Assembly: GCF_038049925.1 (NCBI RefSeq) | Contig: NZ_CP145809.1 | Coordinates: forward strand, 1,426,001 to 1,490,000 | Length of the DNA stretch: 64,000 bases | Direction of reading: 5' to 3' | Source: Georgenia sp. M64 | Lineage (GTDB): Bacteria > Actinomycetota > Actinomycetes > Actinomycetales > Actinomycetaceae | Position numbers and translations under genes: made by a program | Shown: positions 1 through 64,000 of the stretch, one piece after another | How the letters are laid out: each line of letters opens with the position of its first letter | How positions within the stretch are numbered: the stretch's first letter is position 1 | Notes under the pieces: model-generated | The model's database searches: none | What the model was told of the DNA's origin: nothing | The model's input: only the letters and a program-made list of their open reading frames with translations

Positions 1-1
1 G

Positions 2-586
2 AACACCGTGCCGGGCATCGGGTTCTCCCCGGACAAGATGCTGCTCGGCCGGGTCTTCGCCTACGCGGACGCCCAGCGGGCCCGCATCGGCACCAACTTC
101 CTCCAGCTCCCCGTCAACAAGCCGAAGGTGGCGACGAACTCCTACACCTTCGACGGCAACATGACCTACGAGCACACCGGCACCGCGCCGGTGTACGCGC
201 CCAACTCCTTCGGACGCGGCTGGTCGGACGAGACCGGTCCCGTGGTCGAGGGTTGGGAGTCCGACGGCGAGATGGTGCGCAGCGCCTACTCGCTCCACCC
301 CGAGGACGACGACTTCACCCAGCCGGGCATCCTCGTCCGCGAGGTCTACGACGACGCTCAGCGTGAGCGGCTCGTGCAGACCGTCGCGGGGCACCTGGCC
401 GGCGGCGTGGTCGAGCCGGTCCTCTCCCGCGCCTTCGCGTACTGGAAGGCCGTCGACGCCGAGATCGGCGAGCGCATCGAGGCCGCCTACCGGGCGGGCC
501 GGACCGACGACAGCCCGGGCGCCGGCTCCGACGAGCCCGAGCGCGCCGAGGCCGCGGTGGCCGACGCCGTCACGCACGCGGGCTGA
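2..586 (+). CDS. Catalase, C-terminal part (5' end outside window)
   Basis: Monofunctional haem catalase, converting hydrogen peroxide to water and oxygen in the cytoplasm. The open frame runs in from the left edge, so only about 194 residues of the roughly 480-500 usual for the family are present. The run [11 protein letters not shown] followed by [18 protein letters not shown] is the catalase haem-ligand region, and the Tyr of FAYAD is the proximal haem ligand. The stretch LQLPVNKP and the C-terminal segment [12 protein letters not shown] also match the family. A low-complexity acidic/alanine tail follows. The first in-frame GTG, at position 8, is internal and not the true start. A near-perfect terminator hairpin follows the stop codon. 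I am confident of the family but cannot assign katA or katE. Confidence 0.93.
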
Positions 587-600
587 CCCCCGGCGCACAC

Positions 601-636
601 CCGGGCCCGGCGACCCTCGTTGGTCGCCGGGCCCGG
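601..636 (+). terminator. Rho-independent-type hairpin after the catalase gene
   Basis: A perfect 15-bp stem (601-615 pairing with 622-636) with a 6-base loop starts 14 bases after the catalase stop. There is no U-run, which is common for actinobacterial terminators. Confidence 0.75.
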
Positions 637-767
637 CCCGTGCCGCGTGACGACGACGGCGCCAGGCTGGGCTGGTCTGCATTCCCTGCCGACGGCGGAC
701 CGGGTCGCGGTCAGGACGCCGTCGCTCGCCGAGCACTACGGTCGTGACCGACGCGAGAGGGGTACAC

Positions 768-1544
768 ATGAGCAACAACGCCGAGCTCGTCCACCTACGG
801 GTCGAGGACGCCGTCGCCACCATCACGCTCGACTCGCCGCACAACCGCAACGCCCTCTCGGCCCGGGTCCGGCGCGAGCTCGCCGTCCACCTGCGCAGCG
901 CGCTCGACGACGACGGTGTCCGCGTCGTCGTGCTCACCCACACCGGGCCCGTCTTCTGCTCCGGCGCCGACCTCACCGAGGCCCGGGGCGCCGCCCCTCA
1001 GGACCAGGGCGTGACCGAGCTGCCCGGCCTGCTGGTGGCACTGCTCGGAGCCTCGAAGCCGGTCGTGGCGCGGCTGGCGGGAACGGCGCGGGCGGGCGGG
1101 CTGGGCCTCGTCGCCGCGTGCGACCTCGTCGTCGCCGCGGACGACGTCAGCTTCGCGTTCCCCGAGGTACGGCTCGGTCTCGTCCCCGCGGTGATCACCG
1201 TCCCGCTGCGCCGCCGCGTCCAGGCCCAGGCGCTGCGGGCGCTGCTTCTCACCGGCGAGGTGTTCGACGCGGGACGCGCCGTGACGGTCGGTCTTCTCGA
1301 CGCCGCCGTCCCCGCGGAGCGCCTCGACGAGGAGGTCGCTCGTCAGGTGGGCATGCTCCTCCGGGGGGCGCCCGGCGCCCTCGCCGCGACGAAGGCGGTG
1401 CTCGCCGACCCGCCGGAGAGCGACGCCGACGAGCTCGCCGTGCTCGGCCGGCTCTCCGCCGCGCACTTCGCCTCGGCCGAGGGGCAGGAGGGCCTGGCGG
1501 CGTTCGCCCAGAAGCGTCCGCCGTCGTGGGTGCCAAACGGCTGA
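768..1544 (+). CDS. Enoyl-CoA hydratase/isomerase family protein (crotonase fold)
   Basis: 258 residues, typical length for a soluble crotonase. The start is the ATG at 768, preceded by GAGAGGGG; a GTG at 744 is also in frame but has no ribosome site. Visible family features are the oxyanion-hole segments (FCSGADL near residue 66 and AGGLGLVAACD near residue 105) and FPEVRLGLVPAV, which carries the first catalytic Glu. The region where the second catalytic Glu of classical hydratases lies (before LLLTGEVFDAG) shows no obvious acid. It may therefore be a hydratase with one acid, an isomerase or a methylglutaconyl-CoA hydratase. It lies upstream of a leucine-type acyl-CoA carboxylase cluster but is separated from it by two minus-strand genes, so a role in that pathway is inference. 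Confidence 0.85.
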   Translation: MSNNAELVHLRVEDAVATITLDSPHNRNALSARVRRELAVHLRSALDDDGVRVVVLTHTGPVFCSGADLTEARGAAPQDQGVTELPGLLVALLGASKPVVARLAGTARAGGLGLVAACDLVVAADDVSFAFPEVRLGLVPAVITVPLRRRVQAQALRALLLTGEVFDAGRAVTVGLLDAAVPAERLDEEVARQVGMLLRGAPGALAATKAVLADPPESDADELAVLGRLSAAHFASAEGQEGLAAFAQKRPPSWVPNG

Positions 1545-1592
1545 TTCCCCACCACCCGCGTGGAGCCGGCCGCGGACTCGGGCTGGTTCACC

Positions 1593-2375
1593 TCACCGCT
1601 GCGGGTCCCCGGGCAGGGTGAGGATCTCGGCGCCGTCGTCGGTGATGGCGATCGTGTGCTCGCTGTGGGCGGTCCGGCAGCCGGTCGCGCTCCGCAGCGT
1701 CCAGCCGTCGTCGTCGACGGCGAGCTCGGCGGTGTCCGCCATGACCCACGGCTCGAGGGCCAGCACGAGCCCGGGGCGCAGGACGTACCCGCGCCCGGGC
1801 CGGCCCGCGTTGGGCACGTGCGGGTCCTGGTGCATGGTCGACCCGACGCCGTGGCCCCCGAACTGGGTGTTGACCGGGTACCCCGCCTCGCTGAGGACCG
1901 TGCCGATGGCGTGCGAGAGGTCGCCGATGCGAGCGCCCGGCCGGGCGGCGGCGATCCCCGCGCTCAGGGCGCGCTCGGTCGCGCTGATCATCGCAAGGCT
2001 CTCCGCGGGCCGGGACTCGCCCACGACGAAGCTGATGGCCGAGTCCGCGACGACCCCGCCCCTGGCGACGGCGAGGTCGAGCGAGAGCAGGTCGCCGTCG
2101 GCGAGGACGTGGTCGTGCGGCAGCCCGTGGAGCACGGCGTCGTTGACCGACGTGCAGATGTAGTGCCCGAACGGTCCGCGGCCGAAGGACGGCTCGTAGT
2201 CGACGTAGCAGGAGCGCGCCCCGGCCTCGTCGATCATCTCGTGGGTCCAGAGGTCGATCTCCAGGAGGTTCGTCCCCGCCGCGGCGCGGCTCTTCAAGCT
2301 CTGCAGGATGTTGGCGACGACGGCGCCCGTGTCCCGTGCACGCGACAGCTCGGTGGGGTTGAGGATCTCGATCAT
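1593..2375 (-). CDS. map: Methionine aminopeptidase type I
   Basis: Removes the initiator methionine from nascent proteins; a cytoplasmic dinuclear-metal enzyme. 260 residues from the ATG at 2375, which is preceded by GGAAGG; a longer open frame upstream is not coding-like. Family metal ligands are visible: the Asp of LLSLDLAV and the downstream Asp of VVADSAISF, His of GGHGVGSTMHQDP, Glu of LALEPWV, and Glu of AHSEHTIAI. The conserved substrate-pocket segment YICTSVNDAVLHGLP is present. There is no N-terminal zinc-finger extension. It is the second gene after the TetR gene on the same strand, with about 50 bases between them, and could be cotranscribed. Confidence 0.93.
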   Translation of the reverse strand: MIEILNPTELSRARDTGAVVANILQSLKSRAAAGTNLLEIDLWTHEMIDEAGARSCYVDYEPSFGRGPFGHYICTSVNDAVLHGLPHDHVLADGDLLSLDLAVARGGVVADSAISFVVGESRPAESLAMISATERALSAGIAAARPGARIGDLSHAIGTVLSEAGYPVNTQFGGHGVGSTMHQDPHVPNAGRPGRGYVLRPGLVLALEPWVMADTAELAVDDDGWTLRSATGCRTAHSEHTIAITDDGAEILTLPGDPQR

Positions 2376-2427
2376 GGGTGCCTTCCTTCGCACTTCCAGC
2401 GGGGACCAGTGTGCACCGCGACGCGGA

Positions 2428-3111
2428 TCAGTGCGGTTCGACGTCCACGGCCCGGAGGGCCTGGAGCGCCATCCGGCGCAGCAGCGCGGCCATCTCGGCC
2501 CGGGCCAGCCGGGCGCTGTGCGGGGTCGAGTTGATGAGCCCGAAGGCCGCGTGCGCAGCTGCTCGCGCGGTGCGCACGTCGACGCCCCGATGTTCCGCCC
2601 GCAGGGCGTCGACCCATACCTCCACGTAGGCGAGCTGGAGACGTCGGACGTGCTCGCGGTCCTCGGGCCCGAGCGCGTCGAGGTCACGCGCCTGGACGGT
2701 GATGAGGTCGGGATGGTCGAGGGCGAACTCGACGTGCCAGTCGACCAGCGCTGCGACGCCGCCGACGTCGGTCTCCTCGCCGACTGTCTCTGTTGCCTCG
2801 CCGACGCCCATCTCCTCGCCGCCGGCGTCTCGCGCCCGACGCCGCCCCTCCTCGAGCAGCTCCTCGCTGATGCCGACCAGCAGCTCGCCGAGGATCGCCT
2901 CCTTGCGGGGGAAGTGCCGGTACAGCGCCGGTCCCGAGATCCCCACCGCGGCCCCGATGTCGTCGATGGAGACGCCCCGGAACCCTGAGCGCGCGAAGAG
3001 CTCGGCCGCCGCGTCGAGGATCTGGCGCCGCCGGGGGATCGGGGAGCCGGACGTGCGGGGGCTGGCGGAGCCGGGCGTGCGGGGGCTGGCGGAGCCGGGC
3101 ATGACCGTCAT
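2428..3111 (-). CDS. TetR-family transcriptional regulator, divergent from the acyl-CoA carboxylase operon
   Basis: 227 residues from the ATG at 3111 (an ATG at 3102 and a GTG at 3120 are alternatives; none has a clear ribosome site). The helix-turn-helix lies about residues 25-70: RRRQILDAAAELFARSGFRG, then IDDIGAAVGISGPALYRHFPRKEAIL, a textbook TetR_N domain. The C-terminal half is the ligand/dimer domain (EHVRRLQLAYVEVW, RMALQALRAVD). The protein begins with a duplicated eight-residue motif (GSASPRTP / GSASPRTS) encoded by a 24-bp tandem DNA repeat. The palindrome in the intergenic region is a strong candidate operator for autoregulation and control of the divergent carboxylase genes; the inducer is probably an acyl-CoA (inference). 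Confidence 0.9.
   Translation of the reverse strand: MTVMPGSASPRTPGSASPRTSGSPIPRRRQILDAAAELFARSGFRGVSIDDIGAAVGISGPALYRHFPRKEAILGELLVGISEELLEEGRRRARDAGGEEMGVGEATETVGEETDVGGVAALVDWHVEFALDHPDLITVQARDLDALGPEDREHVRRLQLAYVEVWVDALRAEHRGVDVRTARAAAHAAFGLINSTPHSARLARAEMAALLRRMALQALRAVDVEPH
3043..3100. repeat. 24-bp tandem repeat within the TetR gene
   Basis: Two 24-bp units (3043-3066 and 3067-3090; consensus begins GGAGCCGG and ends GGGGCTGGC) plus a 10-base third copy. It encodes the repeated N-terminal extension ahead of the helix-turn-helix, in frame, so copy-number change would only lengthen or shorten the tail. Confidence 0.85.
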
Positions 3112-3122
3112 GGTAGACACCG

Positions 3123-3142
3123 AGGTTAACGCTGGCTAACCT
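3123..3142. promoter_or_regulatory. Divergent promoter/operator palindrome for TetR gene and acyl-CoA carboxylase operon
   Basis: A perfect 6+6 inverted repeat, AGGTTA-N8-TAACCT, sits between the divergent genes, with partial extra symmetry inside. Each outward-reading half is TAACCT, a good actinobacterial -10 hexamer (TANNNT). On the plus strand it is followed about 20 bases later by a GAGGAGG ribosome site and the TTG start at 3178; on the minus strand it lies 11 bases before the ATG at 3111. A TetR dimer bound here would cover both -10 elements. Confidence 0.7.
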
Positions 3143-3177
3143 CACCAGCAGCGCTCGCTCACCGAGGAGGAACGCCG

Positions 3178-4740
3178 TTGGCAGTCTCGCCCACGCTCGC
3201 CGAGCTCGCCGCCGAGCTCCGGGAGAGGCTCGCCGTCGTGCGCCAGGGCGGCGACGCCCGCTCCCGCGACCGGCACACGGCGCGCGGCAAGCTCCTCGTC
3301 CGTGACCGCGTCGACCGCCTCCTCGACCCGGGCTCGCCCTTCCTCGAGCTGTCCCCGCTCGCCGGCCACGGCATGTACGGCGAGGACGTCCCGGCCGCCG
3401 GCATCGTCACCGGCGTCGGCCGGGTCGCGGGACGCGAGTGCGTCGTCGTCGCCAACGACGCCACGGTCAAGGGCGGCACCTACTACCCGGTGACGGTCAA
3501 GAAGCACCTGCGCGCGCAGGAGATCGCCGCCGAGAACCGGCTCCCGTGCCTGTACCTCGTCGACTCCGGCGGTGCCTATCTCCCGTTGCAGGACGAGGTC
3601 TTTCCCGACCGCGACCACTTCGGGCGCATCTTCTACAACCAGGCGCAGATGTCCGCCCGCGGCATCCCCCAGCTCGCCGCGGTCATGGGCTCGTGCACGG
3701 CGGGCGGCGCGTACGTCCCGGCGATGTCCGACGAGAGCGTCATCGTGCGCAACCAGGGCACGATCTTCCTCGGCGGCCCGCCCCTGGTGAAGGCGGCGAC
3801 CGGCGAGGTCGTCACCGCCGAGGAGCTCGGCGGGGGAGACGTCCACGCCCGCCGCTCCGGCGTCGTGGACCACCTCGCCGACGACGACGCCCACGCCCTG
3901 GAGATCCTCCGGCGTCTCGTCGCCACCCTCGAGCGGACCACGTCCCCGTCGCTGCACCAGGAGCCGCCGGAGGAGCCCGCGGAGGACCCGGCCGGCCTCT
4001 ACGACGTCGTCCCGGCGGACCTGCGCACCGGCTACGACGTCCGCGAGGTGGTCCGACGCCTCGTCGACGGCTCACGCCTGCAGGAGTTCAAGGCCCTCTA
4101 CGGCGAGACCCTCGTGTGCGGGTTCGCCCGGATCTGGGGCTACCAGGTGGGGGTCGTCGCGAACAACGGCATCCTCTTCTCCGACTCCGCGCTCAAGGGC
4201 GCGCACTTCATCGAGCTGTGCGACCAGCGGGGCATCCCGCTCGTCTTCCTGCAGAACATCGCCGGGTTCATGGTGGGCAAGGACTACGAGACGGCGGGCA
4301 TCGCCAAGGACGGCGCGAAGCTCGTCACCGCCGTCGCGACAGCGGTGGTCCCCAAGCTCACGGTCGTCATCGGCGGGTCGTTCGGCGCGGGGAACTACGG
4401 GATGGCAGGGCGCGCCTACGACCCCCGGTTCCTGTGGATGTGGCCCAACGCAAGGATCTCCGTCATGGGCGGGGAGCAGGCGGCCGCGGTCCTCGCCACC
4501 GTCCGCCGGGACCGGATCGAGGCCGACGGCGGAACCTGGTCGGAGGCGGACGAGGAGGAGTTCCGCGCACCGGTGCGCGAGCGCTACGAGCGTCAGGGCT
4601 CGCCGTACTACGCCACCGCCAGGCTCTGGGACGACGGCGTCATCGACCCGGTCGACACCCGGCGCGTGCTCGGCCTCGCCCTCGCGGCGACCGCGAACGC
4701 CCCGATCCCGCGGCCCCTGCCCGCGCTGTACCGGATGTGA
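3178..4740 (+). CDS. Acyl-CoA carboxylase beta (carboxyltransferase) subunit, methylcrotonyl-CoA carboxylase-like
   Basis: 520 residues, starting with TTG at 3178 because a GAGGAGG ribosome site lies 7 bases upstream and the next candidates are internal. It transfers the carboxyl group from carboxybiotin on the alpha subunit to an acyl-CoA. Two crotonase-like carboxyltransferase domains are visible, about residues 30-265 and 275-520. [16 protein letters not shown] in the first and [19 protein letters not shown] with [13 protein letters not shown] in the second are typical of methylcrotonyl/geranyl-CoA carboxylases rather than propionyl-CoA carboxylases. It is the first gene of a coupled operon; the stop overlaps the alpha-subunit start (GTGA). 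The likely substrate is 3-methylcrotonyl-CoA from leucine, supported by the neighbouring HMG-CoA lyase. Confidence 0.9.
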
Positions 4741-6884
4741 GCGCCGTGGCGAGCGCAGCGACCACCGCGGCCGGGTCCGGGCGGCGGCCGTTCACGACGC
4801 TGCTCGTCGCCAACCGCGGAGAGGTGGCGGTGCGGGTCCTGCACGCCGCGCGCGCCGCCGGGCTGCGCACCGTCGCGGTGTACTCCGACGCTGACGCCGC
4901 CTCGCCACACGTCCGCCTCGCCGACACCGCCGTCCGGCTCGGGCCGGCGCCCGCGGCACAGTCCTACCTCGACATCCCCGCGCTCATCGAGGCCGTGCGG
5001 CGCACGGGCGCCGACGCCGTCCATCCCGGGTACGGCTTCCTCTCCGAGAGCGCCGCGTTCGCCCGCGCCTGCGAGGACGCCGGCCTCACGTTCGTCGGAC
5101 CGCCGTCGGACGTCATCGCTCTGATGGGACGCAAGGACGCCGCCCGCTCGGTCGCCGTGCGGGCCGGGGTGCCGGTGCTTCCCGCGGTGGTCGACGGCGA
5201 CCGGCCGGGGACCGGCGACGGCGACCAGCAGCTCGCGTACGACGACCCCACACGCGACGGGGACCTCGCGCAGGCAGACCGTGCGCACGACGACGATCTC
5301 GCCCGACGAGCCCTGGCCGAGGTGGGACTGCCCCTCCTCGTCAAGGCCGCCGCCGGCGGGGGCGGCAAGGGCATGCGGGTGGTGCGCGACGCCGCCGACC
5401 TGCCCGCCGCCATCGCCGCCGCCCGCCGGGAGGCGACGGCGGCCTTCGGTGACGGTGCCCTCCTCGTCGAGCGGTACGTCGAGGGCGGACGCCACGTCGA
5501 GGTCCAGGTCCTCGCCGACACCCGCGGCACGGTCCTGCACCTCTTCGAGCGGGACTGCTCGGTCCAGCGCCGCCACCAGAAGGTGGTCGAGGAGGCCCCG
5601 GCACCCACCATCACCGCGGCGGTGCGCGAGGAGTTGACGGCTGCGGCCGTGCGGCTCGCCCGGGAGGTCGGGTACGTCGGCGCCGGCACGGTGGAGTTCC
5701 TCGTCGCCGGCGACGAGGCGTACCTCCTCGAGATGAACACCCGGCTCCAGGTGGAGCACCCCGTCACCGAGGCGGTCACGGGTCTGGACCTCGTGGCGCT
5801 CCAGCTCGCCGTGGCCCGCGGGGACCGGCTGCCCCTGCGTCAGGAGGACGTCGCCGTCACCGGCCACGCGATCGAGGTGCGCGTCTACGCCGAGGGCCCC
5901 GACTTCCTTCCGCAGGCCGGCACGGCGACGACGGTCCGTTGGCCGACGACGGCGCGCACCGACACGGCCCTCGAGGCCGGGCAGGAGGTCGGCACCTGGT
6001 ACGACCCGCTGCTCGCCAAGATCATCGCCGATGCACCCACCCGCGAGTCCGCCCGCGCGGCTCTCGTGCGGGCGCTCGACAACACGGCCGTCCTCGGTGT
6101 CACGACGAACACCGGCTTCCTGCGTCGGCTCGTCGCCTCCGACGACTTCCGTGACGCCGCCATCGACACCGCCTGGCTCGACACCCACCCCGGCGCCTTC
6201 GCCGCGGAACCCGACGACGTCGCGCTCGTCGCGGGAGCCGTGGCGCTCGCGGACTCGCTCACCGGCGCCGGCTTCGGGCCTGGCGCGACGAACGGCAACG
6301 GCGCCGCAAACCCGTTCGGTGCCGGCGACGGCTGGCGCCTCGGCGGCCCGCCCGCGCCGGTCGTCCTCACGCTTGAGCACGACGGCCAGGTGCACGAGGT
6401 GAGGGTGGGCACGCATGATCTTGTCGTCGACGGCCGGACCTTCACCGTGCGCCGCCTCCCCGGCGTGCCCGCTCCGTACGCACCCGACGTGCCCGCGGTG
6501 TCTGGCCTCGGTGCCGGACACGAGCTCCGGCTGGAGATCGACGGCCTGGCCCACGCCGTCGTCGTCGAGACCGGCCCAGGCCGTGTCGCCGTCGCCCGCC
6601 ACGGCCAGACCACCGTGCTCACGGTGCCCGACCGGCGCGGCCGCGGCGCCGAGTCGTCCTCGGACGGTGCGGTCGCCGCCCCGATGCCCGGCCTCGTCCG
6701 CGACGTCGCCGTCGAGGCGGGGGAGCACGTGGAGGCCGGCGCCGTCCTCGGTGTCCTCGAGGCGATGAAGATGGAGACCCGCCTCCTCGCACCCCATCCC
6801 GGCACCGTGGCCGAGGTCCTCGTCGCACCCGGCGACCAGGTCACGCTCGGCCAGGCCCTCTTCACCGTCCGGGGGCACGGATGA
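4737..6884 (+). CDS. Acyl-CoA carboxylase alpha subunit: biotin carboxylase fused to biotin carrier domain
   Basis: 715 residues from the GTG at 4737, which overlaps the beta-subunit stop; a GTG at 4746 is an alternative. Biotin carboxylase N-domain: [18 protein letters not shown] near residue 21; ATP-grasp: [14 protein letters not shown] from about 203; [14 protein letters not shown] carries active-site residues. The C-terminal biotin carrier domain has EAMKM, with the biotinylated Lys near 678. Between VPVLPA (about 150) and [13 protein letters not shown] there is an Asp/Gly/Gln-rich insertion of roughly 30 residues (152-188) not normally found in the family. It works with the upstream beta subunit. 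The stop overlaps the HMG-CoA lyase start (ATGA). Confidence 0.92.
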
Positions 6885-7897
6885 GCGAGCCCCGCGCCGT
6901 GCCGCTCGCCGGCCTACCCGAACGGGTGACGGTCTACGAGGTCGGTCCCCGCGACGGCCTCCAGAACGAGCCCGTCGTCCTGCCCGTCGCCGTCAAGGCC
7001 GAGCTGGTCCGACGGCTGGTCGCCGCCGGCCTTCCCGCGGTCGAGGTCACGAGCTTCGTCCGGCCCGGTCTCGTGCCGCAGCTCGCCGACGCCGCACAGC
7101 TCATGGCCGCCGTCGACCACACGGCAGGCGTGCGCCACCCCGTCCTCGTCCCCAACGAGCGTGGGCTCGAGCGCGCCCTGACCGCCGGCGCCCGGGAGGT
7201 CGCGATCTTCGCCAGCGCCACGGAGTCCTTCGCCCAGCGCAACCTCAACCGCTCGGTGGCCGGCTCGCTCGAGATGTTCGCCCCCGTCGTCTCCGCGGCC
7301 CGGGAGGGTGGCCTGCCCGTCCGGGCATACCTCTCCATGTGCTTCGGCGACCCGTGGGAGGGCGACGTCGCACTCGGGCAGGTGGTCGACGTCGCCGCCC
7401 GACTGGTCGAGCTCGGCTGCACCGAGCTCTCCCTCGGCGACACGATCGGGGTGGCGACGCCCGGGCACGTGGTCGCGCTCCTCGACGCGCTGGCCGCCGT
7501 GGGGATCGGCACCGAACGCCTCGCCGTCCACTTCCACGACACCTACGGCCAGGCGCTCGCCAACACCCTCGCGGGCCTGCAGCACGGCATCACGACGGTC
7601 GACGCCGCGGCCGGCGGGCTCGGCGGGTGCCCCTTCGCCGGCAGCGCGACGGGCAACCTCGCCACCGAGGACCTCGTCTGGATGCTCCACGGCCTGGGGA
7701 TCGAGACCGGCGTCGACCTCGACGCCCTCGTCGCGACGAGCGTGTGGCTGGCGGGGCACCTCGGCCGGCCGAGTCCCTCGCGGGTGGTGCGTGCCCTGAG
7801 CCGGCCCGACCACCCCACGGTGGAGCCACCGCCGTCCGCCGGGCCGTCCGAGACGGCGGCTCCCGCGCCGGACGAACCACCCGCACCCACCCGTTGA
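6881..7897 (+). CDS. Hydroxymethylglutaryl-CoA lyase
   Basis: 338 residues. Cleaves HMG-CoA to acetoacetate and acetyl-CoA, the last step of leucine breakdown. It is a TIM-barrel HMGL-like enzyme with VYEVGPRDGLQNE at residues 14-26 (catalytic Arg/Asp, metal), HFHDTYGQALAN (metal-binding His pair) and the signature GGLGGCPFAGSATGNLATED with the active-site Cys. The extra C-terminal tail (about 30 residues, Pro/Ala/Glu-rich) is not conserved. It is coupled by a 4-base overlap to the biotin carboxylase gene. Together with the methylcrotonyl-type carboxylase this points to the lower leucine pathway. An isovaleryl-CoA dehydrogenase is not in the window. Confidence 0.93.
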   Translation: MSEPRAVPLAGLPERVTVYEVGPRDGLQNEPVVLPVAVKAELVRRLVAAGLPAVEVTSFVRPGLVPQLADAAQLMAAVDHTAGVRHPVLVPNERGLERALTAGAREVAIFASATESFAQRNLNRSVAGSLEMFAPVVSAAREGGLPVRAYLSMCFGDPWEGDVALGQVVDVAARLVELGCTELSLGDTIGVATPGHVVALLDALAAVGIGTERLAVHFHDTYGQALANTLAGLQHGITTVDAAAGGLGGCPFAGSATGNLATEDLVWMLHGLGIETGVDLDALVATSVWLAGHLGRPSPSRVVRALSRPDHPTVEPPPSAGPSETAAPAPDEPPAPTR

Positions 7898-7924
7898 CCT
7901 GCCACGACCCCACCGGAGGAGACC

Positions 7925-9094
7925 ATGCGCACCGCCTTCACCGACCTCGTCGGGGTGGAGCACCCGCTCGCGGGGTTCAACCGCACCCCGGCAGTCGTCG
8001 TCGAGGTCTCCCGCGCGGGCGGGCTCGGCGTGCTCGGCGCCACGATGTACACGCCGGACCAGCTCGACGCCCAGCTCGCGTGGATCGAGGAGCAGCTCGA
8101 AGGGAGGCCCTACGGCGTCGACGTGCTCGTTCCGGCAGCGCCTGCGCGGGGAACCAGATCCGCGGCCGGCACCGTTTGGGCAGGGGGAGCGGGAGCCGGC
8201 GACGAGAACCCCGCGGGACATGAGCCCGCCATCCCGGCCGAGCACCGGGCGTTCGTCGACGCCCTCCTGGAGAAGTACGGCATCCCGCCGCTCAGCGAGC
8301 CGATGGACCCGTTCGGCCGCATCGACGCGAGCCTGGAGACCAACACCTCCGCCGGGCTCGTCGAGGCGCTCCTGGACGTGACGTTCGCCCACCGGCCGGC
8401 CCTCGTCGCCAACGCCCTGGGCACCCCGCCGCCGGCCATGCTCGAGCGGGCGCGGGCCGCGGGGATCCCCGTCGCGGCACTCGTCGGCAAGCGCGAGCAC
8501 GCCGAGCGCCAGCTCGCCGCCGGGGTCGACCTCCTCGTCGCGCAGGGCACCGAGGCCGGCGGACACACCGGCGGCGTCGCCACGATGGTCCTCACCCCGG
8601 AGGTCGTCGCCGTCGCCGGGGACGTGCCGGTCCTCGCCGCCGGCGGCATCGCCACCGGTCCGCAGCTCGCCGCGGCGCTGGCCCTCGGCGCTGCGGGCGG
8701 CTGGGCCGGCTCGGTCTGGCTCGCCAGTCACGAGGACGTCGCCGGCCGGGCCATCAAGGACAAGCTTCTCGCCGCGTCGAGCTCGGACACGGTCATCTCG
8801 ACGAGCCGGACGGGCAAGCCGGCCCGTCAGCTCGCCAGCGCCTGGCTGGCGGAGTGGGCCGCCCCTGGGGCGCCTGCCCCGCTGCCGCTGCCGCTCCAGC
8901 CGATGCTCGTGCGCGAGGCGTGGGAGCGCATCGATGCCGCCGCCGAGCGCGGGGTGGCGACGGCGCGGGAGCTCGAGTCGTTCTTCGTCGGGCAGGTGGT
9001 GGGTAGCTTCACGGAGCTGCGGCCGACGGCGGACATCGTCAACGACATCGTCACCGGCTGCGACGCGCGGCTACGCGAGCTGTGCGGGCGCTGA
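7925..9094 (+). CDS. Nitronate monooxygenase / 2-nitropropane dioxygenase-like FMN protein
   Basis: 389 residues; the ATG at 7925 follows GGAGGAGACC. FMN-dependent TIM-barrel family. Visible features are the N-terminal VEHPLAGFNRTPAVVVEVSRAGGLGVLG, the central GVDLLVAQGTEAGGHTGGVATMVL with the conserved His, and VLAAGGIATGPQLAAALALGAAGGWAGSVWLASHE for phosphate binding. An Ala/Gly-rich stretch interrupts the region after residue 70. It lies 27 bases after the HMG-CoA lyase gene and is probably in the same transcript. The physiological substrate is unknown; family members also include enoyl reductases and flavin-dependent oxidases, so the nitronate label is only a family name. Confidence 0.8.
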   Translation: MRTAFTDLVGVEHPLAGFNRTPAVVVEVSRAGGLGVLGATMYTPDQLDAQLAWIEEQLEGRPYGVDVLVPAAPARGTRSAAGTVWAGGAGAGDENPAGHEPAIPAEHRAFVDALLEKYGIPPLSEPMDPFGRIDASLETNTSAGLVEALLDVTFAHRPALVANALGTPPPAMLERARAAGIPVAALVGKREHAERQLAAGVDLLVAQGTEAGGHTGGVATMVLTPEVVAVAGDVPVLAAGGIATGPQLAAALALGAAGGWAGSVWLASHEDVAGRAIKDKLLAASSSDTVISTSRTGKPARQLASAWLAEWAAPGAPAPLPLPLQPMLVREAWERIDAAAERGVATARELESFFVGQVVGSFTELRPTADIVNDIVTGCDARLRELCGR

Positions 9095-9130
9095 GCCACT
9101 GGGTCTCCGAGCCCCGGGCTTCGAGCCGGC

Positions 9131-10396
9131 TCAGCCCTCGAGCAGCCGCTGCGCCAGGTACTCGCCCTCCGCCCGCACGCCGCCGGGGACGGCGAAGACC
9201 GCCGAGCCGATCGGCACCGTCCACTCGTTGAGCAGGTCCATCTCGTCCAGGCGCCGCTGCAACGGGATGAACTGGTGCTCGAGGTCAGCCTGGTAGGCCA
9301 CGAAGATCAGGCCGGAGCTCGACAGCCCGCCCGGCTCGGGCGGCACGTCGTAGTTGTAGGCGCGTCGCAGGATCCGCTGGGTCGGGTCCGACGTCCTCGA
9401 GCGCCGCACGTGCGAGGCGATGTCGATGACCGGGAAGCCGAGCTCGTTCGTCGCGTCGAGGTCGACGTCGTCGTGCTCGGCACCGCCGGTCAGCGGGGCG
9501 CCGGTGTCGAGGTCGCGGCCGACGACGATCTCGCGCCCGGCCCGGTCGAGCTCGTCCCAGCGGTCCACGTCCATGGCGATGCGGCGGACCACCATCGTCG
9601 TCCCGCCCTCAAGCCAGGCCGGGACGCCGTCGCCGCCCGTCCAGATGAGAACGTCGTCGGAGCCCATTCGCGGGTTCGTGGTGCCGTCCACCTGGCCGAA
9701 GAGGTTGCGCATGGTCTGCCCCGACGGCGTCGTGCCCGGTGCGTTGCGGAAGCCCTGCTGGACCCAGCGCACCGACGCGAAGGAACGGGCCTCCTTGGTG
9801 AGCAGCCGCACCGCGTGCGCGACGGTGATGGGGTCGTCGGCGCAGATCTGCAGGACGAGGTCCCCGCCCGACCAGCGGTCCTCCAACCGGTCGACGCCGA
9901 ACGCGGGCAGGGGGCCGAGCCACGCCGGGCGCTGTGCCTCCAGGTCCGCTGCGGTGAAGAAGCCCGGCCCGAGCCCCAGGGTGACCGTCAGCCGGGCGGG
10001 CACCTCGGCCAGCTCGGGCTCGGTATCGGACAGGCCGCCGCGCCCGGTGGTGAGCCGGTCGACGTCGTCGGTCCAGACCCGCATGAGGCGGACGAGGGCG
10101 TCGCGGTCGACGTCGTCGGCGAGGTCCATCGCGAGGAAGGTGCCGAACGCCTGCGGAGCGGTGACGACGCCAGCCTGGTGCTCGCCCCGCCACGGGACCG
10201 TCGCGGTGCCGGCCGCGTCCTCGGGCGTCGGGGCCGGGGCAGCGGGGTCGGCTACCGCGCGGGTGCCCAGCCACGTGGCCGCGGCGCCGGCGACGGCGCC
10301 CGCACCGCCGGTGAGGAAGGTCCGCCGGCCGACCCCCGGGGCGCCGTCGGAGGTCGTCGGCGTCTCTTCGGTCGTACCCGGGCGTGCGCGAGCCAT
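9131..10396 (-). CDS. Tat-exported DyP-type haem peroxidase (EfeB/DtpA-like)
   Basis: 421 residues from the ATG at 10396. A twin-arginine signal (GRRTFLTGG, Arg24-Arg25) followed by an Ala-rich hydrophobic stretch directs the folded protein out of the cell. The DyP motif GxxDG appears as GQVDGTTNP, and the proximal haem His is in IASHVRRSR. GLIFVAYQADLEHQFIPLQRRLDEMD is also typical. It is the last gene of a three-gene unit with CopC and PCu(A)C proteins; its ATG overlaps the upstream stop by one base. Streptomyces DtpA is a similar secreted peroxidase encoded beside copper chaperones, which suggests a copper-linked rather than iron-uptake role here, since no efeU/efeO genes are adjacent (inference). 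Confidence 0.9.
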   Translation of the reverse strand: MARARPGTTEETPTTSDGAPGVGRRTFLTGGAGAVAGAAATWLGTRAVADPAAPAPTPEDAAGTATVPWRGEHQAGVVTAPQAFGTFLAMDLADDVDRDALVRLMRVWTDDVDRLTTGRGGLSDTEPELAEVPARLTVTLGLGPGFFTAADLEAQRPAWLGPLPAFGVDRLEDRWSGGDLVLQICADDPITVAHAVRLLTKEARSFASVRWVQQGFRNAPGTTPSGQTMRNLFGQVDGTTNPRMGSDDVLIWTGGDGVPAWLEGGTTMVVRRIAMDVDRWDELDRAGREIVVGRDLDTGAPLTGGAEHDDVDLDATNELGFPVIDIASHVRRSRTSDPTQRILRRAYNYDVPPEPGGLSSSGLIFVAYQADLEHQFIPLQRRLDEMDLLNEWTVPIGSAVFAVPGGVRAEGEYLAQRLLEG

Positions 10397-11025
10397 CAGC
10401 CGTCGGACCCCATCTCCGAGGGCTCCTCGGACATGCCCGTGGAGGACTCCATGCCCTCGCGCTCCTGGTTCTCCTCGCCGTGCGAGCCGTACTCCTCGTT
10501 GGCACCCGAGAAGGTTCGGCCCGAGGCGACGAACGTCACCGTGGCGCCGCCCTCGAGCTCGAGGGTGATCTCGACCTCGGCGCCGGCCTCGACGTCCTCG
10601 GTGAGCTCCATGAGCATGAGGTGGTCCCCGCCCGGGACGAGCTCGTGCTCCTCACCGGCCTCGACCACGAACCCGTCGGACATCTCCTGCATGACCATCG
10701 CCCCGCCGTCCCCCGCGACCGTCTCGTGCAGCTCGGCGCGCCCGGCGACGGGGGAGGAGATCCCGACGACGTGGACGTCCTGCTCGCCGTCGTTGGTGAG
10801 GACGCCGAACGCGCCCGTCATGCCGTCCTCGACGGTGGTGGCCTTGACCCAGGCGTCGGTGACGCTGAGAGACCCGCCGGCCGACGCGTCGTCGGCCTCC
10901 CCGGTCCCCGCCGCGTCGGACGTCGAGTCCGATGCGGCGCTCGTCGAGTCCGTCGTGCCCGGCGACGAGCACGACGCCAGGGCGGTGACGAGGACGAGGG
11001 TGGCTGCGAGCCCGGGGCGCTTCAT
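10396..11025 (-). CDS. PCu(A)C copper chaperone lipoprotein
   Basis: 209 residues from the ATG at 11025, preceded by AAGGAGAG. The signal peptide ends in a lipobox (VTALASC; Cys near 19), so the protein is membrane anchored on the outside. A Ser/Thr/Asp-rich linker is followed by a PCu(A)C domain from about residue 50 (LSVTDAWVKATTVEDGMTGAFGVLTN). Candidate Cu(I) ligands are the His of AELHE, the Met cluster MVMQEM, and HLMLM near residue 135. An unusual Glu/Met/Ser-rich tail with further His and Met residues follows. It receives or delivers Cu(I) in the cell envelope. The start overlaps the copC stop by 4 bases. Confidence 0.88.
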   Translation of the reverse strand: MKRPGLAATLVLVTALASCSSPGTTDSTSAASDSTSDAAGTGEADDASAGGSLSVTDAWVKATTVEDGMTGAFGVLTNDGEQDVHVVGISSPVAGRAELHETVAGDGGAMVMQEMSDGFVVEAGEEHELVPGGDHLMLMELTEDVEAGAEVEITLELEGGATVTFVASGRTFSGANEEYGSHGEENQEREGMESSTGMSEEPSEMGSDG

Positions 11026-11747
11026 GACTCTCCTTGTGGCGAGGCGGTGGTCCGTGCGGTGGCGGCTGGAGCTGGACAGGGCGGCGTGGTGGCCTCCGTC
11101 GTGGCGCGGGACCGCACGCTCCCGACGACGACGATCGCCAGCACGGCCAGGAGAGCCAGTCCGCCGAGCACGCCGGCGGCCCAGGTGGGGAACCCGTCGT
11201 CTGCCTGCTCCGGACCGGGCTCGGCGGCGGCGGCGGTCGGTGCGTCGTCGGCATCTGCGGGTGCTGCGGAACCGGGGCTGCTGAGCGACGGCGTGCCGAC
11301 CGAGAAGGCGAACGCGCCCTGGATCCGGTGCCCGTCGCTGGAGACGACGGACCACGCCACGCGGTACGTGCCCTCCGCCATCGAGGAGGGCATCGGCATG
11401 CTCGCGATGGCATCTCTGATCTCGGGCGTGCCCTCGACGAGCGTCTCGCCGGCGGGGCCGGTGACGATCATCGCGGGGGCGACGCCGAGCAGGGACCTGT
11501 TGAAGGTGAGGTCGACCGAGGTGGGCGGGACGTCGACGGTCGCGTCGGCCTCGGGGGAGGTGCTCACGAGGTAGTCGTGCGCCACGGCGGGAGCGGAGCC
11601 CAGCGCGAGCACCAGGACGGTCCCCAGTAGGGAGATGACCGTGACGAGAGCCGAGCGAAGGCGTGCCGTTCGGGTTCCGCCGGTGCGGCCGGTGCGGCCG
11701 GTGCGGCCGGTGCGGCCGGTGCGGGGGCGCACGGCAGAGAACGACAT
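11022..11747 (-). CDS. CopC-domain copper-binding protein with C-terminal membrane anchor
   Basis: 241 residues from the ATG at 11747, preceded by GGAGGGAGG. The cytoplasmic N-tail is a run of GRT triplets, followed by a signal segment (VTVISLLGTVLVLALGSAPAVA). After cleavage the first residue would be His (HDYLVSTSP), the usual N-terminal copper ligand of CopC proteins. The CopC beta-sandwich spans about residues 57-155 (VDLTFNRSL, GTYRVAWSVVSSDGHRIQGAFAFSV; the His of SDGHR is a conserved ligand). A Pro/Ala linker and a transmembrane helix (VLGGLALLAVLAIVVVG) follow, then a short basic tail. It is first gene of the copC-PCu(A)C-DyP unit, behind a CsoR-like operator. Confidence 0.87.
   Translation of the reverse strand: MSFSAVRPRTGRTGRTGRTGRTGGTRTARLRSALVTVISLLGTVLVLALGSAPAVAHDYLVSTSPEADATVDVPPTSVDLTFNRSLLGVAPAMIVTGPAGETLVEGTPEIRDAIASMPMPSSMAEGTYRVAWSVVSSDGHRIQGAFAFSVGTPSLSSPGSAAPADADDAPTAAAAEPGPEQADDGFPTWAAGVLGGLALLAVLAIVVVGSVRSRATTEATTPPCPAPAATARTTASPQGES
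11682..11726. repeat. 9-bp tandem repeat in the copC N-terminal region
   Basis: Four perfect copies of GGTGCGGCC (11682-11717) and a fifth imperfect copy. On the coding strand it gives repeated Gly-Arg-Thr triplets in the cytoplasmic N-tail. Slippage here keeps the frame. Confidence 0.9.
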
Positions 11748-11795
11748 CCCGACCTCCCTCCTGCGGCAGCGCGTGACCCTAGATGACCAGAGGTC

Positions 11796-11816
11796 AGTAT
11801 ACCCCTGGGGGCATAC
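11796..11816 (-). promoter_or_regulatory. CsoR-like copper operator overlapping the -10 of the copC operon
   Basis: The imperfect palindrome GTATACCCC-TG-GGGGCATAC (11797-11816) matches the G-C tract flanked by AT ends recognised by CsoR-family repressors. On the minus strand TATACT at 11801-11796 is a good -10 hexamer and overlaps one end, with the copC start about 50 bases further. No csoR gene is in the window. Confidence 0.65.
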
Positions 11817-11935
11817 GCCAAGCGTTGGTGACGACAGTCCGCAGCGGCGTGATCTGGCCGTTTTCGGGCCCTTGGGCTCTGTCGTCAGGCCCTGATCCGG
11901 AGCATCCTGGGACGAACCGGACGAGGAGGTGCGGG

Positions 11936-12916
11936 ATGACGGAGCTCGACACGCAACGTGCGACGGAGCTCGGTACGGCTGCGCAGCACGCCTCCCGGAA
12001 CGTCCCCGTCGCACGGTCGACAGACACCGCCGGCGAGGTCCTCGCGGCCATGCACGGACACCGCTACGACAGCGCCGCCGTCGTCGCGCTCGTCGACGGC
12101 GACCGGCTCAGTGGCCTCGTCACGCTCGAGCGGCTCCTCGCCGCACCGCCGGAGACGGTCCTCGACCAGCTCATGGACCCGAACCCGCCCGTCGTCACGC
12201 CGTCGACCGCCCAGGAGCGGGCGGCATGGCTCGCCGTCCAGCACGAGGAGCCCACCCTCGTGGTCGTCGACGAGGACGGCCGGTTCGCCGGGCTGGTCCC
12301 GCCCACGGCGCTGCTGGAGGTGGTCCTGCAGGAGCACGACGAGGACATGGTCAGGCTCGGCGGCTTCATGCGCTCAGCCTCTCCCGCGCAGACCACGTCG
12401 GTCGAGGCGATCCCTCGCCGCCTCGGGCACCGGCTGCCCTGGCTGCTCGTGGGGCTCGCGGGGGCGCTGATCGCCGCTGGCGTCGTCGGCAGCTTCGAGG
12501 AACAGCTCTCCCAGGAGGTGCTCATCGCGTTCTTCGTGCCCGGCGTCGTCTACATGGCCGACGCCGTGGGTACGCAGACCGAGGCACTGGTGATCCGGGG
12601 CTTGTCGGTCGGGATCGGGGTGCGGCGCATCGCGGGCCGGGAGGTCCTCACCGGACTGCTGCTGGGCATCGTGCTCGGGCTGCTGTCGCTGCTGCCCGTG
12701 GGGCTGATCTGGGGTGACTGGCTCGTGGCGGTGGCGGTGGCTCTGGCGCTGCTGGCGGCGTCGTCGATCGCGACGGTCATCGCCCTGGGGCTGCCGTGGC
12801 TGATCCACCGGATGGGGAAGGACCCGGCCTTCGGGTCGGGCCCACTTGCCACCGTGGTCCAGGACCTGCTGACGGTGACGATCTACCTCGTGGTCGCCAC
12901 GACGATCGTGCTGTAG
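11936..12916 (+). CDS. mgtE: MgtE-type magnesium transporter lacking the N-terminal domain
   Basis: 326 residues from the ATG at 11936, preceded by GAGGAGGT. A pair of CBS domains covers about residues 20-135 (VARSTDTAGEVLAAM; MDPNPPVVTPSTAQERAAWL; VVVDEDGRFAGLV). The MgtE channel domain with five transmembrane helices covers about 160-326, including FFVPGVVYMADAVGTQTEALVIRGLSVG, the conserved ion-path segment, and DLLTVTIYLVVATTIVL at the end. Canonical MgtE proteins are about 450 residues and begin with a helical Mg-sensing domain, which is absent here. It is divergent from the copper operon. Magnesium or another divalent ion is likely, with gating through the CBS pair. Confidence 0.85.
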   Translation: MTELDTQRATELGTAAQHASRNVPVARSTDTAGEVLAAMHGHRYDSAAVVALVDGDRLSGLVTLERLLAAPPETVLDQLMDPNPPVVTPSTAQERAAWLAVQHEEPTLVVVDEDGRFAGLVPPTALLEVVLQEHDEDMVRLGGFMRSASPAQTTSVEAIPRRLGHRLPWLLVGLAGALIAAGVVGSFEEQLSQEVLIAFFVPGVVYMADAVGTQTEALVIRGLSVGIGVRRIAGREVLTGLLLGIVLGLLSLLPVGLIWGDWLVAVAVALALLAASSIATVIALGLPWLIHRMGKDPAFGSGPLATVVQDLLTVTIYLVVATTIVL

Positions 12917-12998
12917 GTCGGAGCCGTCGTGCTGTGCCGCGCCGCGGGTGCTCGGCCTGCGTGGCCGTCCGGCAGGCGCAACGGCTACGTTCGGGTCC

Positions 12999-13499
12999 GT
13001 GACCACCACTGGCAGCGGCGAGCTCACCCCCCAGGACGAGGCACACCTTCGTACGGCACTCCGGGTGGCGGTCGAGGCGAAGGCCGCAGGCAAGCATCCC
13101 TTTGGCGCGATCGTCGTGGACGGCGACGGACGCGTCGTTGCCTCGCGGGGGAACAACGCCCTCCCGCCCGACGGCGACCCCACCCAGCACGCGGAGCTGT
13201 TGGCGCTCTCGGACGCCGCCCGTGCGGTCGGGCCGGACGGGATGGGCCAAGCGACCCTGTTCACCAGCGCCGAGCCGTGCGTCATGTGCACGGGGGCGGG
13301 GTACTGGACGGGAGTCGGGCGGATCGTCTACGCGCTGTCGGAGGTGCGGCTGCTCGAGCTGACCGGCGCGCACCCCGAGAACCCGACTTTCTCCTTCCCG
13401 TGCCGGGAGGTGCTGGCGCGCGGCCAGCGCGAGGTGGCGGTCAGCGGGCCGCACATGGAGGACGAGGCGGCCGAGCCGCACGCGGGGTTCTGGGTGTGA
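12999..13499 (+). CDS. Nucleoside/guanine deaminase, cytidine-deaminase fold
   Basis: 166 residues from the GTG at 12999. The start is supported by TACGTT at 12986-12991, a leaderless-type -10 seven bases upstream; an upstream in-frame ATG at 12948 would add 17 unconserved residues. Zinc motif: QHAELLAL (His and catalytic Glu, about residue 65) and SAEPCVMCTGAGYW (two Cys, about residue 90). The length and spacing resemble the GuaD/YfhC-like group rather than tRNA adenosine deaminase, whose substrates differ. It probably hydrolyses a free base or nucleoside; the exact substrate cannot be read from sequence. Confidence 0.85.
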   Translation: MTTTGSGELTPQDEAHLRTALRVAVEAKAAGKHPFGAIVVDGDGRVVASRGNNALPPDGDPTQHAELLALSDAARAVGPDGMGQATLFTSAEPCVMCTGAGYWTGVGRIVYALSEVRLLELTGAHPENPTFSFPCREVLARGQREVAVSGPHMEDEAAEPHAGFWV

Positions 13500-13514
13500 G
13501 CGGCCAGGCGCCAG

Positions 13515-14159
13515 TTAGCTGAGTACGAGCGGCTGCCACGCGGCACCGACGGCGGCGCCGGCGATCATCCACGGTCCGAACGGGATCTCGCTCTTGCGTC
13601 CCACGCGTCGCAGCGTGAGGAGGATGAGCGAGACCGTCGCGGCGAGCACGAACGCTGTGAGAGTCCCCATGAGAACCTGCGGCCAACCGAACCATCCGAG
13701 GAATCCGCCGAGGAGCCCGGCGAGCTTGACGTCGCCGAGGCCGAGCCCGGCGGGGTTGATCCATGCTAGGACGAAATAGCCGACGAGGAGCACGCCGCCC
13801 GCGGCGGCAGCTCGACCGAGCCGAGACCAGTCGTTCTCGATCGCCGCAGCTAGCGCGAGCGCACCGTAGAAGAGCGGGTAGGTCGGCAGGATGATGGCGT
13901 CGGGTAGCCGGTACTCGGCGAGGTCGATGACAACGAGGAAGGCAGCGGAGACGGCGAGTATCGAGAAGGCGACGGCCTCGGCTGCCGTTGTCGACGCCAG
14001 AGCCGCACCGAATCCGCCCATCACCGCGATCGGGAGGTGCCGTCGTGAGACCAGGTGGGTAGCGGCTGCCGTCGCACCACGGGCGCAGCGCGCCGTGAGA
14101 AGGTGCGCCGCGACGCCCGCGGAGCCGGCAGCCGTGGCAGCAGCGAGCCAGGAAAGCAT
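13515..14159 (-). CDS. tadV: Prepilin peptidase (A24 aspartic protease) of the Tad pilus operon
   Basis: 214 residues, all hydrophobic helices. It is a membrane aspartic protease that removes the leader of the Flp pilin and TadE/TadG pseudopilins. The two catalytic Asp regions are DLAEYRLPDAIIL (about residue 85) and the GxGD motif in GLGLGDVKLAGLLGG (about 140). The N-terminal methylase domain of classical PilD enzymes is missing, as expected for the TadV/CpaA type. The ATG at 14159 shares one base with the tadC stop. It is the last gene of the operon; the convergent deaminase gene ends 15 bases away. Confidence 0.88.
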   Translation of the reverse strand: MLSWLAAATAAGSAGVAAHLLTARCARGATAAATHLVSRRHLPIAVMGGFGAALASTTAAEAVAFSILAVSAAFLVVIDLAEYRLPDAIILPTYPLFYGALALAAAIENDWSRLGRAAAAGGVLLVGYFVLAWINPAGLGLGDVKLAGLLGGFLGWFGWPQVLMGTLTAFVLAATVSLILLTLRRVGRKSEIPFGPWMIAGAAVGAAWQPLVLS

Positions 14160-15046
14160 CAGCTGAACGCGGCCATGATGTCCATTGCGGCCGGACCGAG
14201 GAGCACGATGAAGAGCACGGGCAGGATGCACAGGAGGAGGGGAAAGATTACCTTGACCGGCACCTGCATGGCCTTCTCCTCGGCCCGTTGGCGCCGCTTC
14301 ATCCTCATCTCGGCGGCCTGGGTCCTCAGCACGTCCGCAACCGCGATGCCATAGCTGTCCGCCTGAATGACCGCACGGATGAAGCGACGGAGGTCCACCA
14401 CGTCGGTGCGCTTTCCGAGTGCCTCGAACGCCTGTCGACGTGACTGTCCCATCTGGATGTCCTGCAGGGTCCGGATGAGCTCCTCCGCGAGGGGCCCGCT
14501 GCCGTTCTGGCCCGCGCGCGCCATCGCGGAGTCGAATCCCAGGCCGGCCTCGACCGCGATGGTCATCTGGTCGAGGGTGTCCGCGAGCTCCAAGGTGATC
14601 TGTTCGCGGCGTTCGACGCCTCGGCTGTAAAGCAGCAGCTCAGGAAGGAAATAGGTCACCACCACCGTGGCGACGGCGACGAACACAAACAGCGGCGACG
14701 GCTCGGTCGCAGCGATCAGCGTGAGCATGGCCCAGCCGGCGATCACCGGCAGGGCTACCTTCACCACGAGGAGGAGCTCGACCGGCCACGCTGCTGGGCG
14801 GCCTGCCCTGGCGTGCAACTTGTCCAACAGCCGATAGAGGGGGGCCGGGGTGAGCCGCTTCGCCAGCGTCTGGAGGAGTGAGCCCTGGTCGACGTCCGCG
14901 TTGTCAGTGTGAGGAGCTTCGTAGCCACGGTGCAGGTTGGCTACGGCGCGTGCGCGAGTTCGATCTGGCCCGGCAAGCGCGGTCCAGGTGAGGAGCCCGA
15001 GACCCACGCTGAGCGTCAGGATGGCGAAGACTGCTGGCAGAGTCAC
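14159..15046 (-). CDS. tadC: Tad pilus inner-membrane platform protein TadC (T2SF family)
   Basis: 295 residues from the GTG at 15046, eight bases after the tadB stop and next to GAGGTCGG. A GspF-type domain covers about residues 130-260 (LELADTLDQMTIAVEAGLGFDSAMARAG; FIRAVIQADSYGIAVADVLRTQAAEMRMKRRQRAEEKAMQVPVKVIFPLLLCILP). Transmembrane helices lie at the N-terminus, around 85-130 and at the C-terminus. With TadB it forms the platform on which the TadA motor extrudes the Flp pilus. Confidence 0.92.
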   Translation of the reverse strand: MTLPAVFAILTLSVGLGLLTWTALAGPDRTRARAVANLHRGYEAPHTDNADVDQGSLLQTLAKRLTPAPLYRLLDKLHARAGRPAAWPVELLLVVKVALPVIAGWAMLTLIAATEPSPLFVFVAVATVVVTYFLPELLLYSRGVERREQITLELADTLDQMTIAVEAGLGFDSAMARAGQNGSGPLAEELIRTLQDIQMGQSRRQAFEALGKRTDVVDLRRFIRAVIQADSYGIAVADVLRTQAAEMRMKRRQRAEEKAMQVPVKVIFPLLLCILPVLFIVLLGPAAMDIMAAFS

Positions 15047-15054
15047 GGCCGACC

Positions 15055-16002
15055 TCAGAACTTCACGCTGACGGTCTTGCGCATCCAGATCCCGCCCACC
15101 ACCAAGAGGACGACACTGACCGCTATGAGGCCGTAACCAAGGATGCTCTGCGTGAATTTGACAATGTACGCAGGATTGGCCATGAACAGAAAGCCCGTGA
15201 TGCCAAAGGGCAAGAGCATGAGGATGATGGCCGACAGCTTGCCCTCCGCTGCCAGTGCCTTCACCTGACGCCGGATCTGGTTCCGCTCGCGAATGGTGTG
15301 GCCGACGCCATCGAGTACCTCGGCGAGGTTCCCGCCGACCTCCCGGTTGATGGCCACGGCTTGGACGACCCACACGAAGTCCTGACTTCCCATCCGGTTG
15401 GCGGTCTCCTGGAGGGCGGCGTTGACCTCGCGACCCATCCGGGTCTCGTTGATCACACGGGCGAACTCCTCAGAGGTCGGTTCCTCGGCCTCACGGGCGA
15501 CGGAGTCCAGTGCCTGCAGGAGGCTGTGGCCGGCACGTAGCGAGCTGGCCATGAGCTGCAAGGAGTCGTCGAGCTGGTCGGCGAACGCGGCGCGTCGACG
15601 GTCCGCCATGACCGACAGAACGACGCGAGCGAGGACGGGCACCGCCGCCGCGAGGAGCAGCCCGAGGAGGGGGCCGGCGACCAGGAGGCCCACGGCGCCG
15701 ACTACCGCAGATCCGACGATAACCAGAAAGACGAAATCTGGCAGACGCAACTTGACGCCCGCCTGGCTGAGCGAGCTGTCTGCGGTGGCCGTGTCACGCC
15801 GCCCCAGCATCGTGCCGATCGCGCCAGTCATCGCGCTGGCACCACGCTCGAGGGCTCCCGACTGCGGTTCGACGCCCTGGCGCCGTCGATCGAGCGGGAT
15901 TCGTGCCGGCCCGGGCGCCAGCAGCACGTAGACGGCCGCGGCGAGCGCGATGGCGATGAGCGCCACCGCGGTGACAGCGAGCGGCCCGAGGTCTGCGGTC
16001 AC
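15055..16002 (-). CDS. tadB: Tad pilus inner-membrane platform protein TadB (T2SF family)
   Basis: 315 residues from the GTG at 16002, which overlaps the tadA stop (GTGA). It has an N-terminal transmembrane helix (LAVTAVALIAIALAAAVYVLL), two helices about residues 92-135, the GspF domain about 145-275 (FADQLDDSLQLMASSLRAGHSLLQALDSVAREAEEPTSEEF; WVVQAVAINREVGGNLAEVLDGVGHTIRERNQIRRQVKALAAEGK) and two C-terminal helices. It pairs with TadC. Ends in a short basic tail after VVLLVVGGIWM. Confidence 0.92.
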   Translation of the reverse strand: MTADLGPLAVTAVALIAIALAAAVYVLLAPGPARIPLDRRRQGVEPQSGALERGASAMTGAIGTMLGRRDTATADSSLSQAGVKLRLPDFVFLVIVGSAVVGAVGLLVAGPLLGLLLAAAVPVLARVVLSVMADRRRAAFADQLDDSLQLMASSLRAGHSLLQALDSVAREAEEPTSEEFARVINETRMGREVNAALQETANRMGSQDFVWVVQAVAINREVGGNLAEVLDGVGHTIRERNQIRRQVKALAAEGKLSAIILMLLPFGITGFLFMANPAYIVKFTQSILGYGLIAVSVVLLVVGGIWMRKTVSVKF

Positions 16003-17570
16003 CGTACGGTCCTCCGCGGTGGCGGAGCTCCGAACACCTGCGGGGAGAGGGTGATCCCCAGCTCGGTGAAGCGGTCGGTGAACCGGGGGCGGATGCCGGT
16101 GGGAAGGGGACGCCCGAGGAACCGCCCGGTCGGGTCGACGCCGGCGCCGTAGTCGAAGAGGAAGGCGTCCTGGAGCGTCACGGTCTGGCCCTCCATGCCC
16201 TGGACCTCGGTGATGGCGGTCACCCGGCGGGTGCCGTCGCGCAGCCGGGTGAGCTGGACGACGACGTCGACGGCGGAGGCGATCTGCTCCCGGATGGCGC
16301 GGAGTGGCAGGTCCATACCGGCCATGAGGACGAGAGTCTCGAGGCGAGCGATGGCGTCGCGTGGCGAGTTGGCGTGGACGGTCGAGAGCGAGCCGTCGTG
16401 GCCGGTGTTCATGGCCTGGAGCATGTCGAGGCTCTCGCCGCCACGGACCTCGCCGACGACGATGCGGTCGGGGCGCATGCGGAGCGAGTTCTTGACGAGG
16501 TCGCGGATGTTGACCTCGCCCTTCCCCTCGATGTTCGGCGGGCGGCTCTCGAGCCGGACCACGTGCTCCTGCTGGAGCTGCAGCTCGACGGCGTCCTCGA
16601 TGGTGACGATCCGCTCGCCTTCGGGGATGAACGAGGAGAGCACGTTGAGCAGGGTGGTCTTGCCGGTGCCGGTACCGCCCGAGACGATGACGTTGAGGCG
16701 GGCCTCGACACATGCGTGGAGAAGCTCTGCCATCTCCGGCGTGAGCGTGCCGAACGAGATGAGGTCGTCGACCTTGAACGGGTCCTTTGCGAACTTCCGG
16801 ATCGTCAGAGACGACCCGCCGAAGGCCAGTGGCGGAATGATGGCGTTGACGCGCGAGCCGTCGGGAAGGCGCGCGTCGACGAGCGGTGAGGACTCGTCGA
16901 TCCGCCGGCCGACGCGGGAGACGATGCGCTCGATGATCCGGCGTACGTGGTCCTCGGAGGCGAAACGCGCGTCGCTCCGCGTGAGCTTGCCGTGCTGTTC
17001 GACATAGACCATGTCCGGTCCGTTGACCATGATCTCGGTGACGGACGGGTCGTCGAGCAGTCGCTGGAGCGGCCCGTGACCGAGGACGTCGTCCTGAACC
17101 TCGCGGATGAGTCGTTGGCGCTCCTCCGGGGAGAGCGGGACCTTCTCCTCCTCCACCACATGGTTGAGCTCGGTCCGTACCAGCTTGTGGAGCTGGCTCT
17201 CGCTCAGATTGGTGTCGTTGAGCCGGCCACCCATGCGCTCGAACAGTGCTGTGGCGGCACGGTCCTTGAGCTTGAGCAGTGGATCACCGTTCGCTGTCCC
17301 GGCCGGGACGTCGGCGCGACGGGCTGTGGGCACGGTGGTTCTCGCCGAAGCGCTCGACGGGACCTGGGCCGACGGGCTGAGCGGTGCTGCCTCCGCCGAG
17401 AGCCGGTGAGGCTCGCCGGGCGACGTCACGACCTCCGGTCGCCCAGGGGCAGCAGGCGTGCTATCTCCGGGCGCGAGGGCCTGCGGTGGAGCGGACTGCG
17501 CCTCGACCGCATCGGATGGCGCCTTCAGCTCGGGCTCGCGGGCGGCACGGAGCCGCTCTGCCAGGTTCAT
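15999..17570 (-). CDS. tadA: Tad pilus assembly ATPase TadA/CpaF
   Basis: 523 residues from the ATG at 17570, with GAGGT upstream, overlapping the tadZ stop. Secretion ATPase of the VirB11/GspE type that powers Flp pilus assembly on the cytoplasmic face. Residues 1-95 are a Pro/Ala/Ser-rich linker, then a helical N-domain (LNDTNLSESQLHKLVRTEL), the FGGSSLTIRKF segment, Walker A GGTGTGKTT at about 298-306, Asp box IVTIEDAVELQL, Walker B IVVGEVRGGESLDML and the His box TGHDGSLSTVHANSPRDAI. All catalytic motifs are intact. Confidence 0.95.
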   Translation of the reverse strand: MNLAERLRAAREPELKAPSDAVEAQSAPPQALAPGDSTPAAPGRPEVVTSPGEPHRLSAEAAPLSPSAQVPSSASARTTVPTARRADVPAGTANGDPLLKLKDRAATALFERMGGRLNDTNLSESQLHKLVRTELNHVVEEEKVPLSPEERQRLIREVQDDVLGHGPLQRLLDDPSVTEIMVNGPDMVYVEQHGKLTRSDARFASEDHVRRIIERIVSRVGRRIDESSPLVDARLPDGSRVNAIIPPLAFGGSSLTIRKFAKDPFKVDDLISFGTLTPEMAELLHACVEARLNVIVSGGTGTGKTTLLNVLSSFIPEGERIVTIEDAVELQLQQEHVVRLESRPPNIEGKGEVNIRDLVKNSLRMRPDRIVVGEVRGGESLDMLQAMNTGHDGSLSTVHANSPRDAIARLETLVLMAGMDLPLRAIREQIASAVDVVVQLTRLRDGTRRVTAITEVQGMEGQTVTLQDAFLFDYGAGVDPTGRFLGRPLPTGIRPRFTDRFTELGITLSPQVFGAPPPRRTVR

Positions 17571-18784
17571 CGTGACCTCGCCAGGCTCAGCCCGCGCGAC
17601 CGGACATGCTTCCCACGCCGCGCGGCCTGGTCGGCGCCAGCGGTGAAGGTGCCGACCAGCTGTAGGAGCTTCTTTGTCATCGGGTCCTTGCCGGGTTCCT
17701 GGAGAAGTGGGATCCCCTGGTTGATCGAGGTCAGGACCTGAGGTGAGACGGGGAGCTCGAGGTCGACGTCCCGGCCGATCGTGACGCTCACGTCCTTGGT
17801 GGACAGGCCGCCACGCGGATCGCACATGTTCAGGACGACCTGGCTGGGGAGATCACCGAAGCCGAGCTCTCCGAGGATGTCCAGCTCCTTACGCATGCCC
17901 CGGATCCCGGGGACGTCCATGCTCGTCAGCAGGATCAGGTCGGTGGTCCTGTCGATCGAGGCGAGTGTGTGCTCGGAAAGACCGGGCGCGGTGTCCACCA
18001 CGACGTAGCGGAACTGCGACGCGAGCATCGTCAGAAGCCGGCCGACCTCCTCGCCGCTGATGGTGTCAGCCACGGCGGGCGACTCCGGTGCGCAGATGGC
18101 GTACAGGCCGGTGTCATGAAGGCTGAGGAAGGTCTTCAGGGCCATCGTGTCCTGGGCGGCGGTGCCTCTCACGGTGTCGACAAGGGAGTACTCGGGCGCG
18201 AGGTTCAGCGCGGTGGCCACATCCCCGAACTGGACGTCAAGATCGACGATGACGGTCGAGGCCGGCTCCGCCAATGCGAGACCGACCGCGAGGTTCGTCG
18301 AGACGGTCGTCTTGCCCACACCACCCTTGGGAGACACGACGCTGATGACCCGGCCGGCGGTCTGGAAAGGTTCGGGTCGCGGAGCGTCGGGGGAGGCGAA
18401 CGTCTGCAGCGGGGCCACCGCGGCACTCGCCCGGTCGAGGACGAGCTGGATGTCCTGGATGTCGGCGCGCGGGTGGAGCACGTCGCGCACACCGGCGCGC
18501 AGAGCTGCGAGGCCGATCTCCTCTTCGAGCTCACTGACCAGGACCAGCGCGATGCGCGGGAAATCTTCGGAGATCGATGCGGACAGGCTGAGCGCGGGGG
18601 ACGGGTTGTCACCCGAGTCCAGAACGACCACATCCGGCAGCGGCGCTCCGTCGAGGTGCTGGAACAGCTCTGCGGCATTAATGGGAAGCGCGCCGAGCGG
18701 CACCGCAAAGTACGCTCCGCCGGTCGCGTAAGAAAAGCGCTCCCGGAACGTGGCCGAGGGTGTGGCGAGCAGGATGCGGGTCAT
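17567..18784 (-). CDS. tadZ: TadZ/CpaE-like localisation ATPase
   Basis: 405 residues. The N-terminal receiver-like domain (about 1-125) resembles the atypical receiver of CpaE (DVVVLDSG; ALVLVSELEEE). The C-terminal MinD/ParA-like ATPase has the deviant Walker A SPKGGVGKTT at about 151-160, then LDVQFGDVATALNL, and YVVVDTAPGLSEHTLASIDRTTDLILLTSMDVPGIRG. It positions the Tad machine at the membrane. The gene is coupled on both sides: the start overlaps the rcpC stop (ATGA) and the stop overlaps the tadA start. Confidence 0.92.
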   Translation of the reverse strand: MTRILLATPSATFRERFSYATGGAYFAVPLGALPINAAELFQHLDGAPLPDVVVLDSGDNPSPALSLSASISEDFPRIALVLVSELEEEIGLAALRAGVRDVLHPRADIQDIQLVLDRASAAVAPLQTFASPDAPRPEPFQTAGRVISVVSPKGGVGKTTVSTNLAVGLALAEPASTVIVDLDVQFGDVATALNLAPEYSLVDTVRGTAAQDTMALKTFLSLHDTGLYAICAPESPAVADTISGEEVGRLLTMLASQFRYVVVDTAPGLSEHTLASIDRTTDLILLTSMDVPGIRGMRKELDILGELGFGDLPSQVVLNMCDPRGGLSTKDVSVTIGRDVDLELPVSPQVLTSINQGIPLLQEPGKDPMTKKLLQLVGTFTAGADQAARRGKHVRSRGLSLARSR

Positions 18785-19557
18785 TGGTAGATGTTCCCGC
18801 CGTTGACGATTCTCGAGCCGTCGGTGGGCGCGTCAGCGGGCTCCCGCGACAGCCAGATCGATCCCCACTCGGATCCAAACACGACCTTCTCGGCGTCGGG
18901 TGCACTCACGGCGAGCGTGACCATGATCTGTTCCGACGGCACCGCCTCGACAGCCGTACCCGGCTCAGCGGGCTCCTCAGCGCGGGTGTCGGCGACTGCC
19001 GCGGCATCAGTGGGCGCGGTGACCTCAACCACGCCGCCCTGGACGCGAGTGACGAGTACCTTGTTGAGGACCAACTTGGTCTGTTGCACCTCGTCGATCT
19101 CGAACGACTCGAAGATGGCCACCGTCTCGCCTGCCGCCAGGTGCCCACCGATGACCCGACGGGGCTCGAGCTGGATGGTGATCTCGTGCATCCCGGCCGG
19201 AACCACCACCTCGTCGGCCTGTGCGGTGACGACATCCTCGGGCGGTGCGAAGCGGTGAGCGGAGAGCTGCTCGCCTGCCACAATGTCGGCGGTCGTGAGC
19301 TCGCCGTCCACCTCCGCGATCGAGGTGAGCGCCCCAGGCGCGACTGCGGTGCCCGGAACCGACGACGACGCGGTCATCTCGAGGAGCTGCTCGGCGGTCG
19401 TTCCCGCCGGGATGTCCACCGTGGCGATGAGCACCGTAGACGGCTCAAGGTCGGCGACCGCGCGCTCATCCGAGGCTCCGACGTAGCTGACAAGAAGGAC
19501 CGCGCCAAGGCCGGCCAGGACGACGGCCACGAGGGCCGCGATGAGTCGGCGGTTCAC
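18781..19557 (-). CDS. rcpC: RcpC/CpaB-like pilus assembly protein (SAF domain)
   Basis: 258 residues from the GTG at 19557, with GAGAG upstream. One N-terminal membrane anchor (LIAALVAVVLAGLGAVLLVSYVG), then a SAF/CpaB region (TVLIATVDIPAGTTAEQLLEM; GELTTADIVAGEQLSAHRFAPPED; IQLEPRRVIGGHLAAGETVAIF). In diderms the partner is the RcpA secretin; there is none here, so in this monoderm the protein probably guides the pilus through the wall. The C-terminus MVTLAVSAPDAEKVVFGSEWGSIWLS is the CpaB C-domain. Confidence 0.87.
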   Translation of the reverse strand: MNRRLIAALVAVVLAGLGAVLLVSYVGASDERAVADLEPSTVLIATVDIPAGTTAEQLLEMTASSSVPGTAVAPGALTSIAEVDGELTTADIVAGEQLSAHRFAPPEDVVTAQADEVVVPAGMHEITIQLEPRRVIGGHLAAGETVAIFESFEIDEVQQTKLVLNKVLVTRVQGGVVEVTAPTDAAAVADTRAEEPAEPGTAVEAVPSEQIMVTLAVSAPDAEKVVFGSEWGSIWLSREPADAPTDGSRIVNGGNIYQ

Positions 19558-19565
19558 AATTTCTC

Positions 19566-20543
19566 TCAGTCTGTGAGGCTTACGACTTCGCTGCCGAAGT
19601 CGTAGTCGGGGTCGGTGCCGTAGTCAAAAGCCGCAGTTGAGTCCACGTACTCTTCGAAGTATCCACGGATGCAAGTGTTCACCGACTGCGGGCACGTGAG
19701 GCCCCACTGCTCTCCGCCGTTGCCGGTGAAGTCGTAGCCCTTGATGTGAAATGCGGCGTAGCCGCTGATGGTGAACCAGCCGTTGTTGCCCTCTCCACCG
19801 GAGTTGTCGAAAAGGGGCAGCAGGACGACCTTGTCGCGAGCGTCGACGAGGTCTGCCCAGTCGCAACCGGTCGAGATGCTATTTCCCGGGTCAGAGGCGA
19901 TGTCCTCGCCGGCCTTGGTGATGGCATCACAAGTCCCGGGAACTGTCTCAAGCCAGCCGAATCCACCGGGCACGTGGTTGCCGGACTGTGGCATCTCGCA
20001 GGGCCAGTCGTCCGGCAGGTCATTCTCCTTGAGGTCTTTCGACCGCAGGATCGTCAGCGGCTCCGGAGCGTCCGCGAGACCGCCTTGGCTCTGTACTTGA
20101 TGGTCGAACTCGCACTCGTTGAGGGCGAGAGGAAGAATGGGAATTCCGCCGGTGGGGTATCCCCAGCTAGCTGTGGCCGAGGCTTGCACATTGGTCTCAT
20201 CGATCCCCAGGACAGGCGCGAACCAGTGCTCCGCAGTGCCCGTGGTGTCGACGGTGACGGTGCCGGTCGTGGGCGTGACGGGCGTCGATGTGGCTGCCGC
20301 GTCCGCGTCATCGACGTTCGCCGCGGTGAAGGTCGCGGCAGTGGTGCTCGGTGTTTTGCAGTCGCCTCGAGCGCAGTCCTGTGCTATTGCCAGGGCGCTC
20401 GCGTCCGCAGCGAGTTGGAGTTCCCGGCGCTCAGCGTTGATAGCAGCGATGTCTATGGACACGGCGGCGAACCCCACCAAGACAACCATGAGGAGGGCAA
20501 CAAGGACCGCGATGGCGCCGCGTTCGTCTTTTAGCCGTTGCAT
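19566..20543 (-). CDS. tadG: TadG-like minor pseudopilin with large extracellular domain
   Basis: 325 residues. It starts MQRLKDERGAIAVLVALLMVVLVGFAAVSIDIAA, a type IV prepilin-like leader with hydrophobic helix as in TadE/TadG proteins. The mature part is extracellular and Cys-bearing (NECEFDH, DWPCEMP, GTCDAIT, TGCDWAD, LTCPQSVNTC), so disulphides are likely. It has no recognisable von Willebrand domain, unlike long TadG proteins. The start overlaps tadE by 13 bases. G+C is lower than the window average near its 5' end (37 of 60 bases at 20401-20460). Confidence 0.8.
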   Translation of the reverse strand: MQRLKDERGAIAVLVALLMVVLVGFAAVSIDIAAINAERRELQLAADASALAIAQDCARGDCKTPSTTAATFTAANVDDADAAATSTPVTPTTGTVTVDTTGTAEHWFAPVLGIDETNVQASATASWGYPTGGIPILPLALNECEFDHQVQSQGGLADAPEPLTILRSKDLKENDLPDDWPCEMPQSGNHVPGGFGWLETVPGTCDAITKAGEDIASDPGNSISTGCDWADLVDARDKVVLLPLFDNSGGEGNNGWFTISGYAAFHIKGYDFTGNGGEQWGLTCPQSVNTCIRGYFEEYVDSTAAFDYGTDPDYDFGSEVVSLTD

Positions 20544-20902
20544 CTCATTGTCGCCTTTCCCGTGATTTCAACTTCTCCGAAGAAAATGAGATCTACGTCG
20601 TGAGTGACCGTCACGGTCGCAGGATCAGTGGTGCCCTCACAGGTCGAAGGTGTGACAGTGACTTCATTGCTGGTTAGTGACACAGAAGTGGCGACATCAA
20701 CTGCGGCGGATTTGGCTTGGGTGACGTCACTGTGGATCGCCATCGTCCGGACGCCGACGCGCGCGGCATCGGCCAACACGGTCTGCACGTTGTAAGCTCG
20801 CCCGAATTCCGCGATTCCAACTACCAGAAGCAGGAGGATAGGCAGTATCAGAGCAAATTCGACAGCTGAAGCACCGCGTTCCTCGGCGTGTACGATTTTC
20901 AC
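20531..20902 (-). CDS. tadE: TadE-like pseudopilin
   Basis: 123 residues. The segment ERGASAVEFALILPILLLLVVGIAEFGRAYNVQ is a TadE prepilin motif with Glu at position +5 after the putative processing site Gly/Ala. The remainder is a short extracellular beta-rich part with two Cys (STCEGTT, MRCNG). It lies 72 bases after flp and overlaps tadG. Its G+C is far below the window: three 60-base lines (20581-, 20641-, 20821-) contain 33, 29 and 31 G+C, against 48 in a trp line (55261-). This may mark recent acquisition or relaxed codon choice. Confidence 0.88.
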   Translation of the reverse strand: MKIVHAEERGASAVEFALILPILLLLVVGIAEFGRAYNVQTVLADAARVGVRTMAIHSDVTQAKSAAVDVATSVSLTSNEVTVTPSTCEGTTDPATVTVTHDVDLIFFGEVEITGKATMRCNG

Positions 20903-20920
20903 TCGCTCCTCCAGTCAACG

Positions 20921-20952
20921 CGCCCGGCGCAGCGGGTTCACTACGCCGGGCG
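20921..20952 (-). terminator. Intercistronic hairpin between flp and tadE
   Basis: A perfect 9-bp stem (20921-20929 with 20944-20952) with a 14-base loop lies just after the flp stop. It could act as a partial terminator or RNA stabiliser, so that the major pilin is made in excess over the assembly genes. Confidence 0.5.
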
Positions 20953-20974
20953 TCGGATCGCGAGGGTTACGGCG

Positions 20975-21187
20975 TCACGCGACCGTGCCGCCGAGCGAGG
21001 TCACGATGCTCCTGAAGAGTTCGTTCAGCCGTCCGCCAAGAGCGGTGACAGCGACGATGATAACGACGGCGATGAGGCCGACCATGAGGCCGTACTCGAC
21101 GGCGGTGGCGCCGCGCTCCTTGCGGCCCTCGAAGCGGTCACCGACGACGGTGAGCATGGTCATGACGAATGCGGCTGCACGGTTCAT
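20975..21187 (-). CDS. flp: Flp-family major pilin
   Basis: 70 residues from the ATG at 21187, preceded by AGAGAG. The leader of about 26 residues ends in KERG, followed by ATAVEYGLMVGLIAVVIIVAVTALG: the canonical Flp processing site Gly26/Ala27 with Glu at +5 and Tyr at +6, then the hydrophobic assembly helix. The mature pilin is about 44 residues. It is the first gene of the nine-gene operon flp-tadE-tadG-rcpC-tadZ-tadA-tadB-tadC-tadV. A longer reading frame upstream is not coding-like. Confidence 0.95.
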   Translation of the reverse strand: MNRAAAFVMTMLTVVGDRFEGRKERGATAVEYGLMVGLIAVVIIVAVTALGGRLNELFRSIVTSLGGTVA

Positions 21188-21612
21188 GTCAAGAACTCTC
21201 TGTGAGTGGATGCTCTCCGGCAGGACCGGAGCGGATGTGCATGCCGACTTGCAGGGGGTGGAAATCGGCGCTGCAGCGCTGACACTTGCAGAACTTTGCA
21301 GCATCTGCAAGCACTTTGGAGCGGCAAACTTGCTCTGAAGCGAAGTTGTGATAGTTCGACCTGACCTGCAACGCCGGTGGACGGCTCGAGGAGCGTTCCC
21401 ACAGGTGGGACCTTCGTCCCGCGCGATGTGGCGGATCTCATGACAAGGAGCAGAATCCGGGCTAGCCTCGACACCAGCGAGCACGCCTGGGGGCGGGCTG
21501 GCCGGCAGCGCAGATCTCGACGCAGGTGTTCGTCGTTCTCGGGGGAGAGGCGACCATCCCCAGCAGCGCTGGGGGTTTGCCGAAGTTGCAACCACGCGCG
21601 TGAGGAACGGGC
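21188..21612. promoter_or_regulatory. Divergent regulatory region between flp operon and TetR gene, with TTGCAG repeats
   Basis: A 425-base stretch without a convincing gene. It holds a cluster of TTGCAG/CTGCAA hexamers: CTTGCAG at 21248-21254, CTTGCAG at 21285-21291, TTTGCAG at 21295-21301 and the inverted CTGCAAG at 21305-21311, with CTGCAA again at 21366-21371. The arrangement looks like a set of binding sites for a dimeric regulator. Its G+C is also lower than that of the flanking housekeeping genes. Confidence 0.5.
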
Positions 21613-22254
21613 ATGGACTCCCCTGACATGGGCTTGCGAGAGCTCAAGAAGCTGATGACGCGAGAGACGATCGCGGACGCCGCCCTCAAGCTGGCGCTGG
21701 AGCACGGGATGGACAACCTGACGATCGACGAGATCGCAAGGTTGGCCTTCGTCTCGCCGCGGACCTTCTCCAACTACTTCGCGTCCAAGGAGGAGGCGGT
21801 CGTCGCCGCTGACGCCCCCCGCTGGGCGGGCTTCGTCGACGCCGCCGTGCAGCGGCCAGCCGACGAGCCACCGCTAGAGGTCCTGCGCCAAGCGGTCGTC
21901 GGTTCGACCAAGGCGTGGAGTCTCGAGCAGGTGCGCTCCTTCGTCCGCCATCTCGAGCTCGACGAGCAGTTCGCCAGCCTGCGCCCGTACCGCCTCGCCC
22001 AGTACGACGCCCTCGAAGCAGACCTTCGGGCCGTCATCGCCGACCGCACCGGCGCCGACCCGGACACCGACGCCTACCCCGGCCTCGTCAGCGCCGCCGC
22101 CGTCGCGACCATCCGAAGCACCATCGGCCTGTGGATGCGCTCCGGGTCCGCCGCCCGGCGACTGCCCGCCATGCTCGATGAGGGGTTTGCTCAGCTCGCC
22201 TCGGGACTGACCGGATCGAACCACCACCGCAGATCCCGTCGCCGCGGCGCGTGA
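21613..22254 (+). CDS. TetR-family transcriptional regulator, divergent from the Tad pilus operon
   Basis: 213 residues; the ATG at 21613 follows GAGGAA, with a second ATG at 21628 as alternative. The N-terminal helix-turn-helix (LMTRETIADAALKLALEHGMDNLTIDEIARLAFVSPRTFSNYFASKEEAV, about residues 14-62) is clear. The C-terminal region (RSFVRHLELDEQFASLRPYRLAQYDALEADL; TIRSTIGLWMRSGS) matches the MftR-like C-terminal domain found with actinobacterial TetR proteins. It has a basic tail RRSRRRGA. Its position makes it a candidate regulator of the flp operon or of an unlinked gene; its ligand is unknown. Confidence 0.9.
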   Translation: MDSPDMGLRELKKLMTRETIADAALKLALEHGMDNLTIDEIARLAFVSPRTFSNYFASKEEAVVAADAPRWAGFVDAAVQRPADEPPLEVLRQAVVGSTKAWSLEQVRSFVRHLELDEQFASLRPYRLAQYDALEADLRAVIADRTGADPDTDAYPGLVSAAAVATIRSTIGLWMRSGSAARRLPAMLDEGFAQLASGLTGSNHHRRSRRRGA

Positions 22255-22324
22255 GGGCTGCCAGGGCGGCCGGAGCGAGCCGGCAAAGGTGAGCGGTAGT
22301 GCAAGTGAACGTGAGAATTTGACA

Positions 22325-22364
22325 ACGACGAAGGCCCCCGACCGAGGTCGGGGGCCTTCGTCGT
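22325..22364. terminator. Bidirectional terminator between TetR gene and tRNA-Leu
   Basis: A perfect 19-bp stem (22325-22343 with 22346-22364) including a CCCCCGACC/GGTCGGGGG core. It lies downstream of both the plus-strand TetR gene and the minus-strand tRNA, so it can stop both. Confidence 0.85.
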
Positions 22365-22379
22365 CGCTGTCTCAACGAG

Positions 22380-22465
22380 TGTCCGGAGGGGGACTTGAAC
22401 CCCCACGCCCGATAAAGGGCACTAGCACCTCAAGCTAGCGCGTCTGCCTATTCCGCCACCCGGAC
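22380..22465 (-). tRNA. tRNA-Leu (anticodon GAG)
   Basis: On the minus strand the gene begins GTCCGGG and the 3' arm ends TCCGGAC with discriminator A at 22380, giving a 7-bp acceptor stem with one G-T pair. The anticodon loop TTGAGGT between CTAGC and GCTAG gives anticodon GAG. A long variable arm (class II, GTGCCC...GGGCGT) and the T-arm GGGGGTTCAAGTCCCCC are present. The CCA end is not encoded. TATCTT near 22532-22537 on the minus strand is a possible -10 about 65 bases upstream. Confidence 0.95.
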
Positions 22466-22691
22466 AGGTGGTGTTTCCCGGCTTCTCGTCCGGCACCTGA
22501 GCACCGTCCGCCCCGCTGGGCAACGCCAGAAAAGATAGCACGCGGCCAGGGGCACCTCCGAACCGCGAGGCGCCCACGACAGGCAGTCGTGACGGACGCC
22601 ACACCTCCAGCTGCTTCGTCTCGTGAGCGGCGGAGCGAGAGCCCGGTTGTCGCCGTCGCACGACCCGCGCCACCCGGTAGCGTCCTGCGCC

Positions 22692-23774
22692 ATGGAGACC
22701 TTCGAGTTGCGCTCGCCCGACGGCGCCGTGGTGCTCAGCACCCCCACCGCCGACGACGTCGATCGCATCAGCGACGTCTGCCAGGAACCGGACATCCAGT
22801 TCTGGACCACCATGCCGAGCCCGTACCGGCGCAGCGACGCCGAGAACTTCGTCACCGGCGTCGTCCCCGCGAGCTGGACGGACGGCTCGCCGGTCTGGGC
22901 GATCCGCGACGACGGCGGTGCGCGGCTCGTCGGCATGATCGGCCTCCACGGCGCCCAGGACGGCAAGGCCGAGATCGGCTACTGGCTCGCCGCCGAGGCG
23001 CGCGGCCGCGGCGTCATGTCCACCGCCGTCGGGCTCGTCCTCGACGCCGGCTTCGACCGGCTGGGCCTGCACACGATCGCCTGGCGCGCCGACGCCGGCA
23101 ACTGGGCCTCCTGGCGAGCGGTCTGGCGCCACGGCTTCCGCAAGGAAGGAACGGTGCGTGCCCTCAACCACTCCCGCGGGGAGTGGAAGGACGGCTGGAT
23201 CGGCACCCTGCTCAGGGACGACCCGCGCACCCCCGCCACACCGTGGGACGGACCCGACCTAGCCACGAGCCCGAGCGACACCGCCGCGGTAGCCCAGGCC
23301 GCCGCGCCGTCGCCCCGCGACCCCGACGCCCTCGTCCGGCAGTTCCACGAGACCTACCACCTGCCCGTCGTCGCCGATGCCCCCAGCGTCGACCGCGACC
23401 GGGTCCACATGCGCATGGCGCTCGTCGCCGAGGAGCTGGCCGAGCTCGTCGAGGCCGTCTACGGCGAGTCCGCCGGGGCAGAGGTCTCCGCAGCCTTCAC
23501 CCGTGCCGTCGCGGCCGACGACGGCACCCGGGACACCGTCGAGGCCGCCGACGCCCTCGGTGACCTCATCTACGTCATCTACGGGATGGCGCTCGAGTGC
23601 GGGATCCCGCTGGACGAGGTCCTCGCTGAGATCCAGGCCTCCAACCTCTCCAAGCTCGGCGAGGACGGCAGGCCCATCTACCGTGAGGACGGGAAGGTGC
23701 TCAAGGGGCCCGGGTTCTTCGCGCCGGACATCGCCGGCGTCCTCGCGCGCCACGGTTTCCGTCCGAAAATGTGA
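22692..23774 (+). CDS. GNAT acetyltransferase fused to a MazG-like pyrophosphohydrolase domain
   Basis: 360 residues from the ATG at 22692; TAGCGT at 22678-22683 is a leaderless-type -10 eight bases upstream. The N-terminal half (about 1-180) is a RimJ/RimL-like N-acetyltransferase with the acetyl-CoA motif EIGYWLAAEARGRGVMSTAV and late motif RADAGNWASWRAVWRHGFRKEG. After an Ala/Pro-rich linker the C-terminal domain (about 200-340) is an all-alpha NTP pyrophosphohydrolase: EELAELVEAVYG (ExxE) and EAADALGDLIYVIYGMALECGIP (ExxD) supply Mg ligands, followed by EIQASNLSKLGEDGRPIYREDGKVLKGPGF as in HisE-like/MazG proteins. The function of the pairing is unknown. The C-terminal domain may clean up a noncanonical nucleotide. 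Confidence 0.85.
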   Translation: METFELRSPDGAVVLSTPTADDVDRISDVCQEPDIQFWTTMPSPYRRSDAENFVTGVVPASWTDGSPVWAIRDDGGARLVGMIGLHGAQDGKAEIGYWLAAEARGRGVMSTAVGLVLDAGFDRLGLHTIAWRADAGNWASWRAVWRHGFRKEGTVRALNHSRGEWKDGWIGTLLRDDPRTPATPWDGPDLATSPSDTAAVAQAAAPSPRDPDALVRQFHETYHLPVVADAPSVDRDRVHMRMALVAEELAELVEAVYGESAGAEVSAAFTRAVAADDGTRDTVEAADALGDLIYVIYGMALECGIPLDEVLAEIQASNLSKLGEDGRPIYREDGKVLKGPGFFAPDIAGVLARHGFRPKM

Positions 23775-23828
23775 CGCGCGGCTGTGCATCTGGTCCGCAT
23801 TGCCGGTGACGCACGGCACAATAGCCCG

Positions 23829-25949
23829 ATGCCCGATCTCGCCACCGCACCGGAGGTCACGGCGCTACCCGCCGACAACCCCTTCGCCGCACCCTCCACG
23901 CTGCCCTACGGCTTGCCCGACTTCGCCGCGGTCCGTCTGGAGCACTTCCGCCCGGCAGTGCTGGCCGGCATGGCCGCCCAGCGGGCCGAGTGGGAGGCGA
24001 TCGCCACCGACCAGGACCTGCCCGACGTCGCCAACACCCTCGAGGCGCTCGAGCGCTCGGGCGAGATCCTGCGCCGGACCATGGTCGTCCTGCACACCCT
24101 CGCCGGCTCCGTCGGCGGTGACGACCTCCACGCCCTCGAGTCCGAGATCGCCCCGCTGCTCGCGGCGCACGGCGACGCGCTCTACCTCGACCGGCGGATC
24201 TACAACCGGCTCGAGTCCGTCGCCAACGCGGCCCCGCTGCTCGACCTCGACGACGAGACCGCCTGGCTCCTCGAGCAGTACCGCAAGACCTTCGTCCGTG
24301 CCGGCATCCGCCTCACCGACCCGGAGCAGGAGCAGCTCCGGGCGCTCAACGCACGCATCGTCAGCCTCGAGACGGAGTTCTCACAGCGCGCCGTCCGTAG
24401 CCTCGAGGCCGGGGCCCTCCCGGTGCACGACCCCGCCCGCCTCGCCGGGCTCGACGAGGGCACAGTCGCGGCCCTCGCCCGCAACGCCGCCGACCGACCT
24501 GACGACGCCGCCTGTGCGGGCCACCTCATCACCCTCCAGCTGCCCACCCAGCAGCCCCTCCTCGCGCGCCTGACCGACCGCGAGCTCCGCACCGCTCTCC
24601 TCGAGGCGTCCCGCACCCGCGGGAGCGGGGTCGGCGCCGACTCGGACACCCGCGTCGTCCTCCTCGAGCTCGCCAGGCTGCGGGCTGAACGTGCCCGGCT
24701 GCTCGGCTACGAGCACCACGCCGCCTACATCGCGGAGGACGGCACGGCCCTGACAGCCGAGGCGGTCCGCGCCATGCTCGAGCGGCTCGCCGCCCCGGCG
24801 GCCCGCAACGCCCGCCTCGAGGCGGCCGAGCTCCAGGCCATGCTGGACGTCGACCACGCCGGCGAGACCCTCACCGCCGCCGACTGGGGCTACTACTCCG
24901 AGCGGCTCCGCAAGGAGCGCTTCGACCTCGACGACGACGTCCTGCGCCCCTACCTCGAGCTCGACCGCGTCCTCACCGACGGCGTCTTCCACGCCGCGAC
25001 CGCCCTGTTCGGCATCACCTTCCACGAGCGGCCCGACCTCGTCGGCTACACCGACGGGGTCCGGGTCTGGGAGGTCAAGGAGGAGGACGGCAGCGGCCTG
25101 GGCCTCTTCGTGGGCGACTTCTACGCCCGCGCCGGTAAGCGCGGCGGCGCCTGGATGCACTCCTTCGTCCGGCAGTCCCACCTCCTCGGCCGCAAGCCGG
25201 TCGTCGTCAACAACCTCAACATCACCGCCCCGCCGCCGGGGGAACCGACCCTGCTCACCTGGGACGAGGTGCGCACCTGCTTCCACGAGTTCGGCCACGC
25301 CCTCCACGGGCTGTTCTCGAACGTGCACTACCCGACCCTGTCCGGGACCTCGGTGCCGCGTGACTTCGTCGAGTACCCCTCGCAGGTCAACGAGATGTGG
25401 ATGACCGACGCCGCCGTCGTCGGCCGGTTCGCCCGCCACCACCGCACCGGGGAGCCGCTCCCGGAGCACCTCCTCGACAAGCTCCTCGCCCTCGGCGCCT
25501 ACGGCGAGGGCTTCGCCACCACCGAGTACCTCGGCGCCGCCCTGCTCGACCAGGCCTGGCACCGGCTCACCCCGGACGAGGTGCCCACCGCCCCGGAGGA
25601 CGTCGAGGACTTCGAGCACGCCGCGCTCGACGCCGCCGGCGTGGGTCTCGACCTCGTCCCGCCTCGGTACCGCTCCACCTACTTCAACCACTCCTTCGGC
25701 GGCGGCTACGACGCCGCGTACTACTCCTACATCTGGTCCGAGGTGCTGGACGCCGAGACCGTGGAGTGGTTCCACCACGAGGCGGCACAGGGCGACGACG
25801 GCGGACTCAACCGGGCCGCCGGTCAGCGCTTCCGGGAGGAGCTGCTCTCGCGGGGGTTCTCCCGCGACCCGCTCGCCTCGTTCCGGGCGCTGCGCGGGCG
25901 CGACGCCGGCATCGCCCCGCTGCTGGCGCGGCGCGGGCTCGTGGAGTGA
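23829..25949 (+). CDS. M3-family zinc metallopeptidase (peptidyl-dipeptidase Dcp-like)
   Basis: 706 residues, the usual length for Dcp/oligopeptidase A enzymes. Cytoplasmic peptidase that degrades short peptides. The zinc motif CFHEFGHALHGLFSN (HExxH, about residue 490) is intact, with the downstream ligand Glu expected in FVEYPSQVNEMW. The conserved substrate-binding segment YRSTYFNHSFGGGYDAAYYSYIWSEVLDA is near 615-640. There is no signal peptide. The ATG at 23829 is chosen because CACAAT lies just upstream, again suggesting little or no leader. The next gene encodes a second peptidase, of the M20 family. Confidence 0.92.
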   Translation: MPDLATAPEVTALPADNPFAAPSTLPYGLPDFAAVRLEHFRPAVLAGMAAQRAEWEAIATDQDLPDVANTLEALERSGEILRRTMVVLHTLAGSVGGDDLHALESEIAPLLAAHGDALYLDRRIYNRLESVANAAPLLDLDDETAWLLEQYRKTFVRAGIRLTDPEQEQLRALNARIVSLETEFSQRAVRSLEAGALPVHDPARLAGLDEGTVAALARNAADRPDDAACAGHLITLQLPTQQPLLARLTDRELRTALLEASRTRGSGVGADSDTRVVLLELARLRAERARLLGYEHHAAYIAEDGTALTAEAVRAMLERLAAPAARNARLEAAELQAMLDVDHAGETLTAADWGYYSERLRKERFDLDDDVLRPYLELDRVLTDGVFHAATALFGITFHERPDLVGYTDGVRVWEVKEEDGSGLGLFVGDFYARAGKRGGAWMHSFVRQSHLLGRKPVVVNNLNITAPPPGEPTLLTWDEVRTCFHEFGHALHGLFSNVHYPTLSGTSVPRDFVEYPSQVNEMWMTDAAVVGRFARHHRTGEPLPEHLLDKLLALGAYGEGFATTEYLGAALLDQAWHRLTPDEVPTAPEDVEDFEHAALDAAGVGLDLVPPRYRSTYFNHSFGGGYDAAYYSYIWSEVLDAETVEWFHHEAAQGDDGGLNRAAGQRFREELLSRGFSRDPLASFRALRGRDAGIAPLLARRGLVE

Positions 25950-26017
25950 TAAGGCTTGCCGGGTCGGTCAGCTCCTCCGGTGGCGGCCTCCACGGTCATG
26001 GCAGATAGCCTGCCGAG

Positions 26018-27343
26018 GTGACCCACGCCGACACCCCGATCCGTCCGGAGGACGAGGTCGTCCAGATCTGCCGCGACCTCATCCGCATCGACACCTCCAA
26101 CTACGGGGACGGCTCCGGGCCGGGGGAGCGGGTCGCGGCCGAGCTCGTCATGGCGCTGCTCACCGAGGTCGGCTTCGCCCCCGAGCTCATCGAGTCCGTG
26201 CCCGGCCGGTCGAGCGTGGTCCTGCGCATCCCCGGCACCGACCCCACGCGCCCCGCGCTGGTCCTGCACGGGCACACCGACGTCGTGCCGGCCGAGGCCG
26301 CCGACTGGTCGGTCGACCCCTTCGCCGCCGAGATCCGCGACGGCCTCGTCTGGGGCCGCGGCGCCGTCGACATGAAGGACATGGACGCCATGATCCTGGC
26401 GGTCGTGCGTGACATGGGCCGCACGGGCTGGCGCCCCCCGCGCGACCTCATCGTGGCGATGTTCGCCGACGAGGAGGCCGGCGGGAAGATGGGCGCGCAG
26501 TGGCTCGTGCGCCACCGGCCCGACCTCTTCGAGGGCGCCGACGAGGCCGTGAGCGAGGTGGGCGGGTACTCCACCGAGGTCGACGGCCGGCGCGTCTACC
26601 TCCTCCAGACGGCGGAGAAGGGCCTGGCCTGGCTCCGGCTCGTGGCGGGCGGCACCGCCGGGCACGGCTCCCAGGTCAACACCGACAACGCCGTCACCCG
26701 CCTCGCCGGCGCCATCCACCGCATCGGCGAGCACTCCTGGCCGATCCACCTCACCGGCACCGTCCGTGAGCTCCTCACCGGTGTCGCGGACCTCACCGGC
26801 ACCACGTTCGACCCGGAGGACCCTGAGGGCATCGACCGCCTCGTCGACGCCCTCGGCCCGGCGAGGAAGTTCGTCGCCGCCACGCTGCGCACCGGCTCCA
26901 ACCCCTCCCAGCTCGACGCCGGCTACAAGGCCAACGTCATCCCCGGCCAGGCGAGCGGCGTCGTCGACGTCCGGTCCATCCCGGGCGACGAGGAGGAGGT
27001 CTTCGCGACCATCAAGCGCCTCGCCGGCCCCGGCATCGAGATCGAGCCGGTCCACCAGGACGTCGGGCTCGAGGTGCCCTTCTCCGGGAACCTGGTGGAC
27101 GCCATGGTCGCGGCCATCGACGCCGAGGACCCCGGCGCCGTCGTCCTGCCCTACATGCTCTCCGGCGGCACGGACAACAAGTCCCTGTCCCGCCTGGGCA
27201 TCACCGGGTACGGCTTCGCGCCGCTGCAGCTCCCGCCGGACCTGGACTTCCCCGGCATGTTCCACGGCGTCGACGAGCGCGTGCCGGTCGACGCGCTGAA
27301 GTTCGGCTGCCGGGTGCTCGAGCGGATGCTGCGGACCTGCTGA
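26018..27343 (+). CDS. M20-family metallopeptidase
   Basis: 441 residues from the GTG at 26018, with TAGCCT at 26006-26011 as leaderless-type -10. Dinuclear-zinc amidohydrolase: LVLHGHTDVVPAE (first His/Asp), DGLVWGRGAVDMKDMDAMI (bridging Asp), MFADEEAGGKMGA (catalytic Glu and metal Glu), and MLSGGTDNKSLSRLGITGYGF (late ligand region). A dimerisation domain lies in the middle (GHGSQVNTDNAVTRLAGAIHRI). The substrate may be a dipeptide or acylated amino acid; the DapE or ArgE role cannot be assigned. Confidence 0.9.
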   Translation: MTHADTPIRPEDEVVQICRDLIRIDTSNYGDGSGPGERVAAELVMALLTEVGFAPELIESVPGRSSVVLRIPGTDPTRPALVLHGHTDVVPAEAADWSVDPFAAEIRDGLVWGRGAVDMKDMDAMILAVVRDMGRTGWRPPRDLIVAMFADEEAGGKMGAQWLVRHRPDLFEGADEAVSEVGGYSTEVDGRRVYLLQTAEKGLAWLRLVAGGTAGHGSQVNTDNAVTRLAGAIHRIGEHSWPIHLTGTVRELLTGVADLTGTTFDPEDPEGIDRLVDALGPARKFVAATLRTGSNPSQLDAGYKANVIPGQASGVVDVRSIPGDEEEVFATIKRLAGPGIEIEPVHQDVGLEVPFSGNLVDAMVAAIDAEDPGAVVLPYMLSGGTDNKSLSRLGITGYGFAPLQLPPDLDFPGMFHGVDERVPVDALKFGCRVLERMLRTC

Positions 27344-27364
27344 GCGAGCGGCAGACGCCTCGGC

Positions 27365-27604
27365 TCAGAGTGTGCTCGGCACCCGCATGGCCTTGCGGCG
27401 CAGCCACACGCGTCGCGACCCACCCAGGTACAGCCGCGTCCGGGCCAGCTCCCAACGGCCGTACTCGGCCTCGTCGGTGAGCAGACGGCGCACGTCACCG
27501 TTGCTCACGGACCCGGGCAGGCTCAGCGTCCGGTACTCGTAGTAGGTGCCCGGGGTGGCCGCACGCCGGCGGGCGGCGGCGGTCCGGTTCTTCTCCGTCG
27601 GCAT
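27365..27604 (-). CDS. DUF5703-family small protein
   Basis: 79 residues from the ATG at 27604, with GGGAGAG upstream; an in-frame GTG at 27610 is an alternative. The conserved core TYYEYRTLSLPGSVSNGDVRRLLTDEAEYGRWELARTRLYLGGSRRVWLRRKAMR is an actinobacterial family of unknown function. It is basic and soluble, with no membrane segment. It lies between the M20 peptidase gene (convergent) and a divergent small acidic protein gene. Confidence 0.8.
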   Translation of the reverse strand: MPTEKNRTAAARRRAATPGTYYEYRTLSLPGSVSNGDVRRLLTDEAEYGRWELARTRLYLGGSRRVWLRRKAMRVPSTL

Positions 27605-27707
27605 GTCCACATGCTCTCCCGCGGTCCGCTGGATCCGGAAATCACAGCGTATCCACGGTGCTTTGGCAACGGGTGAATCGCCTCGCCGGGGACGCTACGC
27701 TCAGGCC

Positions 27708-27989
27708 ATGGCAAACGACCCCCGGGCTGCGCTCGACCGACTCATCGCCGCGTTCGAGGCGCACTACGACGCCGTCGCGGCGTCGCAGGACGGTGACGCC
27801 CCGGCCGTGGTCGCCGCAGCGAACACCCTCATGGACGCCTTCGACACCTACGACGACGCGCTCTTCACCGGCTTCGGGGTGGACACGCCCTTCGACATCT
27901 ACACCGAAGAGGACGACGACGAGGACGACTTCGACGACGACGAGGATGAAGACGACGACGAGGACGGCGACGAGGACGACGAGTCCTGA
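27708..27989 (+). CDS. Small protein with long acidic C-terminal tail, function unknown
   Basis: 93 residues from the ATG at 27708, with TACGCT at 27696-27701 as leaderless-type -10. The N-terminal 60 residues look helical (RAALDRLIAAFEAHYDAVAAS; VVAAANTLMDAFDTYDDALF). The last 30 residues are almost entirely Asp and Glu. Similar small acidic proteins occur at this place in related actinobacteria and are sometimes labelled primosomal protein or DNA primase, which the sequence does not support. I do not recognise a function. Confidence 0.75.
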   Translation: MANDPRAALDRLIAAFEAHYDAVAASQDGDAPAVVAAANTLMDAFDTYDDALFTGFGVDTPFDIYTEEDDDEDDFDDDEDEDDDEDGDEDDES

Positions 27990-27991
27990 GC

Positions 27992-28969
27992 TCAGAAGCG
28001 CTCGGGGTAGCCCAGCCCGGGGGCGGTGACCTCGTCCAGCACGGCCCGGATGGGCGCGGGCAGCGTGAGGTCCGACGCCGCGAGCACCCCGCGCAGCTGA
28101 CCCGCCGTCCGCGCGCCCGTAATGGCCGAGCTGATGCCGGGGGCGTCCCGGACCCAGGCCAGGGCCACCTCGAGAGCCGTCCGGCCCAGCCCGCTCGCCG
28201 CCGTCGCGACGGCCTCGACGACCCCGCCGGCCCGCTCGTTGAGGTAGGGGTCGACGAACCCGCGCAGGTGCGGCGACGCCGCCCGTGAGCTCGCCGGCAC
28301 CGTGGCGCGGTACTTGCCGGTGAGCACCCCGCGACCGAGCGGCGACCACGCCAGCACCCCGGCACCGAGCGCCTCGGCGGCCGGGAGCAGCTCGCGCTCG
28401 ATCCCGCGCTGGAGGAGGGAGTACTCCACCTCCACCGCCGCCAGTCCCGGACCGGCAGGCGCGGCTAGCAGGGTCGCGGCGCGGGCGGTCGTCCACGCCG
28501 GGTAGTTCGACAGCCCCACGTAGCGGGTGCGGCCACTGCGCACCGCCTGATCCAGGGCCGAGAGGGTCTCGGTGAGCGGGGTGGCGGCGTCGGGGGACTG
28601 GACGAGCCAGAGGTCGACGTGGTCGGTGCCCAGCCGCTCGAGCGAGGCGTCGAGGGTGTCCAGGAGCGAGCCGCGCGAGGCGTCGACGACGCCTCCGCCA
28701 TCTGGTGTGCGCCGGGTCCGCACACCGGCCTTGGTCACGAGCACGAGGTCCTCGCGGTCGACCTCGCCCGCCAGCAGGGCGCCGATGACCGACTCGGCGG
28801 CGCCGTCGCCGTAGGAGGCGGCCGTGTCCACGAGGGTCCCGCCGGCGTCGAGGAAGACCTCGAGCTGCTCGCCCGCGTCGTGCTCGTCGGTGTCCCGGCC
28901 CCAGGTCATCGTGCCCAGCCCGATGTCGGAGACCATCAGACCGGTGGCCCCGACCCTGCGCTGCTTCAT
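27992..28969 (-). CDS. Aldo/keto reductase
   Basis: 325 residues from the ATG at 28969, with TACGGT (minus strand, 28983-28978) eight bases upstream. NADPH-dependent TIM-barrel oxidoreductase. The catalytic tetrad is visible: Asp and Tyr in TLVDTAASYGDGAAE, Lys in DLVLVTKAGV, and the His position in DHVDLWLVQSP replaced by Gln, as in the potassium-channel-beta/YghZ-like subgroup. The cofactor segment GISSAITGARTAGQL is at the C-terminus. The substrate is unknown. Its stop lies two bases from the end of the convergent acidic-protein gene. Confidence 0.9.
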   Translation of the reverse strand: MKQRRVGATGLMVSDIGLGTMTWGRDTDEHDAGEQLEVFLDAGGTLVDTAASYGDGAAESVIGALLAGEVDREDLVLVTKAGVRTRRTPDGGGVVDASRGSLLDTLDASLERLGTDHVDLWLVQSPDAATPLTETLSALDQAVRSGRTRYVGLSNYPAWTTARAATLLAAPAGPGLAAVEVEYSLLQRGIERELLPAAEALGAGVLAWSPLGRGVLTGKYRATVPASSRAASPHLRGFVDPYLNERAGGVVEAVATAASGLGRTALEVALAWVRDAPGISSAITGARTAGQLRGVLAASDLTLPAPIRAVLDEVTAPGLGYPERF

Positions 28970-29120
28970 GGGGTACCACCGTAGTGGCCGACGGCCGTCC
29001 GCCCCGCTGCCGCCACCCCTCGGCGCACGCGCCGCACAGGTGGCGCCAGAAGCCCGCGTGGCGCGGAACACGCCCGGGCCGTCACCTCCTCGTCACGACC
29101 GCGAAGTAGGGTGACCCCCC

Positions 29121-30005
29121 GTGACATGGTGGGAAGCGATCGTCCTCGGGCTCGTTCAGGGCCTCACCGAGTTCCTCCCGATCTCCTCGAGCGCGCACCT
29201 GAGGATCGTGGGGGAGCTCCTGCCCTCCGGTGCCGACCCCGGCGCCGCGTTCACCGCGGTGACTCAGATCGGCACCGAGACCGCGGTGGTCATCTACTTC
29301 CGCAAGGACATCTGGCGGATCATGCGGGCCTGGTTCGGTGCGCTGCCGGTGGGTCCGTGGAAGAACACGGTCCCGCGCACCGACCCCGACGCCCGCCTGG
29401 GCTGGTTCGTCATCGCCGGTTCGATCCCCATCGCCGTCCTCGGCCTGCTCTTCGAGTCCGCGATCGACGAGACCCTGCGCAACCTCTACATCACCGCCGC
29501 CATGCTGGCGATCTTCGCCCTCCTGCTCGGCTGGGCGGACGCGACCTCCCGGCGGACCCGCACCCTGGACCAGATGACGTGGCGCGACGCGGTCCTCTAC
29601 GGCCTCGCTCAGGCGCTCGCCCTCATCCCGGGCGTCTCCCGCTCGGGCGGCACCATCACCGCCGGCCTGCTCCTGGGGTACACCCGCGAGGCCGCCGCCC
29701 GGTACGCCTTCCTCCTCGCCATCCCCGCGGTCATGGCGTCGGGCTTCTACAAGCTCTTCTCCGACGTCCTCGTCGGGGAGCCGACGCCCGGCGCGGCCGA
29801 CGTGCCGGGCGCCCTCATCGCGCTGGCCACGGCCGTCGCGTTCGTCGTCGGCTACGCCGTCATCGTGTGGTTCCTCGCCTTCGTCTCCCACAACAGCTAC
29901 AAGCCGTTCGTCCTCTACCGGCTCATGCTGGCCGCCGCGGTCGTCATCCTCATCGTGGCCGGGGTCATCGACGCCGTCCCGGGCGGCGCCTCCGCCGCCG
30001 GCTGA
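29121..30005 (+). CDS. uppP: Undecaprenyl-diphosphatase (UppP/BacA)
   Basis: 294 residues, polytopic membrane protein. Dephosphorylates undecaprenyl pyrophosphate to recycle the carrier lipid for wall synthesis. Signature segments: EAIVLGLVQGLTEFLPISSSAHLRIVG near the N-terminus and ALIPGVSRSGGTITAGLLLG about residue 170, both with catalytic residues. The GTG at 29121 is the start; TAGGGT at 29107-29112 is a leaderless-type -10. It is followed by a hairpin and mshC. Confidence 0.95.
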   Translation: MTWWEAIVLGLVQGLTEFLPISSSAHLRIVGELLPSGADPGAAFTAVTQIGTETAVVIYFRKDIWRIMRAWFGALPVGPWKNTVPRTDPDARLGWFVIAGSIPIAVLGLLFESAIDETLRNLYITAAMLAIFALLLGWADATSRRTRTLDQMTWRDAVLYGLAQALALIPGVSRSGGTITAGLLLGYTREAAARYAFLLAIPAVMASGFYKLFSDVLVGEPTPGAADVPGALIALATAVAFVVGYAVIVWFLAFVSHNSYKPFVLYRLMLAAAVVILIVAGVIDAVPGGASAAG

Positions 30006-30042
30006 CGCCGGTCGCCCGACGCACCGGCGCCGGCGACCGGCG
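30006..30042 (+). terminator. Hairpin after uppP
   Basis: A perfect 11-bp stem (30006-30016 with 30032-30042) with a 15-base loop starts directly after the uppP stop. Confidence 0.5.
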
Positions 30043-30125
30043 CATCCTCGGGCCGGCGCCGCCCGGCTGATCCGCGAGCTGGACCCGCCGGGCGACCGGA
30101 CGGGACCGGACGGTAAGGTTCACCG

Positions 30126-31433
30126 GTGCACAGCTGGTCCGCCCCCGACGTCCCCGCCCTACCCGGGCACGGTGCACGGGTGCACCTCTTCGACTCCACC
30201 GCCCGCGCGCTGGTGCCCACCCGCGGCACGGAGGAGCCGGCCACGCTGTACGTCTGCGGCATCACGCCCTACGACGCCACGCACCTCGGTCACGCGAACA
30301 CCTACACCGCCTTCGACCTGCTCGTGCGGGCCTGGCGCGACGCCGGCAGGGACGTCCGCTACGTCCAGAACGTCACCGACGTCGACGACCCGCTGCTCGA
30401 GCGGGCGACGGCGACCGGCGTGGACTGGCGCGAGCTCGCAGCGAGCCAGATCGAGCTCTTCCGCGGGGACATGACCGCCCTGCGCGTCGTCCCGCCCGAG
30501 CACTACATCGGCGCCGTGGAGTCGATGGAGACGGTCGTCGGTGCGGTCGAGGGCATGCTCGCCGCGGGCAGCGCCTACCGGGTCCCGCTCACGCCCGAGG
30601 AGGCCGCCGTCGCCGGCGACGACCTCGGCGACGTCTACGCCGACACCTCGGTGGACGCCTTCTTCGGCGTCGGCGCCCACCTGGACCACGCCGAGATGGT
30701 CGACGTCTTCGGGGAGAACGGCGGCGACCCGGGCCGGCCGGGCAAGCGCCAGGCCCTCGACCCGCTCCTGTGGCGCCGCACCCGCGCGGGCGAGCCCGAC
30801 TGGGACGGCGGCACGCTCGGTCGTGGCCGGCCCGGGTGGCACATCGAGTGCGCCTGCATCGCCCGGTGCCACCTCGGTCCGGTGGTCGAGGTCCAGGGCG
30901 GCGGCCGCGACCTCGTCTTCCCGCACCACGAGATGAGCGAGTCGCACCTGCGCTCGCTCACCGGGGAGCCCGCGCCCGTGCTGCTGCACGTCCACGCCGG
31001 GATGGTGGGCTACCACGGCGAGAAGATGAGCAAGTCTCGCGGCAACCTCGTCCTCGTCTCCCGGCTCCTTGCCGACGGAGCGGACCCCATGGCCGTGCGG
31101 CTCGTCCTCCTCGCCCACCACTACCGAGCCGACTGGGAGTACACCGACGACGACCTCGCCGTGGCCACCGCCCGGCTGGGCCGCTGGCGCGAGGCGATGC
31201 ACGGCTCGGGACCGTCCGCCGAGGAGCTGCTCGACGCCGTCCGGCGGGCCCTCGCGGCCGATCTCGACGCCCCGGCCGCGCTGGCGGCGGTCGACGCGTG
31301 GGTCGACCGCGCGCTCGACGGCGACGGTGACGGCGACGCGGCCTCTGACGGCGACGCGTCCGCCCCGGCCGGTGCCGATGGCCCGGACCTTGCGCGCCGC
31401 GCTGTCGACGCCCTGCTCGGCGTCGCCGTCTGA
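30126..31433 (+). CDS. mshC: Mycothiol cysteine ligase MshC
   Basis: 435 residues. Ligates cysteine to glucosaminyl-inositol in mycothiol synthesis, using ATP; a homologue of cysteinyl-tRNA synthetase. The catalytic domain has [23 protein letters not shown] (HIGH-like and zinc Cys, about residues 37-60), [13 protein letters not shown] (zinc ligand), [16 protein letters not shown] and [10 protein letters not shown]. The tRNA-binding C-terminal part of CysRS is replaced by a short helical region and an Asp/Gly-repeat tail. The GTG at 30126 is the start: TAAGGT at 30114-30119 sits six bases upstream. A long hairpin follows. Confidence 0.95.
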
Positions 31434-31436
31434 CGT

Positions 31437-31487
31437 CACGACGACGCCCGGCCCACCCCGAGGGGTGGACCGGGCGCCGTCGTCGTG
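31437..31487 (+). terminator. Long imperfect hairpin after mshC
   Basis: About 20 paired bases with one mismatch and a short bulge (31437-31459 with 31462-31487), CCACCCC/GGGGTGG near the tip. It separates mshC from the convergent tusA-like gene and may act on both strands. Confidence 0.7.
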
Positions 31488-31510
31488 GTCTTCGCGACGT
31501 CGTCGTCGGT

Positions 31511-31738
31511 CTAGGCCTTCTGAACGGTGATGGTCCAGCTCGCGTCGCCCCGGCGGTCGAAGTTCGTCACCGGGTAGCCGTTGTCCGCGGCCCACTGCGG
31601 GATGGCCTCGGTGGCCTGCGTGCAGTCGAAGTCGATGACCAGCTCGTCGCCGATCGGGATGGCGGCGATGGCGGCCTTGGCCTCGACGAGGGGGAACGGG
31701 CAGACCTGGCCGTCGGTCTTCAGGACGTGGGTGCTCAT
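31511..31738 (-). CDS. TusA-family sulfur carrier protein
   Basis: 75 residues from the ATG at 31738, preceded by GAGAGAG. The N-terminal GQVCPFPLVEAK holds the CPxP motif, whose Cys carries a persulfide. The remaining fold (ELVIDFDCTQATEAIPQWAADNGY; SWTITVQKA) is typical. It is coupled (17 bases) to a YeeE/YedE transporter, a pairing well known for thiosulfate uptake (TsuA with TsuB), so the protein probably accepts or activates sulfur imported by that protein. Confidence 0.9.
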   Translation of the reverse strand: MSTHVLKTDGQVCPFPLVEAKAAIAAIPIGDELVIDFDCTQATEAIPQWAADNGYPVTNFDRRGDASWTITVQKA

Positions 31739-31755
31739 GGTGGTCTCTCTCTCGG

Positions 31756-32814
31756 TCAGGCGTTGGTGAGGGCCGGGGCCCGGTCGCCGGCGGCGGCGCG
31801 GGAGGGGTTGATGATGTAGACCTTCGCGGCGAGGCCGGTGCCCAGCAGCATGAATCCGAAGGCCAGCCACCCCTCCCAGGAGAACTGGGCGGTGGCGACC
31901 ATGGCGGCACCGATGGTGCAGCCGCCGGCCAGGGCGGCGCCGACGCCCATCCCGATGCCGCCGGCGATCGAGCGCAGCACGGTGGTGGCGTCGGGAACCC
32001 GGATCCGGAACTCCCCGGAGGCCTTCGCGGCGATGAAGGAGCCGAGGACGATCCCGACGAGGAGGAAGACCGCCCAGTCGATGAGCTCGGTGTCGGCCGT
32101 GACGACGTAGGTGGCGATGTCCGCGGCGGGCGTGGTGATGCCCAGGCCGGCCTCGCGCCCCGTGGCGGTGGACAGCGGCCAGGCGGCGATCGCGATGACG
32201 CTGATGACCAGGGCGGTGGCGAACGGGTGCCAGCGCTTCTCCAGGAGCACGTGCGCGACCCCGGTGCGGCGCGGCGGGAGGGTGGCGACCGGCCGGCGCG
32301 GCACGGACAGGTGCCGGTGGACGGCGTAGAGGGTCGCGGCGAGCAGCCCGGCCACGAGGAACCACGAGGAGATCCCGAGCGTCTCGTGGATGGTGGTGAG
32401 GCCCACGGTCTGGGACCGCGCCCAGGTGGTGAGGTCGGCGAAGACGCCGTACTTCATGGCGCCGGCGGAGGCGCCGTAGAAGATCAGGGCGATCCAGGAC
32501 CCGACCAGGCCCTCGCCGGAGCGGTAGACGGTGCCGGTGGCGCAGCCGGCGGCCAGGACGATGGAGTAGCCGAAGATGAGCGAGCCCACGACGACCGCGC
32601 CCAGCGGGAGGGGGTCGGAGGCGGGGCTGATGACCCCGAGGCCCTCGAGCGCCGCCACCCCGACCGCCTGGACGGCGATGACGAGGACGAAGGCGGTGAG
32701 CCAGGTGGTCTTGCGGGCGACGAAGACGTCGCGGAACGCGCCGGTGACGCAGAAGCGCCCGCGCTGGAGGACGAATCCGAGCGCGGCGCCCAGGACGAGG
32801 CCGGTGAGGAGCAT
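31756..32814 (-). CDS. YeeE/YedE (TsuA-like) sulfur-compound transporter
   Basis: 352 residues with about nine to ten transmembrane helices. Conserved Cys motifs of the thiosulfate channel family are present: GRFCVTGAFRD near residue 20, AAGCATGTVYRSGEG near 90, and ALAGGCTIGAAM near 310. These relay thiosulfate through the membrane. The gene is followed by the tusA-like gene. A minus-strand promoter is visible upstream (CTGACA and TACGTT). The cassette lies between mshC and a PAC2 gene, suggesting a supply of reduced sulfur for cysteine and mycothiol (inference). Confidence 0.9.
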   Translation of the reverse strand: MLLTGLVLGAALGFVLQRGRFCVTGAFRDVFVARKTTWLTAFVLVIAVQAVGVAALEGLGVISPASDPLPLGAVVVGSLIFGYSIVLAAGCATGTVYRSGEGLVGSWIALIFYGASAGAMKYGVFADLTTWARSQTVGLTTIHETLGISSWFLVAGLLAATLYAVHRHLSVPRRPVATLPPRRTGVAHVLLEKRWHPFATALVISVIAIAAWPLSTATGREAGLGITTPAADIATYVVTADTELIDWAVFLLVGIVLGSFIAAKASGEFRIRVPDATTVLRSIAGGIGMGVGAALAGGCTIGAAMVATAQFSWEGWLAFGFMLLGTGLAAKVYIINPSRAAAGDRAPALTNA

Positions 32815-32871
32815 GGTGATCCTTTTGTGCGGGAGGCAGGGGCCGGACGCGCGGCGGTCCGGACGTCGGAG

Positions 32872-32899
32872 AACGTAGGGCTGCGCCCGCCGGTGTCAG
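32872..32899 (-). promoter_or_regulatory. Promoter of the yeeE-tusA unit
   Basis: On the minus strand, CTGACA (32899-32894), a 16-base spacer and TACGTT (32877-32872) form a plausible vegetative promoter about 58 bases before the ATG at 32814. The rest of the 210-base gap (32815-33024) shows no gene. Confidence 0.5.
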
Positions 32900-33024
32900 G
32901 GCGCACTCGGGGCACGTCTCACTCCCCGGGTCGGCCGGTCACCGTCGTCTCGGTGCGTGGGACCGAGCCCGCACTCCTTGCGCCCCCAGGTGTGGGGCCT
33001 GCTAGGGCGTGTGTATCCGAGGGC

Positions 33025-33933
33025 TCAGCGCCCGCCCGGTGCGGGCGGCCCGCCCTTGTCGCCCTTGCCCGTGTCGCGGCGGCGCAGGTACCGCTCGAAC
33101 TCCCGGGCGATGGCCTCACCGCTGGCCTCGGGCAGCTCGGCGGTGTCCTTGACCTGCTCGAGCTGCTGGATGTACTCCGCGACGTCGGGGTCCTGACCCG
33201 CCAGCTCGTCCACCCCCGCCTGCCACGCGCGGGCGTCCTCGGCCAGCTCGCCCACCGGCAGCGGCTCGCCGACGAGCTCCTCGAGCTTGACGAGGATCGC
33301 CAGGGTCGCCTTCGGCGAGGGCGGCTGCGCGACGTAGTGCGGCACCGCCGCCCACACGCTGAGGGTGTGCAGGTCCCGCTCGGTGGCGTAGTGCCCGAGC
33401 ACGCCGACGATGCCCGAGGGGCCCTCGTAGTCCGAGCCCTCCACCCCGAGGAGGGCCTGGACCTGGGGGTCGTTGGAGGAGGTCTGGACCGGGATGGGCC
33501 GCGAGTGGGGGACGTCGGCGAGCAGCGCACCGACCCCGACGACGGTGCCGACCTCGAGCTCGGTGGCGACGTCGAGGATCTCGTCGCAGTAGTCGCGCCA
33601 GTGGAAGGACGGCTCGACGCCCTGGACGAGGACGACCTTGCGACCCGCCAGCGGGGTCGTGACGACCGAGATCGTCGTCTCGGGCCAGGTGAGGAGGCGG
33701 TTGCCCTCCTCGTCGGTGCTCACCTGGGGCCGGTTGACCTGGAAGTCGTGGAAGTCCTGCGGGTCGAGCTCGTGGACGACCTCGGCGTCCCACGCCTCGG
33801 CGATGACCTCCAGCGCCTGGGTGGCGGCGCCGCCGGCGTCGTTCCAGCCCTCGAACGCGGCCAGGAGGATGGCGGGGGGCAGGTCGTGCCCGCCGGCGGC
33901 GTCGTCCCGCTCCGCGTCATGGCTGCTGGTCAT
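33025..33933 (-). CDS. PAC2-family protein
   Basis: 302 residues from the ATG at 33933; TAGGGT (minus strand, 33945-33940) lies six bases upstream. Typical actinobacterial PAC2 (proteasome assembly chaperone-like) architecture: AILLAAFEGWNDAGGAATQALEVI, then VVLVQGVEPSFHWRDYCDEIL, VVGVGALLADVPHSRPIPV and GIVGVLGHYATERDLHTLSVWAAVPHYVAQPPSPKATLAIL. The C-terminal tail is charged and Gly/Pro-rich. The bacterial role is unknown. It is noteworthy that it lies in the pupylation neighbourhood of a genome segment lacking proteasome genes. Confidence 0.9.
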   Translation of the reverse strand: MTSSHDAERDDAAGGHDLPPAILLAAFEGWNDAGGAATQALEVIAEAWDAEVVHELDPQDFHDFQVNRPQVSTDEEGNRLLTWPETTISVVTTPLAGRKVVLVQGVEPSFHWRDYCDEILDVATELEVGTVVGVGALLADVPHSRPIPVQTSSNDPQVQALLGVEGSDYEGPSGIVGVLGHYATERDLHTLSVWAAVPHYVAQPPSPKATLAILVKLEELVGEPLPVGELAEDARAWQAGVDELAGQDPDVAEYIQQLEQVKDTAELPEASGEAIAREFERYLRRRDTGKGDKGGPPAPGGR

Positions 33934-34020
33934 GGGAACACCCTAGACACCGCACGGGCCCCGGGCCGTACGCGGTGGACCGGTGCGGTCCGCGCGTCGC
34001 CGGCGTCCTATCGTCGGTCC

Positions 34021-34722
34021 ATGACCTCCAGCCCCTCCCTGCCCGCCGCCGTCCTGCTCGACATGGACGGCACCCTCGTCGACACCGAGCCGTACTGGCT
34101 CGCCACCGAGCACGAGGTGGTCGAGCGGCACGGCTCCACCTGGTCGCACGAGCAGGGCCTCAAGCTCGTCGGGCAGGACCTGCGCACGGCCGCCAGGATC
34201 ATCCTCGACGAGACCGGGCTCGCCGGGGAGCCCGACGACCTGGTGGCCGAGCTGGTCGCCGGCGTGGTCGAGCGCATGCGGCGCGAGGGCACGCCCTGGC
34301 GGCCCGGGGCCCAGGCGCTCCTGGCGCGCCTGGCCGAGGCCGGCGTCCCCTGCGCGCTGGTGACGATGTCCTACGCGGAGGTCACGACCGCCGTCGTCGA
34401 GGGCTCGCCCGCGGGGACGTTCGCCACCGTCGTCTCCGGCGACCAGGTCACCCACGGCAAGCCGCACCCCGAGCCCTACCTCACGGCCGCGAGCCGCCTC
34501 GGGGTGGACGTGCGCCGGTGCGTCGCGATCGAGGACTCCCCGGTGGGGGCGAGCTCTGCCCTGGCCGCCGGTGCGCGGACGATCGCCGTGCCGCTCATGG
34601 TCGACGTCGCCGCCCGGCCGGGCCTGAGCCGGCTGCGCTCCCTGGAGCACCTCGACCTGGACCTGCTCGGGCGGATCCTCGACGGCGAGGACGTCGACGA
34701 GGTGGTCGCCACCCGGGCCTAG
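34021..34722 (+). CDS. HAD-superfamily phosphatase
   Basis: 233 residues from the ATG at 34021, with TATCGT at 34009-34014 six bases upstream. Beta-phosphoglucomutase/phosphoglycolate-phosphatase-like HAD hydrolase: nucleophile motif LLDMDGTLVDTEP near residue 12, motif II ALVTMSYAE, Lys of GKPHPEPYLTAASRLGV and the acidic motif AIEDSPVGASSALAAG. An alpha-helical cap (C1 type) follows motif I. The substrate is unknown. The stop overlaps that of the convergent nuclease gene by two bases. Confidence 0.92.
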   Translation: MTSSPSLPAAVLLDMDGTLVDTEPYWLATEHEVVERHGSTWSHEQGLKLVGQDLRTAARIILDETGLAGEPDDLVAELVAGVVERMRREGTPWRPGAQALLARLAEAGVPCALVTMSYAEVTTAVVEGSPAGTFATVVSGDQVTHGKPHPEPYLTAASRLGVDVRRCVAIEDSPVGASSALAAGARTIAVPLMVDVAARPGLSRLRSLEHLDLDLLGRILDGEDVDEVVATRA

Positions 34723-35612
34723 CCGGCCTGGACGGTGAGCAGGTGCGCGAGCCCCTCCTCGGGCAGCGGGGGCTGCTCGCCGCCGAAGAGCGGGCAGCGG
34801 GCCTGGTGGCTGCACCAGTCGCACAGGCGTGAGCGCCGCGGCTGGAAGTCGCCGGAGCGGGCGGCCGCCGCGATCGTCGACCACAGCTCGTCGAGCATCC
34901 GCTCGACGGCGAGCAGCTCGGCCTCGTGCGGGTCGTGGGTGAGCGTGCGGCCGTCCCCGAGGTAGACGAGCTGGAGCCGGGCGGGGACCGTCCCGTTGAG
35001 GCGCCACAGCATGAGGCCGTAGAACCGCATCTGGAACAGCGCCTCCTCGACGAAGCGGGGGTTCGGCGAGCGGCCGGTCTTGTAGTCGACCACCCGCACC
35101 GCGCCGTCGGGGGCCACGTCGAGGCGGTCGACGTACCCACGCAGCAGCACCCCGGAGGCGAGCTCGGTCTCGACGAGCAGCTCCCGCTCCGCGGGCTCGA
35201 GCCGCCGCGGGTTCTCCATCCGGAAGTACTGCGTGAGGAGGCTGCGGGCCTGGGCCAGCCACGCCGCGAGGTCCTCCGGCCCGGTGAACATCTCGGTGAC
35301 CTCGGGCCGGCCGGCGCGCAGCGCCGTCCACTGCGGGTCGAGCAGCTCCTGGGCTGCGGCCTCGGTGCGCCCGGCCGCGGGCAGGTCGAAGAGGTGCTCG
35401 AGAACCGCGTGGACGAGGGAGCCCTTGACGGCCGCCGGGCTGGGCGGCTCCGGGAGCCGGTCCACCGTGCGGAAGCGGAAGAGGAGCGGGCACTGGTTGA
35501 AGTCCTTGGCCCGGGAGGGCGACAGGGCCGCGCGGCGGCGGCCCTCCCCGCCCGCCCCGGGCGGCAGCGGGTCGGCCGCCGTGAGCGGCGCGGTCGCGGT
35601 CTCGATCGTCAT
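34719..35612 (-). CDS. RecB-family PD-(D/E)XK nuclease with Fe-S cluster motif
   Basis: 297 residues from the ATG at 35612, with TACGGT (minus strand 35625-35620) seven bases upstream. Nuclease core: KGSLVHAVLEHLF, RGYVDRLDV and VRVVDYKTGRSPN (Asp, then D-x-K). A Cys in DFNQCPLLFRFR near the N-terminus and three in LCDWCSHQARCPLF at the C-terminus match the four-Cys 4Fe-4S staple of AddB/Cas4-like nucleases. It is a standalone exonuclease common at this position in actinobacteria. No cas genes or CRISPR array are near. Confidence 0.9.
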   Translation of the reverse strand: MTIETATAPLTAADPLPPGAGGEGRRRAALSPSRAKDFNQCPLLFRFRTVDRLPEPPSPAAVKGSLVHAVLEHLFDLPAAGRTEAAAQELLDPQWTALRAGRPEVTEMFTGPEDLAAWLAQARSLLTQYFRMENPRRLEPAERELLVETELASGVLLRGYVDRLDVAPDGAVRVVDYKTGRSPNPRFVEEALFQMRFYGLMLWRLNGTVPARLQLVYLGDGRTLTHDPHEAELLAVERMLDELWSTIAAAARSGDFQPRRSRLCDWCSHQARCPLFGGEQPPLPEEGLAHLLTVQAG

Positions 35613-35719
35613 GGCGGCCACCGTAACCGCGCCCGCCGACATCGCCGTGCACCCCCGTCCGGCGTGGGGACGGCCCGGCACCCCGGGCGGCGGGGGAGGA
35701 CTCGCCTACCCTGGGGCGG

Positions 35720-36859
35720 GTGAGTCAACAGCGCGGCGCCCGCCGCACCTCGGGGTGGGTCATCGGCCGGGTCGCCGGCGTGCCCGTGGTCCTGTCCCCG
35801 TCCTGGCTGCTCGTCGCCGGCCTCATCCTCCTCATCTACTTCCCCTTCGTGCAGCGGGTCCTCGGCGGCGCGGACGCCGTGACGATCGCGCTGACCACCC
35901 TGGGCTTCGTCGTCGTGCTGTTCGTCTCGGTCCTCCTCCACGAGCTCGCCCACGGGATGACGGCCGCGCGGTACGGCTCCCCGGCCCGGGAGTACGTGGT
36001 CACCTTCTGGGGCGGGCACACCGCGTTCGACCGCGACCTCTCCTCGCCCGGCGCCTCGGCGGTGGTCTCCGCCGCGGGCCCGGCGGCGAACCTCGTCCTC
36101 GCCGCGGCCGCCTGGGCCGCGACCCGGGCGGACCTGCCGACGCCGCTGTGGATCGTCCTGTGGGGCGCGACGATCACCAACGCCCTCGTCGCCGGGTTCA
36201 ACCTGCTGCCGGGGCTGCCCCTCGACGGCGGCCGTGTCCTCGAGGCGCTGGTGTGGAAGGTCACGGGGCGCCGCTACCCCGGCACGGTCGCCGCGGCGTG
36301 GGGCGGGCGCGTCGTCGCCGGCGGGCTGGCGGTGTGGGCGCTGGGCGTCCCGCTTCTCCAGGGTCGCAGCCCCGACCTCACCACCATCATCTGGGTGGCG
36401 CTGCTCGCCTCGGTCCTGTGGAGCGGCGCCACCCAGGCCCTGGCGTCGGCCAAGGTGCACCGGGCGGCCGAGGGGCTCGACCTTCGCCCCCTCGCCCGGC
36501 CCGTCCTCCTCGTCCCGGCCGGCACCGCCGTCGCCGAGCTCGACGTGCGCGCCCCCGAGACGCGCGAGGCCGGCGGACCGACCGTGGTGCTCATGCGCGG
36601 GGAGGTGCCGGTCGCCGTCGTCGACGTCGAGGCCCTCGCGGCGATCCCCCCGCAGCACCGGGCCTCGACGCCGCTCGACGCCGTCGCCCGGACGCTCTAC
36701 CGCGAGATGGTGGTCGGCCACGTCACCGGGCCGGAGGCGGTCGCCGCGGTCGCGCGCGCCCAGCGGCACACCAGCGAGGTTCTCCTCACCCAGGACCGTC
36801 AGGTCCTCGGCATGGTGCGGGTCGCCGACGTCGCGCGCGCGCTCGGCCGGCCCGCCTGA
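35720..36859 (+). CDS. M50 (site-2 type) membrane metalloprotease with CBS-like region
   Basis: 379 residues from the GTG at 35720, with TACCCT at 35707-35712 as leaderless-type -10. Multi-pass intramembrane zinc protease: HELAHGM in the third helix (about residue 75), and NLLPGLPLDGGRVLEAL (the Asp metal ligand) about 155-171. The C-terminal cytoplasmic portion from about 250 has a CBS-like arrangement (VLMRGEVPVAVVDVEALAAI; VLLTQDRQVLGMVRVADVARAL). Similar Rip3-like proteases cleave membrane-bound regulators. The substrate is not evident. Confidence 0.9.
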   Translation: MSQQRGARRTSGWVIGRVAGVPVVLSPSWLLVAGLILLIYFPFVQRVLGGADAVTIALTTLGFVVVLFVSVLLHELAHGMTAARYGSPAREYVVTFWGGHTAFDRDLSSPGASAVVSAAGPAANLVLAAAAWAATRADLPTPLWIVLWGATITNALVAGFNLLPGLPLDGGRVLEALVWKVTGRRYPGTVAAAWGGRVVAGGLAVWALGVPLLQGRSPDLTTIIWVALLASVLWSGATQALASAKVHRAAEGLDLRPLARPVLLVPAGTAVAELDVRAPETREAGGPTVVLMRGEVPVAVVDVEALAAIPPQHRASTPLDAVARTLYREMVVGHVTGPEAVAAVARAQRHTSEVLLTQDRQVLGMVRVADVARALGRPA

Positions 36860-36900
36860 GCCCCGCCGGCCGGCCCACCTGAGTCCCGCCGGCCGGCCTG
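36855..36900. repeat. 23-bp tandem duplication spanning the protease stop codon
   Basis: Two near-identical 23-base units (36855-36877, 36878-36900; CCTGAGCCCCGCC... and CCTGAGTCCCGCC...) contain the TGA stop and its copy. Each has GCCGGCCGGC, so the pair could fold as a small hairpin. Confidence 0.7.
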
Positions 36901-36934
36901 GCCCGTGCCGCGCGGCTGCGTAGACTCGCCCGTC

Positions 36935-38194
36935 GTGACCGATGAGCCCCCCACGCCCTCCGCCCTCGACGACGCCACGGGCGTCGCGGACCCGCGGGAC
37001 GACGCCGACCTGCCGGGCGGTCCCGCCCGGCGCCGGGGCCCGCTCCGGGCCGGCGAGCGGGTCCAGATCACCGACACCAAGGGTCGGCTGTACACGGTCG
37101 TCCTCACCCACGACGGCTTCTTCCAGAGCCAGCGCGGCTCCTTCCGGCACAGCGAGCTCATCGGCCGCCCGGACGGCTCGGTCGTCACCACCGCCACCGG
37201 TCACCAGGTCCTCGCGCTGCGCCCGCTGCTCAGCGACTACGTCCTGTCCATGCCCCGCGGCGCGGCCGTCGTCTACCCCAAGGATGCCGGCCAGATCGTC
37301 CAGATGGGCGACATCTTCCCCGGCGCCCGCGTGGTCGAGGCCGGCGTCGGCTCCGGCGGGCTGAGCATGAGCCTGCTCTCGGCGGTGGGGGAGCGCGGCC
37401 ACCTCCTCTCGGTCGAGCGGCGCGAGGACTTCGCCGACATCGCCGTCGGCAACGTCGAGTCCTGGTTCGGCGGGCCGCACCCGGCGTGGGAGGTCCGCGT
37501 CGGCGACCTCGCCGACGTCCTGCCCGACGCCGTCGAGCCCGGCTCGGTGGACCGGATCGTCCTGGACATGCTCGCCCCGTGGGACAACCTCGCCGTCGCC
37601 GCGGATGCCCTGGCGCCGGGCGGGGTGCTCATCGCCTACGTCGCCACCACCACCCAGCTGAGCCGCTTCGTCGAGGACGCCCGGACGAGCGAGCAGTTCA
37701 CCGAGCCGCGCGCGTGGGAGTCGATGGTGCGGACCTGGCACCTCGAGGGCCTGTCCGTACGGCCGGACCACCGGATGATCGGGCACACCGGCTTCCTCGT
37801 CACCACCCGGCGCCTGGCCCCGGGCACCACCCCGCCCCAGCGCACCCGCCGGCCCGCCAAGGGCGCCTACGCCCCCGACGGCGAGTGGGCGCCCGAGGAC
37901 GTCGGCGAGCGGTCGATCTCGGACAAGAAGGTCCGCCGGGTCCGCCGCGACATCCACCGTCGCAGCGTCATGGAGGAGACCGGCATGGCCTCCCAGCCCG
38001 GTCCGGCCACGACCACCGAGCCGGCAGGTCCGGTCACGACCACCGAGTCGGCGGGTCCGGTCACCACCACCGAGCCGGCGGGTCCGGTCACCACCACCGA
38101 GCAGGTAGGCCCCGGCGGGACCGCCGCACCGGTCGGGCCCGTCCGGAGCGCCGCCACCCCGGCCACCCCCGAGGAGCCCGAGGACCGCGCCTGA
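36935..38194 (+). CDS. trmI: tRNA (adenine-58-N1) methyltransferase
   Basis: 419 residues from the GTG at 36935, with TAGACT at 36921-36926 eight bases upstream. Homologue of Mycobacterium Rv2118c. The N-terminal beta domain ([36 protein letters not shown]) is followed by the SAM-binding Rossmann fold [38 protein letters not shown] and the catalytic segment [12 protein letters not shown]. After about residue 335 there is an unusual long tail of TTTEPAGPV nonapeptide repeats, encoded by a 27-bp DNA repeat. Upstream of mpa as in most actinobacteria. Confidence 0.92.
38000..38107. repeat. 27-bp tandem repeat in the trmI C-terminal tail
   Basis: Four 27-base units (38000-38026, 38027-38053, 38054-38080, 38081-38107) encode the repeat GP[A/V]TTTE[P/S/Q][A/V]. 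The frame is kept in every copy. Confidence 0.9.
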
Positions 38195-38274
38195 GACGGC
38201 CGCCACACCCCCGCGGCGGCGGCGTGTCCGGACCCGGGCATAGGGTGGTCGGGTCGGCCGACGAAGGGACGGAC

Positions 38275-40032
38275 ATGGCACAGGCGGACCGGTTCGGGGA
38301 GGCCCGGGCCCGGGAGCTCGAGCAGCAGGCGATCTCGCTGGCGTCGAAGAACGAGCGGCTCGCCGAGGCTCTCGACGCCGCCCGCCAGCGGCTCGTCCAG
38401 CTCCAGGACCAGCTCGACAACGTCTCGAAGCCGCCCGGCTCGTACGGCACGTTCCTCGCCGGGCACCTCGAGGAGCGCGAGGCCGACGTCTTCGTCGGCG
38501 GCCGCAAGATGCGCGTCGCCGTCTCCGCCGCGGTCCCCCTCGGCGCCCTGCACCCGGGGCAGGAGGTCCGCCTCAACGAGCAGCTCCTCCTCATCGCCGC
38601 CGGGCCGTACGAGACCACCGGCGAGCTCGTCACGGTCAAGGAGGTCCTCGACGGCGACCGCGTCCTGGTCCTCGCCCGCAGCGACGACGAGCGCGTCATG
38701 CGCCTGGCCGGCCCGCTCCTCGGGGTGCACCTGCGCGTCGGGGACGCCCTCACCGCCGACATGCGCACGAACTTCGTCACCGAGCGGGTCGTGCGCTCCG
38801 AGGTCGAGGAGCTCCTCCTCGAGGAGACCCCCGACACCCAGTACTCCGACATCGGCGGCCTCGGCCCGCAGATCGAGCAGATCCGCGACACCGTCGAGCT
38901 GCCCTTCCTCCACCCCGAGCTCTACCGCGAGCACGGCCTCAAGCCGCCCAAGGGCGTCCTGCTCTACGGCCCGCCCGGGTGCGGCAAGACCCTCATCGCC
39001 AAGGCGGTGGCGACCTCGCTCGCCGGCACCGCCGACCGGCGGCGGGAGGAGCGCGGCGAGGAGCGGGGCGGCGCGGCCCGCAGCTACTTCCTCAACATCA
39101 AGGGGCCTGAGCTCCTCAACAAGTACGTCGGCGAGACCGAGCGGCAGATCCGGGTCATCTTCGCCCGCGCCCGGGAGAAGGCCGTCCAGGGCATCCCCGT
39201 CGTCATCTTCTTCGACGAGATGGAGTCCCTGTTCCGCACCCGCGGGACCGGCGTCTCATCCGACGTCGAGACGACGATCGTGCCCCAGCTGCTCAGCGAG
39301 ATCGACGGCGTCGAGAAGCTCGAGAACGTCATCGTCATCGGTGCCTCCAACCGCGAGGACATGATCGACCCGGCCATCCTGCGGCCGGGCCGCCTGGACG
39401 TGAAGATCAAGATCGAGCGCCCCGACGCCGACGGCGCGACGGAGATCTTCGCCAAGTACCTCACCACCGACCTGCCCCTGCACCCCGCCGAGCTCGACCG
39501 TCACGACGGCGACGCGGCCGCCGCCGTCGCCGCGATGATCGACGCCGCCGTGACCGCCCTCTTCGGCACCGGGCCGGAGAACGAGTTCCTCGAGGTCACC
39601 TACGCCAGCGGCGAGAAGGAGGTCCTGCACTTCAAGGACTTCGCCTCGGGCGCGATGATCGCCAACATCGTCGACCGCGCCAAGAAGCGGGCCATCAAGG
39701 ACCTCCTCGCCACCGGCGAGCGCGGCCTGCGCACCGAGCACCTCCTCGGCGCGCTGTCGGCCGAGATGCGCGAGAACGAGGACCTGCCCAACACCACCAA
39801 CCCCGACGAGTGGGCGCGGGTCAGCGGCAAGAAGGGCGAGCGGATCACGTTCATCCGCACCCTCGGCGCCGGGCGGTCCCTGCCCGCGCCGGACGAGGGG
39901 AGGGGCGTCCACGACCTCCCGGTCCACCACGGTGGGTCCGGCACCACCGTGGGCGACGTCCACGGCCCGGCCGCGGACCACCTCGGTGCCCGCGACGTCG
40001 ACACCATCACGCCCACCGGCGGCTACCTGTAG
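38275..40032 (+). CDS. mpa: Mpa/ARC proteasomal-type AAA ATPase
   Basis: 585 residues from the ATG at 38275, after GAAGGGA. Ring-forming unfoldase for pupylated proteins. N-terminal coiled coil (about residues 8-50) that binds Pup, OB domains (about 70-170), AAA module with Walker A GPPGCGKT at 232-239, Walker B VVIFFDEM at 309-316, IGASNRE sensor and [14 protein letters not shown] arginine-finger region. It ends TPTGGYL: the penultimate Tyr matches the GQYL tail that docks on the 20S core, although no prcBA lies in the locus. A small insertion of charged residues follows Walker A ([13 protein letters not shown], about 254-266). Confidence 0.95.
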
Positions 40033-40040
40033 GGGGACCG

Positions 40041-41726
40041 ATGAGCGTGCACCGCCCCATGGGCATCGAGACCGAGTACGGGCTCCTCGAGCACGGCAAC
40101 CCCGGCGCCAACCCCATGGTGCTGTCCGCCCACGTCGTGGCGGCTTACGCGGGGTCCGCGCTGCGCGGGCGCACCGTCCGCTGGGACTACGCCGGGGAGG
40201 ACCCGCTCGCCGACGCGCGCGGGTTCCGCCTGGACCGGGCCAGCGCCCGGCCCTCCCAGCTCACCGACGACCCGGACGCGCCGGCACCGGCGGAGGACGG
40301 CGACGGCGAGGACGCCCGCCAGGTCGGTGGCGAGGGCGCCCGCGAGGGCGACGGCGCCGTGCGCACCACCCGCCTGCGCCGTCCGAGCGCGGCCGAGCTC
40401 GCCCTGCCCACGGCCAACAACGCCGTGCTCACCAACGGGGCCCGGCTCTACGTCGACCACGCCCACCCCGAGTACTCCAGCCCCGAGGTGACCAACCCCC
40501 TCGACGCCGTGCGCTGGGACCGCGCCGGCGAGCTCGTCATGCGCGGGGCGATGGACGCCCTCCACGCCACGGCGCTCGCCCCGGACGTCGTCCTGTACAA
40601 GAACAACGTCGACGGCAAGGGCGCCGCGTACGGCACCCACGAGAACTACCTCGTCGAGCGGTCGGTGAACTTCGGCGACATCATCCGCTACCTCACCCCG
40701 TTCTTCGTCACCCGGCCGATCTTCTGCGGGGCGGGCCGGGTCGGCCTGGGCCAGCGCAGCGAGCGGCCCGGCTTCCAGATCTCCCAGCGCGCCGACTACG
40801 TCGAGAACGACGTGGGCCTGGAGACGACGTTCAACCGCCCGATCATCAACACCCGCGACGAGCCCCACGCCGACGCCGAGCGCTACCGGCGCCTGCACGT
40901 CATCGGCGGCGACGCCAACCTCTTCGACGTCTCCACCTACCTCAAGGTCGGCACCACCGCCCTGCTGCTGTGGCTGCTGGAGAACGACGCCGTCCCGCTG
41001 CAGCTCGACGCCCTCATGATCGCCAACCCGGTGGGGGAGACGTGGGCGGTCAGCCACGACACGTCCCTGACCCACCGGCTGACCATGAGCGACGGCAGCG
41101 AGATGACCGCGCTGGAGATCCAGCGCGTCTACCTCGACGTCGTCGCCGACGCCGTGCGCCGGGCCGCGCCGCCCGCCGGGGTCGACGCCGCCACCGCCGA
41201 CGTGCTCGAGCGGTGGGCCGGTGTGCTGGACCGTCTGGCGACCGACCCCGCCACGGCCGCCGCGGAGGTGGAGTGGGTGGGCAAGCTCCAGCTCCTCGAG
41301 CGCATGCGCGAGCGGGAGAACCTCCCGTGGGACCACCCCAAGATCCAGGCGCTGGACCTGCAGTGGTCGGACCTGCGGCCCGAGCGCTCCATCGTCGCCC
41401 GGTTGGCGGCCGCCGGGCGCGTCGAGCGGCTGGTCAGCGACGCCGAGGTCCTCGCCGCCGAGCGCACCCCGCCGACCGACACCCGTGCCTGGTTCCGCGG
41501 GCAGGTCGTCGAGCGCTACCCCGGCCAGGTCGCCGGGGCGAGCTGGGAGTCGGTCGTCCTGGACGTCCCCGGCGCCGAGCACCTCGTGCGCGTGCCCATG
41601 ACCGACCCGCTGCGCGGCACCCGCGCCCACGTCGGCGCCCTCCTCGAGGGCGCGGAGACCGCCGCGGAGCTGCTCGAGGCTCTCACGGGCGCGCGCCCAG
41701 CCGCCGGGCGCGGCGCCACGCCGTAA
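40041..41726 (+). CDS. dop: Deamidase of Pup / depupylase Dop
   Basis: 561 residues from the ATG at 40041, eight bases after mpa. It converts the C-terminal Gln of Pup to Glu and removes Pup from targets. The glutamine-synthetase-like core begins [19 protein letters not shown] (catalytic Glu-Thr-Glu region); [40 protein letters not shown] and [29 protein letters not shown] are conserved. The segment at residues 70-118 is an Asp/Gly/Ala-rich expansion of the Dop-specific loop, making the protein about 60 residues longer than the usual roughly 500. Confidence 0.95.
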
Positions 41727-41756
41727 CCTGGAACGACGCAACAGCAGGAGGAAGAC

Positions 41757-41942
41757 ATGGCACAGCAGGAGCAGCGCCGCACCACCCGGCGGGACGAGCC
41801 GGACCCCGTCGACCCGCCTGTCGCGGCCGCGGCGCAGACCCGGGTCCAGGAGGTCGACAGCCTCCTCGACGAGATCGACTCCGTCCTGGAGGCCAACGCC
41901 GAGACCTTCGTGCAAGGTTTCGTGCAGAAGGGCGGCCAGTGA
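41757..41942 (+). CDS. pup: Prokaryotic ubiquitin-like protein Pup
   Basis: 61 residues from the ATG at 41757, preceded by AGGAGGAA. The N-terminal half is charged and disordered; the helix [33 protein letters not shown] is the Mpa-binding and ligation part. The C-terminus is GGQ, so Dop must deamidate it to GGE before PafA can attach it. The stop overlaps the pafA start (GTGA). In most actinobacteria prcB and prcA lie between pup and pafA; here there is no room for either. Confidence 0.96.
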
Positions 41943-43339
41943 CCGCCAGGCGCATCTTCGGCGTCGAGACGGAGTACGGCATCACCTGCGCCCAGCCCCC
42001 GGCCGCGCCGGGGCACGAGCAGCAGGTCATCACCGCCGACGACGCCGCGCGCTACCTCTTCCGCCGCGTCGTCGCCCTCGGCCGCTCCTCCAACGTCTTC
42101 CTGCGCAACGGGGCCCGGCTCTACCTCGACGTGGGCTCGCACCCGGAGTACGCCTCCGCCGAGTGCGACGACGTCCACCAGCTCGTCGTCAACGACCGGG
42201 CCGGGGAGCGCATCCTCGACGAGATGACCGAGGAGGCCAACGGCCTCCTCGCCGAGGAGGGGATCGCCGGGACGATCCACCTGTTCAAGAACAACGTCGA
42301 CTCGGCCGGCAACTCCTTCGGCTGCCACGAGAACTACCTCGTGCGCCGCCGCCGGGACTTCCCGGCCATGGGCGAGGCCCTCGTCCCGTTCTTCATCACC
42401 CGGCAGATCCTCACCGGCGCCGGGCACATCCGCCCCCGCGCCGGCGGCGGCGCCAGCTACGCCTTCTCCCAGCGCGCCGACCAGATGTGGGACGCCATGA
42501 GCTCGGCGACCACCCGGTCGCGCCCCATCATCAACACCCGCGACGAGCCGCACGGCGACGCCGAGCTCTACCGGCGCATGCACGTCATCGTCGGTGACTC
42601 CTCGGTCGCCGAGACCACGACGATGCTCAAGGTCGGCATGACCGAGCTGCTGCTCGCCGTCCTCGAGGACGGCGTCAAGATCCGCGACCTCGTCCTGGCC
42701 GAGCCCATGCGGGCGATCCGCGAGATCTCCCACGACACCACCGCCACCGTCCCGGTCGAGCTCGCCACCGGGCGGCGGCTCAGTGCGCTGGACATCCAGG
42801 AGGAGTTCTACGCGCGCGTGCGCGGCCACCTCGACGCCGAGGGCCGGTCCGCCGAGCTCACCGCCGTCCAGCGGAAGGTCCTGGAGCTGTGGGAGCGGGG
42901 CCTGCGGGCGCTGCGCACCCAGGACCACTCCCTGGTGGAGACCGAGCTCGACTGGGCGATCAAGGGCCGGCTCCTCGAGCGCTACCGCGCCAAGCACACC
43001 CTCGGCCTGGACGACCCGCGCGTCGCGCGGCTCTCGCTGGCCTACCACGACATCTCCGCCGTGCGGGGCCTGGCCCCCTCCCTCGTGGCCCGCGGCCTCA
43101 TGGCCCGGATCACCACCGACGAGGAGATCGCCGACGCCGTCACCCACCCGCCGACCTCGACCCGGGCCAAGCTGCGCGGGGACTTCGTCGCCGCGGCGCA
43201 GGAGCGGCGCCGGGACATCACCGTGGACTGGGTGCACCTGAAGATCAACGACGCCGCCCAGCGCACGGTCGTCCTCAAGGACCCGTTCTCGCCCGTCGAC
43301 GACCGGGTCGACGCGCTCATGGCGGCGCTGCGGGCGTGA
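41939..43339 (+). CDS. pafA: Pup-protein ligase PafA
   Basis: 466 residues from the GTG at 41939, overlapping the pup stop by four bases. It attaches deamidated Pup to lysines of target proteins with ATP. The N-terminal [14 protein letters not shown] contains the catalytic Glu/Asp region; [43 protein letters not shown] and [28 protein letters not shown] match PafA rather than Dop (no Dop loop). The C-terminal domain ([44 protein letters not shown]) is complete. Confidence 0.95.
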
Positions 43340-43377
43340 TCGGGGGCAGTCCTGGCGGCGACGTAGGCTTGCCTGTC

Positions 43378-44406
43378 GTGGAGCGCAGCACCCGGACCCA
43401 GACCACCCTCCGCGCCCGAGCCGCCGCGCTGGTCGCGGCGTTCGTCGCGCTCGTGATGCTCGCCGGCTGCGGGGACCAGGACAGCCCGAACGAGGAGGAG
43501 ACCGTCGACGCGGTCGCCGTCTCCGGGCAGTTCGGCTCGGTGCCCGTGGTGACCTTCACCCCGCCGCTGCCGCTCGCGGACTCCTCGGTCGACGTGCTCA
43601 TCGAGGGCGAGGGCCGCGAGCTCGCCGAGGGCGAGCCCATGCTCCTGAGCCTGACGGCCTACGACGGCGAGGACGGCGAGCTCGTCGAGGACCGTGAGGT
43701 GGGCGTGGCGCAGACCCTCACGCTCAGCCGCGAGGACGTCGGCGAGGACCTCTTCCCGGTCCTCGTGGGCGCCCAGGAGGGCAGCCGGCTGCTGCTGCGC
43801 CAGCCCATCACCGAGGACGACGTCGACCGGATGCTGCTCCTCGTCGTCGACGTGCTCTACACCCGGGCCCGCGGCGAGGCGGTCGAGCCGCGCGAGGGCC
43901 TGCCCACCGTGAGCCTGGCCGACGACGGCGCGCCGTCGATCAGCCTGCCCGAGGGTGAACCCCCCACCGCGCTGGTGGTCCAGCCGCTCATCCGCGGCGA
44001 CGGCGCCCAGGTGCGGCGCGGCCAGAGCGTGACCCTGCAGTACACCGGCGTGGCGTGGGAGTCCGGCACGGACTACGACTCCACGTGGGCGCAGGGCAAG
44101 GTCCCCCAGACGATCGCCATCGACGAGGTCTTCCCGGGCCTGCGCGACGGCCTGGTCGACCAGCACGTCGGGTCCCAGGTCCTGCTGGTCATCCCGCCCG
44201 GCCTGGCGCAGGGCACCGAGACCCTGGTCCTCGTGGTGGACATCCTCGCCACCTCCGGCGGCGACGAGGACGCCGTGGTCCAGGAGTCCCCGGAGGCCAC
44301 GGAGGAGCCGTCCGAGGAGACGGAGCCGGCGTCGGAGGACCCGGCCGAGGAGACCGAGCCGGCCGAGGACACGACGGAGCCGGCCGCCGAGGAGACGACC
44401 GGCTGA
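43378..44406 (+). CDS. Lipoprotein FKBP-type peptidyl-prolyl isomerase, two FKBP-like domains
   Basis: 342 residues from the GTG at 43378, with TAGGCT at 43364-43369 eight bases upstream. Signal peptide with lipobox VMLAGC (Cys near 30). A first, degenerate FKBP-like domain spans about residues 50-160 and a second, more typical one about 195-295 (GQSVTLQYTGVAWESGTDYDSTWAQGKVPQTIAIDEVFPGLRDGLVDQHVGSQVLLVIPPGLAQG). The last 45 residues are an acidic repeat tail of TEEPSEETEPA-type segments. It lies just after pafA, as in related actinobacteria. Confidence 0.9.
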   Translation: MERSTRTQTTLRARAAALVAAFVALVMLAGCGDQDSPNEEETVDAVAVSGQFGSVPVVTFTPPLPLADSSVDVLIEGEGRELAEGEPMLLSLTAYDGEDGELVEDREVGVAQTLTLSREDVGEDLFPVLVGAQEGSRLLLRQPITEDDVDRMLLLVVDVLYTRARGEAVEPREGLPTVSLADDGAPSISLPEGEPPTALVVQPLIRGDGAQVRRGQSVTLQYTGVAWESGTDYDSTWAQGKVPQTIAIDEVFPGLRDGLVDQHVGSQVLLVIPPGLAQGTETLVLVVDILATSGGDEDAVVQESPEATEEPSEETEPASEDPAEETEPAEDTTEPAAEETTG

Positions 44407-44470
44407 TCCGCCGTCACGGGTCCGGCTGATCGGTGTCGACACGGTCCGGCTGTTCCGTGATCGAGACGGT

Positions 44471-44499
44471 CCGGCAGAGCCGTGCTGTGGCTCTGCCGG
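44471..44499. terminator. Hairpin between FKBP and rhodanese genes (convergent)
   Basis: A perfect 11-bp stem (44471-44481 with 44489-44499) and a 7-base loop lie between the two convergent stop codons, so it can serve both. Confidence 0.7.
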
Positions 44500-44512
44500 T
44501 CCGCGCCGCGGC

Positions 44513-44947
44513 TCAGGACGTGGCGACGCCCGCGCCGACGAGGGCGTCGAACCCGCCGGCGTCGACGACCGAGGTGAACCCGGCGTCCTGCATGGCCTGG
44601 TAGGCCGCGGCCGAGCGGTTGCCGCTGCGGCAGTACACGACGTAGGCGCCGTCGGGGTCGAGCTCGGCGATCCGGTCGGCGAAGTCGGGCGACTGCACGT
44701 CGATGTTCTCCGCGCCGTCGACGTGGCCCTCCGCGAACTCCGCGGGCGTGCGCACGTCGATGACCGTGTGGTTGCCGGCCTCGATGACCTCGGCGGCGGC
44801 GGCGGGGTCGACCTTGCCCTGGAGCTGCTCGACCGAGACGCTGCCGGGGTCGGCCGAGCCGGCGTCGTCCGTGCCGCACGAGGCGAGGAGCAGGGCGGCG
44901 ACCGTGGCGGCCGCGAGGGAGGGGATGCTGCGGGAGAATCTCTGCAT
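44513..44947 (-). CDS. Rhodanese-domain lipoprotein
   Basis: 144 residues from the ATG at 44947. The signal peptide ends in a lipobox (LLLASC, Cys near 24), so the single rhodanese domain is outside the membrane. The domain (about 50-140) has HTVIDVRTPAEFAEGHVDGAENIDV and the active-site loop VVYCRSGNRSAAAYQAM with the catalytic Cys. It may transfer sulfur or bind toxic oxyanions outside the cell. The start codon lies inside a CsoR/CstR-like palindrome and the transcript may be leaderless (TATACC nine bases upstream). Confidence 0.9.
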   Translation of the reverse strand: MQRFSRSIPSLAAATVAALLLASCGTDDAGSADPGSVSVEQLQGKVDPAAAAEVIEAGNHTVIDVRTPAEFAEGHVDGAENIDVQSPDFADRIAELDPDGAYVVYCRSGNRSAAAYQAMQDAGFTSVVDAGGFDALVGAGVATS

Positions 44948-44961
44948 ACCCCCAAGGGTAT
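44946..44961 (-). promoter_or_regulatory. CsoR/CstR-like palindrome overlapping the rhodanese start codon
   Basis: ATACCCCC-AAGGGTAT (six of eight pairs) resembles the copper operator at 11797-11816. On the minus strand the overlapping TATACC hexamer and short spacing to the ATG fit a leaderless promoter, so a bound repressor would block both. A sulfide-responsive CstR or copper-responsive CsoR is possible. Confidence 0.5.
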
Positions 44962-44991
44962 ATCGGGCCTGGCGTCCGCGCCATGGTCGGC

Positions 44992-45056
44992 GGGTCAGAG
45001 CCCGGGCGGAGCGGACCGGCGGCGGGGTCAGGGCCCGGGCGGAGCGGACCGGCGGC
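44992..45056. repeat. 33-bp-period tandem repeat upstream of the rhodanese gene
   Basis: Two near-identical 32-base units (44992-45023, 45025-45056; GGGTCAG...GGCGGC) spaced 33 bases apart lie in the 136-base gap between the two minus-strand genes. Confidence 0.8.
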
Positions 45057-45083
45057 CGGGGCTCCACCGGTCCGCGTCACGGG

Positions 45084-45668
45084 TCAGCCGGTCCGCACCA
45101 CGAGGTCGGCGAGGGCGCGGGCGTCGCGCACGGCCAGGAGGGCGTCCTCCTGCGCCGCCCACGCCGCCCAGCGCTCGGTCCACGTGTGGTCGTCGCGCTC
45201 CAGCGCACGCCGCCGGCGCACCTCCTCGGGGGCCTCGAGCCACACCAGGACGTCGAGGTAGGGCGCGCAGGCGGCCGAGCCCGCGCCGCAGCCCTCGACG
45301 ACGACCACGTCCGGGACCGGCCGGCCCGGCGCCGGCACCCGCAGCACCGGGCCGGGGCGGGCCGCGTCCCAGTCGAACGTCCGCACCGTGCCCGGCTCGC
45401 CCCGGGAGAGCGGCGCGAGGACGCCGCGCGCGACGGCGGCCACACCGGCGGCGAGCCCGTCCCAGCCGGGGTAGGCGTCCTCGAGGGCGAGCAGGGCCAC
45501 GTCCGTGCCGTCGGCCCGCAGGGCTGCGGTCACCGCGCCGGCGAGGTCCGACTTGCCCGATCCCGACCGGCCGTCGACGCCGAGCACCACCGGACCCGGG
45601 CCGTCGTGCCGGACCCTGGCGGCGGTGACGAGCCCGAGGACGGCCTCGAGCGGGTCGTGGACGCTCAC
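45084..45668 (-). CDS. P-loop nucleoside/uridine kinase-like protein
   Basis: 194 residues from the GTG at 45668; the minus-strand TAGCCT at 45681-45676 is a leaderless-type -10 seven bases upstream and supports this start. The Walker A motif [16 protein letters not shown] is at about residue 30; then [17 protein letters not shown] (substrate DxYxGW), and [14 protein letters not shown] as a Walker B-like segment. [25 protein letters not shown] resembles the lid of uridine-kinase-like P-loop kinases. The phosphate acceptor is unknown. It is divergent from hisF. Confidence 0.78.
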
Positions 45669-45738
45669 CGGGGCGAGGCTACCGGGGCGGTTAACCTGTA
45701 AGCCGCCGGTGGGGCAGACCCGCCGGGAAGGAGTGGAG

Positions 45739-46509
45739 ATGTCGGTCGCGGTGCGCGTGATCCCCTGCCTGGACGTGGCGGGCGGTCGCGTCGTCAAGGG
45801 CGTGAACTTCCAGGGGCTGCGCGATGCCGGGGACCCGGTCGAGCTGGCGCGCCGCTACGACGCCGAGGGCGCCGACGAGATCACCTTCCTCGACGTCTCC
45901 GCCTCCGCCGAGGCCCGCCACACCACGATGGAGGTCGTCTCGCGCACCGCCGAGGAGGTCTTCGTGCCCCTCACCGTCGGTGGCGGGGTGCGCTCGGTCG
46001 CCGACGTCGACCGCCTCCTCAAGGCCGGCGCCGACAAGGTGGGCATCAACACCGCCGCGATCGCCCGGCCCGAGCTCATCACCGAGGTCGCCGAGCGGTT
46101 CGGCAACCAGGTCGTCGTGCTGTCCGTCGACGCGCGCCGGGTCACCGGCGAGACCCGCACGCCGTCGGGGTACGAGGTCACCACCCACGGCGGCCGGGTC
46201 GGCACCGGCATCGACGCGGTGGAGTGGGCGCTGCGCGGGGCCGAGCTCGGTGCCGGCGAGATCCTCCTCAACTCCATGGACGCCGACGGCACGAAGGACG
46301 GCTACGACCTGACGATGCTCGCCGACGTCCGTCCCGGGCTGCACGTCCCGCTCATCGCCTCCGGCGGGGCGGGCAAGGTCGAGGACTTCACCGGGGCGGC
46401 GCTCGCCGGGGCCGACGCCGTGCTGGCGGCATCGGTCTTCCACTTCCGCACCCTCACGATCGGCGAGGTCAAGGACCACATGCGCGCGGCGGGCGTCACC
46501 GTCCGCTGA
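45739..46509 (+). CDS. hisF: Imidazole glycerol phosphate synthase subunit HisF
   Basis: 256 residues from the ATG at 45739, preceded by GGAAGGAG. Cyclase half of IGP synthase in histidine synthesis, using ammonia from HisH. TIM barrel with catalytic Asp of [17 protein letters not shown] (Asp11-type) and the second Asp in [43 protein letters not shown] and [12 protein letters not shown] bind phosphate. hisH and hisA are not in the window. It precedes hisI by about 4.7 kb. Confidence 0.97.
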
Positions 46510-46578
46510 CGGTCCCGGCTCCTCCCGCGGTCAGCGGCTCGGGCCAGGCGCGGAGGGTTCGGGCGAGGCGCAGCCGGC

Positions 46579-47220
46579 TCAGGCCTGGTCCGCCCACTCC
46601 TCGAACCGCGCCACGGTCTCAGGGGCACCGAGGATCTCCACGTCGGCGACCTCGCGGCGTCCCAGCGCGAACAGCGCCTGCTCCACCGGGTCGCCGGAGA
46701 CGACGACGGCGTCGGCGCCGCGGCGCACCACCTTGCGCGGACCGCCGGGAACGACGAGCACGACACCCACCGGGGAGGACCGGTAGGCCGTGCGCGCGAG
46801 CGCACCGAGGTGCTGCCACACCGCCCGGACGAGGTCGGGGGGCAGGACGCGCGGCTCGGCCGGCTCCGCGCCCGCCCGGCGCACGTCCTCGTGGTGGACG
46901 ACGTACTCGATCAGGTGGGCGCGGTCGCCGAGCGCCACGATGCGCGAGCCCCCGCCGGCGAACCGGTCCACCAGCGCGGCGTACCCCGGCGCGGTGACGG
47001 CGGAGCCGGCCAGCCGCGACAGGAAGGGTTCCGCACCGGGCTCGCGGCCGAGCCGGGTGGCCGCCATGTCCGCGGCGTAGCGCGCCGGCTCCTGCTCCCG
47101 CTCGACGAGGTGGGCGAGCAGGTGCCGCACGGACCAGCCCTCGCACAGTGTGGGCGCGTCGGGGTCCGCCCCGCGCAGGGTCTGCACCAGCGCCTCGCGC
47201 TCGGTCTCCATCCAGGTCAC
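46579..47220 (-). CDS. TIGR03085-family protein (DinB/maleylpyruvate isomerase-like fold)
   Basis: 213 residues from the GTG at 47220, preceded by GGAAGGCGG. The N-terminal four-helix bundle resembles mycothiol-dependent maleylpyruvate isomerase N-domains: EREALVQTLRGADPDAPTLCEGWSVRHLLAHLVEREQEP, with candidate metal ligands His in LAHLVERE and in LIEYVVHHEDVRRA. The C-terminal half holds VVSGDPVEQALFALGRREV. Function unknown; mycothiol-linked chemistry is possible because the fold is shared with such enzymes. Confidence 0.85.
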   Translation of the reverse strand: MTWMETEREALVQTLRGADPDAPTLCEGWSVRHLLAHLVEREQEPARYAADMAATRLGREPGAEPFLSRLAGSAVTAPGYAALVDRFAGGGSRIVALGDRAHLIEYVVHHEDVRRAGAEPAEPRVLPPDLVRAVWQHLGALARTAYRSSPVGVVLVVPGGPRKVVRRGADAVVVSGDPVEQALFALGRREVADVEILGAPETVARFEEWADQA

Positions 47221-47282
47221 CGGTCCGCCTTCCGTCCGTCCGCCGCCTCGCCGCGAGAGCTCGGGCCCCCGCTGACGCTCGA

Positions 47283-47303
47283 CCCACCGTGCCACACGGT
47301 GGG
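47283..47303. promoter_or_regulatory. Perfect palindrome upstream of the ABC exporter genes
   Basis: CCCACCGTG-CCA-CACGGTGGG is a 9+9 inverted repeat with a 3-base spacer between two divergent genes, 63 bases from the minus-strand gene start and 77 bases from the exporter start. It could be an operator or an RNA hairpin. Confidence 0.5.
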
Positions 47304-47380
47304 GGGCGCCGCCGCCGCGGGCGCCGCTGCCGGCCCTGTGCGAGGATCGACGGGCCGCCCCCAGGAAGAAGGACCTCGCT

Positions 47381-49360
47381 GTGCCCGTGATCGACCACCC
47401 GCGGCCCGGCGACGGCGCCGCCGACGACCCCGGCGGCACCGCCGGCGAGGCGGCGAACGTGGACACCGACGACCTGCGCACCCCGCACCCGTACGCCCTG
47501 CCGGGCGGCACCCTGCGCCGCAGCCTCGTCCTCATCGGCCGCGGGCTGGCGGACTCCCGGCGGACCTCGACCGTCGCGGTCGTGGCCGCCGCCGTGTACG
47601 GCGTCGGCACGGTCGCGTCCGGGTGGCTGCTCGGCCGGGTCACCGACCAGGTCGTCGCCCCCGCCGTCGCGGAGCGCTCCCTCGACGCCGGCCAGGTCTG
47701 GGCCGCCGGGGGCGCGCTGCTCGTCGTCGGCCTGCTCACCGCCGCCGCCGTGGCGCTGCGCCGGATCTACGCCGGGTGGGCGGCGTACGAGATCCAGGCC
47801 GCGCACCGGCTGCGCGTGACCCGCCAGTACCTGCGCCTGCCCATGAGCTGGCACCGCCGCCACCCCACCGGGCGGCTCCTCTCCAACGCCAACGCCGACG
47901 CCGAGGCCGCCTCCGGCGTGTTCGTGCCGCTGCCCTTCGCCCTCGGCGTGGTCGTGATGATGCTCGTCGCCTCGGTGGCGATGTTCCTCGCCGACCCCTG
48001 GCTCGGCGCCATCGGCGTGAGCGTCCTGCCGCTGGTCGTGCTCGCCAACGCCGTCTACCGCCGCCGCATGGCGCCGGCCGTCACCCGCTCCCAGCGGCTG
48101 CGGGCCGCCGTCTCCGACGTCGCGCACGAGAGCTTCGAGGCGGCCCTGCTCGTGAAGTCCCTCGGCACCGCCGAGCGGGAGGAGCGCCGCTTCGCCGCCG
48201 TCACCGAGGACCTGCGCGAGGCCAACGTGGCGATGGGCCGCGTCCGGGCGGTGTTCGACCCCGTCATCGAGCTCCTGCCCTCCGCCGCCACCCTGGCCGT
48301 CATCGCGGCAGGCGCGTGGCGCGTGCAGGAGGGTGCCGCGGCCACCGGCGACGTCGTCACGGTCGCCTACCTCCTCACCGTCATGACGATGCCGATCCGC
48401 TCCATCGGCTTCGTCCTGGGGGAGGTCCCGCGCTCGCTCGTGGGTCACGACCGCATCGCCCGCGTCGTCGACGCCACCGGCACCCTCACCGGCGGCCGGG
48501 CGGTCCTCGGCGGCCGGGGCGGCCTAGAGGTGCGCGTGGAGGACGTCACCTTCACCGTCCCGGCCCGCCTGGCCAAGGACCCCGACGGCGCCCCGGCCGG
48601 CCGGCCGGGCCGCGACCCCGGCACGGTGGACCTGCTCTCCGGGGTCTCGCTCCGGGTGGCACCGCGCGCCACGGTGGCCCTCGTCGGCGCCACCGGGGCA
48701 GGCAAGTCGACCCTCGCGGCGCTCGTCGCCCGCCTCATGGACCCCACCGCCGGGCGGGTGCTCCTGGGCGGGCACGACGTGCGCGAGCTCGACCCCGCCG
48801 CGCGCACCGCCGCCGTCGCCCTGGTGAGCCAGTCCACGTTCGTCTTCGACGACACCGTCCGCGGCAACGTCACCCTCGACGACGGCGACCGCTTCGACGA
48901 CGACGACGTCTGGGCCGCGCTGCGCACCGCCCGCGCCGAGGACTTCGTCCGCGCCCTGCCCGCCGGTCTCGACACCGTCGTGGGCGAGCGCGGCGCGACG
49001 CTCTCCGGCGGGCAGCGCCAGCGCCTGGCGATCGCCCGGGCACTCGTCCGGCGGCCCCGGCTCCTCGTGCTCGACGACGCCACCTCCGCCGTCGACCCGG
49101 TCGTCGAGCAGGAGATCCTCGCCGGCCTCGGCGCCGGGGAGGGCGGCACCTCCGTGCTGCTCGTGGCCTACCGGACCTCGACGATCGCCCTGGCCGACGA
49201 GGTCGTCCACCTCGACGCCGGGCGGGTCGTCGACGCCGGCACCCACGCCGAGCTGGCCGAGCGGGACCCGGGCTACCGCGAGCTCGTCACCGCCTACGCG
49301 GTGCGCACCGCCGAGCGGGAGGCCGCCCGGGCCGGGCGCGCCGGGGGAGGGGACCGATGA
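47381..49360 (+). CDS. ABC exporter half-transporter with degenerate ATP site
   Basis: 659 residues from the GTG at 47381, near GAAGAAGGA. Six transmembrane helices (about residues 65-350) fused to a nucleotide-binding domain (from about 385). Walker A GATGAGKST and signature LSGGQRQR are canonical, but Walker B reads LLVLDDATSAVD, with Asp in place of the catalytic Glu, and the switch motif is AYRTSTIALAD, with Tyr in place of His. This is the pattern of the degenerate subunit of a heterodimeric ABC exporter. It is coupled to the second half-transporter by an ATGA overlap. Confidence 0.93.
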   Translation: MPVIDHPRPGDGAADDPGGTAGEAANVDTDDLRTPHPYALPGGTLRRSLVLIGRGLADSRRTSTVAVVAAAVYGVGTVASGWLLGRVTDQVVAPAVAERSLDAGQVWAAGGALLVVGLLTAAAVALRRIYAGWAAYEIQAAHRLRVTRQYLRLPMSWHRRHPTGRLLSNANADAEAASGVFVPLPFALGVVVMMLVASVAMFLADPWLGAIGVSVLPLVVLANAVYRRRMAPAVTRSQRLRAAVSDVAHESFEAALLVKSLGTAEREERRFAAVTEDLREANVAMGRVRAVFDPVIELLPSAATLAVIAAGAWRVQEGAAATGDVVTVAYLLTVMTMPIRSIGFVLGEVPRSLVGHDRIARVVDATGTLTGGRAVLGGRGGLEVRVEDVTFTVPARLAKDPDGAPAGRPGRDPGTVDLLSGVSLRVAPRATVALVGATGAGKSTLAALVARLMDPTAGRVLLGGHDVRELDPAARTAAVALVSQSTFVFDDTVRGNVTLDDGDRFDDDDVWAALRTARAEDFVRALPAGLDTVVGERGATLSGGQRQRLAIARALVRRPRLLVLDDATSAVDPVVEQEILAGLGAGEGGTSVLLVAYRTSTIALADEVVHLDAGRVVDAGTHAELAERDPGYRELVTAYAVRTAEREAARAGRAGGGDR

Positions 49361-51228
49361 GCGCGATCTCCGCCGCGTCCGACCTCGGGGTCGTCGCCAC
49401 CGTCCGCCGGGGCCTGCAGCTCTCGCCGGCGATGACCGACGGCATCGCCACCACGCTGCTGCTCGCCGTCGTCGCCACCGCCGGACGCGTCGTCGTCCCG
49501 GTGGTCCTCCAGCAGGCCACCGACCACGGGATCCTCGCCGACGGCGGGCCCGACGTCGCCCGGGTGGCGTGGCTCGCCGTAGCCGGCCTCGTGGTGCTGC
49601 TCCTGACCGGCCAGGTCAGCGCCGCCGTCAACGTCCGGCTCTACCGCACGAGCGAGCGAGGCCTGGCCCAGCTGCGGGTGGCCACCTTCCGTCACGTCCA
49701 CGACCTGTCCACGCTCACCCAGTTCGCGGAGAAGCGCGGCTCGCTGGTCTCGCGGGTGACCTCCGACGTCGACACGGTCTCCCTCTTCGTCCAGCGGGGC
49801 GGGCTCATGCTCGTCCTCAACGCCGGCCAGCTGCTCCTCGCCGGCGCGGCGATGCTGGTGTACTCCTGGCAGCTCGCGCTGCTGGTGTGGGTGTGCTTCC
49901 TGCCGATGGTGCTGCTCGCACCGCGCGCGCAGAAGCGGGTCTCCGCCGCCTACGGCCGGGTCCGGGTGCGGGTGGGGGCCATGCTCTCGGCGATCTCGGA
50001 GTCCGTGGTCGGGGCGGAGACGATCCGGGCGTTCGGCGCCGCCGGGCGCACCCAGCGCCGCATCGACGCCGCCGTCCGGGAGCACCGCGAGGAGGCCGTG
50101 CGCGCCCAGACCTACGTGGCGATCGCCTTCTCCACCGGCGTCGTCCTCGCGGCCGTGGCGCTCGCGGCGGTGGTGGTGGCCGGCACGTACCTCGGCGCCG
50201 CCGGGGACCTCACGATCGGGGAGGTGCTCGCGTTCCTCTTCCTCGTGCAGATGTTCACCGGGCCCGTGCAGAACGCGACCGAGATGCTCAACGAGCTCCA
50301 GAACGCCGTGGCCGGCTGGCGACGCGTCATCGCCGTCCTCGAGACGCCCGTCGACGTCACCGACCCGGCCGACCCGCTGCCGCCGCGCAGCCGGCACGCC
50401 ACCCGCCCGGCGCCGGGCGACGCCCCCACGCCGGGCGTCGTCCACGAATCGGCCGGCGCTCCGGCGGTGCCGGCGCCGGACGGCGCGCACCGGGCGGCCC
50501 GGGTGGAGTTCCGGGGCGTGCGCTACGCCTACCCCGGCGGCCCCGAGGTGCTCCACGGCGTCGACCTCGCGATCGAGCCCGGCACCCAGGTCGCCGTCGT
50601 CGGGCGGACCGGGTCGGGCAAGACCACCCTCGCCAAGCTCCTCGTCCGGCTCATGGACCCCACCGCCGGCGAGGTCCTCCTCGACGGCGCGGACCTGCGC
50701 CGCCTCACCCTGCGGGACCTGCGCTCCCGGGTGGTGCTCGTGCCCCAGGAGGGCTTCCTCCTCGACGCCTCCATCGGGGAGAACATCGCCTACGGCGCGG
50801 TGGACCACCCCGCCGAGGAGGTCGAGGCCGCCGTCGCCGCCCTCGGCCTGGACGGGTGGGTGGCGAGCCTGCCCGCCGGGCTCGACACCCCGGTCGGTCA
50901 GCGCGGGGAGTCGCTCTCGGCGGGTGAGCGCCAGCTCGTGGCCCTGGCCCGCGCGTCGCTCGCCGACGCCGACCTCCTCGTCCTGGACGAGGCCACCTCC
51001 GCCGTCGACCCGGCCACCGAGACCCGGATCGCCCGGGCGCTGGACCGCCTCACCGCGGGCCGGACGTCGGTGACCATCGCCCACCGCCTCTCCACCGCCG
51101 AGGCCGCCGACCTCGTCGTCGTCGTCGAGGACGGGCACCTCGCCGGGGTGGGCAGCCACGAGGCGCTCCTCGCCGCGGGCGGGCCGTACGCGCGGATGCA
51201 CGCCTCCTGGGTGGCGCAGACGCGCTGA
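49357..51228 (+). CDS. ABC exporter half-transporter with canonical Walker B
   Basis: 623 residues from the ATG at 49357. Six transmembrane helices (about 25-330) and a C-terminal nucleotide-binding domain (about 370-610). Walker A GRTGSGKTT, Walker B LLVLDEATSAVD and switch AHRLSTAEAAD are all canonical, whereas the signature is LSAGERQL instead of LSGGQ. That mirrors the partner, which has a normal signature but a degenerate Walker B and switch. The pair forms one catalytic and one degenerate site, as in BmrCD or TM287/288. The cargo is unknown; drug or lipid export are both possible. Confidence 0.93.
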   Translation: MSAISAASDLGVVATVRRGLQLSPAMTDGIATTLLLAVVATAGRVVVPVVLQQATDHGILADGGPDVARVAWLAVAGLVVLLLTGQVSAAVNVRLYRTSERGLAQLRVATFRHVHDLSTLTQFAEKRGSLVSRVTSDVDTVSLFVQRGGLMLVLNAGQLLLAGAAMLVYSWQLALLVWVCFLPMVLLAPRAQKRVSAAYGRVRVRVGAMLSAISESVVGAETIRAFGAAGRTQRRIDAAVREHREEAVRAQTYVAIAFSTGVVLAAVALAAVVVAGTYLGAAGDLTIGEVLAFLFLVQMFTGPVQNATEMLNELQNAVAGWRRVIAVLETPVDVTDPADPLPPRSRHATRPAPGDAPTPGVVHESAGAPAVPAPDGAHRAARVEFRGVRYAYPGGPEVLHGVDLAIEPGTQVAVVGRTGSGKTTLAKLLVRLMDPTAGEVLLDGADLRRLTLRDLRSRVVLVPQEGFLLDASIGENIAYGAVDHPAEEVEAAVAALGLDGWVASLPAGLDTPVGQRGESLSAGERQLVALARASLADADLLVLDEATSAVDPATETRIARALDRLTAGRTSVTIAHRLSTAEAADLVVVVEDGHLAGVGSHEALLAAGGPYARMHASWVAQTR

Positions 51229-51261
51229 CCGGCTCGCGCCGCCCCGTGGCAAGATCGTCCG

Positions 51262-51633
51262 GTGCCCGAGAACCCCACCCTCGACCCGTCCGTCGCCGAC
51301 CGCCTCAAGCGTGACGAGCACGGCCTGGTCTGCGCCGTCGTCCAGCAGCACGACACCGGCGAGGTGCTCATGGTCGGCTGGATGGACGACGAGGCCCTGC
51401 GCCGGACCCTCACCAGCGGCCGGGCGACGTACTGGTCGCGCTCGCGCCAGGAGTACTGGCGCAAGGGGGACACCTCCGGGCACGTCCAGCACGTCGTCTC
51501 CGTGGCGCTGGACTGCGACGGCGACGCCCTGCTCGTGCGCGTCGACCAGGTCGGCGTCGCGTGCCACACCGGCACCCGGACCTGCTTCGAGGCCGGCGGC
51601 GACCTCGGCGCCGTCGTCGGGGACGTCTCGTGA
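51262..51633 (+). CDS. hisI: Phosphoribosyl-AMP cyclohydrolase HisI
   Basis: 123 residues from the GTG at 51262. Third step of histidine synthesis. Metal-binding segments: [28 protein letters not shown], with three Asp/Cys ligands and two Cys in the C-terminal motif. [16 protein letters not shown] and [22 protein letters not shown] are also conserved. There is no fused HisE. The stop overlaps the trpE start (GTGA), so histidine and tryptophan genes share a transcript here. Confidence 0.96.
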
Positions 51634-53270
51634 GCGCCCCCGACGCCGCGGCCCCCTCGGAGGTCGCTGCGGCCCCCACGGAGGTCTCGGTCGACTGGGG
51701 CCAGACCTGGCCGGACCTGCCCACGTTCCGGGCCATGGCCGCGGACCGCCGGGTCGTGCCCGTGGTGCGCCGCCTTCTCGCCGACGACGTCACGCCCGTG
51801 GGCCTGTACCGCCAGCTCGCGGGCTCGCGCCCGGGCACCTTCATCCTCGAGTCCGCCGAGCACGACGGCGCCTGGTCGCGCTGGTCGTTCGTCGGAGTGG
51901 CCTCCCGCGCCGTGCTCACCGCCCGCGGCGGCCACGCCCGGTGGAGCGGCGACGTGCCCGTCGGCATCCCGGCCGAGGGGCCCGTGCTGGAGGTCCTCGC
52001 GGCGACCCTCGAGGCGCTGCGCACCCCCGCCCTGCCCGGCCTGCCGCCGCTGACGGGCGGGCTCGTCGGTGCGCTGGGCTGGGACGTGCTGCGGGAGTGG
52101 GAGCCGAACCTGCGCGCACTCGCTCCTCGCGAGCACACCACCCCCGACGTCGCGCTGTGCCTGGCCACCGACATGGCCGCCGTCGACCACCACGACGGGT
52201 CCGTCTGGCTCATCGCCAACGCGGTGAACTTCGACGACACGGATGAGCGCGTCGACGCCGCGCACGCCGACGCCGTCGCCCGGCTCGACGCGATGACCGA
52301 CGCGCTCCTGCGCCCGGCGCCCGCCATGGCCGCCGTGCACGTGGGCACCGCGGCGCCCGACCTGCGCTTCCGCACGTCCCGGCCCGACTTCGAGAACGCC
52401 GTCCTGGCGGCAAAGGAGGCCATCCGGGACGGCGAGGTCTTCCAGGTGGTGCTCTCCCAGCGCCTCGACATCGACTGCACGGCGGCCCCCCTGGACGTCT
52501 ACCGCGTCCTGCGCACCATCAACCCCAGCCCGTACATGTACTACCTCCAGCTGCCCGCGGACGAGGGCGGCGGCAGCGACGGCGATGGCGGCGATGGCGG
52601 TGCCCCGGGCGGGGCGGGCACGTTCGCCGTCGTCGGCTCCAGCCCCGAGACGCTCGTCCACGTCCAGGACGGCGACGTCACGACGTTCCCCATCGCCGGG
52701 TCCCGCCCGCGCGGGGCGACACCGGGGGAGGACCGGGCCCTGGCCGAGGAGCTCCTCGCCGACCCCAAGGAGCTCTCCGAGCACGTCATGCTCGTCGACC
52801 TCGCGCGCAACGACCTGGCCAAGGTGTGCCGGCCCGAGACGGTCGAGGTGGTCGAGCTCATGGAGGTCAAGCGCTTCAGCCACATCATGCACATCTCCTC
52901 CACGGTGGTCGGGCGTCAGCGCGACGGCGTCAGCGCCCTGGACTGCCTCGTCGCGACGTTCCCCGCGGGCACCCTGTCGGGGGCGCCCAAGCCACGGGCG
53001 ATCGAGCTCATCGACACCCTCGAGCCGGCCCGCCGCGGCATCTACGGAGGGGTGGTGGGCTACTTCGACCTCGCCGGCAACGCCGACCTGGCCATCGCGA
53101 TCCGCACCGCCGTCATCGCCGGCGGCCAGGCCTCGGTCCAGGCCGGGGCGGGCATCGTGGCCGACTCCGTGCCGGCCACCGAGTACGAGGAGACGAGGAA
53201 CAAGGCCGCGGCCGCCGTCCGGGCGGTCCAGCTCGCCGCCGGCCTGCGGCCCGCGGCGGGCCGGCCGTGA
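51630..53270 (+). CDS. trpE: Anthranilate synthase component I
   Basis: 546 residues from the GTG at 51630. Makes anthranilate from chorismate with ammonia from TrpG (not in window). The N-terminal tryptophan-binding region contains [18 protein letters not shown] (feedback-site LLES type). The catalytic domain has [98 protein letters not shown] and [18 protein letters not shown] Gly/Asp-rich insertion of about 18 residues (about 311-330) interrupts the strand before [13 protein letters not shown]. There is no fused glutamine amidotransferase domain. Confidence 0.95.
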
Positions 53271-53971
53271 CCGCCCGGCCGGCGAGGCGCCGCGTCGTCC
53301 TGGCCACGCTCGTCGTCGTCGTGCTCCTCCTGGCCGTCACCTCGGCCACGTGGGTGAGCGGGACGGCCCCCACGGTGATCGGGACCGAGACGGTCTCGGT
53401 GGCCGGGACGTCCGCGGCCCCGGCGGTGACCGCGGCCGCGCTCGTCATGGGCGCGGCCGCGCTGGCCGTCGCCATCGGCCGGCGCGTCGCCGTCATGCTC
53501 GGCGGGCTGGCGCTCCTGGGGGCTGCCGTCATGGTCGTCGTCGCCGTCGCCGGGCTCCTCGCGGACCCCGCCGGGCCGCTCCTCGGGGCCGCGGCGCAGG
53601 TCAGCGGGGTCCGGGTCCTCGAGGGCGAGCCCGCCCTGGCGCCGTGGCCGTACGTGGCCGCACTCCTGGGCGCCGGCGCCGGCGTCGCGGGAGTGGTGGC
53701 GGTCCTCTCCGCCGGGCGGTGGCAGCACGCCGGGCGTCGTTTCGAGCGGGCCGGTGCGGCCGCGCCCGGGGCCACCACGGGTGCGCCGATGGCGTCGTCA
53801 CCGGACCCGGCCACGACGGCGCCGGGGGAGTCGACCACCCGGCCGGCCGGGGCGACGGGTCTCGCTGTCGGCACGGTCGCCACGCCGGAGAGCGATGCCC
53901 GCACCCGCGCCATGGACGACTGGGACGCCCTCGGCCGCGGCGAGGACCCCTCGCGCGACCAGGCACCGTGA
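53267..53971 (+). CDS. Tryptophan-biosynthesis-associated membrane protein (TrpP-like)
   Basis: 234 residues from the GTG at 53267, overlapping the trpE stop. Four transmembrane segments: VVLATLVVVVLLLAVTSATW, VTAAALVMGAAALAVAIG, VAVMLGGLALLGAAVMVVVAVAGLL and YVAALLGAGAGVAGVVAVLSAG. A soluble tail of about 80 residues rich in Ala/Thr/Pro follows and ends with the conserved-looking MDDWDALGRGEDPS. This family is found only next to trp genes in actinobacteria; its function is unknown. Confidence 0.9.
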   Translation: MTARPARRRVVLATLVVVVLLLAVTSATWVSGTAPTVIGTETVSVAGTSAAPAVTAAALVMGAAALAVAIGRRVAVMLGGLALLGAAVMVVVAVAGLLADPAGPLLGAAAQVSGVRVLEGEPALAPWPYVAALLGAGAGVAGVVAVLSAGRWQHAGRRFERAGAAAPGATTGAPMASSPDPATTAPGESTTRPAGATGLAVGTVATPESDARTRAMDDWDALGRGEDPSRDQAP

Positions 53972-54050
53972 CCGGCCGCGCGCGACGCACTGCCTGACCG
54001 GTACCTGGCCGATATGCTGCGGCCAGACCGACCCTGCCCCGGAGGACACC

Positions 54051-54332
54051 ATGCCGCAGATTCCCGCGACCGAGCCCTACACGCTGCCGTCCGCGGCGCC
54101 CTACTCCAACCACGGGCGCACCCCCGCCGCATGGGTCATGACCTGGGGGGTCAGCCTCGCGTTCCTGGTGGGCGGGCTGAGCCTCATGATCGAGGCCGAC
54201 TGGCTCACGATCGTCGCCCTGGTGATCGGGGTGGGGGCGGTCGTGGTCTCGGTGGTCATGCGCGGCATGGGGCTGGGCCAGCCCGCGCCGCCGCCCGCCC
54301 GCGAGCGTGAGCGGGACTGGTACAGCGACTGA
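54051..54332 (+). CDS. HGxxPAAW-family small membrane protein
   Basis: 93 residues; the ATG at 54051 is preceded by GGAGGA. The family motif is seen as HGRTPAAWV near residue 21, followed by two transmembrane helices (VMTWGVSLAFLVGGLSLMI and LTIVALVIGVGAVVVSVVM) and a short charged cytoplasmic tail ending DWYSD. Conserved between trpP and trpC in many actinobacteria, function unknown. Confidence 0.88.
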   Translation: MPQIPATEPYTLPSAAPYSNHGRTPAAWVMTWGVSLAFLVGGLSLMIEADWLTIVALVIGVGAVVVSVVMRGMGLGQPAPPPARERERDWYSD

Positions 54333-54383
54333 CGGCGGCGGGCGCGGAAACTGCCGCCTGGCGGACGCCGTTCGAGGCACCCA

Positions 54384-54417
54384 CGACTGACACCTACGAT
54401 GAGGGAGTCGTCAGTCG
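54384..54417 (+). promoter_or_regulatory. Inverted repeat flanking the trpC promoter -10
   Basis: CGACTGAC (54384-54391) and GTCAGTCG (54410-54417) are perfect 8-base arms around TACGAT (54395-54400), a good -10 hexamer. GAGGGGA and the GTG start at 54433 follow. The arms may be an operator or, if the transcript starts earlier, a 5' hairpin. Confidence 0.5.
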
Positions 54418-54432
54418 AGGGGAGTACGAGCT

Positions 54433-55248
54433 GTGACCGTGCTGGATGAGATCATCGCCGGGGTCCGGGAGGACCTCGCCGAGCGTGAGGCGAAGCGGCC
54501 CCTCGAGGTCCTCAAGGACATGGCCCAGCGCCGGGACGGGGCCAAGGACGCCGTCGCCGCGCTGCGCGGTGAGCACCAGGCCGTCACGATCATCTCCGAG
54601 GTCAAGCGGTCCAGCCCCTCCAAGGGTGCGCTCGCCGACATCGCCGACCCGGCCGGCCTCGCCGCCGAGTACGAGGCCGGTGGCGCCGCCGTCATCTCCG
54701 TCCTCACCGAGGGCCGCCGCTTCGGCGGCTCCCTCGAGGACCTCGCCGCGGTGCGCGCGGCCGTGAACGTGCCCGTGCTCCGCAAGGACTTCGTCGTCAC
54801 GCCCTACCAGGTGTGGGAGGCCCGGGCCTACGGTGCCGACCTCGTCCTGCTGATCGTCTCCGCCCTCGAGCAGACCGTGCTCACCTCCCTCGTCGAGCGG
54901 GTGCACTCCCTGGGCATGACCGCACTCGTCGAGGTGCACGACCGTGAGGAGGCCGTGCGCGCCGTGGACGCCGGCGCCCGGGTGGTCGGCGTCAACGCCC
55001 GCGACCTGCGCACCCTCCAGGTGGACCGCGGCGTCTTCGCCCAGGTGGTCGACGTCCTGCCGAAGGGCGTCCTGCGGGTCGCGGAGTCAGGGGTCCGCGG
55101 TCCCCACGACGTCCTCGACTACGCCCGTGCCGGCGCCGACGCCGTCCTGGTAGGGGAGGCGCTGGTCACCCAGGGCAACCCGCGCCAGGCCGTCGCGGAC
55201 ATGGTCGCCGCCGGGTCGCACCCCTCCCTGCGGGCGGTGCGCCGATGA
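54433..55248 (+). CDS. trpC: Indole-3-glycerol phosphate synthase
   Basis: 271 residues from the GTG at 54433, preceded by GAGGGGAG. TIM-barrel enzyme closing the indole ring. Conserved catalytic segments: [19 protein letters not shown] (Lys), [46 protein letters not shown] and [31 protein letters not shown]. Unfused (no TrpF). The stop overlaps the trpB start (ATGA). First gene of trpCBA; trpD and trpF are elsewhere. Confidence 0.97.
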
Positions 55249-56540
55249 CCGCGACCGAGGGCGGGCAGGCAGGCCCCGGCCGCCTCGCCGACGCCGCCGG
55301 CCCTTACTTCGGCGACTTCGGCGGCCGGTTCGTCCCCGAGGCGCTCATCGCGGCGCTGGACGACCTCGCCGCCGCGTGGGAGGAGCTGCGGGTCGACCCG
55401 GGGTACCTCGCCGAGATGGACCACCTCAACCGCACCTACGTCGGCCGGCCGAGCATCGTCACCGAGGTGCCCCGCTTCGCCGAGCACTGCGGCGGAGCCC
55501 GGGTCATCCTCAAGCGTGAGGACCTCAACCACACCGGCTCCCACAAGATCAACAACGTCCTGGGCCAGGCGCTGCTCACCCGCAAGGTCGGCAAGAAGCG
55601 GGTCATCGCCGAGACGGGCGCCGGCCAGCACGGTGTCGCCACCGCGACGGCCGCCGCCCTCCTCGGCCTGGAGTGCACCGTGTACATGGGCGAGGAGGAC
55701 GTGCGCCGGCAGGCGCTCAACGTCGCCCGCATGAAGCTCCTCGGCGCCGAGGTCGTGCCGGTGACCACCGGTTCGCGCACCCTCAAGGACGCCATCAACG
55801 AGGCCTTCCGGGACTGGGTCACCAACGTCGGGACCACCAACTACCTCTTCGGCACCGCCGCCGGTCCGCACCCGTTCCCCGCGATGGTGCGCGACCTGCA
55901 GAAGGTCATCGGGGACGAGGCGCGCGAGCAGGTGCTCGAGCTCACCGGCGCGCTGCCCGACGTCGTCTGCGCCTGCGTGGGCGGCGGCTCCAACGCCATC
56001 GGCATCTTCAACGCCTTCCTCGACGACGACGGCGTGCGGCTCGTCGGTCTGGAGGCCGCCGGCGACGGTGTCGAGACCGGCCGGCACGCCTCCTCCATCA
56101 CCGGCGGCACGCCCGGGGTGCTCCACGGCGCGCGGACGTACGTCCTCCAGGACGAGGACGGCCAGACCGTGGAGTCGCACTCGATCTCCGCCGGGCTGGA
56201 CTACCCCGGCGTGGGCCCCGAGCACTCCTGGCTGGCAAGCATCCACCGCGCCGAGTACCAGCCGGTCACCGACGCCGAGGCCATGGAGGCCTTCCGGCTG
56301 CTGTGCCGGACCGAGGGGATCATCCCCGCGATCGAGTCGGCGCACGCCCTGGCCGGCGCGATGCGGATCGGGACCGAGGCGAAGGCGGCCGGGCTGCCCG
56401 CGCCGACGATCCTCGTCAACCTCTCCGGCCGCGGGGACAAGGACGTCGAGACCGCCGCCCGGTGGTTCGACCTCGTCGACGAGGAGGCGCTGGCCCACCC
56501 GGGCCCCGCCGAGCACGCCACCGGGAGCATCGAGAAGTGA
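55245..56540 (+). CDS. trpB: Tryptophan synthase beta subunit
   Basis: 431 residues. PLP enzyme joining indole and serine. The PLP lysine is in [18 protein letters not shown] (about residue 101). [45 protein letters not shown] (phosphate loop) and [15 protein letters not shown] are the expected motifs. It has the usual beta1 length and is not the TrpB2 type. The stop overlaps trpA by four bases. Confidence 0.98.
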
Positions 56541-57352
56541 GCGTCATGACCCCCTCGAAGTCCGCCGCCGCCGTGGACGCCGCCCGCGCCCGGGGTGGCG
56601 CCGCCCTCGTCGGCTACCTGCCGGTGGGCTTCCCTGACGTCGCCACCTCGGTCGAGGCGGCGAAGGCGCTCGTCGCGGCCGGCGCCGACGTCATCGAGCT
56701 CGGCCTGCCCTACTCCGACCCCGGCATGGACGGAGAGGTCATCCAGCGCGCCGCCCAGGCGGCCCTCGACGGCGGCACCCGCACCCGCGACGTCCTCTCC
56801 GCCGTCGAGCAGGTGGCCGCCACCGGCGCGGCGGTGCTGGTGATGACCTACTTCAACCCGGTGCTGCGCTACGGCGTCGACCGGTTCGCCCGCGACCTCG
56901 CGGCCGCGGGCGGGGCGGGCCTCATCACCCCCGACCTCATCCCGGACGAGGCGGCGGAGTGGGTCGCGGCGTCCGATGCGCACGGTCTGGACCGCGTCTT
57001 CCTCGTCGCACCCAGCTCGACCGACGCGCGCCTGGCCATGACCGCCCGTGCGTGCCGTGGCTTCGTCTACGCCGCCTCCACGATGGGTGTCACCGGCGCC
57101 CGGGCCAGCGTCGACACCCACGCCCGTGAGCTCGTCGCCCGCACCCGTGCGGCCGGGGCGGAGCGGGTGTGCGTGGGGCTGGGCGTCTCCACCGGTGAGC
57201 AGGCGGCCGAGATCGCCGAGTTCGCCGACGGCGTCATCGTCGGGTCGGCCTTCGTGCGCACCCTCATGCGTGCCGACGGCGACCGCACCGCGGGCCTGCG
57301 CGACCTCGGCGTGCTGGCCGAGGAGATCGCCGCGGGCGCACACGGCGCCTGA
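56537..57352 (+). CDS. trpA: Tryptophan synthase alpha subunit
   Basis: 271 residues from the GTG at 56537, which overlaps the trpB stop; an ATG at 56546 is the alternative. Cleaves indole-3-glycerol phosphate and passes indole to TrpB. Catalytic Glu in [22 protein letters not shown] and Asp in [15 protein letters not shown]; the phosphate site is [15 protein letters not shown] and VIVGSAFV. The characteristic MGVTGAR loop is present. Confidence 0.97.
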
Positions 57353-57396
57353 GGAGGCCCCGTGTGGACCGACAGTGCCCGGCGGCTGACCCACGG

Positions 57397-57454
57397 GTCG
57401 GCCGGCGGAGCCGTCGGACGCACCGGTCGGCCGGCGGAGCCGTCGGACGCACCG
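57397..57454. repeat. 29-bp tandem repeat after trpA
   Basis: Two identical 29-base units (57397-57425, 57426-57454) lie directly before the end of the convergent lipoprotein gene, in the 108-base gap after trpA. Confidence 0.85.
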
Positions 57455-57460
57455 GTGCGG

Positions 57461-58096
57461 CTACCCGCTCAGCAGCCCCACGTGGAAGCCGGCCTCGCCC
57501 CACGTCGCTCGTAGCGTCCCCCGCTCGGGCAGGGTCACCTCGTCGCAGCCGCGGGTGATGGCGCCCTCGGTGCCGTCCACGAGACGGCACACGATCGCCG
57601 CGCCGGTCACGGGCGGCTCGCCGGACTCGTCCCGGCCGATCGTGAAGCGACCCCGGGCGTCGACGGCCGCGACCTCCCCGCCCCAGGACCCGACCGTCGC
57701 CTCGTCGAGGTGGAGCCGGACGTAGGGCAGGTGCGTCACCGGGGGCCGCCAGTCGTCCCGGGCGGCGCGGTCGAGGAGCGCGTCGAGGTGCTCGGCCGGG
57801 ATGGCGGCGACCCAGCCGCCGCCGTCGGCGTGGTCGGGCAGCCCGGTGTCGTCGACGCCGACCATCACCCCGTTGACCCCCCGCTCGCCGGGCGGCAGGG
57901 GCGACGGCGTCGGCACGCCGGTGCACCCCGCAAGGAGGGCCGCCAGGAGGAGCGACGGCAGGACGCGGGAGCGCAGGGCACGGCTCCTCGGCGCCGTCCC
58001 GCGCGGCCAGGGCGTGCCGTCGGGCCGGGGCCGCGCGGCCCCGGGCCGGGGCCGCGTGCCCGTGGTCCGCGCTGATCCCGGCCCGACCCCGTCCAC
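57461..58096 (-). CDS. Putative lipoprotein, function unknown
   Basis: About 211 residues from the GTG at 58096, which has GAGGGGG five bases before it; the true start could be closer to the signal sequence. The hydrophobic stretch VLPSLLLAALLAGC is a clear signal peptide with lipobox. The mature protein (about 160 residues) has GVNGVMVGVDDTGLPDHADGGGWVAAIPAEHL and beta-rich segments (RGRFTIGRDESGEPPVTGAAIVCRLVDG). I do not recognise a family. The neighbouring lgt would lipidate it, but this proximity alone says nothing about function. Confidence 0.72.
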   Translation of the reverse strand: MDGVGPGSARTTGTRPRPGAARPRPDGTPWPRGTAPRSRALRSRVLPSLLLAALLAGCTGVPTPSPLPPGERGVNGVMVGVDDTGLPDHADGGGWVAAIPAEHLDALLDRAARDDWRPPVTHLPYVRLHLDEATVGSWGGEVAAVDARGRFTIGRDESGEPPVTGAAIVCRLVDGTEGAITRGCDEVTLPERGTLRATWGEAGFHVGLLSG

Positions 58097-58346
58097 GACG
58101 ACCCCCTCGCTGTGCCGGGCACGAGCGTGCCGACGTCGCCCGGCACGGGGTGCCCGCGCCGACCGGCACCGATGTGCCGGCGCCACCGGCCGGCGGAGGC
58201 GAGGCCACGCCCACCGGGACGTGACGCCGACCCTGCCAGACCCGTGCCGCCGAGGTGGCCGGATCCGTGCGGGGTCCTCCGCTCGCGGGGTGGCTCCGCA
58301 TCCCCCTCTCGCCGGGTGGGCTCGTCCCAGCGGTTAGGCTGCGGGG

Positions 58347-59441
58347 GTGCTCCCGCCCCTCGCCTCGATCCCCAGCCCGTCCCAGGCGGAGTGGGCGATC
58401 GGCCCCTTCCCCGTCCGCGCGTACGCCCTCGCGATCCTCCTCGGGATCGTCGCGGCGTGGTGGATCCTGGACCGCCGGTACACCGCCAAGGGCGGGCCGA
58501 AGGACACGGCCATGGACGTCGCGTTCTGGATGGTCCCGTTCGGCATCGTCGGCGCGCGGATCTACCACGTCTTCTCCTCGCCGGACGCGTACTTCGGCCC
58601 CGACGGCGACCCCGTGCGTGCCTTCTACATCTGGGAGGGCGGGCTGGGCATCTGGGGTGCGGTGGCGCTCGGTGCCGTCGGCGCCTGGCTGGCGCTGCGC
58701 CGCCGCGGCCTGCGGCTCGCGCCGTTCGCCGACGCGCTCGCCCCCGGCCTCCTCGTGGCCCAGGCCGTCGGCCGGCTCGGCAACTACTTCAACCAGGAGC
58801 TCTACGGCGGGCCGACGACGCTGCCCTGGGGCCTGGAGATCGACGAGGCACACCTCGTGCCCGGGTACGAGGTGGGCACCCTGTTCCACCCGACCTTCCT
58901 GTACGAGATGGTGTGGAACCTCGCGATGGTCGCCGTCCTGCTGTGGGCCGAGCGCCGCTTCCGGCTCGGGCACGGCCGGGTCTTCTGGCTCTACGTCATG
59001 CTCTACACCGCGGGCCGCGTGTGGATCGAGATGCTCCGGATCGACGACGCGGAGATCGTCCTCGGGCTCCGCCTCAACGTCTGGACCTCCATCCTCATCT
59101 TCCTCGTCGCCCTGGTGATCTTCGTCGTCGTCGGGCGCCGGAACCGCGACCGGCCGGACACGCTGTGGCTGCCCGGCCAGGAGCCGGTCGGCGTCGAGCC
59201 TGACGAGGCCCGCGCCGACGCCGACGTCGCCGTCGGTGAAGGCGCGGCAGGCGTGGACGCGGCCGGCTCCCGCAGCTCCGACGTTCACGCCGCAACTGCG
59301 CAGACCGACCCCGCCGGTCCGCGCACGGACGATTCCGCGTCCACCGACGCGGCCGGCTCGCGCACGGACGAGGCCGCGGCCACTGACGCGGCCGGCTCCG
59401 AGCCGACGGACGGCGCGTCTGCGTCCGACCAGAAGGTCTGA
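58347..59441 (+). CDS. lgt: Prolipoprotein diacylglyceryl transferase
   Basis: 364 residues from the GTG at 58347, with TAGGCT at 58335-58340 six bases upstream. Seven-helix membrane enzyme that adds diacylglycerol to the lipobox Cys. The signature GRLGNYFNQELYGGPTTLPWGLEI, RVWIEMLRIDDAEIVLGLRLNVW and the N-terminal WAIGPFPVRAYALAILLGI are present. The last 85 residues are a soluble Asp/Ala/Thr-rich tail with repeats of TDAAGSRTDE type, not needed by family members elsewhere. Located between trpA and gltB as in related genomes. The 250 bases upstream show no other gene. Confidence 0.96.
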   Translation: MLPPLASIPSPSQAEWAIGPFPVRAYALAILLGIVAAWWILDRRYTAKGGPKDTAMDVAFWMVPFGIVGARIYHVFSSPDAYFGPDGDPVRAFYIWEGGLGIWGAVALGAVGAWLALRRRGLRLAPFADALAPGLLVAQAVGRLGNYFNQELYGGPTTLPWGLEIDEAHLVPGYEVGTLFHPTFLYEMVWNLAMVAVLLWAERRFRLGHGRVFWLYVMLYTAGRVWIEMLRIDDAEIVLGLRLNVWTSILIFLVALVIFVVVGRRNRDRPDTLWLPGQEPVGVEPDEARADADVAVGEGAAGVDAAGSRSSDVHAATAQTDPAGPRTDDSASTDAAGSRTDEAAATDAAGSEPTDGASASDQKV

Positions 59442-59474
59442 GAGCTCGCACCGGTGCGAATGCCGGGGCCCCTT

Positions 59475-59686
59475 CGGCTTCACTCAGTAGCCAACGGTTC
59501 GAGTCGGTAGGCGCGGCGGTACGTACTCGGCGTGTGGCTACGTGCTCGGCGCGTGGCTACGTGCTCGGCGCGTGGCTACGTGCTCGGCGCGTGGCGACGT
59601 ACTCGGCTTGAGTCAGGAGCCAGCGGTTCGAGTCCGTAGGCGCGGCGGTACGTGCTCGGCGCGTGCCTACGTACTGGGCGCGTGGC
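59475..59686. repeat. Compound tandem repeat between lgt and gltB
   Basis: A 19-base unit TACGTGCTCGGCGCGTGGC occurs in four contiguous copies (59520-59538, 59539-59557, 59558-59576, 59577-59595) and two more at 59649-59686. A larger element beginning GCCAACGGTTCGAGTC at 59490 recurs at 59619 (129-base period), followed each time by the 19-base units. There are no spacers. Confidence 0.88.
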
Positions 59687-59841
59687 CACGGACGCGCCGG
59701 CTTACGCCGTTCGCGTAGAGTCCCGCCCGGTGCGCCGCCCGAAGCGCCCGCTGTCCCTCTCCGGACGTCCCCGGGTGCTTGACAACCCACCCCGGCGCCC
59801 GTTTCCTGGGAGGTCCGGAGGGGTGGCGCCCCGCGGGAGAA

Positions 59842-59868
59842 GTGTCAAGAATGTGGACACCTCGTGTC
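59842..59868. promoter_or_regulatory. GTGTC-N9-GACAC inverted repeat upstream of gltB
   Basis: GTGTC (59842-59846) and GACAC (59856-59860) form an inverted pair, with a further GTGTC at 59864-59868, about 120-147 bases before the gltB start. It may be a regulator site; no known nitrogen-regulator consensus is a good match. Confidence 0.35.
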
Positions 59869-59988
59869 ACCTGTACGTCATCTGCGAGTAACATCTCGCC
59901 ACCAACGGGCCGACGCCGACCCGACCACATCACCAGCACGACGATGCGGGTCGTTCCGTCCGGGGCGACCCAGTGAGGACGCACGCGG

Positions 59989-62900
59989 ATGGACCACCAG
60001 GTCACGGCCAGCCCGTTCCCCGCCGCACAGCGCCGGGGGCTGTACGACCCCACGCAGGAGCACGACGCCTGCGGCGTCGCCTTCGTGGCGACCCTGCGCG
60101 GCACGCCCGGTCGTGACATCGTCGACGCCGGCCTGACCGCGCTGCACAACCTCGACCACCGCGGCGCCGTCGGCGCCGAGGAGAACACCGGCGACGGCGC
60201 CGGTCTCCTCACGCAGGTGCCAGACGCGTTCCTGCGCGCCGTGGCCGGCTTCGACCTGCCGCCTGCCGGCCGGTACGCCGCCGGTCTGGTGTTCCTGCCC
60301 GGGGAGAGCGCCGGCGAGGCCGCCGTCGCCGAGGCCGTCGCGGGCATCGAGGCGATCGCCGCCGACGAGGGCCTCACGGTCCTCGGCTGGCGTGACGTGC
60401 CGGTGGACGCCTCGATGATCGGCCCGAGCGCGCTCGCGTCCATGCCGACCTTCCGCCAGCTCTTCGTGGCCGACCCCGACGGCGCCGCCGGCCTGGAGCT
60501 GGACCGCCTCACCTACCGCCTGCGCAAGCGGTCCGAGCGGGAGACGGGCATCTACTTCGCCTCGCTCTCCGCGCGCACCCTGGTCTACAAGGGGATGCTC
60601 ACGACGACGCAGCTCGCGCCGTTCTTCCCCGACCTGTCCGACCCGCGGTTCGCCTCCGAGATCGCCCTCGTGCACTCGCGCTTCTCGACGAACACGTTCC
60701 CGTCGTGGCCCCTCGCCCAGCCCTTCCGGCTCGTCGCCCACAACGGCGAGATCAACACCGTGCGCGGCAACCGGAACTGGATGGCCGCCCGCGAGGGGAT
60801 GCTCGCCTCGAACGTGCTGGGCGACCTCGAGCAGCTCATGCCGGTGTGCACCCCCGGCGCCTCGGACTCGGCGACCTTCGACGAGGTCCTCGAGCTCCTG
60901 CACCTCGCCGGCCGCTCCCTGCCGCACGCGGTGCTCATGATGATCCCCGAGGCCTGGCAGAACCACACCTCGATGGACCCGGGCCTCAAGGCGTTCTACG
61001 AGTTCGCCTCCACCATCATCGAGCCCTGGGACGGCCCCGCCGCGATGACCTTCACCGACGGCACCCTCGTCGGTGCCGTCATGGACCGCAACGGCCTGCG
61101 CCCGGGCCGGTACTGGGTCACCGACGACGGTCTCGTCGTCCTCGCCTCGGAGTCCGGCGTCCTGGACATCGCCGCCGGCAAGGTGGTCAAGAAGGGCCGC
61201 CTCGAGCCGGGGAAGATGTTCCTCGTCGACACCGCGGCGGGCCGCATCATCGACGACGAGGTGGTCAAGCGCAGCCTCGCCGACGCCCACCCCTACCAGC
61301 AGTGGCTCGACGAGGGCCTGGTCGAGCTCGAGGACCTGCCCGAGCGCGACCACGTCGACCACTCGCGCCTGTCGGTCGTGCGGCGCCAGCAGACCTTCGG
61401 CTACACCGAGGAGGAGCTGCGCATCCTCCTCGCGCCGATGGCCGCCACCGGCGCCGAGGCGATCGGATCGATGGGCACCGACACCCCGCTGGCGGTGCTC
61501 TCCGCCCGCCCGCGGCTGCTGTTCGACTACTTCACCCAGCTCTTCGCCCAGGTGACGAACCCGCCGCTGGACTCCATCCGCGAGGAGCTCGTCACCTCCC
61601 TCGCCGGGGCGATCGGCCCCGAGCCGAACATGCTCGTCGACACCCCCGAGCACGCCCGCAAGCTGCTCGTGCCCTTCCCGACGATCGACAACGACCAGCT
61701 CGCGAAGATCAAGCACATCCGCAAGACCCCCCGGCAGGGCCGCGGCTTCTCCTCGGTGACCATCGAGGGGCTCTACCGGGTCTCCGGCGGCGGCGCGGCG
61801 CTGCAGGCCCGCCTGGAGGAGATCTTCGACGAGGTCGACAACGCCATCGACGCGGGGATCAGCTTCATCATCCTCTCGGACCGCGAGTCCACCGCCGAGC
61901 TCGCGCCGATCCCGTCGCTGCTGCTCACCGCGGCGGTCCACCACCACACGCTGCGCAAGCACACCCGCACGAAGATCTCCATCGTCGTCGAGGCCGGCGA
62001 CGTGCGCGAGGTCCACCACGTCGCGCTGCTCGTCGGCTACGGCGCGGCCTGCGTCAACCCGTACCTGGCGATGGAGAGCGTCGAGCACCTGGTCAGCTCC
62101 GGCGTCCTGGAGGGCATCAGCGCCGAGCAGGCCGTCAAGAACGTCATCAAGGCGCTCGGCAAGGGCGTGCTCAAGGTGATGTCCAAGATGGGCATCTCCA
62201 CCGTGATGTCCTACCGCGGCGCCCAGGTCTTCGAGGCGATCGGCCTCTCGGAGGACCTCGTCGACGAGTACTTCACCGGCACGCCGACGCCGCTGGGCGG
62301 GGTCGGCCTCGACGTCATCGCCGCCGAGGTCGCCGCCCGGCACGCCACCGCCTACCCGCCGTCGGGCATCTCGCCCAAGCACCGCACGCTGCGGATGGGC
62401 GGGGAGTACCAGTGGCGCCGCGAGGGCGAGCCGCACCTGTTCGACCCCGAGACGATCTTCCGGCTCCAGCACTCCACCCGGACCCGCCGGTACGACATCT
62501 TCCGCAAGTACACCGAGGGCGTGGACGAGCAGTCCCGGCGGCTGATGACCCTGCGCGGGCTGTTCCGGCTGCGGGAGGGCGAGCGGGCGCCGATCAGCAT
62601 CGACGAGGTCGAGCCGGTCAGCGAGATCGTCAAGCGGTTCTCCACCGGTGCGATGAGCTACGGCTCCATCTCCGCCGAGGCCCACGAGACCCTCGCGATC
62701 GCGATGAACCAGCTCGGCGCGAAGTCCAACACCGGCGAGGGCGGGGAGGACTCCGACCGCCTCCACGACCCGCGCCGCCGCTCGGCCATCAAGCAGGTGG
62801 CCTCGGGCCGGTTCGGCGTCACCGCGGAGTACCTCACCCACGCCGACGACATCCAGATCAAGATGGCGCAGGGTGCCAAGCCCGGCGAGGGCGGCCAGCT

Positions 62901-64000
62901 CCCCGCCCACAAGGTCTACCCCTGGGTGGCCAAGACCCGGCACTCCACCCCCGGCGTCGGCCTGATCTCCCCGCCGCCGCACCACGACATCTACTCCATC
63001 GAGGACCTCGCCCAGCTCATCCACGACCTCAAGAACGCCAACCCGGCGGCGCGCATCCACGTCAAGCTCGTCTCCGAGATCGGCGTGGGCACCGTCGCGG
63101 CCGGGGTGTCCAAGGCGCACGCCGACGTCGTGCTCATCTCGGGCCACGACGGCGGCACGGGCGCCTCGCCCCTGACCTCCCTCAAGCACGCGGGCGGCCC
63201 CTGGGAGATCGGCCTGGCCGAGACCCAGCAGACCCTCGTCCTCAACGACCTGCGCGACCGCATCGTCGTCCAGGCCGACGGGCAGATGAAGACCGGGCGC
63301 GACGTGCTCGTCGCCGCGCTCCTGGGCGCGGAGGAGTTCGGCTTCGCCACCGCCCCGCTCGTCGTCGAGGGCTGCGTCATGATGCGCGTGTGCCACCTGG
63401 ACACCTGCCCGGTGGGCATCGCCACGCAGAACCCCGTCCTGCGTGAGCGCTACACCGGCCGGGCCGAGCACGTGGTGACCTTCTTCGAGTTCGTCGCCCA
63501 GGAGGTGCGCGAGTACCTCGCCGGCCTCGGGCTGCGCTCGGTGGAGGAGGCCATCGGCCAGGTCGACCTCCTCGACATCACCGACGCCGTCGACCACTGG
63601 AAGGCCTCGGGCCTGGACCTCGAGCCGCTCCTGACCAAGGTCGACCCCAAGGAGGGCTCCGCGCTGCGGCACGTGCGCGCCCAGGACCACGGCCTCGAGC
63701 GGGCGCTGGACAACCGCCTCATCGAGCTGGCGGAGCCCGCGCTCGAGCGCGGCGAGCCGGTCCGCATCGAGCTGCCCGTGCGCAACGTCAACCGCACCGT
63801 CGGCACGATGCTCGGGCACGAGCTGACCAAGCGGTACGGCGCCGAGGGCCTGCCCGACGGGACGGTCGACATCACCCTCACCGGCTCGGCCGGGCAGTCC
63901 TTCGGGGCGGTCCTGCCGCGCGGGGTCACCCTGCGCCTGCTCGGCGACGCGAACGACTACGTGGGCAAGTCGCTCTCCGGCGGGCGGATCGTCGTCCGGC
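59989..64000 (+). CDS. gltB: Glutamate synthase large subunit (3' end outside window)
   Basis: 1337 codons to the window edge, out of about 1510-1530. NADPH-dependent GOGAT alpha subunit. Cys28 ([15 protein letters not shown]) becomes the N-terminal nucleophile after removal of a 27-residue leader. Glutaminase domain with [36 protein letters not shown]; central domain; FMN synthase domain with [23 protein letters not shown] and [20 protein letters not shown]. The 3Fe-4S cluster Cys set is [16 protein letters not shown]-terminal beta-helix begins near [19 protein letters not shown]. The ATG at 59989 follows GTGAGGACG. gltD presumably lies beyond the window. Confidence 0.97.

Follow-up and report, generated by a model that had tools for sequence, protein, structure and literature searches.

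Comparison with described pupylation systems

The proteasome core is considered to be lost in about half of the sequenced actinobacteria, according to the accessible part of the review PMC6466877, and the role of pupylation without a proteasome is presented as an open question in the corresponding portion of PMC3511204. Proteasome-free pupylation is already known in Corynebacterium. In C. glutamicum, pup lies directly 5' of pafA, and ARC, Dop and PafA are present with no prcBA (reviews; PMC3511204, in part), and it has been proposed in reviews, as far as their available text goes, that ARC takes apart pupylated ferritin. The ATPases of core-less species are said in section 5 of PMC3511204 to be devoid of the C-terminal motif. 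A C-terminal tail with a penultimate Tyr, located behind a poorly conserved stretch, is described for Bpa in the available part of PMC4254994.

The locus analysed here is of the C. glutamicum type with respect to the adjacency of pup and pafA and to the presence of ARC, Dop and PafA with no prcBA. In the window, i.e. the whole 64-kb stretch of DNA under analysis, mpa (arc), dop, pup and pafA follow each other in this order, all of them intact, and prcBA is missing there (Table 1), as had been noticed in a sequence-only reading of the same DNA. The tetranucleotide GTGA common to the pup stop and the pafA start, a 4-base overlap, was likewise found again, and the Pfam and phmmer matches agree with the earlier description of a Pup ending in GGQ accompanied by complete Dop and PafA, with the Pfam domain Pup_ligase occurring twice at the locus, in Dop and in PafA. 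By Pfam, Mpa contains the AAA domain plus the proteasomal-ATPase OB domains Prot_ATP_ID_OB_N/C. It matches the mycobacterial Mpa 7px9 (phmmer, E 1.6e-203), has 7pxd and 5kwa as best matches in a structure comparison by Foldseek, and is 56-64% identical to solved Mpa chains (n=30 among the matches listed). What we take to be the Walker and pore-loop motifs are legible in its translation, which terminates in TITPTGGYL. The nearby PAC2 gene had been mentioned as a relative of proteasome chaperones; this hint is uninformative, since the translation shows a C-terminus without a docking motif, and PAC2 was dropped as a tie to the proteasome.

Table 1. Features of the pupylation locus and its neighbours (positions in the window)
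Feature	Position	Strand	Characteristics
PAC2-family protein	33025..33933	-	PF09754 1.1e-58; ends PAPGGR
trmI-like tRNA methyltransferase, neighbour	36905..38194	+	PF14801, PF08704
mpa/arc, Pup-dependent AAA unfoldase	38275..40032	+	585 aa; coiled coil, OB, AAA, beta-grasp, linker, tail
hypervariable linker of Mpa, beta-grasp domain to tail	39880..39993	+	residues about 536-573
C-terminal motif of Mpa, clade consensus [DE][TSN][IV][TA]PxxGYL	40000..40029	+	P, G, Y, L invariant, 10 distinct genomes
dop, deamidase/depupylase, extended Dop-loop	40041..41726	+	561 aa; Pfam PF03136 1.3e-176; Dop 5lrt 2.6e-165 (phmmer)
pup	41757..41942	+	61 aa, ends VQKGGQ; Pfam PF05639 1e-20; PDB Pup 5.9e-10
pafA, Pup ligase	41939..43339	+	466 aa, GTG start; Pfam PF03136 8.6e-156; PafA 4b0t 4.7e-128 (phmmer)

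Absence of the 20S core and of Bpa

A search of the whole genome (one contig, 4.18 Mb, 100% completeness) with the proteasome-fold profile PF00227 gave zero matches at E 0.001; the same search was positive in 10 of 14 control genomes and, within the order, in 122 of 198. None of the 151 genomes of the window's family has a PF00227 match, with Pup retained in 145 of them and an Mpa match at E 1e-60 in 141. Moreover, Bpa had no match in the own genome and was found in 0/37 family genomes searched, being present in 14 of the 17 PF00227-bearing genomes of the same sample. Such a full-genome search for the core had been suggested with the sequence-only reading, and its outcome, together with the intact Pup system, supports the proteasome-free pupylation proposed there. 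That reading had left three explanations for the tail: a core encoded elsewhere, a recent loss, or docking on a different partner. The first is not supported by these data. A 20S core residing in an unrecognised gene or on a missing contig is extremely improbable, given that the complete genome is a single contig with no PF00227, that the 150 other family genomes have none and that Bpa is missing too.

Recent loss in its simple form is also rejected, because the core is missing family-wide. A more elaborate version would be that several branches lost prcBA independently and late, the tip having been under 20S selection until recently and not having decayed yet. This would be compatible with the tail state differing among family members and with the Mpa tree, which does not settle the placement of genus g14 relative to the window's genus. 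However, not a single family genome has kept the core, and one pup/pafA junction is found throughout the genus: the 4-base overlap is common to all 9 genomes of the window's genus plus G015, which is weak evidence since such overlaps are frequent in operons. Taking into account also the tail and tether data below, we regard late parallel losses as unlikely.

The tip and the tether of Mpa

The Mpa tail of the window's genus follows the pattern [DE]-[TSN]-[IV]-[TA]-P-x-x-G-Y-L, a motif of this clade in which position -3 is Gly instead of Gln, and P-x-x-G-Y-L-COOH is retained in this genus and in two other genera of the family. GGYL had been described as close to GQYL; the tail indeed ends in GGYL, but it is rather the clade motif PxxGYL with its Gly at -3. 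This Gly is present in 11/11 GYL genomes, as opposed to Gln in 104 of 106 tails with a YL end among the other loci that were read, which is difficult to reconcile with an undecayed relict; among prcBA+ loci (n=105), 103 end in GQYL, one in WQYL and one in GHYL. The tether between the WAR motif and the C-terminus has 36-41 residues (median 37) in the 105 prcBA+ loci and 49-99 (median 70.5) in 10 GYL genomes, the window's Mpa having 69. Therefore, the 20S-associated spacing has been lost while the tip stays, which again speaks against late losses. In comparison with the Mpa-20S system, the window's Mpa is likewise an AAA unfoldase with penultimate Tyr and terminal Leu, but there is neither 20S nor Bpa, and both position -3 and the tether differ as above. 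It also resembles the activator Bpa/PafE (GQYL tail) in having a penultimate-Tyr tail after a variable stretch, although Mpa is an unrelated protein and Bpa is missing from the family genomes searched. In contrast to the C. glutamicum type, this ARC retains the terminal G-Y-L, with the tip conserved in 11 genomes, and the kept GYL tip in a prcBA-less clade contradicts the rule as given in section 5 of PMC3511204.

It had also been proposed to compare the tails of prcBA-less relatives, and the result depends on the relatives considered. A hydrophobic-[LIV] terminal pair occurs in 0/28 prcBA-less genomes from six other families, and in 38 of the 68 Mpa genes read in the own family, 30 being without it. 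Genus g9 has the tail RDYL at near-ancestral spacing (36-37 residues, with a starting motif that differs slightly from that of the WAR tether); its loci L127 and L128 show a larger mpa-to-pup distance, with other raw reading frames between, which were considered as putative partners of the tail. Across the family the terminal pairs are Y-L, F-L, V-L and L-I, which have mainly end hydrophobicity in common. C-terminal degrons and PDZ-type ligands carry terminal hydrophobic residues, and thus the Mpa C-terminus could be a stability or processing signal, by which a housekeeping protease or a C-terminal peptidase either recognises the protein or is kept from it, and not a docking motif. This is improbable, as the Pro at -6 and the Gly at -3 are invariant in ten GYL genomes, indicating that more than a hydrophobic end is required.

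In 10 genomes, four of the last 12 positions are invariant, as opposed to 0/38 in the linker. These four residues, P, G, Y and L, are the same in 10 distinct genomes with codons that differ synonymously, and the last three Mpa codons have pN 0.00 and pS 0.28. Over the last 11 codons there are zero amino-acid changes in the pairs G000/G006, G002/G004 and G001/G003, and two in each of two further pairs. For the linker, an all-pairs pN/pS of 1.15, inflated by uncertain alignment, would have indicated neutrality; this was dropped, as pN/pS is about 0.5-0.8 in the four related pairs with enough changes (five aligned separately). The linker is therefore weakly constrained, relaxed and not strictly neutral, which would also fit late losses of prcBA. 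A DNA-level cause of the tip conservation is disfavoured, because neither the length (8-16 nt) nor the sequence of the mpa-dop spacer is constant in the 9 of 10 genomes with an identified dop start. Taken together, the substitution patterns indicate that the tip is still held by selection though the proteasome is gone, which suggests that it now makes contact with something else.

The mycobacterial Mpa structures, as presented in parts of PMC8142254 and PMC8755798, have their C-termini directed into the axial channel. Thus, the tip could latch onto its own ARC ring, at the pore, the beta-grasp domain or an adjacent subunit, regulating the free unfoldase, and 20S docking would be one of two tasks of a tail already folded into the channel. 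Such a self-contact would explain a tip conserved without 20S, with a new partner being unnecessary. However, an AlphaFold model of one Mpa chain has pLDDT under 50 in linker and tail, so no confident self-contact is predicted; other prcBA-less lineages do not have the tip, and a variable tether of this length is long for a latch. We consider this explanation doubtful, to the same degree as late parallel losses. The latter would also predict the state of the charged beta-hairpin, which belongs to the second 20S contact and whose D504-K505 in M. tuberculosis Mpa is close to the alpha ring (PMC8755798, in part). This hairpin reads E-K in the window's Mpa, with an acid in 11/12 and K/R in 12/12 GYL rows (one gene counted twice), so that the acid-base pair is roughly kept and, with the tip, resembles the 20S-docking set.

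Candidate partners and implications

We tentatively prefer, with a probability of roughly 0.43, the reading that the tip now serves as a tethered motif docking on a putative non-20S protein partner. PafA would attach Pup, and Dop would prepare and remove it. By analogy with C. glutamicum, Mpa/ARC would pull on proteins bearing Pup and unfold or disassemble them, with no hand-over to 20S. Most simply, prcBA would have been lost before the family diversified, and the ARC tip would then not have been discarded, unlike in other proteasome-less lineages. It may act as a short linear motif, docking in trans on a non-20S protein and recruiting it to the unfoldase. Of the three explanations left earlier, that of a putative different partner is thus the one favoured, because the tip is conserved while tether length and sequence vary. 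It must be taken into account that the strict conservation is limited to four residues, that the ten genomes are related and belong to three genera, and that none of the genes at the locus suggests a docking partner. The weak constraint on the linker, the hairpin charges, the spacing in g9 and the 30 family genes that end otherwise also count against this reading.

A search for PxxGYL followed by a stop (Leu as CTN only) gave mpa as the single match in the own genome, and mpa was matched in 9/9 genomes of the genus; the reversed pattern, used as a control, gave 1-4 matches per genome, both strands summed. Four extra pattern matches appeared in three genomes, of which three read TGG, not a stop, and the fourth is pattern-only. 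The idea of another protein sharing this tail, by analogy with the discovery of Bpa, was discarded. In the Dop-loop, the expression T[TS]x[LV]RRP[ST] is found in 11/11 GYL genomes and in none of the 72 loops that could be parsed from named prcBA+ loci (74 of which had a Dop match), and RRP[STG] in 16/30 tail+ loci as opposed to 2/30 tail- loci. The Dop-loop was nevertheless rejected as the partner of the tail and its pattern was not counted as evidence, because a wider form, RP[ST]xxExALP, is also found in tail-less genera, the expression was picked post hoc and the rows are related. There is little likelihood that the tip now addresses a different ring-shaped protease or the depupylase, for instance ClpP1P2 or Dop. 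ClpP is given as an example because its rim pockets accept short hydrophobic motifs, there being no specific pointer to it. If true, a hybrid machine would degrade or recycle Pup-tagged proteins in a proteasome-less bacterium.

The kept tail is a variant of the proteasome-free pupylation already known. No kept tail in a prcBA-less species was recognisable in the part of the literature searched, which is no proof that it is new. The pairing of tail and core is loosened both ways, with a tail without a core here and a core without a tail in the prcBA+ genomes G208 and G312. This clade is thus a natural experiment, in which the same unfoldase occurs with the docking tip retained, and the docking site is gone.

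Proteasome core and pupylation locus

The genome of Georgenia sp. M64 is one contig of 4,183,773 bases (100% complete), and a search with PF00227 (proteasome fold) at an E value of 0.001 found no match in it, which confirms the lack of prcBA noticed in the sequence-only reading and does not bear out its suggestion that the core might be encoded elsewhere. PF00227 was likewise without a match in all 37 family members of a 59-genome sample and in all 151 family genomes of an even draw from a larger group, of which 145 had a Pup match and 141 an Mpa match at E 1e-60. The search itself works, since it detected a core in 122 of 198 genomes of the order. Of the 59 sampled genomes 14 had Bpa, and all 14 lie outside the 37 family members. 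Another family, f19, is represented by 13 genomes in the order sample, and in all 13 the searches for Mpa (E 1e-80) and PF00227 were negative; there the ATPase seems to have been lost along with the core.

Inspection of the locus agreed with the earlier description of a Pup ending in GGQ and of a GTGA overlap of pup into pafA. The C-terminal letters of Mpa are [10 protein letters not shown].

Pupylation genes and neighbouring features in the window
Feature	Position	Strand	Basis
mpa	38275-40032	+	domain and solved-structure searches
dop	40041-41726	+	domain and solved-structure searches
pup	41757-41942	+	domain and solved-structure searches
pafA	41939-43339	+	domain and solved-structure searches
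trmI-like methyltransferase	upstream neighbour of mpa-dop-pup-pafA		domain search
FKBP-type protein	downstream neighbour of mpa-dop-pup-pafA		domain search
PAC2	33025-33933	-	

The Dop-loop is extended in the window (residues ~70-126). Its basic motif T[TS]x[LV]RRP[ST] occurs in 11/11 family genomes whose Mpa ends in PxxGYL (GYL genomes) versus 0/72 parsed Dops of named prcBA-containing loci, and a looser form, RP[ST]xxExALP, is found in several further genera of the family.

Mpa tails outside and inside the family

A section of a review (PMC3511204) states that ATPases of organisms without proteasome genes carry no C-terminal motif, and our sample bears out this rule outside the window's family. 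Among 105 prcBA-containing loci Mpa ends in GQYL in 103, WQYL in one and GHYL in one. These loci are 78 of 80 named ones, which are the most similar to the window Mpa (L046 and L051 were dropped, having no core), and 27 others (L168-L194), with some species in both sets; prcB was matched inside the fetched stretch in 72 named loci, the remaining six being confirmed genome-wide. A terminal pair of a hydrophobic residue and L, I or V was absent from all 28 prcBA-less genomes of six other families (f3, 4; f5, 4; f9, 6; f11, 8; f17, 5; f20, 1, a fragmented genome). Since f5, f11, f17 and f20 include prcBA-containing members too, this points to several separate losses. Serinicoccus (L051) lacks both core and tail, and two Ornithinimicrobium have an mpa stretch without pup, prcBA and pafA, yet core and tail are both present. 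Against the rule, L046, from a metagenome bin of unstated completeness, ends in STGTYL without a core match, and two f11 genomes, G208 (locus L202) and G312 (L201), which are not counted in the 105, have PF00227 genes near mpa although none of the reading frames around it encodes a QYL tail, the reverse of the window. In Serinibacter arcticus (G342; L035, L267, L268) one PF00227 match falls in two pieces of the same 377-aa open frame, which suggests a proteasome subunit with an internal insertion.

Inside the family, complete 3' ends were read for 68 Mpa genes, which come from 62 of the 141 Mpa-matching genomes; the set comprises the best matches and a selection across genera, with close relatives over-represented, and leaves out L099, L127, L128 and L163 (repeats or cut copies) and L123-L126 (no mpa). 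Whether prcBA-less relatives keep the tail has a split answer: 38 of the 68 have a hydrophobic residue directly before a terminal L, I or V, 30 do not, nor does any of the 28 genomes of other families. The last residue is L or I in 41/68. PxxGYL ends occur in eleven genomes (G000-G008, G015, G021) of the window's genus, g8 and g14; seven genes end in DYL, twelve in LI, some of these preceded by W-D-x-V, and EFL, VL, ML and AL were also seen.

Six family genomes (G012, G013, G062, G066, G090, G097) have two Mpa and two Pup matches each, and the Mpa copies of G097 differ in tail (EDVL versus DDYL). In two g9 loci, mpa and pup stand further apart than in the window, with other reading frames between them (L127 of G127, mpa end 775, pup ~4578; L128 of G070, mpa end 9146, pup ~2586).

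Conservation of the tip and length of the tether

Ten distinct GYL genomes were compared, G006 being left out as nearly identical to G000. The linker between the beta-grasp domain and the tip has 0/38 invariant columns and a mean pairwise identity of 0.19, and four of the last 12 positions are invariant (P -6, G -3, Y -2, L -1). Nei-Gojobori proportions over all pairs gave a pN/pS of 0.22-0.28 for core segments, 0.67 for the last 13 residues, 0.44 for the last nine and 0.00 (pS 0.28) for the last three. The all-pairs linker value of 1.15 is inflated by uncertain alignment, and we rejected linker neutrality on this basis: in five pairs aligned singly, linker pN/pS was ~0.5-0.8 in the four with enough changes, and core 0.1-0.2. 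The last 11 codons had zero amino-acid changes in three of these pairs and two changes each in the other two. Judged from the five pairs, the linker is weakly constrained and rich in insertions and the tip is tight, with few codons carrying the argument. An RNA signal behind the tip conservation is unlikely, because the mpa-dop spacer differs in sequence and ranges from 8 to 16 nt among the nine genomes with a dop start found.

The tether, from the WAR motif to the C-terminus, measures 36-41 residues (median 37) in the 105 prcBA-containing loci, which fits remarks in portions of PMC12288473 and PMC8142254 that docking is restricted by tail-adjacent residues and that part of the tail is concealed. 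The GYL group has abandoned this near-fixed spacing, with lengths of 49, 57, 66, 69, 70, 71, 72, 83, 93 and 99 in the ten genomes. AlphaFold pLDDT is below 50 at residues 535-585 of the window Mpa, consistent with disorder. A kept tip with free spacing behaves like a tethered short linear motif. Pulling the other way, the charged hairpin, a second 20S contact, is loosely kept in the GYL clade, and the tether of g9 (RDYL) is close to the old spacing.

History of the loss and possible role of the tip

The 4-base pup/pafA overlap is common to all nine genomes of the genus and G015, and occurs in 26/61 distinct family loci having pup, a count that omits two repeats and two loci in which pup gave no hit. 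In 60/61 the pafA start is estimated at no more than 44 bases from the pup stop, the exception being 212. As operons commonly have such overlaps, this is weak evidence for a single deletion. In an Mpa tree of 111 sequences, truncated behind the WAR motif wherever it could be located, the 30 family rows grouped with support 100; g8 grouped with the window's genus, and the position of g14 was not settled. The tree comes from a quick method with SH-aLRT as its sole support measure and a midpoint root, and it carries flags for long branches. A single old loss of prcBA is the simplest history, to which parallel losses may be an alternative.

The analysis shows that the core is absent across the family, that the tagging genes are intact, that the tip is conserved and that the tether has been freed. 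By likeness to C. glutamicum, for which such a role is proposed in a part of PMC8223512, Mpa (ARC) would unfold proteins in a Pup-dependent way while Dop recycles Pup. The tip may dock on a non-20S target, perhaps the ARC ring itself. The argument for this draws on the absence of a core and on the tether, not on the change of Q to G, which alone need not abolish 20S binding: according to work cited in a passage of PMC6017811, association survives replacement of the GQYL Gln. Proteasome-free pupylation is already known; our literature search found no report of a docking tip that is kept after its docking site has gone.
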